Assembly (NCBI GenBank): GCA_949299515.1
Contig: CASGAP010000008.1
Coordinates: forward strand, 1-64,000
Reading direction: 5' to 3'
Source: an uncultured Desulfovibrionaceae bacterium
Lineage (GTDB): Bacteria > Desulfobacterota > Desulfovibrionia > Desulfovibrionales > Desulfovibrionaceae
DNA length: 64,000 nt
Part shown: positions 1-64,000 of the stretch, piece after piece
How positions within the stretch are numbered: the stretch's first letter is position 1
How the letters are laid out: each line of letters starts with the position of its first letter
Notes under the pieces: model-generated
The model's database searches: none
What the model saw: only the letters and a program-made list of their open reading frames with translations
What the model was told of the DNA's origin: nothing
Program-made: the position numbers and the translations under genes

Positions 1-137
1 CTGCTTGGATTAATAAATATAATTCAGAATATTTACATTCCGCTTTAGGTTGGAAAACCCCAAATCAGGTTCATCAAAAAGCACAAAATAAATTCCAAAA
101 AACTCTCTTAAAAGTTGCTTGATTAATGGGGTGCATT
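1..137 (+). mobile_element. 3' end of an IS3-family insertion sequence
   Basis: The window opens inside an insertion sequence. The reading frame from base 3 to 122 encodes the C-terminus of an IS3-family OrfB transposase. It is followed by about 15 bases that look like the right terminal inverted repeat (ggggtgcattaca around 129-140). The left end lies outside the window, so the exact boundary and any target duplication cannot be set. The element ends at, or a few bases into, the 3' end of the neighbouring KAP NTPase gene on the other strand. Confidence 0.6.
3..122 (+). CDS. IS3-family transposase, C-terminal fragment (partial)
   Basis: This is a partial frame, open at the window start and ending in TGA at 120-122. 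It reads through a motif of the type YNSEYLHSALGWKTP, which is the conserved end of the IS3-family DDE integrase (OrfB) domain; family members carry YN..R.HSALGY.TP here. About 39 residues are visible, with a basic tail after the motif. The catalytic DDE residues lie upstream of the window, so activity cannot be judged. Confidence 0.7.
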   Translation, partial: AWINKYNSEYLHSALGWKTPNQVHQKAQNKFQKTLLKVA

Positions 138-2049
138 ACACTGCGGAAGAACCCAGTTTTACGACTTCACAATCAAGCGTTTCAACGGAATCAATATCAA
201 TTCCTTTCATATTTTGGACATTGATGCCTATCAGTTTTGTGCTGTTTTCTTCAAAATCTTTTTTGCTGAACGGCTTAGTGGAAATGTTATTATATACTTT
301 TCTCAAATATGCGTAAAATCCGGCCGGAATACCGTTTTTATCGCCTTCATTCAGGTTTTTGAAGGAAGATTTATATTTCTCGGAAAGCATATAAATGCAG
401 TTGCGCCGTGAAAAGAAGCGTATGACCAGCCTTTCTCTTGATTTGGCATTTTTTGACACAATGCTGATTGCCTGACGGCTTATTTCAACTTCTATCAAAT
501 CCCCGAACAGCGTTTGGATATTTGAAATCAAGTCATGCCACAAAGCAACAATTTCTTCTTTGACTCCGTCGCTTTTTATCATTTTGCAGAAATCGTCCAG
601 CGTATCAAAGCGAACCCTCTTGCCCTGCTTTGCTTCAACCGGGCCTGCGGATACCGTTGTTACGGAAGCAAGACCCAGGATCTTTTCCACTTCTTCTTCA
701 AAATTAAGATTGGACGGAATAAGTTCCGCGATTAAATTCAGCAGCTTTGAAATGGACAAAGCCCTGGAGGACAAAAATGCATTGTCAACGCAGGCCCGAT
801 ACAAAACCTGTTCCCATTCCTCGTCAAATTCTTCCATATCGTCAAGGGAATCTTTCATGCCGGCATCAATCTGTTTCAGGCGAAAATGTCTGGCAACTTT
901 GTTGTCCCACAATTTAAAATTCGGTTCATGCAGCAAAATGGAATAAATGCTGGGATACGCAATCTGCATACAAACAAAACCGAAGTTTACCAATTTTTCA
1001 AAAACCGACAAACTTTCGTTTCCGCTGGTTTCATGCATAATTTTAATCAAAGACAAACTGTTGATAAGACGCTTTACGGAACGCGGATTTGAACCGGTAG
1101 ACAGCAAAATCATATTTGATAAAATATCAATAATTTTTTCATCGTTCACTTCCTGATTCAATTCACTGTCAGTATAGTAATCAATGCCGGTCAGTGCGTC
1201 CTGCAAATACGTATTTACCGTATAAGCGCTTACGGGCATGGTAAAGGGCAGCTGAATGATTTTATCGAAGAAAGAACGGAATTCTCTTTCGTTTTTATCG
1301 GTCAGCGCACCGAATTTAGGCTGCAGGCCTTTAACCACGACTTCATAGTCAATTGCCAGAATAAATATACAATTTTCAACTTCAAAAAGATTTTTCAACA
1401 ATTCCAGAATATTAACGGCAACAGAAGGATCAAGTCTGTCCAGGTCGTCAATAAAAAACAAAAATCCTTTCGTATCATGGCCGATTTTTTTATCTTCTTC
1501 CAAGCATTTGGCGATTGCCTCGGTTAATGTTTTTCTGAACATTTCCGGACTGGACTTGCCTTTTTCCTGCGCACCGTTGTTTTCCAAAAGTTCGTCAACC
1601 AGCCCGGCATCTAAACCGATAGTGGAAACAGCGGCTTTTGTTCCGACTTTTGCCAGTTTTCCAAAAACACTGCTTACTTTATTTATGGCGCTTTCAACCT
1701 TTTTGCCGTGCCGGTTTTCCATTATGGCAAAAATTTCCGAGGAAACGCCTTCAATAACGCTTATAATAATTTCTTCGGGCGACTTCATCAGCGAATACTG
1801 CCAGGTATTGATCCAAATACCGTGATAGGGTTTGCTGGTATCCATTTTTTCCGTTTCGTCGCATAAATGGTAGCGAACCTGATTCATCAGCGAAGTTTTT
1901 CCGCTTCCCCATTCGCCCTAAATTGCCATGGTAATCGGCATACTTGCTGTTGAAATAAATTTAATCAAAGCTGTCGTATATTTATCAACGCCAAGCAAAT
2001 CGCTGGCACCGGCAAGTCTCGGAACATCTATTAAATTTGAACGGCTCAT
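136..2049 (-). pseudogene. KAP family P-loop NTPase, interrupted by an in-frame amber codon
   Basis: The natural start is ATG at 2049, behind AGAGG on the minus strand. Codon 44 (1918-1920) is TAG, and the frame then continues without interruption to a TAA at 136-138, about 637 codons in all. Walker A (GEWGSGKTS) lies at codons 45-53, directly after the stop. Walker B (FFIDDLDRLDP) lies near codons 198-208. This is the KAP NTPase pattern, in which QGEWGSGKTS is usual, so the stop probably replaced a CAG glutamine codon. KAP ATPases are membrane-associated or cytosolic and some act in phage exclusion. Restart at the ATG at 1887 would remove Walker A. The last codons and the stop appear to come from the adjoining IS end, so the true C-terminus may also be lost. 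Probably a decayed gene; readthrough is possible but unlikely. Confidence 0.8.
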
Positions 2050-2143
2050 ATTTTCCTCTTAAGTATCGTATTCGGAAATTTTCCCGCTGTTGCTCTGCCG
2101 GCTGCCCGGCGCTGTTACGGCGGAATATTGTTTTTCGTTGGCT

Positions 2144-2692
2144 CTATCTGTTTTTAAACAATGACAGATCGTCAGACCACTGACCTTTAAGTTCCCCGTT
2201 GATATCGAACAGTTTAATTTTCATGGTGTAGTCCACCAGTTTTTGTCCGTCAGGCGCACGGGTGACGATATCGGTAATTTCCGACTGCATGATGTAGTCA
2301 AAGCTTGTGGCGCTGCTGTCCATAACACGGACTTGCCCGGAATTGAACAGCACTTCGATAATTCTGTCGTGAATATCCTGTACCCGCAGATTTTCGTCAT
2401 GGGTATTTTGGCGGATATCGGCAACCACTATGCGCGGCGGACGCTTTTTATTGGCAAAAGCGGGAGACTGCAGCATTTTATTGGTCAGGTTTTCCGCAAA
2501 CGCAATAATATCGGACAAACTGATTTTTGTATCAAGTTTAATGCGCTCGGAAGAATCCACGATGGAAATGGACGTATTGTGTCCCTGATACACAGGGGCC
2601 GTGCTTGTGGAGTTATAGCCTGGCTGCTGCGTGCAGGCTCCGGCCAGAACAAGCATTACCGCACACAGGGATATTTTATTGATTTTTTTCAT
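2144..2692 (-). CDS. LpoB-like outer-membrane lipoprotein
   Basis: A 182-residue lipoprotein. It has a signal peptide with a lipobox (LAGAC) near residue 20, then a domain resembling LpoB (YcfM), the lipoprotein that activates penicillin-binding protein PBP1B in enterobacteria. Recognisable parts are the predicted strand RIVVADIRQNT and the DIHDRIIEVL helix. The start has a good ribosome site (GGAGAGG). It is the last gene of the envelope operon, directly after a YcfL-like gene; E. coli ycfL and lpoB are also neighbours, which supports the call. Binding of a PBP partner is inference, as none is encoded here. Confidence 0.7.
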   Translation of the reverse strand: MKKINKISLCAVMLVLAGACTQQPGYNSTSTAPVYQGHNTSISIVDSSERIKLDTKISLSDIIAFAENLTNKMLQSPAFANKKRPPRIVVADIRQNTHDENLRVQDIHDRIIEVLFNSGQVRVMDSSATSFDYIMQSEITDIVTRAPDGQKLVDYTMKIKLFDINGELKGQWSDDLSLFKNR

Positions 2693-2711
2693 ATTAACCT
2701 CTCCTTATCAT

Positions 2712-3182
2712 TTACATAGGCTGACCGGACACGGCTGCAGGGTCAGGTGCCGGTATCCAAATCTGCACATCTTTCGGGAAACGCAGATGAATAGTAACTT
2801 TTTTGGCTTTTACGGATTTTCCCATATCAACGATGACTTTTTCGCCGTTTTGCGGCAATGTCACGCGCTGCCATGCGGAACTTGTAATAAGGGGAGCACC
2901 GAATTCATCTTCCCATGAGCACTGGTATTCAAAAGGAACCTTATTCGGTACGGTATTTTTCAAACGTACAACAACACGGGGAAGGTTGCCGCTTAAATCC
3001 ATTTGTTTGTCCATGATTTTTACCACATGGTATTCAGCTTCGCTGCCGTAAACTATGGAAATCTGCGGGTGGCTTCTGTCTTCCAAAATAATCGGGGCGG
3101 GAGCCGGAGCTTCGGGCTGAGCCTGCGTGCAGGCAGTTACGGCAAAAAGAGCCAAAACCGCAAAAAGCATTTTTACGTTCAT
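2712..3182 (-). CDS. YcfL-like lipoprotein (DUF1425 type)
   Basis: About 156 residues from the ATG at 3182. I chose this over the in-frame ATG at 3197 because GAGGG sits at proper spacing before it and the protein then begins directly with a signal peptide (MNVKMLF) ending in lipobox VTAC. An Ala/Pro-rich linker follows, then a compact beta-rich domain with the W-x-D-x-x-G-A-P-L pattern of YcfL/DUF1425 proteins. Function in the family is unknown. It sits between the COG3014-type lipoprotein and the LpoB-like gene, as in enterobacterial ycfL-lpoB, which suggests a role at the outer membrane. Confidence 0.65.
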   Translation of the reverse strand: MNVKMLFAVLALFAVTACTQAQPEAPAPAPIILEDRSHPQISIVYGSEAEYHVVKIMDKQMDLSGNLPRVVVRLKNTVPNKVPFEYQCSWEDEFGAPLITSSAWQRVTLPQNGEKVIVDMGKSVKAKKVTIHLRFPKDVQIWIPAPDPAAVSGQPM

Positions 3183-3196
3183 ACAATTTTCCCTCA

Positions 3197-4645
3197 TTAT
3201 TTGTTAATAATCCATGAATGCGTATTGGCAAAGGCATTCAATTGCTTGTCATAGCTTACGGCATACACGACAGTAGGGCCTTTTTCGGCTATGTCTACGT
3301 TTGTTTTTGCCATGCCTTTTCTTTTCTTGTCAAATGTTTCGATGGTTATTTTTTTGGTTTTATTCGGAACATAAAAACGGGCTACGATTACCTTGTTTGG
3401 CAGCGTAAGCCAGGAACGGGTATCGGGCCTTTGCATGGCAGCGGCAATATTTACCCCCAAATCGCCCAAAAATGCGCTGGCAGCACCGGAACGGAGCAGG
3501 GCCAGGGTTACCATGGCAGTTCTGAACGGCAGTCTGTCCTGATCGTCGCGCAGGATAATGGATTCCATTTTGCTTAAAGAAGCAAAAGTCTGCGTTCTGC
3601 CGGCGTAATACACTCTGGCTCCGCTTACATTGCTCGGAATAGGCGTTGCCGTTGCAAAGTTGACCACAGCTTTAAGCTTGTCAATCTGAAAGCCATGTGT
3701 TGTTTCTTTGCGTTCGGGAGCAAAACCGTCGGCCAAAATAATATGCACAAGCTTATAGCCCCGCGGTATGCCGCGGCGGACTTCTTTAACGGCGCTTTTT
3801 GCCGTTGTGCAGTCTTTATTGTTTTCCAAAACTTTTTTATAGGCAATAACAGAGTTGTCCCGAATGCTTTTGTCGTCAATGCCGTCCATTTCCATAAGCA
3901 GTGCATTCATATAATCGCCAAACGGATTGACATAAGCATTGGGAACCAGTTCGGCTTTTTTCTTGGTTTCTTCATCGCGCGTATCGACATCAATCTTTTG
4001 GGAAATCTCTTTTTCATTATCCGCTTTTTTGGCCTGTTCTGCCTCAAATTCGGCAAGCATTACTTTGAATTTTTCCCATTCTTCCTGCTGCTTGTCTATG
4101 GCCCGGCGGGTCACGTTATAGGCTTTTCTGTCGCCAAGAAGCATATAGCAAAGCGCCTTGTAATTCAAAAGCATGACTTTTTCATAACCGCGCATGGTAT
4201 AATCAGCCACCTCTTCCGCGCCGAACAGTGCGGCTACGCCGCCTTTGGTTACTGCAGAGCCGAATTTGTACGCGCCGCTTTCTGCTTCGGTTTGTTCCAT
4301 TTTCATTTCTGCGGCATCAAAATACAGCAAAGCTCTTTCAAAATTGCCGGCATTCAGTGTCAGCAGCCCCCGCTCGATTATGGAAAGCTCGCTGTTCTTT
4401 TTTACCAATTCTTCAATAATTTCATCGCGGGAAAGTTTATCGCCGTCTTCCGTTACAAACTGCTCTTCCATTTTTACCAAAAGATCGGCAATTTTTCCTT
4501 CTGCCAAAGCAGTACGGGCAGGAGCATAAGCTTCCGCATAAGTCTTGGTCTGTTCGTTTTCCACCAGCCCCAAAGAGTCGCTTTTTCCTGCACAGGCAGA
4601 CAAACCGATTGCCAGCACCAAAAAAAACAAAAACTTTAATCTCAT
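3197..4645 (-). CDS. COG3014-type lipoprotein with TPR-like helices
   Basis: A 482-residue lipoprotein. The signal peptide ends in lipobox LSAC (Cys18). The N-terminal half is helical and resembles tetratricopeptide repeats (ERGLLTLNAGNFERALLYFD). A charged Lys/Glu segment follows near residues 200-230, then a beta-rich C-terminal domain. The pattern fits the uncharacterised lipoprotein group COG3014. Its stop overlaps the upstream alternative start of the YcfL gene, so the two are translationally close. Role unknown; given its partners it probably works at the inner face of the outer membrane. Confidence 0.55.
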   Translation of the reverse strand: MRLKFLFFLVLAIGLSACAGKSDSLGLVENEQTKTYAEAYAPARTALAEGKIADLLVKMEEQFVTEDGDKLSRDEIIEELVKKNSELSIIERGLLTLNAGNFERALLYFDAAEMKMEQTEAESGAYKFGSAVTKGGVAALFGAEEVADYTMRGYEKVMLLNYKALCYMLLGDRKAYNVTRRAIDKQQEEWEKFKVMLAEFEAEQAKKADNEKEISQKIDVDTRDEETKKKAELVPNAYVNPFGDYMNALLMEMDGIDDKSIRDNSVIAYKKVLENNKDCTTAKSAVKEVRRGIPRGYKLVHIILADGFAPERKETTHGFQIDKLKAVVNFATATPIPSNVSGARVYYAGRTQTFASLSKMESIILRDDQDRLPFRTAMVTLALLRSGAASAFLGDLGVNIAAAMQRPDTRSWLTLPNKVIVARFYVPNKTKKITIETFDKKRKGMAKTNVDIAEKGPTVVYAVSYDKQLNAFANTHSWIINK

Positions 4646-4688
4646 AATTTCCCCTCATATATGCAGGCAGATTTTCTGCCCGCATATA

Positions 4689-6173
4689 TTAAAATGTATC
4701 CAAATCCATGGTAACCGCACCTTCTTCGTAAGAAGGATCGTATTCCTTTTTCACTTCCTGCGTACCGGTATGCGGCTCTTTGTCAAACATGGTTTTTGCC
4801 TGCATGATGTCATTAAAGCTGTAACTGACCACAACCCCTACCATTTCATGCCCCTCAGGAGTTTGATAAATCCATTGTGTCAGCGTTTGCGCCCCCTGCA
4901 AATAAGAGCTGGTGTGAGCCTGTGCCTGTCTGAAAACTTTATCAATGATTTCCCGTTCTTTTTGTTCGGTGATCATTCCGGTTTTTCCTTCTTTCACAGC
5001 AAACTCATTAAGAATTTTTGAACGTTCCGTTTCAATTTCTGCTGTATAGCTCTGATTTAAAAATGCGGAAATTTCTTTAAAAGCCATGGCACTTGCCTGT
5101 TCAAAAGCAGCATTTCTGTATTCGGCACGAATTGCGGGATCTTCACTGACAGAAGAATTTGCCCATTGCCCAAAAGCTACAATAACAGGACCATATTCAT
5201 CTATCAATAAACGCGTACCGAGCATGGTTGAAAGCTTTTCGGAATTATCCAGAGGAAGCAGCTGCGCAAGCGGTTTGCCTGTCTTGTCAATTGCCGGCTT
5301 TTTACCTATTTTCAAAGCCTCTGCCACACTCTCTATTTTAGGCGAATAGGCAATTATAACCCCTACGGCACCTGTCCCTTCTTCATTATTCATAAAAAAT
5401 GTCTGAAGAGTTGTAACTCCGCCCAAACTTTTGGAAAAACGCTGAACTGTTTTTTGCGTAAATGCATTACTGAGCATAGTTTTTTTCTGATCGGCAGGAG
5501 CTGCATTATATTGTGCAGGATCTATGCCGTATTCTTTCAGCGCAGCATCCAATTTAGCCCCAGTTAAAGCCAATGTTTTATCAATCACGGAAGAAAATGA
5601 GGTTTGCTCTTCATTCAATTCTTCTTCAAATTTTGCTCTGTTGGAACTTTGATCATTAAATACTTTTTGTTCTGTCTCGGCTTTAATATCCAATGCTACA
5701 GATTTAAAAAATGTTGTTAATGCTGACAGATACGCTTCTTCATACGCAAATACGCGATATTTTGCATAATCAGGATGGGAAATCGGCTGATTAATTACAG
5801 AAATTCCGGAAAAAATCTGTCTGCCGTTGCTTCTGAGATTTTTTTGGATAATAAATGCATTAATTTTATTGGTTAATTCAATACTGGGATCTTTTACAGG
5901 CTTTTTAGCAGGTTCCTGTACTTCTGCCGCAGAATTGGCTTCCTCTGCAATATTTTTTAACACCACAGGCTGCGGCTGTACATTTTGATTTTGTTCATTG
6001 GAAGAAATAGGCTGAACGGACTGCGTCGGCTGAGTTTGCTCAACCTGAGGCATAGTCTGAACAGACGGAGCGGGCTGGACAGACTGAACGGGCGGAGTTT
6101 CTTCCGCACAAACAGCAAAAGCACTGCTCAAAAAACTTGCGGCAACAACAAAACTTATAAAAATATTTTTCAT
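4689..6173 (-). CDS. Secreted protein of unknown function (possibly DUF6844)
   Basis: 494 residues. A signal peptide (MKNIFISFVVAASFLSSAFA) is followed by a low-complexity Pro/Gln/Val linker (repeats of QPxxSVQ and QTQPTQ) to about residue 75. The rest is a long globular region with two similar blocks, each with aromatic strands such as GVIIAYSPKIES and GVVVSYSFNDIM, suggesting an internal duplication. It has no lipobox. I do not recognise a characterised homologue; DUF6844 is a tentative match from memory. It lies between the CsgG/FlgT-like gene and the COG3014-type lipoprotein with short gaps, so it is probably a periplasmic member of the same assembly. Confidence 0.5.
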   Translation of the reverse strand: MKNIFISFVVAASFLSSAFAVCAEETPPVQSVQPAPSVQTMPQVEQTQPTQSVQPISSNEQNQNVQPQPVVLKNIAEEANSAAEVQEPAKKPVKDPSIELTNKINAFIIQKNLRSNGRQIFSGISVINQPISHPDYAKYRVFAYEEAYLSALTTFFKSVALDIKAETEQKVFNDQSSNRAKFEEELNEEQTSFSSVIDKTLALTGAKLDAALKEYGIDPAQYNAAPADQKKTMLSNAFTQKTVQRFSKSLGGVTTLQTFFMNNEEGTGAVGVIIAYSPKIESVAEALKIGKKPAIDKTGKPLAQLLPLDNSEKLSTMLGTRLLIDEYGPVIVAFGQWANSSVSEDPAIRAEYRNAAFEQASAMAFKEISAFLNQSYTAEIETERSKILNEFAVKEGKTGMITEQKEREIIDKVFRQAQAHTSSYLQGAQTLTQWIYQTPEGHEMVGVVVSYSFNDIMQAKTMFDKEPHTGTQEVKKEYDPSYEEGAVTMDLDTF

Positions 6174-6183
6174 TTTCTACCCC

Positions 6184-7458
6184 TTACCAATTTGGCTGCA
6201 TGGTTTTAACTTGTTTCTTTACTTTTTTTGCCGCATTTTCCTGTTCCGGTACAGGACGCAGAATATACTGCCTTGAATTTACGGCACCGATTTCCTTATC
6301 GCACTGCAAAATTTTAGCATGGGAAAGTTTCGGGGTTACATTGATAATTTCTACTTTTCCGATAACAATTTCATCTCTGGCAATGGCTTCGTTCGTATAC
6401 GGATCTTTAATGATGTTGCCGTATTGGACAAGATTGTACTGCTGCCCGATTTTTACGGAATCCCCTCCGCGGGCAATGGTCAGCACGCCGTCATTATTGG
6501 CGGCAACAAGCATGGGATAAATGATATCGCTTATTTTTGCCCCGATTTTTTCTCCGGCAGGTCTGGCAAGTTTGGCAATCCAGTCAAAATCCGTATCGGA
6601 ACCGATTTGTTCCTTAAATACTTCGTCATGCACTCCGGAAGCCATTACCATTCCCGTAGGCGCGTTGATTAACCGCCAGGAAACGGAAGCTTTGCCCCGC
6701 ACCATCAAAACTTCTTCATTGATGTACGGTACTTTTTCTGTTTTGGCTTTTGCCTGAAATGCCGTCACAGAACCGACAAGAAGATAATCTGTCCCTACGG
6801 TATTGCCGATACGGGCTTTTTCTTCGGGCTTTACGTCATCGCCAAGCAGCAGATCAAATTCCTGATATTTTTCTGACAGATACTCCCTGTCAAGCACGGC
6901 GAAATTTCTGGTTTGGGTCAAAAAGCTCACAACGCCTTGATTCAGCTCTTCAATAAACTGCTTTTCATACGGATTGGCAGAATTCAAAGCCCTAAAGGGT
7001 ACAGAAGCAATTCTTTTTCTCTGCACGGCTTTTTCCGCCTCATAATAATTAATCACGGCAGAAACCGTTACGTCCACATAGCCGGGATTTACGGCTGAAG
7101 GCTGCTCGCTGACAACGGAATATGACTGTATATGCCCCCGGACTTTTGCGGCAACATCGTTTTTCTGCCTGTCAACCAAAATATTTCCCTGCGTCGCAGT
7201 TGCCGCGCCGTCTTCTTTTCTGTCTGCAGAAACAGACACCGTCATTGCCTGATTGAGCTGTTCTGCTTCAACATAAACGCCCGTGACCTGTCCCAGAGCT
7301 TCGATAAGGGCATTTTTAACCGCAGCGTCCCGGCTGGGCCCGGTTCCAGACGCCTGTACGGTTTTTTGCCGTATTCCCGCACCATAGGCAGCGGAGCAGA
7401 CAACCAAAAAAGACATAAATGTACAAAATACGCACACAAAACTGATACTTTTTTTCAT
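6184..7458 (-). CDS. CsgG/FlgT-like periplasmic protein
   Basis: 424 residues with a signal peptide (MKKSISFVCVFCTFMSFLVV). The N-terminal part (about 30-150) resembles the LPP20/FlgT N-terminal fold: GxGPSRDAAVKNALIEAL is typical. The middle (about 165-290) has the CsgG-like pattern in which a nucleated helix is followed by GTDYLLVGSV. The C-terminal part (about 315-415) resembles the FlgT C-terminal domain (a beta barrel with VKIGQQYNLV and DEIVIGKVEI). FlgT is a flagellar outer-ring assembly factor in Vibrio. No flagellar genes adjoin this operon, so the role here may be another envelope structure. It shares its last domain with the preceding gene. Confidence 0.6.
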   Translation of the reverse strand: MKKSISFVCVFCTFMSFLVVCSAAYGAGIRQKTVQASGTGPSRDAAVKNALIEALGQVTGVYVEAEQLNQAMTVSVSADRKEDGAATATQGNILVDRQKNDVAAKVRGHIQSYSVVSEQPSAVNPGYVDVTVSAVINYYEAEKAVQRKRIASVPFRALNSANPYEKQFIEELNQGVVSFLTQTRNFAVLDREYLSEKYQEFDLLLGDDVKPEEKARIGNTVGTDYLLVGSVTAFQAKAKTEKVPYINEEVLMVRGKASVSWRLINAPTGMVMASGVHDEVFKEQIGSDTDFDWIAKLARPAGEKIGAKISDIIYPMLVAANNDGVLTIARGGDSVKIGQQYNLVQYGNIIKDPYTNEAIARDEIVIGKVEIINVTPKLSHAKILQCDKEIGAVNSRQYILRPVPEQENAAKKVKKQVKTMQPNW

Positions 7459-7466
7459 ACCGGCAC

Positions 7467-8342
7467 CTATTTTACAGGACGTCTTAAAATATATCCCACG
7501 CCGACCAAGGCAGAATCGCCTTTAACCATTTGCACGACACTGGCTTTGGGATTAATTCTGGTTACTTTTACTTTGCCGACAAGCGTTTCCGTTGAACCTA
7601 AATTTTCCCCGGTTGCAGGATCGATCAACTCTTCTCCGGGTTCAAAAACCTCAAATTCTTCGCCGAGCTTCATACCCGAATCGTTGCCCCGGTTAATCCA
7701 AATATCCTGATTTTTCACGGCAATAACCGTTATCGGAAAAACAGTGTCCGAAAGCTTGTTCGCCAAAGTTCCTGCTGCTTTTTCCAAGGTTTTGTCCAAA
7801 ACGCTGCGGCTTGCGGAGCCGACTGCGTTTGCTATGCTCTGGCCTGTCGACGTGGAAGCTTTGATCGGAAAAACAGCGGAAACCGAAGCGCGTTCCGTAT
7901 CAATGATCTGCACGGAAAGCTCAATGGAGCAGTAATCGCTGATTTTATATTTATTCTGCAGATTGGGAACTTTTGAGGAAGAACGGCCAAAACTGAACTG
8001 CAGCACTTCAACCTGAACCAGGGACTGCGCATTGGAGATATTGCCGCTCATGGCCGCATCTCCCGCTGCAAATTCGCTCGCCGCAAACTGCTGTTCTTTA
8101 ATGATAGCTTCCATGGCCGCACCGCGTCTGGTCAAAAGTTCAAATTTTCTGCCGTTTCGGATAGCATTTTCGATATCTGCTATCAAGCTGGAATTTTTCA
8201 CAATTTCCGCCTGTTTTTCAGGAATCAAATCGCTTACTATCAAATCTGCCACCGCAACCCGGTATTTTGCGGGAGCTTCGGCATAAGCGCTGTTTATCCC
8301 CGCAAAAAGAAATACAAGAACTAAAACCCAAAACCTTTTCAT
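7467..8342 (-). CDS. CsgG-like protein with FlgT C-terminal-like domain
   Basis: 291 residues with a signal peptide ending near AYA (residue 21). Residues 27-190 fit the CsgG/TolB-N-like fold: VAVADLIVSDL, then a GRKFELLTRRG segment and SLVQVEVLQF. Residues 205-290 resemble the FlgT C-terminal domain (INRGNDSGMKLGEEFEV, then DPATGENLGSTE and VGKVKVTRI). It has no lipobox, unlike curli CsgG. It starts only 11 bases after the WYL regulator stop and 8 bases before the next gene, so all are probably co-transcribed. Together with its neighbour it looks like a pair of related periplasmic subunits. Confidence 0.6.
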   Translation of the reverse strand: MKRFWVLVLVFLFAGINSAYAEAPAKYRVAVADLIVSDLIPEKQAEIVKNSSLIADIENAIRNGRKFELLTRRGAAMEAIIKEQQFAASEFAAGDAAMSGNISNAQSLVQVEVLQFSFGRSSSKVPNLQNKYKISDYCSIELSVQIIDTERASVSAVFPIKASTSTGQSIANAVGSASRSVLDKTLEKAAGTLANKLSDTVFPITVIAVKNQDIWINRGNDSGMKLGEEFEVFEPGEELIDPATGENLGSTETLVGKVKVTRINPKASVVQMVKGDSALVGVGYILRRPVK

Positions 8343-8353
8343 ACTTTCTCCTT

Positions 8354-9301
8354 TTATACTGCCGCCTTATCGACAAGGTATGCTTCACTGCCAAAACTGC
8401 GCACCCAGGCCATAACTTCGGGTTCGCTCTGCGAAACCAATATTATGGATACCGTGCCGTCCTCGTGTTCAAAAATTTCCTGCTGTTCGGACCAAATACG
8501 CTCTCTCACATAATCCGACACTTTTTTTGAATTGAATTTAATCACGTATTTTTTAGGCCTGTTCCAAAATAAGCCGAATAAATTCGCCGACTGCTCCGGC
8601 AAATCAAAATATATCCTGCCGCAATAGTCATGTAAAGTTTTAATTCTGTGCACGGCCAGAGAAGTTATATGCCGGACTTCGTTAGAATCTTTTTTTAATA
8701 TCGCGCCGATGCAGTAAAGAGCGCCGTTCATTGCCGCAAACTTTTTAGGTGCAAATTTATGCCGTTTTGTAAAGGGTTTTCCGATTGCCGAATATTCAAG
8801 CAAACAAATACCGTTTTCATCTATTAATGAGTACAGCCTGTCCAATATATCATAATGTTTGGAATAATCAATATAGCCTTTGGAATAAAAACTGATATGG
8901 CTTGCCGATTTATTTGTCAAAATATGCGGATCTTCCGATGCGGCCAGCGCCAAAGACAGCAAATGGGAATCTATCCGTTTTAACATCTGTTCGGGAAGAT
9001 AAGGCTTTGCCAAATCCTTGCATACGGCAATAAAGCGCAGTTCGTCGGAATCCAGATCCAATAAAAATTTATTTGAAGACTGCATACGATACCAGCGCCT
9101 GTTTTTATCCTTGCCGCTGATTAAATTTATACCAACCTCGCGTTCAATAACTTCGACCAAACGCATTACCGTTTGCGGAGAACAATTTAGATTGACTGCC
9201 AAATCAGACAAATAATGCTTGCGGTTTTCTGACAACAATTTTCGAAAAAGCTTTAGCACTTTTTCTCCGTGTGTTGCGTCACTGTCATATTTTTTGGGCA
9301 T
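8354..9301 (-). CDS. WYL-domain HTH transcriptional regulator
   Basis: About 315 residues from the ATG at 9301. An in-frame GTG at 9310 overlaps the ribosome site AAGGTGAG, so the ATG is preferred. Residues 1-65 form a winged-helix DNA-binding domain (KHYLSDLAVNLNCSPQTVMR). Residues about 135-215 form the WYL sensor domain (strands ICLLEYSAIGKP and KKFAAMNGALYCIG). The C-terminal WCX extension follows. WYL proteins bind ligands, often nucleic acids or nucleotides, and control defence or stress loci. Here the gene leads the envelope operon with an 11-base gap, so autoregulation of the whole unit is likely. A divergent HTH-only paralogue lies 230 bases away. Confidence 0.8.
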   Translation of the reverse strand: MPKKYDSDATHGEKVLKLFRKLLSENRKHYLSDLAVNLNCSPQTVMRLVEVIEREVGINLISGKDKNRRWYRMQSSNKFLLDLDSDELRFIAVCKDLAKPYLPEQMLKRIDSHLLSLALAASEDPHILTNKSASHISFYSKGYIDYSKHYDILDRLYSLIDENGICLLEYSAIGKPFTKRHKFAPKKFAAMNGALYCIGAILKKDSNEVRHITSLAVHRIKTLHDYCGRIYFDLPEQSANLFGLFWNRPKKYVIKFNSKKVSDYVRERIWSEQQEIFEHEDGTVSIILVSQSEPEVMAWVRSFGSEAYLVDKAAV

Positions 9302-9532
9302 TGTTCTCACCTTTTTTTAACTATTAATACACGCTATCCTTTCCAAAATGTGGAATTTTGAGCAACTTTATAAAAATTTTATGTTTTATAACTTAACTGT
9401 ATAAAATTGTAAAGATAAATCTATTTTTTATCCTATACACCAAATTAGTTTAATAAAAATTTTTCTTTCAAATTCCTTATAATGGAAAAACTTTAATATA
9501 TAGTCCAAATTAAATTCGTTTGTGAGTTATTT

Positions 9533-9793
9533 ATGGCAAAAAAATACGACAGTGATGCTACCAGCGGTGCTAAGTTGTTAAAACTGTACAGAAAACTAAC
9601 ATCAGAAAGAAAAAAACATTTTCTTTCCGATTTAGCAAAAGAGTTAAAATGCTCACCGCAAACCATTTTACGGCTCATCAATGTCATTGAAGCCGAAATC
9701 GGCATAAATTTATCTACCGGCAAAGAAGAAAACAAACGCTGGTATCAAATTAATTTTAATACTGTTTTAAACGATAACGAAAACCAAAAATAA
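9533..9793 (+). CDS. HTH-only paralogue of the WYL regulator
   Basis: 86 residues that align without gaps to the first ~70 residues of the neighbouring WYL regulator. Both begin KKYDSDAT, share LSDLA, CSPQT and GINL, and end the HTH with an N/K-R-W-Y motif. It stops at that point with no WYL or WCX domain. The start ATG at 9533 lies at a similar distance into the divergent intergenic region as the partner's. It is probably a partial duplication retained as a small DNA-binding protein. Competition with the full regulator for operators, or formation of mixed dimers, is inference. Confidence 0.65.
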   Translation: MAKKYDSDATSGAKLLKLYRKLTSERKKHFLSDLAKELKCSPQTILRLINVIEAEIGINLSTGKEENKRWYQINFNTVLNDNENQK

Positions 9794-9835
9794 TAAGCCC
9801 TTAGCAACATTACAAACTATATAAGCGAGGTCGTT

Positions 9836-10189
9836 ATGAAAAAATTAATTTGCGCAGCATTGCTTTCGGCTCTTATTTGCCCTCAGACCGTGAATGCGTT
9901 TGAGGCAAAAGATTTACCTGCCGGAAATATTGACATTACCGGAAAACCGGTAGGCTTCCGTTCGGAAGCGGGATACATTTACGGAATTGAAATAAAAGAT
10001 AATTTATATTTTGTCGGTATGCCCGGAAGCTTGCAGCCTCAGCTTTCAGACTGTTTTGACAAAGCCATGAGCGAAGAAAAAAACGTTCGGATTAAAGGCA
10101 AAATTATCATCGAAAAAATAAATCTCGGCGGCAAACCTCTTGAAAACAGGGAGTTTTCCAAAGATACCGTATGCACGCCTATAAAATAA
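9836..10189 (+). CDS. Small secreted protein of unknown function
   Basis: 117 residues with a signal peptide (MKKLICAALLSALICPQTVNA). The mature part is beta-rich and ends in a lone cysteine near the C-terminus, with a second at DCFDKA that could form a disulfide. The start has the ribosome site AGCGAGG. No domain is recognised. The Gly-rich strand order (IDITGKPVGFRS, then NVRIKGKIIIEK) would suit a small OB-like barrel, but this is a guess. It follows the HTH-only gene by 42 bases and may be co-transcribed with it. Confidence 0.55.
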   Translation: MKKLICAALLSALICPQTVNAFEAKDLPAGNIDITGKPVGFRSEAGYIYGIEIKDNLYFVGMPGSLQPQLSDCFDKAMSEEKNVRIKGKIIIEKINLGGKPLENREFSKDTVCTPIK

Positions 10190-10553
10190 AAATATTATTC
10201 AATCTTAGAATATTTCCCAACTTATCGGTATTAATTGCAGCACCTATAAAACCATCTGCAAAAATAATTTAATTTTAGTACCTATTATTAAGAAAAAGAT
10301 TTTCCGTCACGCTTATCCGCGGTATTTGCGGAGCTGAAACCGAAAAATCCGGCAACGTTCCGTAAATACCGTGCGATAAGTGAAACAGAGAAAAATTATT
10401 TTCCAAAAAATACGTCAGCGGCACACGCAGAATACAATGTCTGCATTGCGGAACATTTTTATTTTTTTGCGTTATTTCAATAAAATCCGCAAAAAACATC
10501 TTACCGCAAAAAAATCGTCTGCTGCACGGCAAAACAAACGTTACGGGTTAAAA
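10190..10553. other. Intergenic region with a long imperfect inverted repeat
   Basis: No convincing gene is seen. A long imperfect inverted repeat stands out: arms at about 10311-10331 and 10360-10380 (core GGTATTTGCGG against CCGTAAATACC, flanked by CTTATC and GATAAG) with a spacer of roughly 28 bases. Folded, it would give an ~20 bp stem with one bulge. It has no T-run, so it is not a classic terminator. It could be a structured RNA, a remnant of a small mobile element, or the 5' leader of the next gene. Confidence 0.45.
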
Positions 10554-10951
10554 ATGAGAGAAACTCCTTATGAAACTGCCATTGCTTTGGCAAAAATATC
10601 GGAAAAACTGCGGGACGCCCTTTTGGACGCGCATTACAATATTAAATTTTCTTTTTTGGGTTTACCGATTTATTCAAAAAACAAATTGCACACCCCATTA
10701 AAAATGCATCTGAAAAATTTCAGCATACTGACTTTTCTGTTTGCGGATTTTATTATTGTTACCACAGCATAACCGCAAAAGGAGCCATAATTGCCGTCAT
10801 ATATTGCTTAGCCTTTACTTTTGTAACATTGTTCGCTTCCTCCGCCGTATATGCGGCCATACCATATTTTTTGATTAACACCTGGCTGGGATTTTCTTTC
10901 GGATATGATTATTACAGAACCCATATACGAAAAATTAAATTTTGGATTTAA
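10554..10951 (+). pseudogene. Small membrane protein gene with a frameshift
   Basis: The frame from ATG 10554 gives a short soluble helix and then a hydrophobic stretch (FSILTFLFADFIIVTT) before TAA at 10770-10772. The frame one step back continues at once with a second hydrophobic stretch (IIAVIYCLAFTFVTLFASS) and ends at TAA 10949-10951 with a basic tail. Joining the two gives a coherent ~132-residue protein with two to three membrane segments, so loss of one base near 10768-10772 is likely. The ribosome site is weak. No family recognised. Confidence 0.45.
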
Positions 10952-10954
10952 TAA

Positions 10955-10982
10955 AACGCCGCGGAATTCTGCGGCTTTTTTA
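10955..10982 (+). terminator. Rho-independent terminator
   Basis: GCCGCGGAATTCTGCGGC forms a short GC-rich hairpin and is followed by six T residues. It closes the frameshifted small membrane protein gene four bases after its stop codon. Confidence 0.75.
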
Positions 10983-11030
10983 TGTGCCCTGCACCGAAAC
11001 GAAAAAAATACCCGATATTAATAGTACCGG

Positions 11031-11996
11031 TCAATGGGTTACCACATACTGCGTGGTATCCTGCAGCACAGACAATTTTTTCAGTTCAGAAACCGATATC
11101 CTGCTTTGAATTTCATAGGCGTGCGGCATAAGCCAATTGTCAGTGCTTTGACTTAGCCCCTGCCTGTTCAGTTCCATTCTGACTTCCCCGCACAGTGTTT
11201 CAATAAGCTCAAAAACACTGTCTATGCTTTGCGGCTGACTTAAAGCCGTTCTGCAGAGCTGTTCGACGGCGGCATAAACGGTACTGCCGAGAACAGGAAG
11301 CGCTTTTACGGCATGATGAGCCCATTTGTAATACGGCATATATGCTTTGTTCAGCAAAAAAGCCAAAGAAACCGCGGCATCGCAAAAACGGCTTACAGAA
11401 AAAAGAACCGCACCGTATTCATCGCGCTGCATCGACCGAAGTGCGTTATATTGCCCTGCCTGCCCCATAACCGCGCAGCGGGCCGCAATTTTTTTTAGGC
11501 GGACATCTTCAGGATAAAAATTCAGCAAATGCTGCCTCATTGCAGAAAAACGCCGCGTCTTATCCAAAAAAATTTTTCCGTTGGTGCAGACGGCCAAAAA
11601 ATGCTCGGGAATATTAATCCATTCCCACCACTCGGAAGGCATTTTGGACCGCCCGATAAAGTTTTCAAAAAAAGCCTCAAAAGAAAGAGGACCAAGCCTT
11701 CCCATGCGGAGATTTTTAAACATACGGACAGGATAATCCCTGTACAGTACAGGCAGACGTTCAATCAGCCGCTCGGCGCAAGCAAGCCGTGTTTCCCATT
11801 CACTGCGGGGCAGCCAAATACAAAACCCCGCACCGAAATCATGATCCCGGGAAAGGCCGTCATCAAAACCAAAACATTCCGACCCTTCGCCGACAAGCCC
11901 GAAAGCCGCAGTGTCAAGCAGCTCGGGAAAGTCCTTTTCAAAAAGGGGGACGGCAATTTCTTCAAAAAAACACTGCGACAGTTCCAGTCCTTTCAT
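11031..11996 (-). CDS. DUF4037 protein with a nucleotidyltransferase-like signature
   Basis: About 321 residues from the ATG at 11996. The frame extends upstream to a TTG, but the family typically begins MKGLELS-, as this ATG does. Residues 35-60 contain G-S-x11-D-H-D (GEGSECFGFDDGL then SRDHDFG), which matches the polymerase-beta nucleotidyltransferase pattern GS-x(9-13)-D-x-D. The rest is helical. DUF4037 proteins have no proven reaction. The gene ends a three-gene unit with DUF4125 and a TPR protein (gaps ~55 bases), an arrangement I recall from other Desulfovibrionaceae and Clostridia. Nucleotidyl transfer is inference from the motif. Confidence 0.7.
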   Translation of the reverse strand: MKGLELSQCFFEEIAVPLFEKDFPELLDTAAFGLVGEGSECFGFDDGLSRDHDFGAGFCIWLPRSEWETRLACAERLIERLPVLYRDYPVRMFKNLRMGRLGPLSFEAFFENFIGRSKMPSEWWEWINIPEHFLAVCTNGKIFLDKTRRFSAMRQHLLNFYPEDVRLKKIAARCAVMGQAGQYNALRSMQRDEYGAVLFSVSRFCDAAVSLAFLLNKAYMPYYKWAHHAVKALPVLGSTVYAAVEQLCRTALSQPQSIDSVFELIETLCGEVRMELNRQGLSQSTDNWLMPHAYEIQSRISVSELKKLSVLQDTTQYVVTH

Positions 11997-12052
11997 AATC
12001 CGCTCATATTTTTTTAATTTCAGCCTGTTGCATAAAATTCGCAAAACACTCT

Positions 12053-12613
12053 TCAGGAGTTCTTTTTTTCGGCCAGCTGTTTTTCTCTTTCGTCCAGCGA
12101 AGAATATCCCAGCAAAACCATAAGATAGGCATAACGTTCCAAAATAAGGTTTCTGCCTTCTTTTTCAGCGTTCAGCACATTGTCATAATAACAGGCCAAG
12201 CTTTCAGGGGACAGGGTCTGCAATTCTCCCTGCAGATAATTTTTAAAATGTTCGCTGTTTGTACGGCCCACGATATGCGGATATGCCGCTGCCGCAGCAT
12301 CACGCCACGCCGCTTCTTTTTCTGCTATGACAGCGATACGCGCATCATTTGTCAAATCAGGAATAAGCCTGTCCATTAAGGCATATTTTTCCACCATAAT
12401 ATTGCGTCCGCTGCGTATTGCCTGCTGCAAATCTTTCAAATACGATTCCAAAAAAGCCTTGCTCTGAACACAGTGACTCATTTTGCGCATCAGCTTAAAA
12501 GCATTCGGATGTTCCTGACAGGCGGCAGTTCCGCCCAAATTTTTAACTGCCAAAAACATATCCAATTCTATGGCCGTAATCTCATCAATTAATTTTTCAT
12601 GTTCGTTTTTCAT
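12053..12613 (-). CDS. DUF4125 family protein
   Basis: 186 residues from the ATG at 12613, which has AAGGA at good spacing; an ATG at 12628 in the same frame is less well placed. The protein is all-helical, with a central motif E-K-Y-A-L-M-D-R and a second similar stretch L-E-R-Y-A-Y-L near the C-terminus, indicating a helical repeat. It matches DUF4125, a family of unknown function that travels with DUF4037. The pairing of a helical protein with a nucleotidyltransferase-like protein resembles HEPN-MNT pairs, but the HEPN RNase motif R-x4-6-H is not obvious, so a toxin role is not supported. Confidence 0.7.
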   Translation of the reverse strand: MKNEHEKLIDEITAIELDMFLAVKNLGGTAACQEHPNAFKLMRKMSHCVQSKAFLESYLKDLQQAIRSGRNIMVEKYALMDRLIPDLTNDARIAVIAEKEAAWRDAAAAAYPHIVGRTNSEHFKNYLQGELQTLSPESLACYYDNVLNAEKEGRNLILERYAYLMVLLGYSSLDEREKQLAEKKNS

Positions 12614-12677
12614 CGCATTTTCCTTCATTCATACTGTCTGCTGTGCATACTGACTGCATGATGCCCTCGGCATATTT

Positions 12678-13496
12678 TTATCCCTTATGCTCTTTGGCCT
12701 GCAGGCAAACATCTTTATTGGCCGAAAACGCCCTAGCATTCTTTGAATTTTCAAGACCGAGTTCAGCATAAATGGAAAGCGCTTCATCAAAATTTCGGAC
12801 AGCTTCGTCAAAATTGCCATCACTTGCCAAAGCAGTGGCATAATTGCCCAGACAAAATGCGGTTTCACTGTGGACACCGAGAGTTCTTTTCCTGATATCA
12901 GCGGCTTGCGCATGATACTGCACGGCCTTTTTTGTTTCATTGAGATTTTCATAAATTCTGCCCAAATTATTGTAACAGGTTGACGCTCCGAAACTGTCTT
13001 CCCCCTGTTCGGACAAATACACGGACAGGGCTTCGCGGATTAAAGCTTCTGCTTCGCCGTACTGTGACAATTCATAATGGTACATGGATAAACTGACCAA
13101 AAAATCGGCTAATTTTAAAACCAGTTCCGGCTTGCCGTCAGAAATATTCTTTCTCAACACAGCAACCGCCTGTCCGCAGTATTTCAAGGCCGCGGCATAA
13201 TCTTTGCGGAATGAATACAGCAGTGAAAGGTTATGCAGTACCGAGGCCGAATGCACATGATTTTTGCCGAACAGTTTCTCAATGCATTCCAGCTGTTTTT
13301 CCCAAACCTCAACCAATCGGCCATAATCGGCTTTTTCCTTTAATATACTGCCGTATAAATCCAAAAGAAGAATATACCGGCCGGAAACCGGTGTATTGTT
13401 CAGTTCCCGGCGACAAAGCAGTTCTGCAGTTTCAACATTGCCGGATTCAAATTCATATTTAATAGTATTCAGCGTATTCCGAAAAGAAAGAGTCAC
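12678..13496 (-). CDS. Tetratricopeptide-repeat protein of the DUF4037/DUF4125 unit
   Basis: 272 residues starting with GTG at 13496 behind AAGGAG. It is made almost entirely of TPR-type helix pairs: SVLHNLSLLYSFRKDYAAAL, then CYNNLGRIYENLNETKKAVQ and FCLGNYATALASDGNFDEAV are three clear repeats of the kinesin-light-chain/TPR_12 type. There is no signal peptide, so it is cytoplasmic. TPR arrays bind peptide partners; being first gene of the unit, it probably scaffolds the DUF4125 and DUF4037 products. No enzyme domain is visible. Confidence 0.75.
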   Translation of the reverse strand: MTLSFRNTLNTIKYEFESGNVETAELLCRRELNNTPVSGRYILLLDLYGSILKEKADYGRLVEVWEKQLECIEKLFGKNHVHSASVLHNLSLLYSFRKDYAAALKYCGQAVAVLRKNISDGKPELVLKLADFLVSLSMYHYELSQYGEAEALIREALSVYLSEQGEDSFGASTCYNNLGRIYENLNETKKAVQYHAQAADIRKRTLGVHSETAFCLGNYATALASDGNFDEAVRNFDEALSIYAELGLENSKNARAFSANKDVCLQAKEHKG

Positions 13497-13698
13497 TCCC
13501 AGCTCCTTATAAAAAAATTAAAACAATCCGACTCAAAAAAATCGAAACTAAGGCTTCCCACCGTATCATATCCAGAAAAACCACCTGCTTTTTTCATATA
13601 ACAGCTATCTATTTAGGTTATATATGCAGTATTCGATTCCGCAAATACCGCAAATAAAAGCGGCGGAAAAATCTTTTTTCCAAATCAAAATAAATTAT

Positions 13699-13728
13699 TT
13701 TGATTGATATTTTTATAACTGTTATAAT
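13699..13728 (+). promoter_or_regulatory. Sigma-70-like promoter for a candidate small RNA
   Basis: TATAAT at 13723-13728 with TTTGAT at 13699-13704 gives an 18-base spacer. No gene follows on this strand before the hairpin terminator at 13823, so this promoter would drive a transcript of only about 120 bases. Confidence 0.4.
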
Positions 13729-13734
13729 CTATAA

Positions 13735-13856
13735 CATTAATTCAGAAACATACCCTAAACAAAAATGTTCTGATATCACGATGTCCATTGTCTTTAATCA
13801 CTGCACAACGCTCCCTGAACGCATAACGGGCCGATTTTTCGGTCCGTTATTCTTTT
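13735..13856 (+). ncRNA. Candidate small RNA between the TPR and TRAP genes
   Basis: A stretch of about 120 bases lies between a good -10 box and a strong hairpin (11 bp arms at 13823-13833 and 13840-13850) followed by TCTTTT. A 25-codon frame starting at 13780 runs through the hairpin but has no ribosome site, so a noncoding RNA is more likely. It lies directly beyond the 3' end of dctM on the opposite strand. No known RNA family is recognised. Confidence 0.35.
13823..13856 (+). terminator. Hairpin terminator of the candidate small RNA
   Basis: An 11 bp stem (ATAACGGGCCG with CGGTCCGTTAT, one G-T pair) with a six-base loop, followed by TCTTTT on the plus strand. Confidence 0.6.
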
Positions 13857-13870
13857 AGCCTTCAGCTTCC

Positions 13871-13900
13871 AAAAAAGCCCGTACTAAGTACGGGCTTTTT
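13871..13900. terminator. Bidirectional terminator after dctM
   Basis: AAAAAAGCCCGTAC and GTACGGGCTTTTT form a perfect stem with A and T runs on both sides. On the minus strand it closes the TRAP transporter operon about 20 bases after dctM; on the plus strand it is a second stop behind the small RNA candidate. Confidence 0.85.
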
Positions 13901-13922
13901 GCATATACAAATCAGACAGAAA

Positions 13923-15206
13923 TTATCTTAAGAGATTTACCAGGAAGAGCGAAATGGAAGGGCACAATGTTACAATCAATAACGTCAGTACCTGAACGCC
14001 CAAGAATACCCAACTTTCGCGCATGATATTTCCGATCTTTTCCTTGCAGATAGGTGCGGCAACCCAAAGCTGCGGCCCCATGGGAGGCGTAACTTCGCCG
14101 ATAATGGCGCAAAATACGGCAAGGGCCCCGTAAAGAGCCGGATCAATGCCCAAATCCAAGACACTGGGCAAAAATAACGGCAATACGATAACAACCATGG
14201 GAAAACTGGAAAAGAAAAAGCCCATTACCAAAAGCAAAGCCTGCACAGCTATAAGGAACGAAACCGGTCCGAGTTCCATATCAATAACAACTTGGGAAAT
14301 CATCTGCGGAACCCCGATATATCCCAAAACTCTGCCGAACAAATCACCGCCGATTACCAAGAAGTAAATCATGCTGCTCAGTCTTACAGTTTCAACAATG
14401 GAATTCATAAAAACTTCCATCGTAATTCCCTTATAAATAAAAATACCGATTATCAGGGAATAAAAACAAGCAACGGACGCGGCCTGAGTCGGGCTGAAAA
14501 TACCGGTATAAATACCCCCCAAAACAATTACCGGCATAAGCAGTATCGGAAACGCTTTTTTGAAAGCATCAATCTTTTCGGCTGCCGTGGCACGTGCTTC
14601 AGAGCGGTATCCGCGCTTTTTGGAAATAATAACAGAAGTTACGCACATCAAAAACGCAGCCAAAAGACCGGGGCCGACACCGGCAGCAAACAAATCAGAA
14701 ACAGAAACACGGTTGCTTGCGCCAAAAACAATCATAAAAACACTGGGAGGAATAACCGCACCCAATCCGGCAGAGGTAACGGCAAGCCCGGAAGCAAACG
14801 CTCTGGAATACCCGGAATTTGCCATCATGGGAACAAAAATGGTACCGATAATGGCAAGACAAGCGGTGGCGGAACCTGAAATTGAACCCAAAAACGCCGC
14901 AAAAACGCAAATGGCAACAGCCATGCCTCCCGGCAGATGTCCGACCATTCTATTCATGAAATCGCGCAAATTCGCCATACCGCCGCCCCAAAGTATCAGG
15001 TTGCCCGCCAGGATAAAAAACGGCATGGCAAGCATGGGGTATGAACTCATGGTCGTAAAAAACACCTGGGATACGTTTGCCAGCGGCATACTCATAGTAT
15101 GCAGCATAATGACAACGGAACCGATGCCGAAAGTCACAGAAAGCGGCGTGCCGAACAAAAACATAACTGCAATAGATGCAACAGCAATATAATCAACAAT
15201 ACCCAT
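13923..15206 (-). CDS. dctM: TRAP transporter large membrane subunit DctM
   Basis: 427 residues and strongly hydrophobic throughout, about 12 membrane helices, the usual size of DctM. Typical family motifs are present: the N-terminal LFGTPLSVTFGIG, the conserved GSISGSATA loop and the SAGLGAVIPPS loop, where the Pro-Pro-Ser is characteristic. DctM is the Na+-coupled translocation subunit in the inner membrane. It follows dctQ by 16 bases. Substrate follows from DctP and context; the adjoining SDR and glycyl radical enzyme point to a small hydroxylated or sulfonated organic acid, which is inference. Confidence 0.92.
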   Translation of the reverse strand: MGIVDYIAVASIAVMFLFGTPLSVTFGIGSVVIMLHTMSMPLANVSQVFFTTMSSYPMLAMPFFILAGNLILWGGGMANLRDFMNRMVGHLPGGMAVAICVFAAFLGSISGSATACLAIIGTIFVPMMANSGYSRAFASGLAVTSAGLGAVIPPSVFMIVFGASNRVSVSDLFAAGVGPGLLAAFLMCVTSVIISKKRGYRSEARATAAEKIDAFKKAFPILLMPVIVLGGIYTGIFSPTQAASVACFYSLIIGIFIYKGITMEVFMNSIVETVRLSSMIYFLVIGGDLFGRVLGYIGVPQMISQVVIDMELGPVSFLIAVQALLLVMGFFFSSFPMVVIVLPLFLPSVLDLGIDPALYGALAVFCAIIGEVTPPMGPQLWVAAPICKEKIGNIMRESWVFLGVQVLTLLIVTLCPSISLFLVNLLR

Positions 15207-15222
15207 TTGTCACCTCATCAGA

Positions 15223-15729
15223 CTAATCATGCTTTTGTTCGGTTTTTCCGGTAATAACACGATACAGCTGTATAACCGCAAACAAAGTAAACAGAAACAT
15301 TCCGATAGGAATACAGCTTTCAACGATCCAGCGCGGCACGGATACAACACGCACGATATTCATATTGAATTTGTAATACTGACTTATGACAAGATAGCCG
15401 CCGCTGGTAATAAGCACGCCAAAAGCAATGCAGATAAGCAAATTTATTGATTCCAGAATTTTTCTGGGTACGCCTGTCAGCTTATCGCGGATCATATCAA
15501 CGGATACATGGTCGCCGTCGGGCAAAATAGGCCCGGCAAGCATCATTACAGACCAAATAGTAAACCATACGGGCAAATCATACATTAAATCCACGGAAAA
15601 ATTAAACAATGATCTGCAAATAATTTCAAAAAAGTTAATGCTTACACCCAAAAAGAACACCAAAGCCCAAAACTTATACCAAAAGGATTTGAATTTTTTC
15701 AAGAATGTTTTTTCTTCAGAAGGATCCAT
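15223..15729 (-). CDS. dctQ: TRAP transporter small membrane subunit DctQ
   Basis: 168 residues with four predicted membrane helices (about 20-40, 52-70, 92-115 and 138-158), the DctQ layout. The conserved E-I-I-C-R-S-L-F in helix 1 and the WFTIWSVMMLAGP stretch in helix 2 fit the family. It associates with DctM in the inner membrane and helps recruit the loaded DctP. It lies between dctP and dctM, with a stem-loop separating it from dctP. Confidence 0.9.
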   Translation of the reverse strand: MDPSEEKTFLKKFKSFWYKFWALVFFLGVSINFFEIICRSLFNFSVDLMYDLPVWFTIWSVMMLAGPILPDGDHVSVDMIRDKLTGVPRKILESINLLICIAFGVLITSGGYLVISQYYKFNMNIVRVVSVPRWIVESCIPIGMFLFTLFAVIQLYRVITGKTEQKHD

Positions 15730-15748
15730 AAATTCTTCCTTTTTATGA

Positions 15749-15774
15749 CAGTCGCTGCCCTGAGGCAGCGACTG
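15749..15774 (-). promoter_or_regulatory. Intercistronic stem-loop between dctP and dctQ
   Basis: An 11 bp perfect stem (CAGTCGCTGCC with GGCAGCGACTG) with a four-base loop lies between the dctP stop and the dctQ ribosome site. No T-run follows, so it is not a terminator. Such elements usually stabilise the upstream message, so dctP would be made in excess over dctQM, as a binding protein needs. Confidence 0.7.
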
Positions 15775-15780
15775 CGGGTT

Positions 15781-16803
15781 TTATCGGGTTCGATAAATTG
15801 CATCAAGCAGCTTCGGATCGACAGTCTGGAGCAAATCGGCATTTGCTTCTTCCAACAGCTTGTTCCACTTTTCAAGTTCTTCGGGGCTGAATCTGATTAC
15901 ATCGCCTTTCGGGTTTTCGTCCCACCATTCAACAATGGCAGCTTCGTTGTTGTCGAAATAATCCTGGCAGTCGGTTACGTTTATCACATATTCTATGGCC
16001 TCTCTTTCGTTTTCAGGCAAAGAATCCCACCATGCGCTGTTTACGACCAAAGCCAGCGGCATCGGGCCAAAATGATGAGAAATCACATATTTGCAGCTTC
16101 TAGGCATATCATAATATTCATATGCAAAAATATTGTCGATATGACCGTCAATCATGTTGGTCTGCAGACTGGAAACAACTTCGGAATAGGGCATTGCCAC
16201 GCCGATAATGCCAAGTTTTTTAAACGCATTGCCGAATGTTTGCTGACCGGCATAACGAATCTTTACGCCTTCAAGGTCTTCAACTTTATTAATGGGGCCC
16301 TTATTGGTATAAATAAAGAAGTTGCCCATAGTGGAAGGCCATTTCAAAATACGGAAACCTTTTGTTTTTGCAAGTTCATCTTGTTTTGCTTTCCATTCCG
16401 GCGTATCCATGACACGAAGAAAATGGTTCATATCTTTAATAATGCCGGGAACAAGCAAAACACGCCATTCGGGATCAAACTGTTCAATAAAGTACGGAGT
16501 AGTGCAGGCAAATTGTCCGGCGCCCATGGCTACGGCATTCAATGCGTCGTCATGGGATTTATATACGTCGCCTACCCAGCGCGTAGAATATTTGCCGCGC
16601 AGCGCCGGCATATTTTTCATATGGAAATCAAGAACACCGCAATAAACACCCAGCATTTGGCCTTCAGGATATGTCAAGGCTGAAGTAAGCGGGTCCGGGA
16701 AAATAAATTTTACTTCCTGGGACGCACTGGCCATTCCTGTTGAAAACATTGCCATACCGGCAATTGTCAATGCCATCATCGCTTTTTTAAGAATTTTTTT
16801 CAT
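15781..16803 (-). CDS. dctP: TRAP transporter periplasmic binding protein DctP
   Basis: 340 residues. A signal peptide ends near MASA (about residue 27), then a two-lobed binding domain. The DctP hallmark lies near residues 170-180: LEGVKIRYAGQQTFGNAFKK, where the Arg of KIR-x-A contacts the carboxylate (or sulfonate) of the ligand in studied members. It is followed by GVAMPYSEVVSSLQTNMIDG, also typical. The start has the ribosome site CAGGAGC. It has its own promoter, separate from the SDR gene upstream. The exact ligand cannot be read. Confidence 0.9.
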   Translation of the reverse strand: MKKILKKAMMALTIAGMAMFSTGMASASQEVKFIFPDPLTSALTYPEGQMLGVYCGVLDFHMKNMPALRGKYSTRWVGDVYKSHDDALNAVAMGAGQFACTTPYFIEQFDPEWRVLLVPGIIKDMNHFLRVMDTPEWKAKQDELAKTKGFRILKWPSTMGNFFIYTNKGPINKVEDLEGVKIRYAGQQTFGNAFKKLGIIGVAMPYSEVVSSLQTNMIDGHIDNIFAYEYYDMPRSCKYVISHHFGPMPLALVVNSAWWDSLPENEREAIEYVINVTDCQDYFDNNEAAIVEWWDENPKGDVIRFSPEELEKWNKLLEEANADLLQTVDPKLLDAIYRTR

Positions 16804-16862
16804 AATAAGCTCCTGCTTAATAATGTGTGTTCTATTATTAGAAACGTTTTTGCCATAATTAG

Positions 16863-16891
16863 AATTTATGGTATTGTTATTTTTTTGTCAA
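16863..16891 (-). promoter_or_regulatory. Sigma-70 promoter of dctPQM
   Basis: On the minus strand TTGACA (16886-16891), 17 bases, then TAAATT (16863-16868). The -10 lies inside a small palindrome (CCATAA/TTATGG) that could be an operator. The predicted 5' leader to the dctP ATG is about 50 bases. It shows that the transporter can be transcribed apart from the SDR gene. Confidence 0.65.
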
Positions 16892-16915
16892 GCTATTTTT
16901 AAAATTATTTGCCTA

Positions 16916-17737
16916 CTACTTTTTATCAGACCCATCTACAACAAGAGCATCAAATTCTTCTCTGTGCCTGTCGCGCAGAGCATACAGTTTTGCCAGCTCA
17001 ACGGACGCCCTTCTTTCAACGTCGCTCGCGCATTCAAGCAAAACATCCATGACCCTTACGGACGGACTCATGGACAAAAGCCAGCGCACTGTTTTGGCAA
17101 TATCTTCGGGCTGTATCATCAGCCCCGGAGGCATTGAGCCGCCTTCCCCGGAAGCCATTTCCGTATTCACCCAGCCCGGACAAATGGTCGTTATGCTGAT
17201 ATTTTGTGCGGAAAATTCACGGTACAGCGATTCATCAAGACCAATCAGCCCAAATTTTGAAGCAGAATATCCGCCGAGCCCGGAAACAGCCACTTTGCCG
17301 TTTCTGGAAGCCATATTGATAATTCTGCCTCCGCCCTGTTTTACCATGGCGGGGATTATAGCTTTCATAAATAAAAACGGTGCACGCAAATTGACTGCAA
17401 ACAATTTGCTGAACGTTTCCGAATCCTGATCAAGAGTGCCTGGAATGCTGATGCCTGCACCATTAAACAGCAAGTCGATTTTGCCAAATTTTGAGACAAT
17501 ATGGTTTGCGGCTTCTATTACAGCCTTTTCATCGGACAAATCAACATCAACAAGCTGAGGCTGCCGTTCTTCAGGTATTGCGTGAATTTTCACAAACTCA
17601 TTTTTGGCTGCTTCAAGATTTTTTAAGCTGCGGGCAACCAAAATTACCTGGTATCCGCACTCAATAAGCTCATGTGCCACAGCCTTGCCGATGCCTCTGC
17701 TGCCGCCTGTTACCACTGCAATTTTATTAGCACTCAT
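16916..17737 (-). CDS. Short-chain dehydrogenase/reductase (SDR)
   Basis: 273 residues from the ATG at 17737; a GTG just before it lies too close to the AGGAG site. Classical SDR features are in order: cofactor motif TGGSRGIG (residues 9-16), NGAG near 91-94, catalytic Ser in MASRNGK, and YSASK with the catalytic Tyr/Lys near residues 157-161. It would oxidise an alcohol or reduce a carbonyl with NAD(P). The residues after the first beta strand do not clearly decide NAD from NADP. The gene has a promoter-operator nearly identical to that of the glycyl radical genes, so it probably acts on a substrate or product of that enzyme. Sulfoacetaldehyde reductase of the IsfD type is also an SDR, but assignment is not possible. 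Confidence 0.85.
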   Translation of the reverse strand: MSANKIAVVTGGSRGIGKAVAHELIECGYQVILVARSLKNLEAAKNEFVKIHAIPEERQPQLVDVDLSDEKAVIEAANHIVSKFGKIDLLFNGAGISIPGTLDQDSETFSKLFAVNLRAPFLFMKAIIPAMVKQGGGRIINMASRNGKVAVSGLGGYSASKFGLIGLDESLYREFSAQNISITTICPGWVNTEMASGEGGSMPPGLMIQPEDIAKTVRWLLSMSPSVRVMDVLLECASDVERRASVELAKLYALRDRHREEFDALVVDGSDKK

Positions 17738-17827
17738 CACAAACTCCTCTGACTTCTTTCAGGAAGGTTATCTGTTCAACTTTATTCAAATAAATCCTAT
17801 TTGAAATCCGGTGCCGCAACATTTCAC

Positions 17828-17884
17828 ATTGTTCTGATATGTGAAACTTTATTTCATTATTGTTTACAAATTATTTTTTGTCAA
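17828..17884 (-). promoter_or_regulatory. SDR promoter with shared operator (copy A)
   Basis: On the minus strand TTGACA (17879-17884), 17 bases, AATAAT (17856-17861). Bases 17828-17869, read on the minus strand, match 19010-19051 on the plus strand at 36 of 42 positions. The match covers the -10 and about 28 bases beyond it, including AATAAAGTTTCA. Next to it TTTCACAT and ATGTGAAA form an inverted repeat. This is the expected size and place for a repressor or activator site. IclR, encoded between the two copies, is the obvious binder (inference). Confidence 0.75.
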
Positions 17885-18053
17885 CCATTTTCACAGCATT
17901 TACATCAAAAAATAACGGCAATACCTTGTTTTTTCATAAAAATTTATAAAATTTCAATATGTTAAATTTATATCAAAGTCCCGAACGCATAACTCAGCGA
18001 AACCAGCCATATTCTATTTTATCGGTTCCCCCCATCTTCACAGACAATTCTTT

Positions 18054-18094
18054 AAAAAAAAATCCTTTTCCTGCCGGCGGCAGCAAAAGGATTT
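18054..18094 (-). terminator. Terminator of the iclR-type gene
   Basis: On the minus strand AAATCCTTTT and GGAAAAGGATTT flank an inner CTGCCG/CGGCAG stem, followed by a run of nine T residues (with the last base of the stem). It lies about 45 bases beyond the IclR stop and separates that gene from the SDR promoter. Confidence 0.85.
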
Positions 18095-18139
18095 AAATCA
18101 ACACAGATTATTTTATTATAATAAAAAATCAATATGATA

Positions 18140-18913
18140 CTAAAAAATTTTCAGTTCCAAAAATCCCAGTACTTCTTCTTCTGCTTCGCGGAGCAGCGGA
18201 ACGGCATCATTATAAAATTTTGTAGCATCGCCAAAAATTGTGCGCGTCAGACTCAGCGCATAGATTACCGGACTGGAATCCATGATAATCGGAATGCCCA
18301 CGCCCTTCAATCCCACGCAAAGCTCATCGTTCATAATGGAATACCCGCGCTTTTTGGTTTCCGCTATTTCTTCCAAAAACCTGTCGGCGCTTGTGGTGGT
18401 GGGAGTAAACTGTTCAAAAACGGTTTTTTCCATATACTGCTTCAGTTCGCTTTCGGAAAACTGTGACAAAACGGCCTTTCCCAATGCAGAACAATATGCC
18501 GGAACGTGTCCGCCTTCGGCAAATTGACTGTATGTGGAATTATTGTTTTGTGCCAAGTACGTGATATCTGTCCCGTTCCACATACCAAGGTTGCTGATAA
18601 TATCGGCAGGTGCATGAAATTTTTCCGTAATCGAATTTAAAATTTCTACAAAAATATTATGGAGCTCGATTTTGGGAATAATGCCGTTGCCCAGCTTATT
18701 TATTCTGTCAGTCAAAACATAATTGTTGGAATTATCCTGATAAACATAGCCGTGAAGCCTGAAAGTATTTAAAAAACGGTAACTGGCACTTTTCTGCATT
18801 TTTAAACTTTTAGCCATATTGGTAACAGTAACGCTTTTATGTTCTACCAAATATTCAAGTACCTGTATTCCTTTGCTGAGAGTCTGCAAATATGCTGGCT
18901 GCTTTTTTTTCAT
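18140..18913 (-). CDS. IclR-family transcriptional regulator
   Basis: 257 residues. The N-terminal winged helix (residues 8-65) reads LSKGIQVLEYLVEHKSVTVT and then a recognition region with SASYRFLNTF. The C-terminal IclR ligand domain (80-250) has YCSALGKAVLS and GLKGVGIPI, both typical, and a conserved Cys near residue 196 (NDELCVGLKG) that lines the effector site. IclR proteins control catabolic operons in response to a small organic effector. It sits between the SDR/TRAP arm and the GRE arm, which share an operator-like block, so it is the probable regulator of both. Confidence 0.9.
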   Translation of the reverse strand: MKKKQPAYLQTLSKGIQVLEYLVEHKSVTVTNMAKSLKMQKSASYRFLNTFRLHGYVYQDNSNNYVLTDRINKLGNGIIPKIELHNIFVEILNSITEKFHAPADIISNLGMWNGTDITYLAQNNNSTYSQFAEGGHVPAYCSALGKAVLSQFSESELKQYMEKTVFEQFTPTTTSADRFLEEIAETKKRGYSIMNDELCVGLKGVGIPIIMDSSPVIYALSLTRTIFGDATKFYNDAVPLLREAEEEVLGFLELKIF

Positions 18914-18994
18914 AAAAACTCCTTATATTGCATAATATCTATTAAAGAAAATTTTATCAAGTTATTTTCCTGAAAAAAATTTGTTTGTTTAATA

Positions 18995-19051
18995 TTGACT
19001 TTTTTTAAATTGTATACAATAATGGAATAAAGTTTCAAATAATGGAACAAT
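18995..19051 (+). promoter_or_regulatory. GRE operon promoter with shared operator (copy B)
   Basis: TTGACT (18995-19000), 17 bases, AATAAT (19018-19023), followed by AATAAAGTTTCA and a repeated ATAATGGAA. The 42 bases 19010-19051 are 36/42 identical to the reverse complement of 17828-17869 in front of the SDR gene. A perfect palindrome ATTGTATACAAT (19009-19020) overlaps the -10. The activase ATG at 19070 follows within 20 bases of the block. Confidence 0.75.
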
Positions 19052-19069
19052 TCAGCACAGGAGAAACCC

Positions 19070-19993
19070 ATGAAAGCAATCATTGAAAATATTCAGCATT
19101 TCAGCCTTCATGATGGTCCGGGAACAAGAACAACAATATTCTTTAAAGGCTGTCCTTTAAAATGTCTGTGGTGTTCCAATCCGACAACCCAAAATATAAA
19201 AAAAGAACTGATATATAAAAAAACCAGCTGTGTCCGCTGCGGACGGTGCATCACAGTATGCAGACAGAATGCCCTTTCCATGAAACAGGAAGGAGATGAA
19301 CAGTTTGTCTTTATTGACAGAAATTCCTGCATAACCTGCGGGGAATGCGCTGACCAATGTCCAGCAGACGCCCTTCAGACAATCGGCAGCGAATATGATT
19401 TGGATACTGTTTTCAATATAATAAAAAAAGATATTTTATTTTACCAAAACACAAACGGAGGCGTAACGTTTTCCGGCGGAGAAATGCTCCTGCATCACAA
19501 ATTTGTCAGCGAACTGATAAAAAAATGCAAAACCATCAATATCCATACCGCTGCGGAAACCTCCGGATTTGCTCCCTATGAACACGTAAAAGAAGTTCTC
19601 TCCCAACTGGATATGTGCTTTTTTGACATCAAACACATCAATAACGAAAAACATAAACAAATAACGGGACAGCCCAATACGCTGATCATCGAAAATCTGA
19701 CGCGGATACTGCAAGAAACCACAACCCCGATCACCATTCGTCTGCCATTAATACCCACCATAAACGACGACGAAGAACATTTGGCTGCGTATGCAGACTT
19801 TCTGAACAACCTGCCCAGACACGTGACATTTGAAATTTTACCCTATCACCGGCTGGGCAGCAATAAATACGACATGATGCAAATTAATTACAAATTGGAC
19901 AAAATAGCTCCTTTCTCCAAAGAAGAATTAAGTCAAAAGGTTCAATTTGTAAGAGAAAAATTAAATTCTATTAAATTAATATGCCAGTTTTAG
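19070..19993 (+). CDS. Glycyl radical enzyme activating protein (radical SAM)
   Basis: 307 residues. It uses S-adenosylmethionine and an iron-sulfur cluster to abstract hydrogen from the glycine of its partner enzyme. The radical SAM cluster site is Cys28-x3-Cys32-x2-Cys35 (CPLKCLWC), preceded by the DGPGTR motif of activases. Two ferredoxin-type 4Cys sets follow at 54/57/60/64 and 87/90/93/97, the arrangement found in activases of eliminases and decarboxylases rather than in pyruvate formate-lyase activase. GGE near residues 140-142 binds SAM in family members. The ribosome site is CAGGAG. It is first in the operon, 19 bases before the GRE gene, so the pair is surely functional together. Confidence 0.93.
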   Translation: MKAIIENIQHFSLHDGPGTRTTIFFKGCPLKCLWCSNPTTQNIKKELIYKKTSCVRCGRCITVCRQNALSMKQEGDEQFVFIDRNSCITCGECADQCPADALQTIGSEYDLDTVFNIIKKDILFYQNTNGGVTFSGGEMLLHHKFVSELIKKCKTINIHTAAETSGFAPYEHVKEVLSQLDMCFFDIKHINNEKHKQITGQPNTLIIENLTRILQETTTPITIRLPLIPTINDDEEHLAAYADFLNNLPRHVTFEILPYHRLGSNKYDMMQINYKLDKIAPFSKEELSQKVQFVREKLNSIKLICQF

Positions 19994-20012
19994 GCATAAC
20001 CAGGAGGAAGCC

Positions 20013-22391
20013 ATGAGCCATTTACCTGATTTAAAAAACAGAATCCAGTTCCTGAAAAACCAGTTCTTTACCCATAAACCAAGCGTCTGCATTGAAGGTG
20101 CCATTTCCAAAACCCGCATTTTTAAAGAAAGCGAAGGCGAATCCATGATTATCCGCCGGGCAAAAGCCTTCAGGGAACACTGCCTCACCAAAACCATAAC
20201 CATTCAGCCCAGAGAACTCATTGTCGGCAATGCCGGCGCAGTGGCACGCTCTATTCATGTTTGCCCGGAACTTTCCAACAACTGGATTATCGACGAGCTT
20301 GACACCATGAGCACCCGCCCTCAGGACCCGTATCAGATCACCGAAGAACAAAAAAGAATATACAGGGAAGAAATTTATCCGTATTGGAAAGGAAAAACCC
20401 TCCGCGACTATTGGAATGCCTTGGCTCCGAAAGACGTGTTTGAAATTGTTTCCGTAGGCGGCGTCATTGACAACGACGTAAAAATCGAATGCACGCCCGG
20501 CGACATGGTTCCCGCATTCCCGCAGATCATTCTGCCGTACGGCTTTGTCGGCATTAAAGAAATGGCAGAAAAGCGATTAAACGAACTTGATTTCAATGAT
20601 ATTACCAACTTTGAAAAAGCCGAATTCTGGCGTTCAGTCATAATCTGCTGCGAAGGCTTTATTGCCTTGGCCAAACGCCATGCGGACGAAGCCAGAAGAC
20701 TGCTTGACGGTGCGGACGAAGAAAGAGCCGCCGACCTGAAAAAAATTGCTGAAACCTGCGACAGGCTTGCCGTCGGTGCTCCGAAAACCTTTATGGACGC
20801 CGTTCAAACCGTTTATTTTGTTTTTGTCGGCCTCTTTATCGAAGGCAATGCAGGCGGCTACTCTCCGGGACTTTTGGACCAGTATCTCCTCCCCTTCTAC
20901 CAATATGAAAAAGAGCAGGGAACATCTGACGAAGAATTGCTTGAAATTATTGAAAGTTTCTATGTAAAAACCGGTGAACAGATTTGGTATTGGAATGAAG
21001 CTGCGGCAAAGCACTATTCCGGCTTCTGCGCATTCCAGAATATTGCCGTCGGCGGCGTTGACAAATACGGCAACGATGCGGTCAACCCGCTCAGCTATCT
21101 GCTTTTGCAGGCAGCTATTGACGTGCAGATGGTTCAGCCCTCCATTTCTGTAAGAATCAGCAAGAAAAATCCTGAAGAATTTTTCCTGAAAATTGCCGAA
21201 CTTGTTCAGACTGGTTCCGGCTTCCCGGCTATTTTCAACGACGAAGTCGGTTATAAAATGCTCCTCAAAAAAGGCATTCCAGCCCACATGGCCAGGGATT
21301 GGGCTCCTATCGGCTGCGTGGAAGCACAGCTTGCGGGCAGACATTTCCAATGGAGCTCCGCAGGGCACTACAACCTCGGCAGTGCCGTCGAATTTGCCCT
21401 GACAAACGGCATTCATTTAAAATCAGGCAAACAGCTTGGCCTGAAAACAGGCGATGCCTCCCAATTCAAAACTGCAGAAGAATTTGAAAATGCCGTATAT
21501 GCACAGGTACAGCATCTGCTCAAAAAATTCTCCACTTCCCAAAACACCCTCGAATATCTGCACTATAACTATCTGCCGGTTCCCGTTGCTTCCATGTTCA
21601 CCGTCAACTGCCTTGAAAAAGGACAGGATTTAAGCCACGGCGGCGCCGAATTCAATACCGGACCGGGCATGAACGGCAACGGCGTTGCGGACTTTGTTGA
21701 CTCCATTGCCGCAGTAAGACAAGTTATTTTCCGTGACAAAGCCTTTACCATGAAAGACCTTACCGAAGCTATTAAAAATGACTTCGTCGGTTATGAAACA
21801 CTGCAAAAGAAACTGCTTGCGGCACCCAAATGGGGCAACAACGACGACAGGGCAGACCTTATCATTTCCGAACTGACCGAACACATCATCAAAGAAGCAG
21901 ACAGCTACAGAGGTATGCTCGGAAATAAAAAACTTCCTGCCCTTTACCCGGTTTCATCAAACGTTCCCCAGGGTATGTCCGTGGCTGCGCTTCCTTCCGG
22001 AAGACACGCATGGAAACCGCTTGCCGACGGCTGCTCACCTTCACAGGGACAAGACAAGCTCGGCCCCACTGCCATACTGCAGTCTTTAAGCAAACTGCCC
22101 CACGAATGCATTGACGGTGGCACGCTGCTCAACATAAAATTAACCCCGGCTATTGTCAGCGGAGCAGAAGGAAGAAGCAGACTTTCAACTTTCATCAAAA
22201 CCTTTATTGACCTCAACGTCTTCCATGTACAGTTCAACGTTGTAAACCATGCGGTTCTCAGACAGGCCCAAATCCACCCGGAAGAGTATAAAAGCCTGCT
22301 CGTGCGCGTTGCCGGTTACAGCGCATACTTTGTAGAACTGAGCAAAGACATTCAGGAAGACATTTTAAGCAGAACAGCCCATGAACTGTAA
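20013..22391 (+). CDS. Glycyl radical enzyme of unknown substrate (compact eliminase class)
   Basis: 792 residues, full length. The thiyl residue is Cys435 in IGCVE with Glu437; the radical Gly768 lies in RVAGYSAYF near the C-terminus. The conserved FPAIFNDEVGY precedes the active Cys. Length and spacing resemble glycerol dehydratase (787) and 4-hydroxyproline dehydratase (789) more than isethionate sulfite-lyase or choline lyase (~830-850). Yet residue 164, in PGDMVPAF, is Asp where the two dehydratases have His, and SPGLLDQYL replaces the usual S-x-G-R-x-DQY. It probably catalyses a C-O, C-S or C-N elimination in the cytoplasm. The island has no aldehyde dehydrogenase, microcompartment genes, proC or dsr genes to name the product. 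Residue comparisons are from memory. Confidence 0.85.
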   Translation: MSHLPDLKNRIQFLKNQFFTHKPSVCIEGAISKTRIFKESEGESMIIRRAKAFREHCLTKTITIQPRELIVGNAGAVARSIHVCPELSNNWIIDELDTMSTRPQDPYQITEEQKRIYREEIYPYWKGKTLRDYWNALAPKDVFEIVSVGGVIDNDVKIECTPGDMVPAFPQIILPYGFVGIKEMAEKRLNELDFNDITNFEKAEFWRSVIICCEGFIALAKRHADEARRLLDGADEERAADLKKIAETCDRLAVGAPKTFMDAVQTVYFVFVGLFIEGNAGGYSPGLLDQYLLPFYQYEKEQGTSDEELLEIIESFYVKTGEQIWYWNEAAAKHYSGFCAFQNIAVGGVDKYGNDAVNPLSYLLLQAAIDVQMVQPSISVRISKKNPEEFFLKIAELVQTGSGFPAIFNDEVGYKMLLKKGIPAHMARDWAPIGCVEAQLAGRHFQWSSAGHYNLGSAVEFALTNGIHLKSGKQLGLKTGDASQFKTAEEFENAVYAQVQHLLKKFSTSQNTLEYLHYNYLPVPVASMFTVNCLEKGQDLSHGGAEFNTGPGMNGNGVADFVDSIAAVRQVIFRDKAFTMKDLTEAIKNDFVGYETLQKKLLAAPKWGNNDDRADLIISELTEHIIKEADSYRGMLGNKKLPALYPVSSNVPQGMSVAALPSGRHAWKPLADGCSPSQGQDKLGPTAILQSLSKLPHECIDGGTLLNIKLTPAIVSGAEGRSRLSTFIKTFIDLNVFHVQFNVVNHAVLRQAQIHPEEYKSLLVRVAGYSAYFVELSKDIQEDILSRTAHEL

Positions 22392-22406
22392 TAATAGGAA
22401 CAGCAT

Positions 22407-22769
22407 ATGAACAAAACCCTTGTTGTGTATGATCCCAAAAACGCCGTTGAAGAAATCGAAAAAGAAGTTGACGCACAATTTGTAGTAAAAGGAAAACCCA
22501 AAACCCATTTATGGAAATGCTTTATCAGCGACGATAAAAAAATTCACTCGGGATTTTGGTCCTGCCAAGGCGGCGCCTTTGTCATTCCCTCCCACACTTC
22601 AAACGAAATGTGTACAATTCTTGAAGGCGAGGCCATAGTGGAAATGGAAGACGGAACAACGTTCCATATCAAAGCAGGCGATACCATTTTCATACCGTTT
22701 GGCATAAAAAACACTTGGTATGTCGAAAACTACGTACGAAAAAGTTACGTGTGCAACATTCCTCAATAA
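22407..22769 (+). CDS. Cupin-domain protein
   Basis: 120 residues forming a single small beta barrel. Cupin motif 1 is degenerate (PSHTSNEMCTILEGEAIVEM, with one His and one Glu), and motif 2 is GDTIFIPFGIKNTW with no His. The pattern is of the DUF861/EutQ-like cupin type, with W-x-C at WSCQGG. It lies 15 bases after the GRE and before a stem-loop. Possible roles are an isomerase or lyase acting on the substrate, or a sugar or acid sensor. Metal binding is doubtful because two of the four usual ligands are missing. Confidence 0.75.
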   Translation: MNKTLVVYDPKNAVEEIEKEVDAQFVVKGKPKTHLWKCFISDDKKIHSGFWSCQGGAFVIPSHTSNEMCTILEGEAIVEMEDGTTFHIKAGDTIFIPFGIKNTWYVENYVRKSYVCNIPQ

Positions 22770-22776
22770 CAACCTC

Positions 22777-22808
22777 ATGCTAGGCAGCAGTTTGACACTG
22801 CTGCCTAG
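22777..22808 (+). promoter_or_regulatory. Stem-loop between cupin and binding-protein genes
   Basis: A perfect 12 bp stem (GCTAGGCAGCAG with CTGCTGCCTAGC) and a short loop, just before the GGGGG ribosome site of the binding protein. No T-run follows, so it is an mRNA-stabilising or processing element rather than a terminator. It parallels the stem-loop between dctP and dctQ. Confidence 0.65.
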
Positions 22809-22828
22809 CGATCGTATAAGGGGGCAAC

Positions 22829-23851
22829 ATGAAAAAACTTTTATCCTTTGCTTTAGCATTATTTTTATTATTATCAGCCGCACCGGCACACAGTTTTGCT
22901 GCAGACGGCATTAAAACCGCATGGCTCGGCGAATTGGAAACTCTGGCCTGCTGGAACGCTCACCAAAACAAAATGGATAAAGACCTTGTTTTCGGCATGA
23001 CACTTTATCCGACCGGCAAAAGACTTGCCGACAGCTACAACAGCTGGGACGTTGCGGCCTGCGGATTATTTCCCGCTTTTGACGCAATTATAAAAAATGA
23101 AGCGGTAATAATAGGTCTGGGCACAGACGAAACCGTCGGCAACACTCTTTTTGCCAAACAAGACAGCAATATTTTGACGGCAAAAGGCATCAATGCCGAA
23201 TATCCGGAAGTTTTCGGCTCACCCGAAACAGTCAGAGGAAAAACCATTCTCTGCACATTCAACAGCAATGCCCATATGCTTGTTCTTACCTGGCTCAACA
23301 TTATCGGCCTGTCCGATCAAGACGTGCGTCTTGTTGACGTGAAACCGGAAGAAGCTTTTTCCGCTTTCAAAAACGGTATGGGAGATATTTTGGCTTTGTG
23401 GGCTCCGGACACATACCTTGCGCTGGACAATAATTTTGTGCCGATTGCCGAAGCCAAAAACTGCAAAATAAATTTCCTTACCGTTCTGCTTGCCAATAAA
23501 GTTTTCTATGAGCAGCATCCGGAAAAAGTCAAAGAATTTCTCGCCATTTATTATGAAAATGCAGAACTGCTCAACAAAATGGAACAAGCAGAACTGGCGG
23601 AACTTTACAGCAACTTCCTTTGGAGCTTCGCCAATACGGACCTGTCTGCCGAAGATGCGCAAAAAATTACCCAATGCCAAAAAATTTTCACAAAATCCGA
23701 AATTATTAACTTTTTAAACGACGAACAAAATTCCTTTATTTCAAAAAATATTAAAAACGCCGCGGAATATTACTGCCAATTCAATGCTGTTTCCCGCGCA
23801 GACAAAGAATATCTTTTGGAACTTTCTTATTTTAAAAACTTGCTGCAGTAG
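22829..23851 (+). CDS. NMT1/TauA-like periplasmic binding protein
   Basis: 340 residues with a signal peptide cut near SFA-A (residue 24). The fold order resembles the SsuA/TauA/NMT1 group: a GMTLYPTGKRLADS strand-helix, YNSWDVAACG, then VRGKTILC (the usual G-K-x-I/V) and ALWAPDTYLAL near residue 190. These proteins bind sulfonates, nitrate or pyrimidine precursors. No ABC permease or ATPase gene follows; the gene ends in a terminator. It may deliver ligand to a transporter encoded elsewhere, or work as the sensory partner of a kinase. Its place at the end of the GRE operon hints that the ligand is related to the GRE substrate (inference). Confidence 0.75.
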   Translation: MKKLLSFALALFLLLSAAPAHSFAADGIKTAWLGELETLACWNAHQNKMDKDLVFGMTLYPTGKRLADSYNSWDVAACGLFPAFDAIIKNEAVIIGLGTDETVGNTLFAKQDSNILTAKGINAEYPEVFGSPETVRGKTILCTFNSNAHMLVLTWLNIIGLSDQDVRLVDVKPEEAFSAFKNGMGDILALWAPDTYLALDNNFVPIAEAKNCKINFLTVLLANKVFYEQHPEKVKEFLAIYYENAELLNKMEQAELAELYSNFLWSFANTDLSAEDAQKITQCQKIFTKSEIINFLNDEQNSFISKNIKNAAEYYCQFNAVSRADKEYLLELSYFKNLLQ

Positions 23852-23873
23852 CCAAATGCTTTGCCGTTGCGCA

Positions 23874-23910
23874 AAACTGCCGGGCCTTTCAACCCGGCAG
23901 TTTTTTTTTG
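23874..23910 (+). terminator. Terminator of the GRE operon
   Basis: AACTGCCGGG and CCCGGCAGTT form a 10 bp stem followed by a run of T residues, 22 bases after the binding-protein stop. Confidence 0.9.
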
Positions 23911-24050
23911 CCGAAAATTGTTTCTGTACCCGGCTGCCTTTTCTTTTTTATCATATCCCGGCAGGCACTTTTGGCAAAACACCGGCCATTCCCCCGGACA
24001 GGCAAAAAACAGGCCGGAAGCCGTGAAACCCAAAGAAAAATACTGTTTGA

Positions 24051-25535
24051 ATGTGTAAAGAAAAAATGATAAAAAATATTCCTCCCGCCGGAAAAATGGA
24101 CGATTTTATGCGCAGCGTAAGCCAAGACATAGAAGATTCCGCCAAACAAGACTTTATAGACAACTTTTCCGCCGAAAACATAAAAAAACTTGTTGCGCAG
24201 CGCATACATGACTACGGCGGAGACTTCAAGAAAAAAACCGCTTCCGGCGAGTATCAGTGGGTCGGCGTGCGCCTGCTTTTTGACGAATCGCTGTACAGCG
24301 ACGAAGCCGTGCTGTGCTTCCGCTCCATTGACGAAGAAAAACAAGCGCAGCTCCAACAGCTGGATTTGCTGAAAACATCGCTTGACAACGCCCGCCAAAG
24401 CGAACAGGCAAGAAATATGTTTTTCTCCAGTATGTCCCATGATATGCGCACACCGCTCAACGTCATTATCGGCCTGTCCGATCTTGCGAAAAACCATATC
24501 AACGATCCCGGAAAAACAGAAGAATATCTCAAAAAAATCACAATTTCCAGCAAGCATCTGCTTGACCTGATCAACGACATTCTCGAAATCTCGCGCCTTG
24601 AACAGGGCAAAATGAACGTGGAGAAAAAACAAATCAACCTGAAAACCTGCATAGAAGAAAGCGCAGCGCTCTTTCAGACCAAAGCATCACAGGAAGGAAA
24701 AATTTTCATTGTTGATTTGGAAATACAGGACTATTTTGTTTTCAGCGATCCTTTCAGGCTGAATCAAATCCTCAACAACCTGCTTTCCAACGCCTTCAAA
24801 TTCACCAAAGAAGGCGATAAAATCATTCTCAAAACCAAACAGCTCGATCAGGGAAATTTTGCCAAATACAAATTTGAAATATCCGATACCGGAATAGGCA
24901 TAAGCAAAGAGTTCTTGGAAAAGCTTTTTATTCCTTACGAACGCGAAACACGCTTCGGTACCAAAAACATTCAGGGGACAGGTCTCGGAACAGCCATAGT
25001 CAAAAACATCATTTCCCATTTGGGCGGTGAAATCCGCGTAACGAGCGAGCTGGGCAAAGGAACGGCATTTACCGTAACCCTGCTTTTTGAAACCGCAAAA
25101 CAGCAGCCGTTAGAAAGCAAAAACGAAGAAACGCCGCTGCAGCAAAAAAACCTCAAAGGTAAACGGGTTTTGCTTGCGGAAGACAATGCCGTCAATATGG
25201 AAATTGCCGGAGAACTCCTTTCCATGTGCGACATGGAAGTAACCAAAGCTTGGGACGGTCAGGAAGCATTGGAACTTTTCAAAAATTCCCCGCCTCATTA
25301 CTTTGACATACTTTTGCTGGATATGCAGATGCCAAGAATGGGAGGCTGCGACGCGGCAAAAGCCATTCGCCTGCTGGAACGCGAAGATGCCAAAAGCGTT
25401 CCCATCATAGCGGTAACAGCCAATGCTTTTGCCGAAGACTTTGCGGCAACCTCTGCTGCAGGCATGAACGCCCACGTTTCCAAGCCCATTGACTTTGCCC
25501 TGCTTTGCAAAACCATGCTGGAACTGCTCCCGTAA
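24051..25535 (+). CDS. Hybrid histidine kinase/response regulator without membrane segments
   Basis: 494 residues. Residues 1-110 look like the end of a PAS fold (GEYQWVGVRLLFDE) and a coiled coil. The HisKA domain has the phosphoacceptor His130 in SHDMRTPLN. The HATPase domain has the N, G1 (DTGIGIS) and G2 (GTGLGTAI) boxes. The C-terminal receiver has the acidic pair ED in LLAEDNAVN and phospho-acceptor Asp424 in LLLDMQMPRM, with the conserved Lys in VSKPID. A stop codon lies directly before this ATG and the ribosome site is poor; ATG 24066 is an alternative. With no membrane segment it may be a cytosolic kinase or a 5'-truncated remnant of a larger sensor. No separate output regulator is adjacent. 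Confidence 0.85.
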   Translation: MCKEKMIKNIPPAGKMDDFMRSVSQDIEDSAKQDFIDNFSAENIKKLVAQRIHDYGGDFKKKTASGEYQWVGVRLLFDESLYSDEAVLCFRSIDEEKQAQLQQLDLLKTSLDNARQSEQARNMFFSSMSHDMRTPLNVIIGLSDLAKNHINDPGKTEEYLKKITISSKHLLDLINDILEISRLEQGKMNVEKKQINLKTCIEESAALFQTKASQEGKIFIVDLEIQDYFVFSDPFRLNQILNNLLSNAFKFTKEGDKIILKTKQLDQGNFAKYKFEISDTGIGISKEFLEKLFIPYERETRFGTKNIQGTGLGTAIVKNIISHLGGEIRVTSELGKGTAFTVTLLFETAKQQPLESKNEETPLQQKNLKGKRVLLAEDNAVNMEIAGELLSMCDMEVTKAWDGQEALELFKNSPPHYFDILLLDMQMPRMGGCDAAKAIRLLEREDAKSVPIIAVTANAFAEDFAATSAAGMNAHVSKPIDFALLCKTMLELLP

Positions 25536-25564
25536 CGGCCCAAAAGCATATTTATGTTCAATGT

Positions 25565-25592
25565 AAAAAAGCCCGGACAATTCCGGGCTTTA
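25565..25592. terminator. Bidirectional terminator
   Basis: AAAAAAGCCCGGA and TTCCGGGCTTTAAAA form a stem with A and T runs, shared by the converging kinase gene (plus) and GGDEF gene (minus). Confidence 0.8.
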
Positions 25593-25617
25593 AAATTCTG
25601 CAAAACCAGCCGCACGC

Positions 25618-26961
25618 TTACCGCGCTCTGCGGTCAAATTCCGAACAGTTCAGATAAATTTCCCGCTTTTCCCGATACATAAGCTCATCTGCTTCTTTTA
25701 TTATCCTATCCAAATCTTTGGTAAAATATTTATCGTACCAAACAGTGCCAAGAGCCATGCGCACCCCGCCCTGCTCCATAAGCAGACGAAGATTTGCGGC
25801 CTGCGAAAAAAAACTGCCCTCATCACAGCCAAAACTGATAACCAAAAACTCATCGCCGCCGATACGGTAAATATCTCCTTTATCAAAATACCTCGCCAGC
25901 AGCATATAGGCATCGATAAGCATTTTATCGCCCGTAGAATGGCCGTACGTATCATTAACCCGCTTCAGCCCCATGACATCGGCATACACAATGCCCACAC
26001 TTTTTTCACGCCTATACGTACGCAAACCCCGGTCAAGAGCGTGTCTGTTGTATGCACCGGTAAGCTGATCGTAAAAACTCAAATTTTCAAGCTGATTGAA
26101 CAAATCCCTTCTGTTGATAAGCGAAACCAAAAACTGCCCGAGAAGCACAAGTACATTATAAATATATGCAACATCGTCAGCCGGCGGATTGTCAATACCA
26201 AAAAAACCGATAATTTTATCACGGTAAAAAAGCGGAGCCACCACAAGACTGTGTATGCCCTGCGGAGCCAAAATAGCGTATAATGGAGGATCTGTTTCCT
26301 TTACTTTGTCCATGTCGTCGATAATAATCAGATTATTGCTTTTAAACTGCCTGTACCACATGGTCAAATCGGAAAGCGGGATATTTTTCAAATTATGTAT
26401 CTGCGGCGTAACGCCGATGGCACACCATTCATACGTATTATCGCAGACTCCGTCCTTTTCTTCAAAAATATAAGACCGTTCCCCGTGCAGTGCCTTGCCC
26501 ACGTATTCCATCAAAACCTGGATTGATTTTTCCGGGTCCTGCTCGGCAAGAGCATATTTCAGCGCCTCATTGACGAGGGTTTCATTATTCATGGCCGCAG
26601 CCAAAGCTTTTTTCTGTTTTTCCTGCGCCGTAATATTAATGGCTATTCCCATACGGTATCGTCTGCCGTTGTCTTCAATAATGGTATTCTTCAGAGAAAA
26701 CGCGGCATTGGCAACAGGATTAAAATAATACCACTCATAAAAACAGTTTTTTTCAATTTTACTGTTTGTGCACATGGAACAGGGAGAATTGGAATTTTGC
26801 AGCAGCTGATAGCAAATATGTTTTTTTACTTCATCAACGGATTTCACCCCGAACAGGTCTCGGGCTATTTTATTCATATATATCAATTGATACGTATCAA
26901 CATCTGAAACATATATTATTTCGCTGAAATTTTCATAAATTTCCCAAATTTTGGATACCAT
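25618..26961 (-). CDS. PAS-GAF-GGDEF diguanylate cyclase
   Basis: 447 residues. Order: PAS domain (about 5-115, with a C-x2-C pair in the CSMCTN segment), short coiled coil, GAF domain (about 140-285), GGDEF domain (about 290-435). The catalytic motif GGDEF is intact (residues 368-372). The RxxD inhibitory site expected just upstream is absent, so product inhibition may be lacking. It would make cyclic di-GMP in the cytoplasm in response to a signal sensed by PAS or GAF. The ribosome site GGAGA lies before the ATG. It is convergent with the hybrid kinase. Confidence 0.9.
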   Translation of the reverse strand: MVSKIWEIYENFSEIIYVSDVDTYQLIYMNKIARDLFGVKSVDEVKKHICYQLLQNSNSPCSMCTNSKIEKNCFYEWYYFNPVANAAFSLKNTIIEDNGRRYRMGIAINITAQEKQKKALAAAMNNETLVNEALKYALAEQDPEKSIQVLMEYVGKALHGERSYIFEEKDGVCDNTYEWCAIGVTPQIHNLKNIPLSDLTMWYRQFKSNNLIIIDDMDKVKETDPPLYAILAPQGIHSLVVAPLFYRDKIIGFFGIDNPPADDVAYIYNVLVLLGQFLVSLINRRDLFNQLENLSFYDQLTGAYNRHALDRGLRTYRREKSVGIVYADVMGLKRVNDTYGHSTGDKMLIDAYMLLARYFDKGDIYRIGGDEFLVISFGCDEGSFFSQAANLRLLMEQGGVRMALGTVWYDKYFTKDLDRIIKEADELMYREKREIYLNCSEFDRRAR

Positions 26962-27033
26962 CGGTTGATTCTCCGTATAAACTGCCTAAAAATATCATAT
27001 GATTTTTTATAATTCAAGACAAAATGAAGTCTT

Positions 27034-28059
27034 TCAATATTTTTTTTGCAGAACGGCATATACACGGCGCAAAGACAAATCCAAAACTTCCTGCTGCGCA
27101 AGCAGGGCATACGCCCTGCCGACGGCCTGCCTGCGCTCTGCCAGCGTATTAAGTCTGTCCCGAACGGCACTGCCTGCGGCCAATTCACGAAAAATTTCGT
27201 CAAGCCTTGCCGCGCGCACTTTTGCGCTGTGTTTTTCCAAAACCAGCTGCCGGCCGCGCATGGCAAGTTCATACAAAGCCTCTTCTTTTTCTTCGGAAAG
27301 CCAATGAACGGAATAATCCACTGCTTTGGCAACATCGCCGCGGGGATAAGCCGGCAGGGAATTTTCGCCGAACGTAAAAATCGACGCTATATTGTTTTTG
27401 TCCGTAGGCATATTATCCGCAAGGCAGGCACAGCCAAGCGCCATTGCTTCAAAAGTTCTGAAATTCAGTTCCCCTGCCGCACTTTGATTTAAAATAATCC
27501 GTGTCTGCCGAAAAACCGGTTCAAAATTCCCCTTAGTTATAAATATAGGCATAAACGCTTTGTACAGCGTAAAAAACTTTTCTCTGTCCGGATTGTTTTT
27601 GTGACCGAGCGTACCCACAAAAGCAACGGGAATACGGCGGTTTTCCGTCCATTCTTTCCTGCTTTCGAAGGGACTGAATTTCTTGGCAAAAAGCGGAAAA
27701 TGCTCTGCATGTTCCGGGAATTTTTCCTTTTCTTCCCCCTGGGCATACAGAACACGGTCAAAAGCGCGCGAATAAGGCCCGTGCCACACATGACAATACG
27801 TATCAATAGAAAAAAAGACAGAAGGAATTTTCAGTTCTTCAACATAAAACAAATGCGGCAGACAGCTGTCATCGGCATGAAAAAAAATATCGGGCGCAAA
27901 ACCCTTGCCCGCACAAATATCACAAAGTCTCTGCGCCGAAATGACGGAAGTGAGCCGCAAATCACAGTCCGCACGTTCCCCTGCCCGAAAAACCCTGTGC
28001 CCTAAGGCGTTAAATTCGTCCGTAAAATACGGATTATTTCCATACTGCAAAATGTTCAT
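27034..28059 (-). CDS. Glycosyltransferase of the CgeB-like type
   Basis: 341 residues, cytoplasmic. The N-terminal half begins MNILQYGNNP and includes DIFFHADDS. The C-terminal half has the glycosyltransferase pattern ELNFRTFEAMALGCACLADN, the nucleotide-sugar binding region of family 1/CgeB proteins, followed by helical segments. It could modify a surface glycan or flagellin; the acceptor is unknown. The ATG lies six bases after the T-run of the upstream gene's terminator and has no clear ribosome site, so it may depend on readthrough or leaderless initiation. Confidence 0.75.
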   Translation of the reverse strand: MNILQYGNNPYFTDEFNALGHRVFRAGERADCDLRLTSVISAQRLCDICAGKGFAPDIFFHADDSCLPHLFYVEELKIPSVFFSIDTYCHVWHGPYSRAFDRVLYAQGEEKEKFPEHAEHFPLFAKKFSPFESRKEWTENRRIPVAFVGTLGHKNNPDREKFFTLYKAFMPIFITKGNFEPVFRQTRIILNQSAAGELNFRTFEAMALGCACLADNMPTDKNNIASIFTFGENSLPAYPRGDVAKAVDYSVHWLSEEKEEALYELAMRGRQLVLEKHSAKVRAARLDEIFRELAAGSAVRDRLNTLAERRQAVGRAYALLAQQEVLDLSLRRVYAVLQKKY

Positions 28060-28064
28060 AACAG

Positions 28065-28095
28065 AAAAAAGCTTTTCCCTTTCGGGAAAAGCTTT
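28065..28095 (-). terminator. Terminator of the lepB-DJ-1 operon
   Basis: On the minus strand AAAGCTTTTCCC and GGGAAAAGCTTT form a 12 bp stem followed by TTTTTTC, four bases after the DJ-1/PfpI stop. Confidence 0.85.
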
Positions 28096-28098
28096 GGA

Positions 28099-28686
28099 TT
28101 AAGCGTGTTTAATTTCAACGCCGAGCAATTTGACAAATTCGCCGATCAGTGCGGGATGTGCCGGCCATGCGGCAGAAGTTACCAAATTGCCGTCAACAAC
28201 AGCATCGGTAAATGTCGCGTTGGGAGCCTGCCATACACCGCCTGCAAGTTTAATATCCGGCATTACGGCAGGATAGGCAGTGCATTTTTTGCCGGAAACA
28301 ACGCCTGCTGCTACCAAAAGCTGCGGGCCGTGGCAAATTGCGGCTATAGGTTTTTTCGCATTTTCAAATTCCTGAACAATCTGCAGAACGCGTTCGTTCA
28401 AGCGGATATACTCGGGAGCTCTGCCGCCCGGAACATACAATCCGTCATAATCCGCGGTATTAACCTTATCAAAGTCATAATTGATCATAAAGTTGTGTCC
28501 GCGTTTTTCGGAATATGTCTGATGCCCTTCAAAATCGTGAATGCCTGTTACGACAAATTCGCCGCTTTTTTTGTCCGGGCAAACCACATCCACGGAAAAA
28601 CCGCACATAACAAGCATTTGATACGGAACCATAAGTTCATAATCTTCAACAAAATCACCAGCCAACACAAGAATTTTTTTAGCCAT
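28099..28686 (-). CDS. DJ-1/PfpI family protein
   Basis: 195 residues. The nucleophile elbow AICHGPQ carries the catalytic Cys, with Glu near residue 14 (GDFVEDYE) as partner, and [12 protein letters not shown] is the usual oxyanion strand. The family includes glyoxalase III-type hydratases, deglycase-like proteins and redox chaperones; sequence alone does not choose. It is last in a six-gene minus-strand run (lepB, rimO, META protein, thiD, DsrE-like, this gene), 12 bases after the DsrE-like gene and directly before a terminator. Confidence 0.9.
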
Positions 28687-28698
28687 GTTCTGCTCCTT

Positions 28699-29040
28699 TT
28701 ACGGTTTAATATAAGCAAAATGTTCATTCTGCAGGCGCACAAGCTCAACAATGCCGGCAGGAACGATTTCCACACCGTCCATCAGCATTTCCTGCGACAG
28801 GGAAAACTTGTTTACGGCATTGCGGCAAACCCGAATCTGCAGGCCTTTTTTCTGCAGCTCGTACAATTCCGGCAGGACTGCTTCTTTTTTGAAAAGATTG
28901 ATCGCGGGCCCGTTCACAAGCAGAACAACCTCTGCTTTTTGCCCTTCAATCGCCGTAAAGTAATTTGCGATATTTGACACTGCCACATTCAAAATGCCGC
29001 TGTCGTTCAAATCCACATGAAAAACAATATCATAATTCAT
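28699..29040 (-). CDS. DsrE/DsrF-like small protein
   Basis: 113 residues of the DsrE fold, starting with strand IVFHVDLND. A helix-strand VVLLVNGPAINL and later a Cys in LQIRVCRNAVNK follow. In sulfur-transfer members this region carries the persulfide cysteine, so a sulfur-relay role is possible, but many DsrE-like proteins have no known function. Short gaps (10-12 bases) link it to thiD and the DJ-1 gene. Confidence 0.8.
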   Translation of the reverse strand: MNYDIVFHVDLNDSGILNVAVSNIANYFTAIEGQKAEVVLLVNGPAINLFKKEAVLPELYELQKKGLQIRVCRNAVNKFSLSQEMLMDGVEIVPAGIVELVRLQNEHFAYIKP

Positions 29041-29050
29041 AATATTTTCC

Positions 29051-29866
29051 CTACCGTTTTAATTGTTCGATTGTAGCAAGGTGATGTACGGGCCCTATAC
29101 CTTTTCCCGGTGCATAGCTGTTTCGCAGGGCGCAGTTCAAAAACTCCTGTGCTTTTTTTACAGCTACGATAAGCGGCTGTTTTTTTGCAAGATACGCGGT
29201 TATGGCCGCTGAAAGCGTACAGCCCGTACCATGGCTGTTCGGCGTTTCCACGTGCGGCTGACGCAAAGGTTCCATGTTTCCTGCTCCGTCAAAAAACCAG
29301 TCCGTTACCAGTATGGGACGTTCCTCAAAATGCCCGCCTTTTATCAGCACAGCTTTTGCGCCCATATCCAGCAGTCTTTTTCCGGCTTCTTCCACAGCTT
29401 TCACGTCGGTCAGCTTTATCCCGGTAAGAACTTCCGTTTCAGGCTTATTGGGCGTGACAAGCGCTGCCAGCGGAAACAGTTTTTCCTTCATCACCGCAAC
29501 GGCATCTTCTTTTATCAGGGCATGACCGCTGGTGCTCACGCAGACAGGATCCACAACCAAAGGGAAATCCGCTCCGAGTTCCGCCGCCAAAGCCTCGATA
29601 ATTTCGGCACTGAACAGCATACCGGTTTTGGCGGCATGAATGGGGAAACCGTCTAGCACGGCTTTTAACTGCCGCACGACAAATTCCGGTTCCGGAGCAT
29701 GAATGCCCGTTACCCCAAGGCCGTTTTGGGCTGTCAGCGCGGTTATTACGCTTGTTCCGTACACGCCCAAACTGGCAAAAGTTTTTAAATCTGCCTGAAT
29801 ACCAGCTCCGCCGCCGCTGTCAGATCCGGCTATGGTCAGAGCATTGGGAAGAACTCCGCTGAACAT
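29051..29866 (-). CDS. thiD: Hydroxymethylpyrimidine/phosphomethylpyrimidine kinase
   Basis: 271 residues, the normal ThiD length. It phosphorylates HMP and HMP-phosphate in thiamine synthesis. N-terminal AGSDSGGGAGIQADLKT is the substrate site; TPNKPE and SHGTGCTLSAA near residue 210 give the anion hole and catalytic Asp/Cys region typical of ribokinase-fold HMP kinases. No other thi genes are adjacent, and no TPP riboswitch is seen in front of the operon. Confidence 0.93.
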   Translation of the reverse strand: MFSGVLPNALTIAGSDSGGGAGIQADLKTFASLGVYGTSVITALTAQNGLGVTGIHAPEPEFVVRQLKAVLDGFPIHAAKTGMLFSAEIIEALAAELGADFPLVVDPVCVSTSGHALIKEDAVAVMKEKLFPLAALVTPNKPETEVLTGIKLTDVKAVEEAGKRLLDMGAKAVLIKGGHFEERPILVTDWFFDGAGNMEPLRQPHVETPNSHGTGCTLSAAITAYLAKKQPLIVAVKKAQEFLNCALRNSYAPGKGIGPVHHLATIEQLKR

Positions 29867-29874
29867 ATTCCCTC

Positions 29875-31356
29875 CTATAAATAAACAGCCTCAAAAAGTG
29901 CCAGCTCAATATTATTATGCAGCAATTTCAAAACAGAACCATTAATCTGCCAGGAATCCGCTTTCTGCAGAACCTGATTAAATTCCCGGGCCTGCTCTTC
30001 GCCCTGCGGGCAAAGCATCAGCGTAGATCCGCCCTGTCCTGTTTTTATGGTTTGTTCCGCAACCTCCACAGGCATAAAAAAGTTATTGCAGCCGTCAGAT
30101 CCGGAAAGCATAGTATCACGGATAATTATATGCGGTTCTCCCTGTCCTGTAAAGGTCTGCACTTCCTTTTCGTTCAGCCTGGTCAACCGCCAATAGGTAT
30201 CCTGCAGCGTTGTATGCCGAAAAAGCCCGGAACAGATTTCTGTATCGTCAAGTTCCGCCCGCAGCGGGAAAAGATCCAAATTCCCTGCTGGATTACGGCG
30301 CAGTACGGCTTCCATTTTCACGGCACAGGGCTCTGCAAAACTGTCTTTTTTCAAGGAAGAATACAACAGCTTCGGAAACTGCACCGCAAAATTGACCGCA
30401 GTAACGCACTCCGCAAAATACAGAACATTGTCCCGCTCCACAATATTGCCGTGCAGGATGAACTTGCCTATTTCAAAAAGCTCTCTGTCCGCCCTGGTGA
30501 ACACAACCATATTTTTGTCATTATAGTGTCTGAAAACCAGCGTTTTTTCGTCCTGCAGCTGCGCCGTCAGCGGCACAGCGCCGCTTTGGGTAAGCTCTAT
30601 GCTGTGATTTCTGTCGATCAGCGCCCAGTGGGCAACAGAAAGCCTGCCTTCCTTTTTCACAATCGCAAGGCCGTTTTTTTCCAGATACAGCGTATCCCCT
30701 TCCGTATTGGCAAACGTTCCCGGAACGGTAATTTTCTTTTCCGCCATACCCTGATCGGCTTTATGCAGAAGAATTTTGCTTTCGCGTATATTTACCGGTT
30801 CCCGTGTGGCAAAAAGCGGAACATTTTCATGATATATCGCCGCATTGACATACACAGTATCCTTTTCCCGCACAACGCAGTCAAAGGAAAACGGCATGGG
30901 AATTCTGCCTTCCGTAGGTATGGCATACATAGCAAAAGGAACATCGTCATTATTTTTGTACAGCTCATACCTGACTTCCACTTTCGGCGGCAGCATGATA
31001 CGTTCGCGGTAAAAAATTTCCCCGGCAAACACTGTCACTGTATCAGAAGATTTTTTCAGAACGTATTCCTGAGTCCCGTTATGCAGGGTCAGCGTATCCC
31101 CGTCCAAGGCCATGGCATACTCCTTTTCCTGAACCCCGGCGGACGGGATATAGGAAAACGTTACGGCAACGCTGTTTTCTGCGGTACGTTTCCAGGCATA
31201 ACCGGTTTTTGTCTTATAATTTATATAGGAAAATGTTCCGTCGGGCTTAAAATAAAAATAACAGCCGAAAGAAGTTTTCCATAAGCCTGCCAGTTCGTCG
31301 GCACAGGCCGGAAAAGCAAAAAACAGCATAAAGATAACCGTTAATATTCTTTTCAT
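29875..31356 (-). CDS. Secreted META/NlpE-like multidomain protein
   Basis: 493 residues with a signal peptide (MKRILTVIFMLFFAFPACA); the Cys in PAC-A is possible for lipidation but the box is not classical. Residues 23-110 form a small beta domain (GLWKTSFGCYFYFKPDGTFS); 115-220 resemble YbaY; 220-300 resemble NlpE; 385-490 form a META/HslJ domain (YWRLTRLN, GCNNFF, LMLCPQGEE). Such proteins sit in the periplasm or outer membrane and respond to envelope stress; no enzyme is known. It follows rimO by nine bases. Confidence 0.7.
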   Translation of the reverse strand: MKRILTVIFMLFFAFPACADELAGLWKTSFGCYFYFKPDGTFSYINYKTKTGYAWKRTAENSVAVTFSYIPSAGVQEKEYAMALDGDTLTLHNGTQEYVLKKSSDTVTVFAGEIFYRERIMLPPKVEVRYELYKNNDDVPFAMYAIPTEGRIPMPFSFDCVVREKDTVYVNAAIYHENVPLFATREPVNIRESKILLHKADQGMAEKKITVPGTFANTEGDTLYLEKNGLAIVKKEGRLSVAHWALIDRNHSIELTQSGAVPLTAQLQDEKTLVFRHYNDKNMVVFTRADRELFEIGKFILHGNIVERDNVLYFAECVTAVNFAVQFPKLLYSSLKKDSFAEPCAVKMEAVLRRNPAGNLDLFPLRAELDDTEICSGLFRHTTLQDTYWRLTRLNEKEVQTFTGQGEPHIIIRDTMLSGSDGCNNFFMPVEVAEQTIKTGQGGSTLMLCPQGEEQAREFNQVLQKADSWQINGSVLKLLHNNIELALFEAVYL

Positions 31357-31365
31357 ACAAACTCC

Positions 31366-32712
31366 TTATGCCAAGGCGACCAAATCATACTCCTGCGTTT
31401 CGGTAATATCCGCTTCCACAATCATTCCCGGCCGTATTTCCTCGTCGGGCGGAGCGGAAACATAGGTTATGCCGTCCACGTCGGGAGCCTGGAACCATGT
31501 GCGGCCGACATAAAGCCCCGGCCATTCGTCGTGTTCCCTGTCAATAATAATCGGCAGGCGTTCTCCCAAATATTCTTCAAGAATTTCTTCGCTGATTTCC
31601 GCCTGCAGCTGCATTAATTCCCCGCGGCGGGCTTCTTTGACGCTTTTTTCAACCTGACCGGGCATTAATGCCGCCTTGGTGCCTTCTTCCTGCTCATAGG
31701 CAAAAACCCCCATTTGATGAAAACGGGTTTTGTCCACAAAATTAAACAGTTTGTCAAAATGTGCGTCGGTTTCTCCCGGAAAGCCCACAATAAAGGTTGT
31801 GCGCAGCGCGGCTTTGGGGAAATATTTGCGAATGCGCTCCACAACAATTTCCGGATTCTGCGCAAACGGCCTGCCCATTTTGGAAAGAATGTCCTCATGG
31901 GCGTGCTGCAGCGGAATGTCAAAATACGGCATAAACTTTTCGCCCGCTTCCTTCAGATAGCCCAACAGGGCGTCCGTCATGCCTGCAGGATACAGATACA
32001 TCAAGCGCAGGCGCTCCAATCCGTCCAAAGCAAAAAGCCTGTCCAAAAGCGGACGCAAATCTCTGTCCGCACTGTCGCTTCCCCATGCCGTAACGTCCTG
32101 CGCCACCAGCACCAGCTCCTTAACGCCGCTTTCCGTCAGCTTTTTGGCTTCGGGCACCAAAATTTCCTTGTCAATGGAACGGTATGCCCCGCGTATGGAC
32201 GGAATAGTGCAAAACGAACAATTATGACGGCAGCCTTCGCCTATTTTCAGCCATGCATAGGACGGCCCGGTGCTGAGCCGTCTTTGCTGAACGGGAATTT
32301 GCACAGAAACATTTTTATATACAAAGGACTGCCTCTTTTCCGCAGAAAGCTCAATGCCGAAATACTCCTGCACGGCCGCGGCGGTCAGACTTCCCCAATT
32401 GTCGATATCCTTGGTTTCCAGCCACAAATTCACTTCGGGCACTTCCTTGGAAAGCTCGCACACGCCGTAGCGTCCGACCAAACAGCCGCATACGATGATA
32501 AAGCTGTGTTCGTTTGCCTGCGTTGCCACTTCCACAATGGCAGAAACGGATTCTTCCACCGCACTTTGAATAAAAGCGCAGGTATTGATAAACACCACAT
32601 CGGCATCTTCCAAATCATCCACGGCAAGAAACTCCCCGAGAGACCCCAAAACGTGTTCCGTGTCAACCAAATTTTTCGGACAGCCCAAACTTTGCGTATA
32701 CACTTTTATCAT
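31366..32712 (-). CDS. rimO: Ribosomal protein S12 methylthiotransferase RimO
   Basis: 448 residues. It adds a methylthio group to an aspartate of ribosomal protein S12. Three domains are visible: UPF0004 with SLGCPKN, INTCAF and VCGCLVG cysteines for the auxiliary cluster; radical SAM with C-x3-C-x2-C in GCRHNCSFCTIP; and a C-terminal TRAM-like domain (PGMIVEADITETQEYDL). SLGCPKNLVDTE marks RimO rather than MiaB. The start is three bases after the lepB stop. Confidence 0.95.
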   Translation of the reverse strand: MIKVYTQSLGCPKNLVDTEHVLGSLGEFLAVDDLEDADVVFINTCAFIQSAVEESVSAIVEVATQANEHSFIIVCGCLVGRYGVCELSKEVPEVNLWLETKDIDNWGSLTAAAVQEYFGIELSAEKRQSFVYKNVSVQIPVQQRRLSTGPSYAWLKIGEGCRHNCSFCTIPSIRGAYRSIDKEILVPEAKKLTESGVKELVLVAQDVTAWGSDSADRDLRPLLDRLFALDGLERLRLMYLYPAGMTDALLGYLKEAGEKFMPYFDIPLQHAHEDILSKMGRPFAQNPEIVVERIRKYFPKAALRTTFIVGFPGETDAHFDKLFNFVDKTRFHQMGVFAYEQEEGTKAALMPGQVEKSVKEARRGELMQLQAEISEEILEEYLGERLPIIIDREHDEWPGLYVGRTWFQAPDVDGITYVSAPPDEEIRPGMIVEADITETQEYDLVALA

Positions 32713-32715
32713 AGC

Positions 32716-33327
32716 TTACTCTAATTTTTTGCCTATGCGGTTTAAACGCGGAGAATTTTCCTTTCCGTCCCAAGACCAGTAAATGCGCCAGGCTTTACCG
32801 TAAATTTCGTCACGGTTCACGGTTCCCCAGGCCCTGCTGTCTTCGGAATTGTCCCTGTTGTCGCCCATGACAAAATATTCGTCGGCAGGAACTTTATAGG
32901 GAGCCATATTGTCCAGCGGGCCGAGCATATGCGGTCTTGTATGGATAATATAGGCCTCTTCCACTTTTTCGCCGTTGCGGTACAGCTGCTTGTCGCGCAT
33001 TTCCATAATGTCGCCGGGCAGGCCCACAACGCGCTTAATATAATCCACGGAAGGATTTTTAGGATACTTGAAAACAATAATGTCACCGTACTGCGGCCCT
33101 TCTCCCTTATAAATCCACGTATCGGAAAAAGGCAGCTTAAACCCGTAGCTGAGTTTATTTACCAAAATATAATCGCCGATCTGAATGGTATTGAGCATGG
33201 AGCCTGACGGAATAGTAAAGACAGACACTAAAAACAAACGGATAAATGCCGCAACGATAAGCGCAACAAGCAAGGCTTCCCCGTATTCGCGGAACACGCC
33301 TTTTTTCTTCGGTGTTATTTCTGACAT
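32716..33327 (-). CDS. lepB: Signal peptidase I
   Basis: 203 residues. It cleaves signal peptides of exported proteins at the inner membrane. One N-terminal membrane helix (about 16-37) is followed by catalytic Ser43 in IPSGSM and the general base Lys98 in YIKRVVGLPGD; GDNRDNSEDSR is the conserved box E. The ribosome site GAGGAAA is good. It leads the operon that continues with rimO. Confidence 0.95.
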   Translation of the reverse strand: MSEITPKKKGVFREYGEALLVALIVAAFIRLFLVSVFTIPSGSMLNTIQIGDYILVNKLSYGFKLPFSDTWIYKGEGPQYGDIIVFKYPKNPSVDYIKRVVGLPGDIMEMRDKQLYRNGEKVEEAYIIHTRPHMLGPLDNMAPYKVPADEYFVMGDNRDNSEDSRAWGTVNRDEIYGKAWRIYWSWDGKENSPRLNRIGKKLE

Positions 33328-33474
33328 AGTTTCCTCAAATAAGTATGTATCGTATTTTTAGCACGCATTATTGCAGGACGCAAGTTTAATAACTTTACAT
33401 TTCCGTCTGGCAGCTAATGCTTTTATTTTTTCTGCCGATAAGGCATATACTTTTCCGTACGCTGAGGTATGGCC

Positions 33475-35133
33475 ATGAGCGAAATTCAGATTGATGTTTC
33501 CGCAGACAGCGGCTTCCAAAGACAAAACATACACTCCGTCAATACGGCCAGACAGACGGCGCCTTCTCATTCCGCCGCTGCTTCACCTGCCGCCAAAACA
33601 GCATCTCCCGCAGGCGCGGCACAGACAGATACCGTACAATTTTCCGCCGATTTGGAAAAAATTCTTGAAGGGTCCGCACAGTTTCTTGCTTCCTCCGAAT
33701 CCAAAACCACTATTTCCGCCGCGCTGCAAAACGGTTCTGTGAACATTTCCCAAAACGGCAGTGCTTTTACCGCTTCTTATATACAAAAAAACGGCAGCAG
33801 CTTTTCGCTGACGTTTAATCAAAACATTGCCATTCAGGAAAACGCAGATTCCTCCGTTTCCGTATTTTTTGAACAGGACAACATAACCAAACAGTTTTTG
33901 ACTGACGGAACCGTTTCGGAACTTCAGGGAAATACGCTCGGCAGCGGCAAAAATTCCGTACTTGTCAATGTCAGCGGCGGAACAGTCAATGCCGACGGCA
34001 GCACTGTAATTGCCTTGGCAGACAACACCACAATCAATGCCCAAGGCAGCAATACCATTATTCTGAAAAACAACAGCAGCAATACCGCAATCAATATCCA
34101 AAACGGCAGCAGCACCATTAAAGGGCAAAATCTCAGCGACAGCACGATAAATGCTTCCAACGCGAACCTAACCCTTGAATTTCAAAATATACAAGCTTCG
34201 GCCATAACAGCGCAGCAGGGAAATGTTCGGCTGAAAGCCCTGAATTTAAAAGACAGCACCCTAAGTTTGGGAGCCGGCACGCACACAATGGATTTTTACA
34301 ATGCCAAAAACAATTCCATCGATTTTACGGCAAATTCCATAGACAACCAGTCAAACCTCAATATTCTCAATTCCGGTACGGGCAATACAGTCAGTATGCA
34401 CGGCGAAAAAGCGAATATATTTATCCGTTACAGCAGCGCCAATACCATAAACTCCGACGCCCGCTGGACAACTTCGCGCTTTACTTCCTCGGCAAGCGAC
34501 ACCATCAACTATAACTCCTATTGGTCAACCGTAAACGGCGGAAATTTTGCCGACAGCAAAATAAGCGTAAGCAGCAGCCAGACATTTTCCATGAATGTCC
34601 GTTCACTTGGCGGAACAAGCACCGTTTATGCCAACAGCAAAAATACCTCGTTATATTTGAACGAAATCACCGACAGCGCCAAACTCGATGTAACCGGCCA
34701 GCACTTTGCAACAGCCCGTATCGGCACTGTATCCGAAAATGCATCTCTTAATTTAAATTCATGGTATTACAGCAACGTATATATTGATAAAATGCTCGGC
34801 AATGCCTTGGTTAACATAAACAGCAATAATGCCACTGTATCAATCAACAGCGTGGAAGACAATGCCGCAATTAATCTTGGGAACACTGCTGTCAACGGAG
34901 TATTCGGGCATATTGAAGGTAATGCACAAATTACAGGCGGCACTCCCGCCTCCAATGTCCTTATTGCCAAAAACAGCTCGGCTGCCGCACTAGACCCTAA
35001 TTATGCCGATTTTACAAAAATCAGCACCAAAGAACAAGGCCAAGCTTTTTCCTCTCTTATGACCGCTGTAAATAATTCCGGCAATCAAGGCTTAACCATT
35101 CCCAATGAATTTCGGCTTAATTCCGTTCTTTAA
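33475..35133 (+). CDS. Beta-helix-like repeat protein without signal peptide
   Basis: 552 residues from ATG 33475, chosen over ATG 33469 because GAGG is correctly spaced only for the former. Residues 1-60 are Ala/Ser-rich and disordered and contain DTVQFSADLEKIL, close to DTVSLSEDAK in the FlgM-like protein at 56972. From about 85 on, short repeats of 18-22 residues rich in Asn, Ser, Thr and Ile occur (for example GSNTIILKNNSSNTAINIQ), suggesting a right-handed beta helix as in adhesins or tail-fibre proteins. It lacks Cys, a signal peptide and an anchor. Export by a flagellar-type, type I or other route is possible. Function unknown. Confidence 0.6.
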   Translation: MSEIQIDVSADSGFQRQNIHSVNTARQTAPSHSAAASPAAKTASPAGAAQTDTVQFSADLEKILEGSAQFLASSESKTTISAALQNGSVNISQNGSAFTASYIQKNGSSFSLTFNQNIAIQENADSSVSVFFEQDNITKQFLTDGTVSELQGNTLGSGKNSVLVNVSGGTVNADGSTVIALADNTTINAQGSNTIILKNNSSNTAINIQNGSSTIKGQNLSDSTINASNANLTLEFQNIQASAITAQQGNVRLKALNLKDSTLSLGAGTHTMDFYNAKNNSIDFTANSIDNQSNLNILNSGTGNTVSMHGEKANIFIRYSSANTINSDARWTTSRFTSSASDTINYNSYWSTVNGGNFADSKISVSSSQTFSMNVRSLGGTSTVYANSKNTSLYLNEITDSAKLDVTGQHFATARIGTVSENASLNLNSWYYSNVYIDKMLGNALVNINSNNATVSINSVEDNAAINLGNTAVNGVFGHIEGNAQITGGTPASNVLIAKNSSAAALDPNYADFTKISTKEQGQAFSSLMTAVNNSGNQGLTIPNEFRLNSVL

Positions 35134-35194
35134 ATATCTTGACAATTTTTATTATCAGGTATAATTCCTAATAAGAACTTTTCAAGGAGTACAT

Positions 35195-35596
35195 ATGAGC
35201 TTTACACCCGCATTTAAAATCGGACAAATCGTTTCCATAGACGAACTCAAAACCGAATTTCAGGTAGGAAACTGCGGTTCAATCAGAAAAAGCACAGAAA
35301 ACGAATGTCTTGTTCTGATCAGCAACAATCTCAGCAAAACGAAAGAATACACAGACAATTGGCAAGGTGATATTTTTTATTACCAAGGAATGAATATTAA
35401 AGACAAAAAACTGCAGGGACAAAATAAAGCACTTGCAGACGGTGGTGTTCCCGCATATCTTTTTGAAGTGCTGAAAAACAAAGAATACACCTATCAAGGC
35501 CAAGTCAGCCTTGCAGGCAGTTATGAAATTAAAGAAATTGCCTGCAAAGACGGCACAAACAAAGACATCATCATTTTCCCGCTGAAAAAAGTATAA
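35195..35596 (+). CDS. Stand-alone SRA/ScoMcrA-like domain protein
   Basis: 133 residues. The order F-x-I-G-Q-I-V-S, G-N-C-G-S-I-R-K, Y-T-D-N-W-x-G-D, F-Y-Y-x-G, G-Q-N-K-A-L and LFEVLKNKEYTYQGQV resembles the SRA-like domain found in front of HNH nucleases of the ScoMcrA type, which reads modified DNA bases. Here there is no nuclease domain, and the gene ends in a terminator. It could be a free modified-DNA reader or the remnant of a restriction enzyme. The resemblance is from memory and moderate. Confidence 0.5.
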   Translation: MSFTPAFKIGQIVSIDELKTEFQVGNCGSIRKSTENECLVLISNNLSKTKEYTDNWQGDIFYYQGMNIKDKKLQGQNKALADGGVPAYLFEVLKNKEYTYQGQVSLAGSYEIKEIACKDGTNKDIIIFPLKKV

Positions 35597-35600
35597 AAAA

Positions 35601-35627
35601 AATCCCTCCTCACGGAGGGATTTTTAT
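35601..35627 (+). terminator. Terminator of the SRA-like gene
   Basis: AATCCCTCC and GGAGGGATT with a TCAC loop, followed by TTTTT, just after the stop codon. Confidence 0.9.
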
Positions 35628-35902
35628 TACTGAATGGGCAATAAAAAAAACTACCCCTGCTTATTAAAAAATCTTTAAATACAAGTTTGTCCTCATTTTG
35701 TAATATTAATAAGTAATGCAACAACGTTTCCGAAATAAATGCTTTGCCTTTCATGACGTTTTTTACCTGCATACCAGAAAGCAATTCTTTCGCAAAAAGA
35801 TACCGCAAAAACTTTCTACTCTAAAAACATATCTTACAAAGGATACCGTTTTTTAAATCTTAAAAAATTTTATCACAGACCAGTTTTTTGTTCAGAAGAC
35901 AT
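35628..35902. other. AT-rich intergenic stretch with no gene seen
   Basis: Between the two terminators I see no gene with a ribosome site, no RNA gene and no clear promoter. This is the place where rpoB would be expected in most bacteria (beyond rplL), but nothing resembling rpoB is present. Confidence 0.6.
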
Positions 35903-35928
35903 AAAAAAAGACCCCTTGCAGGGTCTTT
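35903..35928 (-). terminator. Strong terminator after rplL
   Basis: On the minus strand AAAGACCC and GGGTCTTT form an 8 bp stem with a six-base loop, followed by seven T residues. It ends the rplKAJL transcript about 30 bases beyond the rplL stop. Confidence 0.9.
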
Positions 35929-35955
35929 GATATTTCATACTGTACTGAAACTAAC

Positions 35956-36339
35956 TTATTTAATTTCAACAGTTGCACCGGCTTCGGTGAGTTGTTTTTT
36001 AGCTTCTTCAGCTTCTTCTTTGGATACGCCTTCTTTAAGGGTAGCAGGAGTACCGTCAACTTTGTCTTTTGCTTCTTTGAGGCCAAGGCCGGTAAGAGCA
36101 CGAACAACTTTGATAACACCGATTTTGTTAGCGCCGGCGTCTTTGAGGATAACGTCAAATTCGGTTTTTTCTTCTTCTGCAGGAGCAGCAGCGGCAGCAG
36201 CAGGAGCCATTACCATAGCGGCAGCAGGAGCAGCAGCGGAAACGCCGAATTTTTCTTCCAATTCTTTAATGAACTCGGAGAGTTCAAGTACAGTCATATT
36301 AGCAATAAATTCAACAACTTGTTCTTTGGTTACGGACAT
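35956..36339 (-). CDS. rplL: 50S ribosomal protein L7/L12
   Basis: 127 residues, usual size. An N-terminal dimerisation helix, an Ala-rich hinge (about 37-55), then the conserved C-terminal factor-binding domain ([36 protein letters not shown]). It forms the ribosomal stalk with L10 and recruits EF-Tu and EF-G. It lies 54 bases after rplJ. Unlike in most bacteria it is the last gene of its transcript. Confidence 0.98.
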
Positions 36340-36393
36340 GGGATTTCTCCTTGAAATTTTGTAATAATCTTTGGCAATAAATTAGTAAAATAA

Positions 36394-36912
36394 TTATGCA
36401 GCTTTCTTGGACTCGAGGTCTTTAAGCGCATAAAGAAGCGGACGAACCATATTGGCCATGAGAGATACAAGGCCGGTCGGCACTTGGTTCATGGTGCCAA
36501 GAACTTGAGCAAGCAATTGTTCCTTGCTTGGCATCTTAGCAAGAGCATCGACATCAGCAACAGATAATGCTTTGCCTTCCAAGCTGCCGCAGCGAATTGC
36601 AAAAAGCTTGCTGTCTTTGGCGAAGTCACTAACCGCTTTGGCAACAGCCACAGGGTCACTAAATCCAAGAGCAATTGCGCAGTTTTCCTTAAAATTAGAA
36701 GAAATTACTGCGTGAGTGGTTTCAGATAACGCAATACGTGCAAGAGTATTTTTTACAACGTAAAATTCTCCGCCTGCCTGACGGATTTTTACTCTCAGCG
36801 CGGTCAGCTCTTCCACACTCATACCCTTGAAATCAGTAACTACAACAATAGAAGCTCCAGCAGCTCTTTCGCGTACCTGTTCTATAATCGCAGCTTTTTC
36901 TGACTTATTCAC
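36394..36912 (-). CDS. rplJ: 50S ribosomal protein L10
   Basis: 172 residues from a GTG start at 36912, which has AAGGAG six bases before it and gives the usual N-terminus ([12 protein letters not shown]). An ATG further upstream in frame lies inside the leader and is not used. L10 is the base of the L7/L12 stalk and binds its own leader RNA to control rpl[10 protein letters not shown] and [13 protein letters not shown] are family motifs. Confidence 0.97.
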
Positions 36913-36924
36913 GTGAAACTCCTT

Positions 36925-37020
36925 CACGTTAGGGTTTGAAATCTGGAAATGCCGAGCCAAAGAAACGGTCTGGGCAGGATTTAGATACCTGCTGTCTTCG
37001 ACTCGAAAATTTCATCCTCT
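36925..37020 (-). ncRNA. L10 leader (autoregulatory rplJ mRNA element)
   Basis: The minus-strand RNA before rplJ contains CGAAGACAGCAGGT and, after a short spacer, CCTGCCCAGAC. These are conserved pieces of the L10 leader to which the L10-L12 complex binds to repress translation. The AGCAGG and CCTGCC arms can pair. It lies between the rplA terminator-like hairpin and the rplJ start. Confidence 0.75.
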
Positions 37021-37041
37021 GCCATATATCATTTAAAACTA

Positions 37042-37075
37042 TTAAAAGAAGAATATAGCCGATGCTATATTCTTC
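37042..37075 (-). terminator. Hairpin after rplA (terminator or attenuator)
   Basis: A perfect 12 bp stem (GAAGAATATAGC with GCTATATTCTTC), loop of four, followed on the minus strand by TTTT. It directly follows rplA and precedes the L10 leader, so it probably lowers transcription into rplJL. Confidence 0.65.
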
Positions 37076-37081
37076 CCTGTA

Positions 37082-37789
37082 TTAGTTTTCCATGAACTTT
37101 CTGATAAGGGTCGGATCAACTTTGAAACCGGGACCCATGGTAGTTGATACAGCCATTTTGGTCATATAAGTACCTTTTGCGGCACTGGGTTTCAGACGCT
37201 GAACGGCATCTAAAAGAGCCTTAAGGTTGTCCTGAATTTTTTCGGGACCGAAAGATACTTTACCAAGCGGAGCATGAAGAACACCGGCTTTATCAACTTT
37301 GAAATCTACTTTACCGGCTTTAAGCTCTTCAACTGCTTTTGCAACATCAAACGTTACGGTACCGGTTTTTGCGTTAGGCATAAGACCGCGGGGTCCGAGC
37401 TGACGGCCAACTTGACCGACAAGTGCCATAACGTCGGGAGTAGCAACGGCAGCGTCAAAATCAAGGTTGCCTGCTTTAATGCTTTCAACCAAATCTTCTG
37501 CGCCAACAATATCGGCACCGGCGGCTTTTGCTTCGGCTTGTTTGTCGCCTTTGCAGAATACTGCAACGCGTACGGTTTTGCCTAAACCGTGAGGAAGTGA
37601 AACAGCACCGCGGACCATCTGGTCGGAATATTTCGGGTCAACGCCTAAGTTAAGCGCTACGTCAACTGTTTCGTCAAATTTAGCATAGGAAGCGGCAAGA
37701 GATTTTTGCACAGCTTCTTCAACAGTATAAAGGGTAGTCAAATCAACGCCTTCTACTGATTTACGATATTTTTTTCCATGTTTGGGCAT
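37082..37789 (-). CDS. rplA: 50S ribosomal protein L1
   Basis: 235 residues, normal length. Typical N-terminus [37 protein letters not shown], and [15 protein letters not shown], the most conserved L1 stretch. It forms the mobile L1 stalk at the E site and represses its own operon. It follows rplK. Confidence 0.98.
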
Positions 37790-37906
37790 TTGTATTCCCT
37801 TCTTTGCTCTATTCGTCTTGAATCTCCTACCCTAAAAGGTAGTACTGCCGAATCCAACGATAAAACACGCGAATATCACGTACAATCGATTGGAAAACTG
37901 CCCTAA

Positions 37907-38332
37907 TTAACCTTTAATTTCAAGTCCCATTGAACGTGCTGTACCTTCAATATTTTTGATAGCACCTTCAAGATCTTTGCAGTTGAGGTCAGGCATTTTT
38001 ACTTTTGCAATTTCTTCAACCTGAGCTTTGGTTACTGAACCGACTTTTTTACGGTTAGGCTCACCGGAACCTTTTTCAACCTTGGCAGCTTTCAAAAGCA
38101 GTACCGGAGCCGGCGGGGTTTTGGTGATAAAAGTAAAAGAGCGATCAGCATAAACGGTGATAATAACAGGAATAATCATTCCTTTTTGGTCTTGAGTACG
38201 AGCGTTGAACTCTTTACAAAAGCCCATAATGTTTACACCGTGTTGACCTAAAGCAGGACCAACTGGAGGAGACGGGTTTGCTGCTCCCGCTGGAATTTGC
38301 AATTTGATTTTGCCTACTTCTTTCTTGGCCAT
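37907..38332 (-). CDS. rplK: 50S ribosomal protein L11
   Basis: 141 residues. [20 protein letters not shown] near the N-terminus is the L11 signature, followed by [13 protein letters not shown] and the C-terminal rRNA-binding domain. It binds the GTPase-associated centre of 23S rRNA with L10. It lies between nusG and rplA. Confidence 0.98.
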
Positions 38333-38380
38333 GATATTTTCCTTTTATATAGCCCGAATATTAGACTTTATATAGTAACG

Positions 38381-39019
38381 CTAGCCTTTGGTGACCTGTA
38401 CAAAATCAAGTTCTACCGGGGTCTGGCGTCCAAAAATAGATACTGATACACGAAGCTTGCCTTTGTCATGATTCACATCTTCAACAGTACCGTTAAATCC
38501 GCCGAAAGGACCGTCAAGCACGCGAACTTCGTCGCCTACTTCAAATTTTACTTTCGGTCCCGGATTATCCTGTCCTTCTTTGACAAGAGAAAGAATACGG
38601 CGGACATCATCGCTCGCCATTGGAGCAGGACGATTTTTTCCGCCAACAAAACCGGTAACTTTTGGTATGCTCTGAACAAGATGCCATGAAAAATCTGTCA
38701 TGGTCATCTGAACCATGATATAACCGGGGAAAAGCTTGCGGGTAACGGTTCTGCGCTGTCCGTCTTTGCCGATTTCTACAACTTTTTCCGTAGGCAGAAG
38801 AACCTGATGGATAAGACCTTCATCCTGCTGCGTACGTTTAAGTTCGTTAATCTGCTTTTCCACTCTCATTTCAAAACCGGAATATGTATGAAGCATATAC
38901 CAGTTATGAAATTCGTTTTCGTGAGAAACAGCCTCAGCCGATGCAGACTGCACTGCGGCTTCGACAATGTTTTCTTGGCTCGCTTCCTGAGAGTCAATAC
39001 TGATATTTTCTTGATCCAT
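38381..39019 (-). CDS. nusG: Transcription antitermination factor NusG
   Basis: 212 residues. A charged ~35-residue N-terminal extension precedes the NGN domain (WYMLHTYSGFEMRVEKQI, then LFPGYIMVQM) and the C-terminal KOW domain (FEVGDEVRVLDGPFGGFNGTV). NusG binds RNA polymerase and links it to Rho or to the ribosome. It sits between secE and rplK, the usual place. Confidence 0.97.
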   Translation of the reverse strand: MDQENISIDSQEASQENIVEAAVQSASAEAVSHENEFHNWYMLHTYSGFEMRVEKQINELKRTQQDEGLIHQVLLPTEKVVEIGKDGQRRTVTRKLFPGYIMVQMTMTDFSWHLVQSIPKVTGFVGGKNRPAPMASDDVRRILSLVKEGQDNPGPKVKFEVGDEVRVLDGPFGGFNGTVEDVNHDKGKLRVSVSIFGRQTPVELDFVQVTKG

Positions 39020-39053
39020 GATAATACTCCAATTAGGGATAAAAAACTATCCG

Positions 39054-39338
39054 TTATGACAAAATCATTTGGATAGCACCAGAAAGGAGAAAATCCACTA
39101 AACCTAAAAGGAGTGCCATGACGGTAACAAATCCTAATACAACCAAGCTTGTTGTACGAGTTTCTTTCATGGTTGGCCAACTTACTTTACGAAGCTCAGC
39201 ACGAGAAAGTAAGAAGTAGCTCTTTAAAGCAGAAAAGCGGTCGGATAAACTGCTTTTACTTTGCTTTTGTTTTTGTGCTTCAGAAGGTTTTGCTTTCGCT
39301 TGTGAAGCATTTTTTACTTCTGCGTTATCTTTGCTCAT
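39054..39338 (-). CDS. secE: Preprotein translocase subunit SecE
   Basis: 94 residues from ATG 39338. A Lys/Ala/Ser-rich cytosolic N-terminus, the conserved amphipathic segment ELRKVSWPTMKET, and one membrane helix (about 65-90) ending at the C-terminus. SecE clamps SecY. It lies between tRNA-Trp and nusG. The longer frame upstream runs into the tRNA gene and is not used. Confidence 0.95.
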   Translation of the reverse strand: MSKDNAEVKNASQAKAKPSEAQKQKQSKSSLSDRFSALKSYFLLSRAELRKVSWPTMKETRTTSLVVLGFVTVMALLLGLVDFLLSGAIQMILS

Positions 39339-39362
39339 AAATATCCCAATTATGAAAGAAAA

Positions 39363-39438
39363 TGGCAGGACAGGAGGGATTCGAACCCCCAGCATGCGGT
39401 TTTGGAGACCGCCGCTCTACCGTTAGAGCTACTGTCCT
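39363..39438 (-). tRNA. tRNA-Trp (CCA)
   Basis: 76 bases on the minus strand. The acceptor pairs AGGACAG with CTGTCCT, discriminator G and encoded CCA end. The anticodon loop reads CTCCAAA, anticodon CCA for tryptophan. The T arm is GGTTCGAATC. Placement between rpmG and secE is the usual one. Confidence 0.97.
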
Positions 39439-39450
39439 GCTCTATGAAAA

Positions 39451-39600
39451 CTACTTGGTTTCTCTATGAAGTGTATGTTTCTTGTCCCAAGGGCAATATT
39501 TTTTCACTTCAAGACGGCCAGTAGTATTCTTCTTATTTTTTACCGTCGCGTAGTTACGTCGCTTGCACTCTGTGCAGGCAAGTAAAATATTCACGCGCAT
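39451..39600 (-). CDS. rpmG: 50S ribosomal protein L33
   Basis: 49 residues. ATG at 39600 lies behind GGAG; the protein begins [20 protein letters not shown] and ends KHTLHRETK, the L33 pattern. Cysteines at C-x2-C (residues 9 and 12) and one in KYCPWDKKH are present; the fourth Cys of the zinc ribbon is replaced by Asp, so this is an intermediate form. It lies between tuf and tRNA-Trp. Confidence 0.95.
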
Positions 39601-39603
39601 GTG

Positions 39604-40797
39604 TTACTCCAGAATTTCTGTAACAACACCGGAACCAACAGTGCGGCCACCTTCACGGATAGCAAAGCGGAGGCCTTGTTCCATTGCGATGGGGTGAATG
39701 AGTTCAACGGTGAAGGTAGAGTTATCACCAGGCATAACCATTTCTACACCCTCTGCGAGAGAGATAGAACCGGTGATGTCAGTGGTACGGAAGTAGAACT
39801 GAGGACGATAGCCGGAGAAGAACGGAGTATGACGGCCGCCTTCTTCTTTGCTGAGAACGTAAACTTCTGCTTTGAACTTCTTGTGAGGAGTAATGGATTT
39901 CGGAGCAGCAAGAACTTGGCCGCGTTCTACTTCTTCACGTTTTACGCCGCGGAGAAGCACGCCTACGTTGTCGCCTGCTTCGCCTTGGTCGAGAAGTTTA
40001 CGGAACATTTCAACGCCTGTGCAGGTAGAAGACATGGTGGGTTTAATACCAACGATTTCTACTGCGTCGCCTACTTTGATAACACCTTTTTCAACACGGC
40101 CGGTTACAACGGTACCGCGGCCGGAAATTGAGAATACGTCTTCGATAGGCATGAGGAACGGTTTGTCAATTTCACGAACCGGATCAGGAATATAATCGTC
40201 GCAAGCCTGAAGAAGTTCAAGAATGCATTTTGCGTCTTCGGAGTCAGCGCTTTCGGTGTTGAGAGCGTTGAGAGCGGAACCGCGGATAACCGGAACGTCA
40301 TCGCCGGGGAATCCGTTAGCGGAAAGAAGTTCGCGCATTTCCATTTCAACGAGGTCGAGGAGTTCGGCATCGTCAACTTGGTCGCATTTGTTCATGAATA
40401 CGATAAGGTAGGGAACACCAACTTGGCGGGCAAGAAGAATGTGTTCTTTTGTTTGAGGCATAGGACCGTCGGTAGCGGCTACTACGATGATAGCAGCGTC
40501 CATTTGAGCAGCACCGGTGATCATGTTTTTGATGTAGTCAGCGTGGCCGGGGCAGTCAACGTGTGCATAGTGACGTTTGTCGGTTTCGTATTCACCGTGA
40601 GCGGTAGCAATGGTACTGCCGCGTTCTTTTTCTTCAGGAGCTTTGTCAATGCTGTTGTAATCAACGAATTGACCGTTACCTTTAAGACCAGCAACTTTGG
40701 TGATAGCAGCTGTTAAAGTAGTTTTACCGTGGTCGATGTGACCGATAGTACCAATGTTAACGTGAGGTTTGGTACGTGTAAATTTTTCCTTACCCAT
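39604..40797 (-). CDS. tuf: Elongation factor Tu
   Basis: 397 residues from ATG 40797 ([20 protein letters not shown]). GTPase motifs: GHIDHGKT (note Ile in place of the more usual Val), DCPGHAD and NKCDQVDD, then beta-barrel domains 2 and 3. It carries aminoacyl-tRNA to the ribosome. It follows three tRNA genes and precedes rpmG, as in many Proteobacteria. An upstream in-frame ATG at 40866 is not used. Confidence 0.98.
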
Positions 40798-40962
40798 GAG
40801 AAGTCTCCTAAATTGGTTACTTATTACTATATTGTCTATGCTAGCAGCAAAGATGCTGTTAATCATAATGATTTAAACAAGTTTAAACTTGAATAAATAC
40901 CTTAGTCAATTTATTTGAACAGTTACTTGCAGGGGGAAGAAAAGAAGAGATAAGGTCAGGAT

Positions 40963-41038
40963 TGGAGCGGGAAACGAGATTCGAACTCGCAACCCTCAGC
41001 TTGGAAGGCTGATGCTCTAGCCGTTGAGCTATTCCCGC
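40963..41038 (-). tRNA. tRNA-Gly (TCC)
   Basis: 76 bases on the minus strand. Acceptor GCGGGAA pairs with TTCCCGC, discriminator T, encoded CCA. The anticodon loop CTTCCAA gives TCC for glycine. Between tRNA-Tyr and tuf. Confidence 0.97.
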
Positions 41039-41096
41039 CCATTGCAGTAGTTCCCCGACAGCGCGCACTGTCTCCTACAGCTAAACCAGCAAAAGC

Positions 41097-41182
41097 TGGT
41101 GGTGGGGGTTGGATTTGAACCAACGAAGTCGGACGACGACAGATTTACAGTCTGTTCCCTTTGGCCACTCGGGAACCCCACC
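41097..41182 (-). tRNA. tRNA-Tyr (GTA)
   Basis: 86 bases on the minus strand, with the long variable arm of a class II tRNA. Acceptor GGTGGGG pairs with CCCCACC, discriminator A, encoded CCA. The anticodon loop CTGTAAA gives GTA for tyrosine. Confidence 0.97.
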
Positions 41183-41251
41183 ACGCTATACCCTTTCGTG
41201 GGTGTTGCCAATTTCTGGCAGGCCTTTTACGGTTTCTCATCGCGAGAAATG

Positions 41252-41327
41252 TGGAGCTGGCGATGGGACTTGAACCCGCAACCACCTGATTACAAGTCAG
41301 GTGCTCTACCAGTTGAGCTACACCAGC
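41252..41327 (-). tRNA. tRNA-Thr (TGT)
   Basis: 76 bases on the minus strand. Acceptor GCTGGTG pairs with CGCCAGC (one G-T), discriminator T, encoded CCA. The anticodon loop CTTGTAA gives TGT for threonine. It is the first gene of the tRNA-tuf transcript. Confidence 0.97.
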
Positions 41328-41336
41328 ACGAAGAGT

Positions 41337-41365
41337 CTTATATACTGTTTAGGCAACCTTTGCAA
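41337..41365 (-). promoter_or_regulatory. Promoter of the tRNA-tuf operon
   Basis: On the minus strand TTGCAA (41360-41365), 17 bases, TATAAG (41337-41342), ten bases before the 5' end of tRNA-Thr. The short distance fits a stable-RNA promoter. Confidence 0.6.
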
Positions 41366-41509
41366 GCTTTTTTTTTATTTTCAAAAACTTTTTTTCAGGG
41401 TTCCCTCAACAGGAGATGTCTTTATATATAAACTTTATTTTCTTGTAAAGTTAAATTTTCATTTTTTTTAATTTTTTCCTCAAAATATGATATCTATTCG
41501 GAATAACGA

Positions 41510-44131
41510 TTAAAATGCTCTGCCCATGGTAAATTCGAAGCGGCCGGACAAATCTTTTCCGTTATATCCTTCCGTCAAAGGAATGCCGTAAGCAAAGCGC
41601 AGATCGCCGAGCGGTGAATTCCAGCGGACTTCCAAGCCTGTGGAATAATAATTTTTATCAAACAGGTTGGTATACTTTTCGTCGGAAATCGTCGCAAAGT
41701 CAAAGAACGGCACGGCAGAAATACTGTATTCTTCGCTGACCCGCCATGCATATTCCACGGAACCGTACACGGCTTTGGTGGAACCGATAACTTCCTGCGT
41801 TCTTTGATCCAAAGAAGAAGCGTCTTCATAATCATAACCGCGCAGCGTTGTCATGCCGCCGACATAAATACGTTCAAACGCAGGAATCGGATTATCGCCG
41901 TTTTTATAAACCGCTATGCCGGAAGCTCTTGCGTGCAGGACGTGATTTTTGAACAATTGAAAATAAAAGCCGTAGGAAGCGCGCAGCTTGACGAAGTCGT
42001 CACTGCCGCCGATTATACCGCCGCCGTACTCGACATAAATGCTTTCCTTGGTGCCGCGTGTGGGGAAACGGATATTATCCGTGGTATCGCGCACAATACC
42101 CGTACTGATGACGCTTGCCCAGTTTTCCCCTTCATAGGATTTAATCGCCGTGCTGGCGTAGGGCATAATATTGTACATTTCGTAATATTCCAAACGGTAA
42201 TTAAGCACTACCCGCGTATACTCGCCTATGGGATAAAATACGCCGAGTTCCGTACCCGTGGATTTTCTGTCATAGCTTGACCACTCGTAATCTTCCGAAT
42301 AAACGCTGGCCGTAAAGCCTAAGTTGCTATCATAAACTCTCGGGTTAATGAAATACCCGCGCATGGAGCTTTTTTTGCTTGAAATATATCCCTGAAGTCC
42401 GACAGAATAGCCTTTGCCGTATAAATTGTCTTTTTGTATATTGGCGCTTACCCCAACATTGTCATACGTGGAATAACCGATACCAAGCCCTATTCTGCCC
42501 GTTTCGTTTTCAACGACTGAAAGCTTCATATCCACTTCGCCGGGATCGCCCGTAGGCAGCAAATCCACATTCACGTCTTTAAAGTAGTTGGTATTGTTCA
42601 GACGTTCAATGGAACGCTGTACTTTGGCGCCGTCATACTGCTGACCGTCCGCAAGGCGCAGTTCGCGCAAAATGACGTTGTCACGGGTTTCGGTATTTCC
42701 TTCAAGAATTACGTTGCGGATATAAACCTTTTCGTTGGGCTGAAGAATATAATACACATCGACGATGCCGTTTGCCTTGTCCAGCGGCGTATCCACGTTT
42801 ATAGCAGCAAAGGCATAACCGTAGCTTGTATACAGTTCCTTAAGCTTTTGAATATCGTCCTGCATGACTGCAAGGTTAAAATATTCTTCTTCCTCTTTCG
42901 TATCGTCCAGCTTTATGCGTTCATACAGCTCGTCGGTACTTTCCAGCAAATCGCCCTGAAACCCGATTTGACCCACTTTATAACGGATACCGGGCGAAAT
43001 ATTAAAATTGACGATAATCCCGTCTTCTTCGTAAATAATTTCCGGTCTTGTGGCAATTGCGTCAAGATAGCCGCTCTGCACCAGATATCCCTGCACCTGC
43101 TGCGTATCGCCTTCAATATCCTCTTCTTTCAAAATGCCGTATTTGGTAAACCAGGAAAACATATTATGCGTGCGGATTTTTGTAACCTTGCGCAGCTGAT
43201 CCTGCATATCTTCGTCAACGCCTATCATATTGACTTCTTTAACATACAGCTTATTGCCGGCATCAACATTAATAATAATGTTGGCTCCCTGGTTATTGGC
43301 AACGGGCTGTATTTCATAATTTGCTTCCACAAGATAATACGCTTTTTTCCGATACAGTTCTTTAATAATTTCTATATCATTAATAAGATTTTTCTCGTTC
43401 AGCACGCTGCCTGTCTGCGTAGTCATGGCGCCTATGGCATCTTCTTCGCTTACGGCATCGGAACCGAGTACGCGTATTGCGTTAATACGCGGCTTTTCAG
43501 CAACTTCCACGACAAGCACGTCGTTATTTTCAACATATACGCTGACATCGTTGAAATAGCCCATAGCCCAGACTGCACGGATATCTTCGTCCAGTTTTTC
43601 GGCATTGACTTTATCCCCGACCTGAGAAACCATGGCATTTTTTACACGTTCCGGGTCAATAAGCACGGTGCCGCGAACCACAATATCCTGTATGCCGCCT
43701 TTATGCTTAATGGAATTATTAATAGTTTTGACAGAATCATCAACCACGGACGCAAGCATGAGCAAATTAGCTCCCTGCATAGTTATCGGCCTGGACATAT
43801 CGGATTTGGCTTCAACAAAGCGCATATCCAAATTAAAACTTTCCCCTATCTGACTGTAAGTGCCGTAAAGAGCATAATCCGCCCTGGCACTTCTGGCCAC
43901 TGCCCTGGCAGAAGAAGAATCCGCGGCTTTAACATTGCGTTTTATAACCTGCAGCCCGCTTTTGCGCAGACTGTCCGTGAAAAGTTCGTCAAGGGAATTT
44001 TCCAGAGTTGTTTTTCCCTGGGCATTAACCGTAAACGGCAAAAGCAAAACTTTTGCGGCCGCAAAAGCATTGCCTGATAACGCCAAGCAAAAAATTAATG
44101 TCATAAAAATCTTAATGCAATTTCTGTTCAT
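41510..44131 (-). CDS. bamA: Outer-membrane protein assembly factor BamA
   Basis: 873 residues with a signal peptide cut near AFA-A (residue 25). An extra N-terminal domain (about 28-145, VLLLPFTVNAQG, then LFTDSLRKSGLQVI) resembles TolB/CsgG-type folds and is seen in BamA of this bacterial group. Five POTRA domains follow (about 145-555) and then a 16-strand barrel. The barrel has the lid-loop motif LRGYDY (usually VRGF) and ends in aromatic MGRAF. It inserts outer-membrane proteins. Its start overlaps the end of lolD by 20 bases. Confidence 0.95.
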   Translation of the reverse strand: MNRNCIKIFMTLIFCLALSGNAFAAAKVLLLPFTVNAQGKTTLENSLDELFTDSLRKSGLQVIKRNVKAADSSSARAVARSARADYALYGTYSQIGESFNLDMRFVEAKSDMSRPITMQGANLLMLASVVDDSVKTINNSIKHKGGIQDIVVRGTVLIDPERVKNAMVSQVGDKVNAEKLDEDIRAVWAMGYFNDVSVYVENNDVLVVEVAEKPRINAIRVLGSDAVSEEDAIGAMTTQTGSVLNEKNLINDIEIIKELYRKKAYYLVEANYEIQPVANNQGANIIINVDAGNKLYVKEVNMIGVDEDMQDQLRKVTKIRTHNMFSWFTKYGILKEEDIEGDTQQVQGYLVQSGYLDAIATRPEIIYEEDGIIVNFNISPGIRYKVGQIGFQGDLLESTDELYERIKLDDTKEEEEYFNLAVMQDDIQKLKELYTSYGYAFAAINVDTPLDKANGIVDVYYILQPNEKVYIRNVILEGNTETRDNVILRELRLADGQQYDGAKVQRSIERLNNTNYFKDVNVDLLPTGDPGEVDMKLSVVENETGRIGLGIGYSTYDNVGVSANIQKDNLYGKGYSVGLQGYISSKKSSMRGYFINPRVYDSNLGFTASVYSEDYEWSSYDRKSTGTELGVFYPIGEYTRVVLNYRLEYYEMYNIMPYASTAIKSYEGENWASVISTGIVRDTTDNIRFPTRGTKESIYVEYGGGIIGGSDDFVKLRASYGFYFQLFKNHVLHARASGIAVYKNGDNPIPAFERIYVGGMTTLRGYDYEDASSLDQRTQEVIGSTKAVYGSVEYAWRVSEEYSISAVPFFDFATISDEKYTNLFDKNYYSTGLEVRWNSPLGDLRFAYGIPLTEGYNGKDLSGRFEFTMGRAF

Positions 44132-44792
44132 GTAAAGCTCCGGACTTTAATTCTGCAATACGCTGCATTTGATTTGCTATTTCGATATTATGCGTAACCA
44201 TAACAAGCGTCATGTTTTTTTCTTTGTTCAGCCTTGTCAGCAGGCCGATAATCTGCTCGCCGGTTTTTGGGTCCAAATTGCCGGTTGGTTCATCGGCAAG
44301 CAGCACTTTGGGAGAAAGAAGAACAGCCCTGGCAATGGCAGCCCGCTGCTTTTCACCGCCCGAAAGCGTAGTGACCAAATGACCGGCTCTGTCCCGAAGT
44401 CCCACCATTTCCAGCAATTCCTCTGCTTTTTTGAATGCTTCGGCTTTAGGCATTCCGGAAATTACACCCTGCATGGCAACATTTTCGAGCGTGCTGAATT
44501 CCGGCAGCAAATGATGAAACTGAAACACAAACCCCATTTGTCTGTTTCTTATAAAGTTTTTTTCCTTTTCTGGCAAGGTGTGGATATTTTTCCCGCAAAA
44601 CAGCACTTCCCCCGAACTGGGATTGTCCAACCCCGCCAAAATATGCAAAAAAGTGGATTTTCCGCTGCCCGAAGCTCCCAACACTGCCAAAGTCTGCCCG
44701 GATTCTATGGTAAAATCAACGGAATCCAAAATAGTAATTTCTTCGCGCGGGGTTCGGATTATTTTCGATACGGCGTTCAGTTTATACAGCAT
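44112..44792 (-). CDS. lolD: Lipoprotein-releasing ABC transporter ATPase LolD
   Basis: 226 residues. Walker A GASGSGKST, signature LSGGEKQRAAIARA and Walker B VLLADEPTGNLD are all intact; the last is typical of the LolD/MacB group. It powers release of lipoproteins from the inner membrane together with LolC/E encoded upstream. It overlaps bamA by 20 bases, so translation is coupled. Confidence 0.95.
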   Translation of the reverse strand: MLYKLNAVSKIIRTPREEITILDSVDFTIESGQTLAVLGASGSGKSTFLHILAGLDNPSSGEVLFCGKNIHTLPEKEKNFIRNRQMGFVFQFHHLLPEFSTLENVAMQGVISGMPKAEAFKKAEELLEMVGLRDRAGHLVTTLSGGEKQRAAIARAVLLSPKVLLADEPTGNLDPKTGEQIIGLLTRLNKEKNMTLVMVTHNIEIANQMQRIAELKSGALHEQKLH

Positions 44793-44800
44793 ACAAGCCT

Positions 44801-46051
44801 CTACTCATAACGCAGCGCTTCCGCGGGAACAAGTTTTGACGCCTGCCGCGCAGGATAAATTGTGGCAAGAAAGCACATAATCATTGAAGCCGCACCAATC
44901 AGCGCCGTATCGGCAAAAGTAACCAGCACGGGCAAATGATCGGAAGCATAAACCCCGGCAGGCAGTTCGATAAACTGGTATTTCTGCAAAAGAAACGCCA
45001 AGGTAAGCCCGCCGGCATAACCGATAAGCGTGCCGATAAACCCGATAAGCGTGCCCTGATACATAAAAATTTTCCGTATGGAGGAGCAGCTCGCCCCCAT
45101 TGACATCAACACGGCAATATCTTTGGTTTTTTCCATAACAAGCATAACAAGGGAAGTTATAATGGAAAAAGACCCCACCAGCACGATAAGCGCCAGAACA
45201 ATAAACATACCGATACGTTCCAGCTGCAGCGCGGCAAAAAGCCCGGCATTAATATCGATCCAGTTTTTTACGTACAGATAATCAGGAAGACTGTCTTGCA
45301 TTGCCTGCGCAATTTCCTTTGCCTGCATGGGATCATGCAAAAAAACCTCAATGCCGCTTACCCTGCCCTGCGGCACGCCGATCAAATCGCGGGCAGACTG
45401 CAGGGAAACAAAAGCCAGACGGTTATCATAATCATTCAGTCCGGTTCTAAAAATACCGGCCACACGGTACGAAACAATTTTGGGAACAAATCCCGCTGTC
45501 GTGCGCTCCCCGCTGGGGGACATCAAATTAACCCTGCTGCCCACTTTCAGGGCAAAACGATTGGCAAGCTCTTCTCCTACAATAATGCCCTGCACCCCGC
45601 GCGGCCGGATCAAATCATCAAGAGAGCCTTCTTTCAGATGCTGCAGAACCGTAAGGGCTTCATCGGCATTATGCGGTTCTATCCCCCTGATAATCAGCCC
45701 CGTGGCCCCCTGCGGACTGGAAAAAAGCACTTCCGTATACAAAAAAGGAGCCGCAGCCCGCACCTGCGGATTTTGCCTGAGCATATCCACCGCAGACGCA
45801 TAACCGCCGCTCCCGTCTTCATTAACATCTAATAATTCCGGAACAACGCTTTGGATAAAAATATGGGAATTGGCTCCTAAAATTTTATTGCGGATATCTG
45901 TCGTAAACCCGTTGTACACGCCCATAACCACGACCAAAGCGCCTACGCCTATGGCCACGCCGAGCACGGACATAACGGAAATTACGGAAATAAAAGCCTG
46001 CTGCCTTTTGGAAAAAAGATATCGGAGGGCTATAAAAAGCTCAAATCCCAT
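44801..46051 (-). CDS. lolC: Lipoprotein-releasing ABC transporter permease LolC/E
   Basis: 416 residues. N-terminal FELFIALRYLFSKRQQAFIS is the LolC/E hallmark. One membrane helix near 25-48, a large periplasmic domain (about 50-265), then three helices near the C-terminus, ending SKLVPAEALRYE. A single LolC/E gene is present, so a homodimer (LolF-like) is likely. It lies between lysS and lolD. Confidence 0.93.
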   Translation of the reverse strand: MGFELFIALRYLFSKRQQAFISVISVMSVLGVAIGVGALVVVMGVYNGFTTDIRNKILGANSHIFIQSVVPELLDVNEDGSGGYASAVDMLRQNPQVRAAAPFLYTEVLFSSPQGATGLIIRGIEPHNADEALTVLQHLKEGSLDDLIRPRGVQGIIVGEELANRFALKVGSRVNLMSPSGERTTAGFVPKIVSYRVAGIFRTGLNDYDNRLAFVSLQSARDLIGVPQGRVSGIEVFLHDPMQAKEIAQAMQDSLPDYLYVKNWIDINAGLFAALQLERIGMFIVLALIVLVGSFSIITSLVMLVMEKTKDIAVLMSMGASCSSIRKIFMYQGTLIGFIGTLIGYAGGLTLAFLLQKYQFIELPAGVYASDHLPVLVTFADTALIGAASMIMCFLATIYPARQASKLVPAEALRYE

Positions 46052-46063
46052 GAATTTTTATCT

Positions 46064-47644
46064 CTACACTTCATGTCTTAAGTGAGGGAAGAAAATAACC
46101 TCACGGATAGAAGGTGAATCCGTCAGCAGCATGACCAAACGGTCAATACCCACGCCTTGGCCTGCCGTCGGCGGCATACCGTATTCCAAAGCACGCAGAT
46201 AATCGTCGTCAAGAGGACAGGCTTCCTCGTCGCCGAGAGCTTTGGCCTCCATTTGTTTTTGGAAACGGATACGCTGATCAACAGGATCATTAAGCTCGGA
46301 AAACGCATTGGCCATTTCGCCGCCGGCAATGAACAGTTCAAAACGGTCGGTAAGTTCCGGATTTTGATCGTTGCGGCGGGCAAGCGGGGAAATTTCCGCA
46401 GGATAATAATAAATAAAGGTCGGCTGGATAAGTTTCGGCTCAACATCCAAGTCAAAAATCATGGACTGCAGCTTGCCTATGCCGAAATTGTCAAGGTCTT
46501 TTTCGCCGCGGGCGGTAAGGTATGCTTTAACCGCTTCGATGTCATTATAAAATTCCGGCTTGTGATTGCCGTATTTTTCCAGGGAATCATGGAACGTTAT
46601 GCGTTCCCATTTGCCCTTGGTAAGGTCGATTTCCTGTTCCTGATAGGTGATGACGGTGGTTCCGCACACACGCTGGGCTATTGTGGAGAAAAGATCTTCC
46701 GTCAAGTCCATCAGATCCCAAAACGTAGCATAGGCCCAGTAAAATTCGCACATGGTAAATTCGGGATTATGCTTGGTATCTGTGCCTTCGTTTCTGAACG
46801 AACGGTTAATTTCAAAAACTTTTTCCAAACCGCCGACAATAAGACGCTTCAGATACAGTTCCGGAGCAATGCGCAGATACAGCTCCATATCAAGAGCATT
46901 ATGGTGCGTCACAAAAGGACGGGCATTGGCTCCGCCTGCAAGCGGATGCATCATCGGGGTTTCCACCTCGATAAAATCCCTGTCTTCCATAAAGTTTCTG
47001 AATTCGCGCACAATGCGGGAACGCTTGCGGAAAACGTCGCGGGCTTTTGGATTGACAATCAAATCCACATAACGCTGACGGAAACGCATTTCCACGTTGG
47101 TAAGGCCGGCATGCTTGTCGGGAAGCGGACGGAAAGATTTTGTCAGCAGCTTAATAGTAGTGCAGGAAAGGGTGAGTTCTCCGGTTTTCGTGCGGAACAG
47201 CGTGCCTTTAACGCCGACAATGTCGCCCACGTCAAGCTTTTTAAACACTTTAAATTCATTTTCATCAAGGCGTGATTTATCGGCATAGCACTGCAGACGG
47301 CCCGTTCTGTCCTGCAGGTGGAAAAAGATGACTTTACCGAAAGAACGGGAAGAAATAATGCGGCCTGCAAGCACAAATTCCGTATCTATTGCTTCAAGTT
47401 CTTCCGCGCTGTACCCTTCAAACTCTGCACGAACAACGCCGCAGCTGTCCTCTTTTCTGAATCCGTTGGGGAAAAGAGGCACGCCCATATCCCAAATATC
47501 GCAGGACTTCGCCACACAGTTTTTGATAACTTCGTTCAGCTCTCCGCGATCCTGAAAACTTTCAAGCATGGGCATAAAGTACGCTACATGGTCGGATTGG
47601 CTGGCAATTTTAATAGCCTTCGGGTTTTTATTCGGGGTACTCAC
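46064..47644 (-). CDS. lysS: Lysyl-tRNA synthetase (class II)
   Basis: About 526 residues from a GTG at 47644, which has TGGAG five bases before it; the frame runs further up but without a ribosome site. The N-terminal OB-fold anticodon domain (LAGRIISSRSFGKVIFFHLQ) and class II motifs 1-3 follow: RNEGTDTKHNPEFTM for motif 2 and GVGIDRLVMLL for motif 3. An N-terminal extension of about 60 residues relative to E. coli is present. First gene of lysS-lolC-lolD-bamA. Confidence 0.95.
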   Translation of the reverse strand: MSTPNKNPKAIKIASQSDHVAYFMPMLESFQDRGELNEVIKNCVAKSCDIWDMGVPLFPNGFRKEDSCGVVRAEFEGYSAEELEAIDTEFVLAGRIISSRSFGKVIFFHLQDRTGRLQCYADKSRLDENEFKVFKKLDVGDIVGVKGTLFRTKTGELTLSCTTIKLLTKSFRPLPDKHAGLTNVEMRFRQRYVDLIVNPKARDVFRKRSRIVREFRNFMEDRDFIEVETPMMHPLAGGANARPFVTHHNALDMELYLRIAPELYLKRLIVGGLEKVFEINRSFRNEGTDTKHNPEFTMCEFYWAYATFWDLMDLTEDLFSTIAQRVCGTTVITYQEQEIDLTKGKWERITFHDSLEKYGNHKPEFYNDIEAVKAYLTARGEKDLDNFGIGKLQSMIFDLDVEPKLIQPTFIYYYPAEISPLARRNDQNPELTDRFELFIAGGEMANAFSELNDPVDQRIRFQKQMEAKALGDEEACPLDDDYLRALEYGMPPTAGQGVGIDRLVMLLTDSPSIREVIFFPHLRHEV

Positions 47645-47766
47645 ACTTACACTCCAGAAAAGTAATACATACGTTTGACTTGCAATAATATTTAAATATC
47701 CTGCCGTAGTCAAGACAAAGAATTAAGAAAAATTTTGCTTGTCAGAGAAAATTCCTATTTATTTTA

Positions 47767-47795
47767 TTGACAAATCCACACCGAACAAGTTATTT
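47767..47795 (+). promoter_or_regulatory. Promoter of guaBA
   Basis: TTGACA (47767-47772), 17 bases, TTATTT (47790-47795). The leader to the guaB ATG is about 105 bases; I see no riboswitch in it. Confidence 0.5.
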
Positions 47796-47904
47796 TCTTG
47801 CATTGATTATTTACATATTTAAAACCTATTAACTATAAACGCTTTTTTCTTGCTGTCGGATAAAGCGTTTTTGTTTAATCCAAAGTTTTGCAATAGGAGA
47901 CTGA

Positions 47905-49365
<1,461 letters not shown>

Positions 49366-49385
49366 CATTAAATATAAGGGTTACC

Positions 49386-50930
49386 ATGTCAAAAGTAATT
49401 ATTATCGACTACGGCTCCCAAGTTACGCAGCTTATCGCCCGCCGCGTGCGCGAAGCCGGCGTTTATTCTGAAATACACCCCTGTCAGGTAAGCGCAGACA
49501 AAATCAAGGCCATGAAACCGGACGCCATTATCCTGTCCGGAGGCCCCGCCAGCGTAGGCGAACAGGACGCCCCTTCCCTGGATCTGGGACTTCTTGAAAT
49601 CGGCGTGCCCGTACTCGGCATCTGCTACGGAATGCAGCTGCTTGCCCACAATCTCGGCGGCGAGCTTTCCCAGTCCGAAACTCGCGAATACGGCCCGGCA
49701 GACCTGGAACTTTCCGATGCCTGCACCCTGTGGAAAGGCATTGACAAAACTTCCCGCGTATGGATGAGCCACGGCGACAAAGTAAGCAAAGCCCCCCAAG
49801 GCTTCAAAGTCTGCGGCAGAACCGCCACCCTTGCCATTGCCGCCATGTGCGACGAAACCCGCAAAATTTACGCCCTGCAGTTCCACCCGGAAGTACATCA
49901 CAGCCTTGACGGTACCAAAATGCTGCAAAACTTCCTTTTTGAAGTGGCTCACCTGGAAGCCGACTGGAATATGCACAACTTTGCCGAACGCGTTATCGAA
50001 GAATGCCGCGAAAAAGTCGGTGACGGCCACGTTATCTGCGCACTTTCAGGCGGCGTGGACTCCACCGTCGTTGCCGTGCTGCTCAACAAAGCCATCGGCC
50101 ACAGACTGCACTGCATATTCGTCAATAACGGCGTTCTGCGCGAAAACGAAGGCGAAGAAGTCGTCAACTACCTGCGCGAACACTTCGACCTTAACCTTAA
50201 ATACGTAGACGCAAGCAAACTCTTCCTTGACAAGCTTGCAGGCGTGGAAGACCCGGAAAAGAAACGCAAAATTATCGGCCATACCTTTATCGACGTCTTC
50301 GAACAGGAAGCCAACGCCATTAAAGCCAGCGGCGTCAGCGTAAAATTCCTTGCCCAAGGCACGCTCTATCCCGACGTCATCGAGTCCGTTTCCCACAAAG
50401 GCCCCAGCGCCGTTATCAAAAGCCACCACAACGTAGGCGGCCTGCCCGAAAAAATGGACATGGATTTGATCGAACCCCTGCGCGAACTGTTCAAAGACGA
50501 AGTGCGCGCCGTGGGTGCGGAACTCGGTATTCCCGAATCCGTATTGTGGCGCCACCCCTTCCCCGGCCCCGGCCTCGCTATCCGCATTATCGGCGAAATC
50601 ACCGAAGAACGCCTCAATATCCTGCGCAAAGCCGACACCATAGTCCAGCAGGAACTCAAAGCTTCCGGCTGGTACCGCAAAGTATGGCAGGGCTTCGCCG
50701 TGCTTCTTCCCCTTAAGACCGTGGGCGTTATGGGCGACGGCAGAACCTACGAAAGCGTTATAGCCCTGCGCATAGTCGACAGCGTGGACGCCATGACCGC
50801 CGACTGGTCCCGTATCCCCGAAGACGTACTGGCAAAAATGAGCACACGAATTATCAACGAAGTGCGCGGCGTAAACCGCGTTGTTTTGGATATTTCCCCA
50901 AAACCGCCGAGCACCATCGAATGGGAATAA
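49386..50930 (+). CDS. guaA: GMP synthase (glutamine-hydrolysing)
   Basis: 514 residues. The N-terminal class I glutamine amidotransferase has Cys80 in GICYGMQLL and the His/Glu pair in FHPEVHHS. The ATP pyrophosphatase domain has the P-loop SGGVDSTV near residues 220-227. The C-terminal dimerisation domain ends KPPSTIEWE, the usual end. It converts XMP to GMP. It is followed by a terminator. Confidence 0.97.
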
Positions 50931-50934
50931 TTTA

Positions 50935-50976
50935 CGCCAAAAAAAAAGGAAGCAAACGCTCCCTTTTTTTTGGCGA
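50935..50976 (+). terminator. Terminator of guaBA
   Basis: CGCC plus an A-run and GGAAGC pair with GCTCCC plus a T-run and GGCG around an AAAC loop. Stem imperfect at one base; T8 follows. It lies about ten bases after the guaA stop. Confidence 0.75.
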
Positions 50977-51058
50977 TTTTTTTTCTTTGTATGTTTTTTT
51001 GTTTTCTGCAGGGGACAACTTTTGCAAAAGTTTTCCCCTGCACCCCTTTCAAAAACTT

Positions 51059-52015
51059 TTAATCTGACCGTACCCGTATCTTTTTCTGTTCAACATATTT
51101 TCTCATATCTTCTTCGGAAAAAATCATATCGTATTCCGAAGCATGAATACGCTTTGCCTGTATGTCTTCTACAACCGATTTCATCAGCTGTTTAAAATCC
51201 GCATTGTTTTTAACTAAGCGGTTAATAGTATCCCAATCAAGTTCTTCTTTATATTCCGCCTGAATAAGAATTTCGCTTTGCTCCACGTTTTCCGCATTCA
51301 ATTTGATAAAACCTATGCCGAAAGAATTTGCCAGCCTGTGCATTTCTTCCGTAAAATCGGCATCAGTTTCATATTCCAGCGCAACCAAATAACCCTCGTT
51401 TGCCCAGCTGGAATTGGAAACCGCCTGAAAATAATACTGCCGCAGATTTGCAAACGTCACGCTTTTTTTCAATTCAAAAGAAAACAGACTGTATTCGTTC
51501 ACATTCAGGGCATTAATCAACTCCAATGTCTGTTTGTCGTAATCATGAAACGAAAAATGCACTCCCACCATATCTGGGTGCAGCCATTCGTTTTCCCCTT
51601 TTTTGCCCTTATGCGAAACCTTTTCGTCAATAGTTTTGGCAACGCAGCCAAAGTGCTGGCTTGCATTCAAAAAATACGCCAACAAAGGGTGCAGGTCTTT
51701 TTCTTTAAAATTATCACTGCCCTTATCGAATGCTTCAAGTTCCCGTTCCGATTTTTTTTCGGAAGTTTTGTCAACAGGTGTATCATTTATATAAAAAGAT
51801 TTCGGTCGACTATTTATAATTTTAAACTTTGTATAAATATTATCTCGCATATCAACATAAAGGGCTGAACTTATCGAATCCCACGGCGTTTTGCCGTTGC
51901 TTTCAAATTCCAAACCCAATGCCTGCGATTTATCCCAAATCTGTTTGGCTGTCAGCGGTGCTTTTACGGCTTTAAGCGTTTCGTATGCCAACTCCAAAAA
52001 ATTTCTGCATTTCAT
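51059..52015 (-). CDS. HARE-HTH protein with PD-(D/E)xK nuclease-like domain
   Basis: 318 residues. Residues 1-75 form a HARE-HTH winged helix (LELAYETLKAVKAPLTAKQI), a fold found in restriction-linked proteins. Residues about 140-205 have LHPDMVGV and, after a strand-helix, SLFSFELKKS: the spaced D and E-x-K of a PD-(D/E)xK nuclease. The layout fits the HrgA/COG2958 group. No methylase is adjacent, so it could act as a stand-alone (type IV-like) defence nuclease or be an orphan. Bracketed by guaBA and an EamA gene on the other strand. Confidence 0.6.
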   Translation of the reverse strand: MKCRNFLELAYETLKAVKAPLTAKQIWDKSQALGLEFESNGKTPWDSISSALYVDMRDNIYTKFKIINSRPKSFYINDTPVDKTSEKKSERELEAFDKGSDNFKEKDLHPLLAYFLNASQHFGCVAKTIDEKVSHKGKKGENEWLHPDMVGVHFSFHDYDKQTLELINALNVNEYSLFSFELKKSVTFANLRQYYFQAVSNSSWANEGYLVALEYETDADFTEEMHRLANSFGIGFIKLNAENVEQSEILIQAEYKEELDWDTINRLVKNNADFKQLMKSVVEDIQAKRIHASEYDMIFSEEDMRKYVEQKKIRVRSD

Positions 52016-52370
52016 AAATTATTCCCTTTTCCCGAAAATACACACAATACCTCGAAATTTCAAGAATTATTTTAAAACGTCCGGTTCCTGGCTTGCAAAA
52101 GAAGCTATTTTCTCCTATAGTGCCTGTGTTTTACAATAACAGCCTGCACACATACAAGTAAGTCCGCATACTATCCTGTTGTATTCGGATTTCGGATAAC
52201 GCAATGAAGGGGCCGGGGGAGCCACCCAAAGGGCGACAAGCCGTTTGCGTTGGTGAGCTTGCGAACTTTACGCAAACGGACAGCAGCGCAATCGTTTCCC
52301 CCAAAAAAACTGCAAAAGCATATCCTGACATTATCGGCATAAAATCGCTTTACTGCACCTCGGAGCCTGT
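52016..52370. other. Intergenic region with a 10 bp-arm inverted repeat
   Basis: No convincing gene. CCGTTTGCGT (52241-52250) and ACGCAAACGG (52270-52279) form a perfect inverted repeat with a 19-base spacer, in a GC-richer patch (52204-52300) unlike the flanks. A frame across it encodes no recognisable protein. It may be a leader hairpin for the EamA gene or part of a dispersed repeat. Confidence 0.4.
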
Positions 52371-53255
52371 ATGTATTCTTCTGCCGCAACATACTGCATT
52401 TTATTTTTGGGAGTTTTTGCCCTGTCCGCTTCCGCCATATTTGTCAAACTGGCAGACGCGCCTTCTGCGGTTATTGCGTTATACCGTCTGGCCATAGCCG
52501 CATTGGTGCTTATGCCGTTTCTTTTATGCAGCCGCCTGTGCCGCTGCGAACTGAAAACTATGCGGGCGCACCGGTGGAAGCAAAGCGCCGCAGCGGGATT
52601 TTTTCTTGCCCTGCATTATGTTTTATGGTTTGAATCTTTAAAATACACTTCTGTTGCCAGCTCCACGGTAATAGTTTGCCTGCAGCCGCTCTTTTCCCTT
52701 GCTTTTGACAAACTGCTCAGCAAACGCACCGTAAAAAAAACTTCTGTCGTTGGCTGTGTCATTGCCTTGTGCGGGTGTGCGGTTATCGGTTTTGGGGATT
52801 TTCAGATCAGCGGCAGAAGCCTGTGGGGCGACATACTTGCTTTTATTGCCGCGGGCGTTATAGCCCTGTATTTTTATGTCGGCGAAAATATCCGCAAAAG
52901 CATTTCCGCCGTAACCTATTCCACACTGAGCTACGGCACCAGCGCGGTTATGCTGTTTTTGTATGCCGTACTGCTGCAGCAGCCGTTAACCGGATTTACA
53001 GCCCAGACTTGGCAGGCTTTTTTGGGACTTGCGTTCATTTCCACCATAGGCGGACAGTTCATTTTTAATCTGCTTCTGAAAAATGTTTCCGCCACCGCCG
53101 TCACCATGGGCATTTTGGGCGAACCAATAGGCACCTGCCTGCTTGCATACATTATTCTGCACGAGAGCGTCACGCTGCAGCAATTTTTGGGTATTGTCTT
53201 AATCATGGCAGGTATGTTCATTTTCTTCTATCCGTTTAAAAAGTTTCTGCAATAG
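52371..53255 (+). CDS. EamA/DMT-superfamily transporter
   Basis: 294 residues with ten predicted membrane helices arranged as two EamA repeats of five (about 10-140 and 155-290). Motif LYRLAIAALVLMP in the first repeat and GEPIGTCLLAY in the second are typical. DMT transporters export or import amino acids and related metabolites across the inner membrane; the substrate cannot be told. Start: ATG at 52371; the ribosome site is weak (CGGAG). Confidence 0.88.
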   Translation: MYSSAATYCILFLGVFALSASAIFVKLADAPSAVIALYRLAIAALVLMPFLLCSRLCRCELKTMRAHRWKQSAAAGFFLALHYVLWFESLKYTSVASSTVIVCLQPLFSLAFDKLLSKRTVKKTSVVGCVIALCGCAVIGFGDFQISGRSLWGDILAFIAAGVIALYFYVGENIRKSISAVTYSTLSYGTSAVMLFLYAVLLQQPLTGFTAQTWQAFLGLAFISTIGGQFIFNLLLKNVSATAVTMGILGEPIGTCLLAYIILHESVTLQQFLGIVLIMAGMFIFFYPFKKFLQ

Positions 53256-53408
53256 CCGAAAAAAATGCCGATCCGCCTTTTTTTTGCCGTTTTTGGACAC
53301 TCTGCCCGAAAAGTTCGTACTTTTTCCCTGCTTGCAATTGAGCCTAAAATCTTTTATAATTCATGTTCATAGCATTTATGCAATGAATTCATTGACGGAG
53401 AGGGCAAT

Positions 53409-53657
53409 ATGTTTGGAATAGGCACATCGGAACTGTTACTTATTTTAGTGGTGGCATTGATAGTCTTAGGCCCCAAGAACCTGCCTAAGATCGCGAACAC
53501 TTTAGGAAAAGCCATGGGACAGTTCCAAAAAGCCTCACGGGACTTTCAGCGTACCATAAACACGGAAATCGCACTGGAAGAAGAACAGGAACGCAAAAAA
53601 CAGGAAGAAGCCCAAAAAGCAGATAACGCAAAGTCTGCCGACAAAGACAAAGCCTAA
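53409..53657 (+). CDS. tatB: Sec-independent translocase subunit TatB/TatA
   Basis: 82 residues. One N-terminal membrane helix (GTSELLLILVVALIVLGP), the conserved LGPKNLPK hinge, an amphipathic helix (KAMGQFQKASRDFQRT) and a charged Glu/Lys tail. The GTSELL start with LGPK-x-LP favours TatB over TatA. It partners TatC, encoded 13 bases downstream, in exporting folded proteins with RR signal peptides. Confidence 0.9.
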   Translation: MFGIGTSELLLILVVALIVLGPKNLPKIANTLGKAMGQFQKASRDFQRTINTEIALEEEQERKKQEEAQKADNAKSADKDKA

Positions 53658-53670
53658 CTGAGGAATATCC

Positions 53671-54765
53671 ATGTGTTTTGATGATGAAGAAAACAATGTA
53701 AAACGCATACTCGGCACAAATCCTATTCCCTCCCGCCCGCTGAACAAGGAAGCCGATCCCGACAATTCCGACAACCAAACGGAACAGGCAGATACGGCAG
53801 ACAATGCAAAAACCGAACTTCCGCCCATTGAGGAAAATGCGGACAACAGCGGCCAAACAGCTTCTTCGGGCGCCGACACTGACGCCGACGGCCGAAAATT
53901 CACGCCGCCCGCCAAACTCTCGCCCCAAAACGATCCGGAAGAAAATACCATGCCGCTGCTTTCGCACCTGGGCGAACTGCGCACGCGCCTGACACGCATA
54001 GTCCTTATGGTACTGATAGGATTTTTCGGCTTTTACGGTATTTCCGAAACGGCATATACCTATCTTGCGGAACCGCTGACCCGTTTTCTGCCCGAAGGCA
54101 GCACCCTTATTTACACCTCGCCCCAGGGAGCGTTTTTTACGTATATGAAAGTGGCGCTTATGCTGTCCATTTTAGGCACAAGCCCGTTCAGCTTTTATCA
54201 GATATGGGCGTTCATAGCTCCCGGCCTGTACAAGGAAGAACAGCGCGCCGTTCTGCCGCTGGCCTTCTTTTCCGCCTTTTTCTTCTTGGCCGGAGCGGCT
54301 TTTTGTTATTTTGCGGTTTTCCCGGTAGCATTTAAATTTTTTATGGGCTTCACCAGCGATTTGGTAAAACCCATGATCAGCGTGGAAGAATATTTAAGCT
54401 TTGCCTTAAAACTGGTTATCGCCTTCGGCCTTGTATTTGAAATGCCGCTGTTTGCTTATTTTTTGGCAAGACTGCGCCTGCTTACTGCCGACGCCATGCG
54501 CCGCCACAGAAAATATGCCGTTTTAATTATTTTCATAGTAGCGGCAATTTTAACCCCGCCCGATGTTTTCTCCCAAACCATGATGGCGATCCCCATGCTC
54601 TTGCTTTACGAAGTAAGCATTTATATCGCAAAAGTCGCCAATAATCCCGGCAAAAAGAAAACAGAAGCCCCGCAGCACAGCGAAGAAGAAAATAAAGCAG
54701 ACACCGCAGAAGCAGAAACAGAAACGAAATCCGACACTGCCGCCGCGAACGGCAGCCAACAATAA
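53671..54765 (+). CDS. tatC: Sec-independent translocase subunit TatC with long extensions
   Basis: 364 residues, against about 250 in most TatC. Residues 1-95 are an acidic, disordered N-terminal extension; the usual TatC start ([14 protein letters not shown]) begins near residue 94. Six membrane helices follow (about 110-325), with [18 protein letters not shown], the conserved loop contacting signal peptides. A Lys/Glu-rich C-terminal tail of about 35 residues ends the protein. The start has GAGG at good spacing, so the extension is probably real. Confidence 0.92.
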
Positions 54766-54784
54766 CCCAAACGGAAAAACCACA

Positions 54785-55393
54785 ATGAATACAGTCCAAA
54801 GAAAAGCAAGCGTTACACGCACCACCAAAGAAACGGACATCGCCTTGACGCTCTGCCTTGACGGAACAGGAAAAACCGACATTCAAAGCGGCATAGGTTT
54901 TTTAGACCATATGCTTACTCTGCTGGCTTTTTGGGCAAGATTTGACTTGGAACTGACCTGCAAAGGAGATCTGCACATTGACAGCCACCACAGCATAGAA
55001 GATATCGGACTGTGCCTTGGCAGCGCTTTTCACAATGCCCTGACAAGCCGCAACAATGCCAACGGCATAGAGCGGGTCGGATTTGCCAAGATTCCCATGG
55101 ACGAAGCCCTTACGGAAATCTGCCTAGACCTTTCCGGCAGAGCCTGGCTGGAATGGCGCGGAGACGAACTGCTTCCTCCCGTTATAGCCGGCGACGAAAA
55201 AGACGTGTGGCGCGAATTTTACAAAGCTTTTGTTTCCAGTGCTAAAATGAACCTGCACATACAGTTTCTGTACGGCAAAAACGGCCATCATCTTTTGGAA
55301 TCCGCGGCCAAAGGCGTCGGCAAAGCGCTGCAAAAAGCCGTATATATTAATGATACCGTTGCAACCAGCACCAAAGGAAGTTTGGATTTATGA
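54785..55393 (+). CDS. hisB: Imidazoleglycerol-phosphate dehydratase
   Basis: 202 residues; a monofunctional enzyme. It dehydrates IGP in histidine synthesis. Metal-binding motifs are intact: [23 protein letters not shown] and the C-terminal [14 protein letters not shown]. Its stop overlaps the next start (ATGA), so translation is coupled. Confidence 0.96.
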
Positions 55394-56040
55394 AAAACTA
55401 TCTGACATATTTTTGTCTTTTGCTCGGTTTTATCTGTACGGCCTGCACGCAGCAGCCTGCCGTTCCCGCACTGCCTGCCCCTGTTGCCATAGCGGTAGCG
55501 CCGTATAACCAGCCCACACTGGACGCACAGCTTTTGGCAGGCTATATTCCTTCCGATCAAAGCCTGGCAAACCAAACCGAATTGGGCCGCTATGACGAAC
55601 TATTAAAGCAGGAACTGATAAAAACCCAGCGCCGCTATGTTTTTCTGACTCAGGAAGATTTAAATATTTCCATTCAGAACGACAGCAAAAACAGACCGAA
55701 TGTTTTGGCTACGTGGGCGCAGATTGCCAGAAACAACAATGCCGACTTTATATTGGTGCCGCAAATCCTCGAACACCAGGAAAAAAAGGGCGTGGGACGC
55801 GATGTTTTTTCCCCGGCACGCCTGATAAGCGATTTTTATCTGATTAAAGCAGTGCACCCGACAAACAATTCCAATGACGGTTTCCTGCAGGCACGCTCCC
55901 ACTATAAAGAAATCAGTTTTATCGAAGTGAATGTCAGCGGAGAAGATTACATCCGTCCCCGCCAGCATAAAGAAATTATATATTTCGTTAACGAATCCAT
56001 ACGCAAAATGATACGGGAATTCCATTTAACTCTCGAATAG
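55390..56040 (+). CDS. CsgG/TolB-N-like lipoprotein between hisB and hisA
   Basis: 216 residues. A signal peptide ends in a lipobox-like ICTAC (Cys19). The mature part resembles the LpoB/CsgG/TolB N-terminal fold: [10 protein letters not shown], a helix [21 protein letters not shown] and then [12 protein letters not shown]. It has no link to histidine synthesis. It starts within the hisB stop and ends seven bases before hisA, so it is translated with the his genes. Its function is unknown; it may belong to the outer membrane. Confidence 0.65.
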
Positions 56041-56047
56041 GTGCACC

Positions 56048-56782
56048 ATGATTATCTTTCCGGCAGTAGATCTTAAAAACGGCAAAGCCGTACGCTTAAA
56101 ACAAGGACGCGCAGACGATGTATCCGTATTTTCCGACGACCCGGTACAAATGGCCAAACACTGGCAGAGCCTGGGAGCGCAGTATCTGCATTTAATAGAC
56201 CTGGACGGAGCATTTCAGGGAAAAAGCGTAAACGCAAACATCGTACAGACAATCTGCAGAGAACTGAATATTCCCGTACAGCTCGGCGGCGGCATACGTT
56301 CGGAAGAAACGGCTGATTTTTGGCTGAACCTTGGAGTAACCCGCATTATCATAGGCACCATGGCTTTGGAAAATTTTGCGCTTTTTGAAAAAATCTGCAA
56401 AAAGTATCCCGGCAGAGTCGGCGTTTCTTTGGACGTTGAGGGCAAAAAATTGAAAACCCGCGGCTGGGTGGAAGATTCCGGCAAAGAAATAGACGAAATA
56501 CTTCCGAAACTGCAGCAGGCAGGCTGTGCATTCATCATTTACACCGACATAGAACGCGACGGTATGCACAGCGAACTGAATTTTGAAGAAGTGGAACGCC
56601 TTGCAGCGTTAAGCCCGCTTCCCCTTATTGCCGCAGGCGGCGTTTCAACCATTGAAAGCGTAAAAAAACTGCTGCCGCTCAGCAAAACGAGCTCCCTTGA
56701 AGGAATTATTTCCGGCAGGGCAATTTATGAAGGCACGCTGAATCTGCAGGAGGCAATGGATTTAATAAAAAAAAATAATTAA
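56048..56782 (+). CDS. hisA: Phosphoribosylformimino-AICAR-P isomerase
   Basis: 244 residues; a (beta/alpha)8 barrel. Catalytic Asp8 in FPAVDLKNGK and Asp near 130 (TDIERDGM on the second half) are present, with phosphate sites GGGIRS and AAGGVS. It catalyses an Amadori rearrangement in histidine synthesis. Last gene of the tatB-tatC-hisB-lipoprotein-hisA run. Confidence 0.95.
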   Translation: MIIFPAVDLKNGKAVRLKQGRADDVSVFSDDPVQMAKHWQSLGAQYLHLIDLDGAFQGKSVNANIVQTICRELNIPVQLGGGIRSEETADFWLNLGVTRIIIGTMALENFALFEKICKKYPGRVGVSLDVEGKKLKTRGWVEDSGKEIDEILPKLQQAGCAFIIYTDIERDGMHSELNFEEVERLAALSPLPLIAAGGVSTIESVKKLLPLSKTSSLEGIISGRAIYEGTLNLQEAMDLIKKNN

Positions 56783-56864
56783 TTTTTTTCTATTTTAATA
56801 AATTTTACAATAATTTTACACAGTTATTTATTTTAAAAAAAGTCTAGAAAAAATCAATATACCC

Positions 56865-56891
56865 TAAAGGCTTTTTTTATGCTGCCGATAA
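56865..56891 (+). promoter_or_regulatory. Sigma-28 (FliA) promoter of the flgM-like gene
   Basis: TAAA (56865-56868), exactly 15 bases, GCCGATAA (56884-56891): a full match to the FliA consensus. The next gene on this strand is the flgM-like gene, about 80 bases on. Confidence 0.88.
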
Positions 56892-56971
56892 TATTTTTGT
56901 TGAAACAATAGTCCAATAAAAAGCGCCAACTTGGACTTCCTGTTTCTCATCGAACGGCTATGGAGGTTCTT

Positions 56972-57295
56972 ATGAAGATAAGCAATAACAACGGATTTGA
57001 AACATATCCGCTTGGCTTTAACGAAATTTCTGCTGTTGCAAAGTCTGCAAAGCAGGAAGAAAGCAAAACGCTTTCCGCACCGCAAAGCCAAGATACTGTT
57101 TCTCTTTCTGAGGACGCAAAGTATCATGCTATAGCAAAAACAGAAGCATTAAACGCTTCTGACGTTCGTGCAGAAAAAGTCGCACGGCTTAAATCCATGA
57201 TTGCCAACGGCACCTATGAATTTAACAGCATGGACACCGCTAAAGCTATGGTTCAGGATATATTTGCAAACAAGTCATTGCTTTTAATGAACTAA
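56972..57295 (+). CDS. flgM: Anti-sigma-28 factor FlgM
   Basis: 107 residues from ATG 56972, which has GGAGG before it; an ATG at 56960 comes before that site. The disordered N-terminal half includes DTVSLSEDAK; the C-terminal half VRAEKVARLKSMIANGTYEFNSMDTA is the sigma-binding FlgM helix set. FlgM holds FliA until the hook is complete and is then exported. The promoter matches the sigma-28 consensus, so it would be self-limiting. Confidence 0.85.
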   Translation: MKISNNNGFETYPLGFNEISAVAKSAKQEESKTLSAPQSQDTVSLSEDAKYHAIAKTEALNASDVRAEKVARLKSMIANGTYEFNSMDTAKAMVQDIFANKSLLLMN

Positions 57296-57310
57296 AGTAC
57301 AACATCAGCA

Positions 57311-57344
57311 AAAGGCGGGTTGCAACGCCCGCCTTTTATTTTTT
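57311..57344 (+). terminator. Terminator of flgM
   Basis: AAAGGCGGG and CCCGCCTTT form a 9 bp stem, followed by a T-rich tract. It lies about 15 bases after the flgM stop and overlaps the end of prmC on the other strand. Confidence 0.85.
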
Positions 57345-58277
57345 AATCGCATACAAAACCCGTTCGCACCCGTTCAAATCATTCAAAGTCCGAACGTGCA
57401 CGAAATCACGGACGGCACACAGTTCGCGGCACTGCCTGCCCTGATTGTATCCGTGTTCAATTAAAAGCAGACCTCCCGGATTCAGAAGTGTTTTCGCAAG
57501 CGCGGCGGCTGCCTGAATATGAAAAAGCCCCTGTGCCTCCGTATCTCCCGCAGCAGAAAGCAAGGCGGCCTGCGGTTCAAAACAACGTACGCTTTTATCC
57601 AGTCTGACATATTCCGAAGCAGGAATATAAGGCGGATTGCTGACCACACAGTCAAATGCTTTCTGTCCGGCATATGCCGTCAATTCCTGCAAAAACTGCG
57701 GCGCGGCAAAATCCGCCCGCATAAATCTGCTTCTGCCTGCACAGCCGAGATGTTCGGCATTTTTCTGCGCAAGGGCCACAGCCTGTCCGTTAATGTCTAT
57801 GCCAATGCCGCAGGCTTCTTTGTTTTCAAGCAAGGCAGCCAACAAAATACAGCCGCTGCCGCTTCCCAAATCGCAGATGCGCAGAGCGCGCTTTCCGTTC
57901 CTGCGGCTGTAAGCAGAAATTTCATCAACCAGCATTTCCGTTTCCGGCCTCGGTATCAGCGTGGAAGAATCCACATAAAAATCATACCCGTAAAATTCTT
58001 TGATCCCTGTCAGATACGCAAGGGGTTCGCCGGCTTTTCTGCGGGCATACAGCGCATAAAAATCCAGGACTTCGCTGTCATTCGGTTCATAATCCATATG
58101 AGAAAGCACAAAGACTTTATCCCTGCCCAGCACATGGCAAAGAAGATACAATATTTCATTCCGTGCCTCGGCCAACCCGGCGCAGGAAGAGGAAAAAAAA
58201 TTATCGCCGTCCAATTCCTGATTGTTCAGCAAATCCTCTGCATACTGTTCCGCAAGCATTTTAAGAGTTATTTTCAT
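57336..58277 (-). CDS. prmC: Release factor glutamine methyltransferase PrmC
   Basis: About 313 residues from ATG 58277; a TTG at 58289 is less likely. It methylates the GGQ glutamine of peptide release factors. The N-terminal helical domain binds the factor; SAM motif CDLGSGSGCILLA and catalytic NPPYIP are intact. Single gene, convergent with flgM. Confidence 0.94.
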   Translation of the reverse strand: MKITLKMLAEQYAEDLLNNQELDGDNFFSSSCAGLAEARNEILYLLCHVLGRDKVFVLSHMDYEPNDSEVLDFYALYARRKAGEPLAYLTGIKEFYGYDFYVDSSTLIPRPETEMLVDEISAYSRRNGKRALRICDLGSGSGCILLAALLENKEACGIGIDINGQAVALAQKNAEHLGCAGRSRFMRADFAAPQFLQELTAYAGQKAFDCVVSNPPYIPASEYVRLDKSVRCFEPQAALLSAAGDTEAQGLFHIQAAAALAKTLLNPGGLLLIEHGYNQGRQCRELCAVRDFVHVRTLNDLNGCERVLYAIKK

Positions 58278-58727
58278 GTCTGCCGCCAATTTTTTTAAAT
58301 TTTTTTATTTTACATATTTGTTATTGTGATTTTTAAAACTTTATTGTTCCAGCTCAAAAATTATTACTGCACTTTTTTTTATCTTACTAAAATACAAAAA
58401 TATTTTTTCACATTTATTTGTATCATTCAAATACAAAGTACTAAAACTGCCCCCAATACAGAGGAATTATCAATAAAATCCGTCAATACCTCTGACAAAA
58501 ATGTTTAATAACACTCCAAAATACAGTTTCCGGCATAAAAATATAACTCATTGATATAGTATATTTTAATGAATAAAATATTTTTTTCTGACGAAATCGA
58601 AAAATTTTTTTTGCCAATGTGAAAATATATACTTGCCAAAATTATAAAATTTTGTACAATATATTTAACAAAAAAAGTGCATTCGCACAAACTTTTTTAT
58701 TAGGGAAATTTTAACAAGGAGAGTCGT
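58278..58727. other. AT-rich intergenic region before the YeiH-type gene
   Basis: About 450 bases, very AT-rich. No gene or RNA family is seen apart from the promoter at 58633-58660. The high AT content and length suggest a regulatory region. Confidence 0.5.
58633..58660 (+). promoter_or_regulatory. Promoter of the YeiH-type gene
   Basis: TTGCCA (58633-58638), 16 bases, TACAAT (58655-58660). The AT-rich flanks make it a good sigma-70 candidate; the ATG is about 68 bases downstream. Confidence 0.55.
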
Positions 58728-60461
58728 ATGTCTCAACATGATGAAAACATCGTCATAGACAGAGCGAAAAGCAGCTGGTCTGACCTTTGGAAAAAGGAAG
58801 ACTACTGGGCAATTTGGGTTGGTGTTGCAATTGTTTTATTTACCATTTGCTTAATTTTACCCTCAAAAAGCGATTTTGTGCAAAAAATCCAGGCACAAAA
58901 TGAAATTATCGCCCTCGAAAAAGAAAAACCGTACGAAACAATAGCTTTAATCGAAGCTAAAAAAGCAAAAAAAGCTGTTATGGGCGGTTCCCTTCCGGCA
59001 ATGAAAGAATTTAAATCCTATTTTGCTACTCCTAAAAAGTGGAACAGCAATATCCTGGATTCCATGGTTCTTTCACAAAAAAAGGCTGATCAGCTCAATG
59101 CCGACAAACTTCCGAAAGTAGAAGAAGCCAAAGCAGCCGCAACCCTTGCCAAAGAAGTTGCTGTAACAGCCGACAACCTGGCTAAAGACGCCAACTATCA
59201 AGACGCACAGCTCAACGCCGCTGCCGAAGAAGCCATTTCTGCATGGCAGGCAGCCGAAAAGAAAGCTTCAAGCCTTTCCGACAAGCTTGCAAAACCCTAC
59301 AACCTTTTCCCGAAAATGATTCTGCTCGGCGTGGGCATCGTCCTTATCATGAGCATCGGCATTTTCTTCATGGGCGAAAGCGTTGCTAAATTTATCGGCG
59401 GCTTTATCGGCGTATACATTCTCTGCGTACTTGCAAACATCTTGGGCAAACACGGCGGAATGAGCTACTACGGCATCAACGCCGAAATTTGGTCCATCGT
59501 TCTCGGTATGCTTGTGGCAAATACCATTAAAACCCCCGGTTGGATGATGCCTGCCGTACAGGTTGAATACTACATCAAAACCGGTCTCGTTCTGCTCGGC
59601 GGCGAAGTTCTCTTCACCAAAATCGTAGCCATCGGTATTCCCGGCATCTTCGTTGCTTGGGTTGTAACTCCTATCGTTCTTATTTCAACCTTCATTTTCG
59701 GTCAAAAAGTGCTGAAAATGGAATCCAAGACCTTGAACATCACCATTTCCGCAGATATGTCAGTTTGCGGTACCTCCGCTGCTATCGCAACCGCCGCAGC
59801 CTGCCGCGCTAAAAAAGAAGAACTTACTCTTGCAGTCGGTCTTTCTCTTACCTTTACCGCTATCATGATGATTGCCCTTCCGGCAGCCATTAAAGCCATC
59901 GGCCTTGACCCTGTTCTCGGCGGCGCATGGATCGGCGGTACCATTGACTCAACCGGTGCAGTTGCAGCTGCAGGCGCATTCCTCGGCGATACCGCAATGC
60001 AGGTTGCAGCTACCGTTAAGATGATCCAAAACGTTCTTATCGGCGTAACCGCATTCTTCGTAGCTCTGTACTTCACCACCAAGGTTGAACACAGCGGCGA
60101 CGGCAAAGTAAGCCTCATGGAAATCTGGCACAGATTCCCGAAGTTCGTTCTCGGCTTCCTGGGTGTTTCCATTCTTCTTTCCACCATGGCTGCTTCTTAC
60201 GGTGCTGACCTTTCCTACAGCATTATCGACAAAGGTATTGTTGACGTAACCAAAGGCCTGCGCGGCTGGTACTTCGCTCTTGCCTTTATCTCTGTAGGTC
60301 TTGCAACCAACTTCCGTGAACTTGCAAGCTACTTCAAAGGCGGCAAACCGCTAATCCTTTATGTATGCGGTCAGTCCTTCAACTTGGTATTAACCCTGTT
60401 CATGGCATGGGTAATGTTCGACCTCGCATTCCCGGAAATCAAGGCTTCTATTCTTCAATAA
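58728..60461 (+). CDS. YeiH-family putative sulfate/sulfite exporter with coiled-coil insert
   Basis: 577 residues, against about 330-350 for YeiH. One membrane helix (about 28-46) is followed by a ~150-residue hydrophilic coiled coil rich in Ala/Lys/Glu (about 50-195), then a YeiH-type bundle of ten or so helices. The family core is present: [51 protein letters not shown] and [14 protein letters not shown]. These proteins are annotated as sulfate exporters, but transport is poorly tested. In a sulfur-reducing organism export of sulfite or sulfate is reasonable (inference). Ribosome site AAGGAGAG. Its own terminator follows. Confidence 0.85.
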
Positions 60462-60483
60462 GCATAGCTAAGCTTTAAACCAT

Positions 60484-60519
60484 AAAGGCATACAGTCAGC
60501 TGTATGCCTTTTTTTTTGC
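60484..60519 (+). terminator. Terminator of the YeiH-type gene
   Basis: AAAGGCATACAG and CTGTATGCCTTT with a TCAG loop, then a long T run. Confidence 0.92.
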
Positions 60520-60601
60520 AGCACTCCTTTCCGTACACCTGTGCGTTAGGCAAAATCAAAACAAAAGTAAGCAATTCAAAGCAGCTAAGAAAAATAAAAG
60601 C

Positions 60602-60630
60602 TTGACAGCAGCAAAGATTTAAGTTAAAAA
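60602..60630 (+). promoter_or_regulatory. Promoter of rimP-nusA-infB
   Basis: TTGACA (60602-60607), 17 bases, TAAAAA (60625-60630). The leader to rimP is about 120 bases. Confidence 0.6.
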
Positions 60631-60699
60631 TATTTTGTTGAAAGTAATTTCAATGTTGCATTTGCAACCTGTTATATACAGACAATATTTTTAGTATAT

Positions 60700-60736
60700 A
60701 GCCGGGCGGTCTGATTCAGGCCTCCCTTTTTTTATT
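60700..60736 (+). terminator. Possible leader attenuator before rimP
   Basis: GGTCTG and CAGGCC, flanked by GGGC and CTCCC, form a short hairpin followed by TTTTTTT, inside the rimP leader and about 25 bases before its ATG. It could attenuate the operon, for example under NusA control. Confidence 0.45.
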
Positions 60737-60759
60737 GCAAAAAACAGAAAGGAACTTGC

Positions 60760-61425
60760 ATGGCAGAACAGGAAAAAACTATCGGCAAAGCCAAACTTCT
60801 TGGAATTGTACAAGAAGCGGCAGCCGTAGCCGCCCAAAGCTTCGGTCTCAAAATATGGGGCATTGAGCTTCTCGGCGGCGCAGCGCGCCCCATAGTGCGG
60901 ATTTTTGTAGACACTCCGTGGGAAAACAAAACCGTTCCGTTTGTAAAACCCCTGACGCGCGAAGAAAAAAGCAGACAAAAGTCCGTGCACCCCATGGCTA
61001 AAAACCAGGAAAGCACACAGCCGCAGACTGAAAATTTCAGCGAAGAATCAGGAGTCAGCGTGGACGACTGCGCCGAAATATCCAGAATGATCGGCATAAG
61101 CCTTGAAGTTGAAGATATTTTTGCCGATGCATGGATACTGGAAGTTTCTTCTCCCGGTCTTGAGCGGACTTTTTACGAAACAGCCCAAATGCGGCCTTAC
61201 ATCGGACATCCCCTTGACGTAACACTGGAATCCGCCCACAGCGGTTTTGAAAACAGAAAAAAATTCCGGGGAACGCTCAAATCTGTGGAAAGCAATACAT
61301 TTACCCTGATTTTAGACACTCCGGAAGGCGCAGAATGCACCATTGATTTTAATACAGTAAGAAAAGCGCACCTTGTGCATCTTTTTCCGGAAACAACCCT
61401 TTCAAAAACAAATTCACGCAAATAA
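60760..61425 (+). CDS. rimP: Ribosome maturation factor RimP
   Basis: 221 residues, against about 150 in E. coli. N-terminal alpha/beta domain (IWGIELLGGAARPIVRIFVD), a charged insertion of about 37 residues near 60-97, then the conserved GVSVDDCAEISRMIG, ILEVSSPGLERTFY and the SH3-like C-terminal domain. RimP binds S19/S12 during 30S assembly. First gene of the nusA-infB operon. Confidence 0.93.
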   Translation: MAEQEKTIGKAKLLGIVQEAAAVAAQSFGLKIWGIELLGGAARPIVRIFVDTPWENKTVPFVKPLTREEKSRQKSVHPMAKNQESTQPQTENFSEESGVSVDDCAEISRMIGISLEVEDIFADAWILEVSSPGLERTFYETAQMRPYIGHPLDVTLESAHSGFENRKKFRGTLKSVESNTFTLILDTPEGAECTIDFNTVRKAHLVHLFPETTLSKTNSRK

Positions 61426-61441
61426 ATGCGGAGGCTGACAC

Positions 61442-62704
61442 ATGAATTTGGAATTAAAAAAAGCAATTGACCAAATAAGCAAAGACAAAGGCATTGACCG
61501 GGCACAGCTTATAGCAACGCTGGAAGATGCGGTAAGGACTTCCGTGGAACGCAGATACGGCGAAGAACTGGACGTGGAAGTACGTTTCAGCGAAGAAACG
61601 GGCGAAATCGAAATTTACCAGTTTAAAACCGTTGTGGAAGAAGTTGAAAACGACCTTACGCAAATCGCCCTTGAAGACGCCCTCGAGCATGATCCTTCCG
61701 TGCGTTTGGACGATGAAATGGGCTTCCGCATGAAAATTGACGACCTCGGCAGAATTGCCGCGCAATCAGCCAAGCAGGTTATTATCCAGCGTATGCGCGA
61801 CGCCGAACAGGAACAGATTTACAACGAATACAAAGACCGCATCGGCGAAATCGTCAGCGGCATAACCCAGCGCCGCGACAAAGGCGGCTGGATTGTGAAC
61901 CTCGGCAGAACGGAAGCGCTTTTGCCCAAAGACGAACAAATCCCCAAAGAACACCATAAACGCGGCGAACGCACCCAGGCTCTTATCATAGACGTCAAAA
62001 AAGACGGCCGCGGCCCGCAGGTAATTATTTCACGTTCCCACAGGGATTATCTTGCCGCCCTGTTCCGCCTCGAAGTACCGGAAGTGGACGACGGCACCGT
62101 ACAAATTATGGGCGTTGCCCGTGACCCAGGCTCCCGCGCAAAAGTTGCGGTACTCACCCGTGACCGCGACGTGGACCCGGTAGGTGCCTGCGTGGGTGTG
62201 CGCGGTTCCCGCATTCAAAACATTGTGCAGGAACTTCGCGGCGAACGCATCGACATTGTTGTCTGGAACCAAGACATCACGGTTTACGCCAAAAATGCCC
62301 TGGCTCCTGCCGTTATTACCAAAATTGTCGTGGACGAAGCCGAAAACCTCCTGGAAGTGACGGTTCCCGACGAACAGCTCACCAACGCCATCGGCCGCAA
62401 AGGACAGAACGTTAAACTTGCCGCTAAACTTCTCGGCTGGAAAATAGATATTTTCTCCGAATCCCGCTACAAGGAAGCCAACGGCATCGGCCGCGGCCTC
62501 GAACAGGTGGCAAGCGTGGCGGAAATCAGCGTAGAACAGCTCATTGAAGCAGGCTTCCAAAATCTCGACGATCTGCGCAATGCCGATGATGAAGAAATTG
62601 CGGAAAAATTAGCATTAACCCAAAACCGTATTGCCGAACTGCGTTCCGCTGTCAGTTTCTTAGCCCCTGTCGTAGAAGGGGACGGCGAAGAAGACGAAGA
62701 ATAA
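61442..62704 (+). CDS. nusA: Transcription elongation factor NusA
   Basis: 420 residues. N-terminal polymerase-binding domain (1-125), S1 domain (about 135-200, GGWIVNLGRTEALLP), two KH domains (DRDVDPVGACVGVRGSRIQN; then TNAIGRKGQNVKLAA), and one short C-terminal helix-hairpin-helix region. NusA controls pausing and termination. It follows rimP by 16 bases. Confidence 0.97.
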   Translation: MNLELKKAIDQISKDKGIDRAQLIATLEDAVRTSVERRYGEELDVEVRFSEETGEIEIYQFKTVVEEVENDLTQIALEDALEHDPSVRLDDEMGFRMKIDDLGRIAAQSAKQVIIQRMRDAEQEQIYNEYKDRIGEIVSGITQRRDKGGWIVNLGRTEALLPKDEQIPKEHHKRGERTQALIIDVKKDGRGPQVIISRSHRDYLAALFRLEVPEVDDGTVQIMGVARDPGSRAKVAVLTRDRDVDPVGACVGVRGSRIQNIVQELRGERIDIVVWNQDITVYAKNALAPAVITKIVVDEAENLLEVTVPDEQLTNAIGRKGQNVKLAAKLLGWKIDIFSESRYKEANGIGRGLEQVASVAEISVEQLIEAGFQNLDDLRNADDEEIAEKLALTQNRIAELRSAVSFLAPVVEGDGEEDEE

Positions 62705-62736
62705 CAGCCCTGTCTTAGGCAAAAGCAAAGGCAAAA

Positions 62737-62976
62737 ATGAAAAACGAAAAACATATACCACAACGTATGTGTGTAATTTGTCGAAATAAATTTGCCAAAC
62801 AAGATATCATACGTTATGTGTTCTCCCGAGAAACCGAGGAACAATATGGGGGACAACTTGAGGCGGATCCGGCCCAGACAAAACCAGGACGCGGCTATTA
62901 TGTCTGTTCCTCTCCCGAATGCCAACAAAAATTTACGCAAAAAGGCTCAATCCGCCGCAAACGTAAAGGGGTATAA
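62737..62976 (+). CDS. ylxR: YlxR/DUF448 family protein
   Basis: 79 residues. RMCVICRNKF near the start and the GRGYYVCSSPECQQ core are typical of YlxR, a small RNA-binding-type protein found between nusA and infB. It has two Cys pairs that could bind a metal. Its exact job is uncertain. Confidence 0.9.
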   Translation: MKNEKHIPQRMCVICRNKFAKQDIIRYVFSRETEEQYGGQLEADPAQTKPGRGYYVCSSPECQQKFTQKGSIRRKRKGV

Positions 62977-62980
62977 AAAT

Positions 62981-64000
62981 ATGAGTGAAAAAATGAAAAT
63001 AAAAGATTTAGCAAAAGAACTTGGCGTGCAAGTCAGAGATCTGCAGAAAGATTGCGGCAAGCTCAACATTGATGCCCCAAATGCAAACGCAGTTCTTGAA
63101 GAAAATGATATACAAAAAATCAAAGAATACAGACAGGCCCACGCCAACGACCAAATAGTGCAGCGCGAAACCGAAAGCGGTGTTATCGTGCGCCGCCGCA
63201 ACACTTCTGCCGGCAAGCCCGAGACAAAAGAAACGGCAGCCGCAGAAACCAAACAGGACACCGCGGAAAGCAAAGCCTCCGCTGACAGCGCAAAAGCCGA
63301 AGCAAAAGCGCCGGCCAAAGCGGAAAAAACCGAAGCAAAAGAAGCGGAAGCCAAAACAGCAAAAACCGCCAAGCCTGCCAAAGCCAAAAAAATTATCGAC
63401 ACGCCTGCAAAAATCATAACTCCGGCCAAGGCTGAAACTCCGAAAACCGAAGAAACGGCTCCTGCCAAAGAAGCAAAAGAAGCCAAGGAACAGGCCAAAA
63501 CAGAAGCCGCTGCCGTTTCGGCCGACGAACCGAAACAGGAAAATGCGGAAAACAAAACCGCACAAAAAACCGATAAAAAATCCGAAACGGCCGACAAGAA
63601 AGAAGAAGTACGCGCTAAGGAACCCAAAAAAGCTCCCCTTGCGTCTGCATCTCCCGACAGCGATTCCACAAAGAGCATACTGCCGCCCGTCGGCGCCAAA
63701 AAAGCCGAACCGGCAGAAGCAAAAGTATCCCAGGTACGCGTCATTTCCCGCCCGGAACAAAATACCGCACGCGTTGTGGAGCGAGCCGAACCTAAAGACC
63801 GTTCCGAACGGCAGGATAAAAGCGACAGGCCCCGCGGCGACAGAAACCGCGACAGCCGCCGTTCCGACGGCCGCGACGACAGACCCCGCGGCAAGGACAA
63901 TGCCTCAAGACGCGATGCTCCGCGCTTCCAAGGCATGGACAAAGATAAAGACGCTCCGCAGGCACCGCGTCCTCAAAAACAAAGCAAGCCTTCTTCCTTC
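62981..64000 (+). CDS. infB: Translation initiation factor IF-2, N-terminal part (cut by window end)
   Basis: 340 codons from ATG 62981, open to the window edge. Residues 1-60 form the IF2-N domain (IKDLAKELGVQVRDLQKDCG), followed by a long low-complexity linker rich in Ala/Lys/Glu and later Arg/Asp. The GTPase domain must lie beyond the window. It starts four bases after the ylxR stop. Placement after nusA-ylxR confirms the identity. Confidence 0.95.
   Translation, partial: MSEKMKIKDLAKELGVQVRDLQKDCGKLNIDAPNANAVLEENDIQKIKEYRQAHANDQIVQRETESGVIVRRRNTSAGKPETKETAAAETKQDTAESKASADSAKAEAKAPAKAEKTEAKEAEAKTAKTAKPAKAKKIIDTPAKIITPAKAETPKTEETAPAKEAKEAKEQAKTEAAAVSADEPKQENAENKTAQKTDKKSETADKKEEVRAKEPKKAPLASASPDSDSTKSILPPVGAKKAEPAEAKVSQVRVISRPEQNTARVVERAEPKDRSERQDKSDRPRGDRNRDSRRSDGRDDRPRGKDNASRRDAPRFQGMDKDKDAPQAPRPQKQSKPSSF

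Follow-up and report, generated by a model that had tools for sequence, protein, structure and literature searches.

What does a glycyl radical enzyme (GRE) of the eliminase class act on when it carries an aspartate at the position that is histidine in the glycerol and hydroxyproline dehydratases? The question is raised by a locus in the 64,000-nucleotide stretch of Desulfovibrionaceae DNA analysed here (the window), and it matters because GREs govern the use of choline, hydroxyproline and sulfonates by oxygen-free gut bacteria, with links to trimethylamine and hydrogen sulfide. Reading the frame from the ATG at 20013 (codons 160 TGC, 162 CCC, 163 GGC, 164 GAC, 165 ATG and 166 GTT) bears out the initial annotation in placing Asp164 within PGDMVP, and also in its observation of SPGLLDQ where SxGRxDQ is expected, since the beta2 motif reads GGYSPGLLDQ with Leu287 encoded by CTT. 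Profiles, alignment and the AF2 fold (pTM 0.91) agree that all features of an eliminase-class GRE are present, namely a PFL-like barrel, an RVAGY glycyl-radical domain, a CXE motif and a dedicated activase (Table 1); the CVE and RVAGYSA motifs are intact. This is the one PFL-like gene detected in the source genome (1.76 Mb, 91% complete).

Table 1. Genes of the locus, and residues of the GRE, with their positions in the window.
Feature	Coordinates	Strand	Evidence or remark
DctM, TRAP large permease	13923..15206	-	TIGR00786 349 bits, over cut-off
DctQ, TRAP small permease	15223..15729	-	PF04290
DctP, TRAP substrate-binding protein	15781..16803	-	PF03480, alignments
SDR (short-chain dehydrogenase/reductase)	16916..17740	-	PF00106 1e-51
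IclR-family regulator, divergent	18140..18913	-	PF01614, PF09339
Radical-SAM GRE-activating enzyme	19070..19993	+	TIGR02494 341.6 bits, cut-off 174.35
GRE, eliminase type, 792 aa	20013..22391	+	PF02901 623 bits, PF01228 107 bits; AF2 pLDDT 89.2
Cys160 (TGC)	20490..20492	+	aligned with anion-side Arg: IslA Arg189, HypD Arg156
PGDMVP stretch of beta1, residues 162-167	20496..20513	+	
Asp164 codon GAC, shared beta1 substrate-contact site	20502..20504	+	
Leu287 (CTT) in SPGLLDQ, Arg position of SxGRxDQ	20871..20873	+	
Tyr335, site of CutC Phe389 / HypD Ser334	21015..21017	+	
Cys435-Val436-Glu437, CXE motif: thiyl-radical cysteine and base	21315..21323	+	
Ser448 to His452 (beta6), site of CutC Thr502 to Tyr506	21354..21368	+	
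Gly768, glycyl-radical site in RVAGYSA	22314..22316	+	
Small cupin (Cupin_3, EutQ-like)	22407..22769	+	PF05899 6e-17; present in complete ortholog loci
SsuA/TauA/NMT1-like periplasmic binding protein, function unsure	22829..23851	+	TIGR01728 47.5 bits vs cut-off 163.5; PF09084 1.4e-5

In phmmer and MAFFT alignments Asp164 stands opposite His164 of B12-independent glycerol dehydratase (GD), His160 of HypD, Gln193 of IslA and Asp216 of CutC (HypD His160 is chain residue 180, owing to a 20-residue tag, and CutC Asp216 is residue 170 of the printed chain, an offset of 46 confirmed by Cys489, Glu491 and Thr502). These four residues have been named as one shared substrate-contact site (PMC8473560), and the aspartate that the initial annotation mentioned among the substrate contacts of choline lyase lies at exactly this site. 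No histidine of the window enzyme aligns there; His452 lines the pocket elsewhere, at the beta6 site of CutC Tyr506 and HypD Tyr450. Across about 60 GREs, mostly from Desulfobacterota together with PDB entries, the residue is histidine in GD, 1,2-propanediol dehydratase, HypD, PflD and their relatives, glutamine in the C-S lyases IslA and HpsG and their relatives (asparagine in the divergent L010), aspartate in CutC and the orthologs of the window enzyme, and glutamate in 8iof, 8id1, the paralogs L052 and L053, L066, L067 and L015. By their structure titles, 8iof and 8id1 are the N-methyl-cis-4-hydroxy-D-proline and N-methyl-cis-4-hydroxy-L-proline dehydratases; we found no paper in the open literature on 8ID1 or 8IOF, on N-methylhydroxyproline GREs or on GD His164. 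The residue at this site follows substrate class, and the general eliminase histidine that had been supposed does not exist. The accompanying statement that this histidine takes the leaving hydroxyl was loose as well: His160 of HypD is essential, and is proposed to tune Glu436 and to help position the hydroxyl, but the proposed acid protonating the leaving group is Asp278 (PMC7077986).

Orthologs of the window enzyme are 74-90% identical to it, all carry Asp164 and Leu287, and they were found only in Desulfovibrionaceae, in 11 of 288 genomes of the family (E < 1e-200) spread over four genera; among 395 genomes of the phylum, no match outside the family was closer than 42%. Asp164 is kept in every ortholog, in one of them through the synonymous codon GAT, so it is neither chance nor sequencing noise, although 461 of the 792 columns are invariant within this set and conservation among orthologs alone is therefore weak evidence. 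Across the wider family, no column of the 792 but 164 holds a single residue class in the acidic branch, another in the histidine branch and a third in the glutamine branch, in a comparison whose groups were defined after the tree was seen. When column 164 is removed from the alignment, the maximum-likelihood tree separates the acidic state (Asp or Glu) from the others by one change, and the acidic branch has an SH-aLRT of 96 (by the quick method, with the IslA group as root), or 69 when L015 is left out. L015 (1501-3825) is itself an unusual GRE, with Cys-Val-Val in place of CXE and glutamate at site 164. In the tree the window enzyme stands nearest to the N-methylhydroxyproline enzymes 8iof and 8id1 (SH-aLRT 87), but its nearest kin may instead be CutC (p-AU 0.15). 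Asp164 therefore puts the window enzyme on the amine branch, with a state already seen in CutC, and the best reading of these sequences is that it probably represents an uncharacterised subfamily within that branch, beside CutC and the N-methyl-4-hydroxyproline dehydratases.

Our essential contention, to which we would give a probability of roughly 0.6, is that the window enzyme is a glycyl radical eliminase of the amine branch whose Asp164 binds a positively charged amine, probably a methylated one. Where an acidic residue occupies this site in a solved relative, the substrate is a methylated amine (choline for CutC, N-methyl-cis-4-hydroxyproline for 8iof and 8id1), and Asp216 of CutC reportedly stabilises the trimethylammonium group and, together with Glu491, the cationic substrate and intermediates (PMC12451663). 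Alternatively, the aspartate could do the work of histidine in relaying protons with Glu437, the enzyme being a dehydratase of an uncharged polyol with no amine involved. In HypD the corresponding site neighbours the CXE glutamate, which His160 is proposed to tune (PMC7077986), and for CutC an acidic relay Glu491-Thr502-Asp216 has been put forward as well, a path that QM/MM disfavoured (PMC12451663). We think this unlikely: the sampled solved eliminases of uncharged or phosphorylated polyols (GD, 1,2-propanediol dehydratase and PflD) all have histidine, and grouping the window enzyme with the histidine dehydratases is disfavoured (p-AU 0.02).

The rest of the pocket departs from the histidine enzymes as well. 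GD (1r8w) shares the fold, the CXE motif and 38% identity in a structural alignment, but the residues that we take to form its active site (His164, His281, Ser282 and Asp447) are all changed, to Asp164, Gly281, Gly282 and Ser449, so that membership of the GD family can be rejected. HypD (6vxc) has the same fold, CXE motif and glycyl loop; its His160, Asp278, Ser334, Asp339, Tyr450 and Thr645 are replaced by Asp164, Gly281, Tyr335, Ala340, His452 and Val647, and the score with the family model falls well under its cut-off (NF043068, 560.3 bits against 1100), so that membership of the HypD family was rejected too. The conclusion of the initial annotation that the substrate differs from glycerol and hydroxyproline is well supported, but SPGLLDQ cannot be used as part of its argument. 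Position 287 is arginine in nearly all other sampled GREs and leucine is confined to this ortholog group; the Glu164 paralogs keep the arginine, and Leu287 is therefore not readable as part of a substrate switch.

Of the characterised GREs, CutC and the N-methylhydroxyproline enzymes come closest in structure, CutC (Z 48-51) and 8iof (Z 49.7) being tied as nearest to the AF2 model. It deserves consideration that the window enzyme may be no more than a diverged CutC with choline as its substrate: CutC structures (5fau, 9ht9) head the fold list at a Z of about 50, and the two enzymes share the beta1 aspartate, the CXE cysteine and glutamate, the glycine motif, Phe341 (CutC Phe395), the QWxS motif after the cysteine loop, and a serine (Ser448) for Thr502. 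Overall identity is 37%, however, and six pocket residues are changed, with Val156, Gly281, Tyr335, His452, Tyr645 and Val647 aligned to CutC Tyr208, Thr334, Phe389, Tyr506, Leu698 and Ile700; the residues that surround the trimethylammonium in CutC (Tyr208, Phe389 and Tyr506) are all among those changed, the match of Tyr208 to Val156 being unsure because beta1 of the model is irregular near residues 155-164 (pLDDT block means 83-86). The window enzyme also differs in having leucine for the SxGRxDQ arginine and in its TRAP, SDR and IclR locus. The CutC model gives 691.9 bits against a cut-off of 1050 (TIGR04394), and in the genome G104 an ortholog of the window enzyme occurs alongside a true CutC (1630 bits). 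Profile score, residues and coexistence together make the enzyme distinct from CutC, and choline lyase is a barely credible reading. Comparison with 8iof and 8id1, the best phmmer matches at 39% identity, likewise finds an acidic residue at site 164, but it is glutamate as against Asp164, preceded by arginine rather than Cys160 four residues earlier, and His452 is replaced by aspartate or glutamate. Judged by the glutamate and arginine, a putative hallmark that we drew from these two sequences, the window enzyme does not classify as an N-methyl-cis-4-hydroxyproline dehydratase.

An enzyme found in Desulfovibrionaceae might instead be a sulfonate lyase that liberates sulfite for respiration from an amino- or hydroxy-sulfonate, which it would bind in a new way. 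IslA and HpsG (7kq3, 5ymr, 6lon) share its fold and often occur in this family, and the one cultured, presumed close relative respires taurine. The adjoining binding protein is SsuA/TauA-like, a locus that we call L062 pairs such a protein and ATPase and permease genes with a relative of the GRE at 58-59% identity, and TRAP proteins can carry isethionate (PMC11668362). The pocket speaks against it. Where IslA contacts the sulfonate through Arg189, Gln193 and Arg678, the window enzyme has Cys160, Asp164 and Ala643, and the IslA variants R189E, Q193A and R678E are inactive; Asp164 would repel a sulfonate unless an amine were present. The site of Cys160 is also arginine in 8iof and 8id1. The score with the model for (2S)-3-sulfopropanediol dehydratase/HpsG falls under its cut-off (NF048011, 602.6 bits against 1000), and membership of the IslA and HpsG families was rejected. 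The SsuA-like protein has a taurine-binding protein as its best PDB relative (E 4e-6) and is present in most ortholog loci, but its match is so far under the family cut-off that we do not claim a sulfonate ligand from it.

Physiology points the same way. The nearest relative of the window enzyme (90% identical) is the sole GRE detected in G003, which is probably Taurinivorans muris. Taurine is served by Xsc, whose model was matched in all six genomes of the genus and over the cut-off in five, in keeping with the published taurine route of T. muris. This species is without islAB, and isethionate, DHPS and cysteate each failed to support its growth, which disfavours these three compounds as substrates if G003 is indeed T. 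muris. Taken with the pocket, this makes a sulfonate lyase quite unlikely. On the amine reading, the subfamily would point to an unassigned route of amine catabolism among gut bacteria that produce sulfide, this cultured mouse species probably being one of them. Alignment column 164, being histidine, glutamine or an acidic residue by branch, would help to predict the kind of substrate that a GRE of unknown function uses.

The genes around the enzyme recur in the related loci, which come from four genera of Desulfovibrionaceae, as a set of IclR, cupin, SDR, activase, GRE, DctP, DctQ and DctM, some parts being missing from truncated contigs. If Asp164 does bind an amine, a TRAP transporter is an unusual importer for a plain quaternary amine, and this counts against that reading, as does the replacement of CutC Tyr208, Tyr506, Leu698 and Ile700. 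The two arginines of TRAP proteins bind carboxylates or sulfonates (PMC11668362); DctP of the window keeps one of them (Arg183) and has Phe162, surrounded by aromatics, in place of the other. Transporter and single canonical arginine suggest that the substrate carries an acidic group too, yet of the anion-binding arginine sites of known GREs that were tested the window enzyme keeps none. Aromatic residues (NFFIYT and variants) are conserved at the first carboxylate-binding arginine of DctP, where they could accommodate a ligand that is less acidic or quaternary; the PDB relatives of the protein are too distant to name one (best 68 bits). The best PDB relatives of the SDR are uncharacterised, and the SDR itself is weakly similar to 3-hydroxybutyrate dehydrogenase models. 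A hybrid histidine kinase with a receiver domain (24051-25535) lies directly after the SsuA-like protein, and the two may form a sensing pair.

Most likely, then, the substrate is a cationic, probably methylated, hydroxylated compound; its being an amine, its contact with Asp164 and the type of reaction we infer. The locus would form a catabolic unit regulated by IclR, into which the TRAP transporter would import the substrate. The activase would place the radical on Gly768, from which it would pass to Cys435, and the thiyl would abstract hydrogen from the hydroxyl-bearing carbon, or from the carbon beside the nitrogen. With Glu437 accepting the hydroxyl proton, the neighbouring amine or hydroxyl would depart to leave a carbonyl compound, on which the SDR may act, unless it makes the hydroxylated substrate. 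Asp164 would not be the acceptor of a leaving hydroxyl but, like CutC Asp216, would pair with the cationic, probably N-methylated, nitrogen, and it may be part of a proton network with Glu437. Of carnitine, betonicine and cysteinolate, which we weighed as possible substrates, the evidence singles out none, and we claim none. A new GRE reaction on a zwitterionic methylated amine imported by the TRAP system, such as cleavage of carnitine to trimethylamine and acetoacetate followed by SDR reduction, or else a desulfonation driven by an adjacent amine in place of a hydroxyl, seems improbable.

Relatives with Glu164 are found in several other settings. L052 and L053 are 56-59% identical to the window enzyme and L066 and L067 41-42%. 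Close to L067 (41%; L076, 1507-12789) are the OpuAC, ATPase and permease genes of an ABC transporter of the betaine type, two genes of the choline/ethanolamine-kinase family and a transaldolase-like gene. This context favours the amine reading, but it is the sole other locus of the acidic branch with a quaternary-amine context, which counts against it. L066 (42%) adjoins hydantoinase and AOR genes, and on L075 (3-12200) a Glu164 GRE lies near hydantoinase A/B, aldehyde ferredoxin oxidoreductase and SDR genes. In two genomes the ortholog is joined by another GRE, with Glu164: in G104 it lies in the same operon, and in G017 on another contig, accompanied by SsuA-like, ATPase and permease genes. 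L064 has two GREs of the subfamily in one operon (8958-11315 and 12839-15190), one Asp164/Leu287 and the other Glu164/Arg287, and L007 has the same operon; the pair perhaps acts on two stereoisomers or on related substrates. The Glu164 GRE of L062 (45-8994) has as neighbours an IclR regulator, an SsuA-like protein and two each of ABC ATPases and permeases; this arrangement hints that the SsuA-like protein in the window, now an orphan, was once part of an ABC importer. Finally, three GREs and two activases lie adjacent on an 11 kb Spirochaetes contig (L009, 693-10893).
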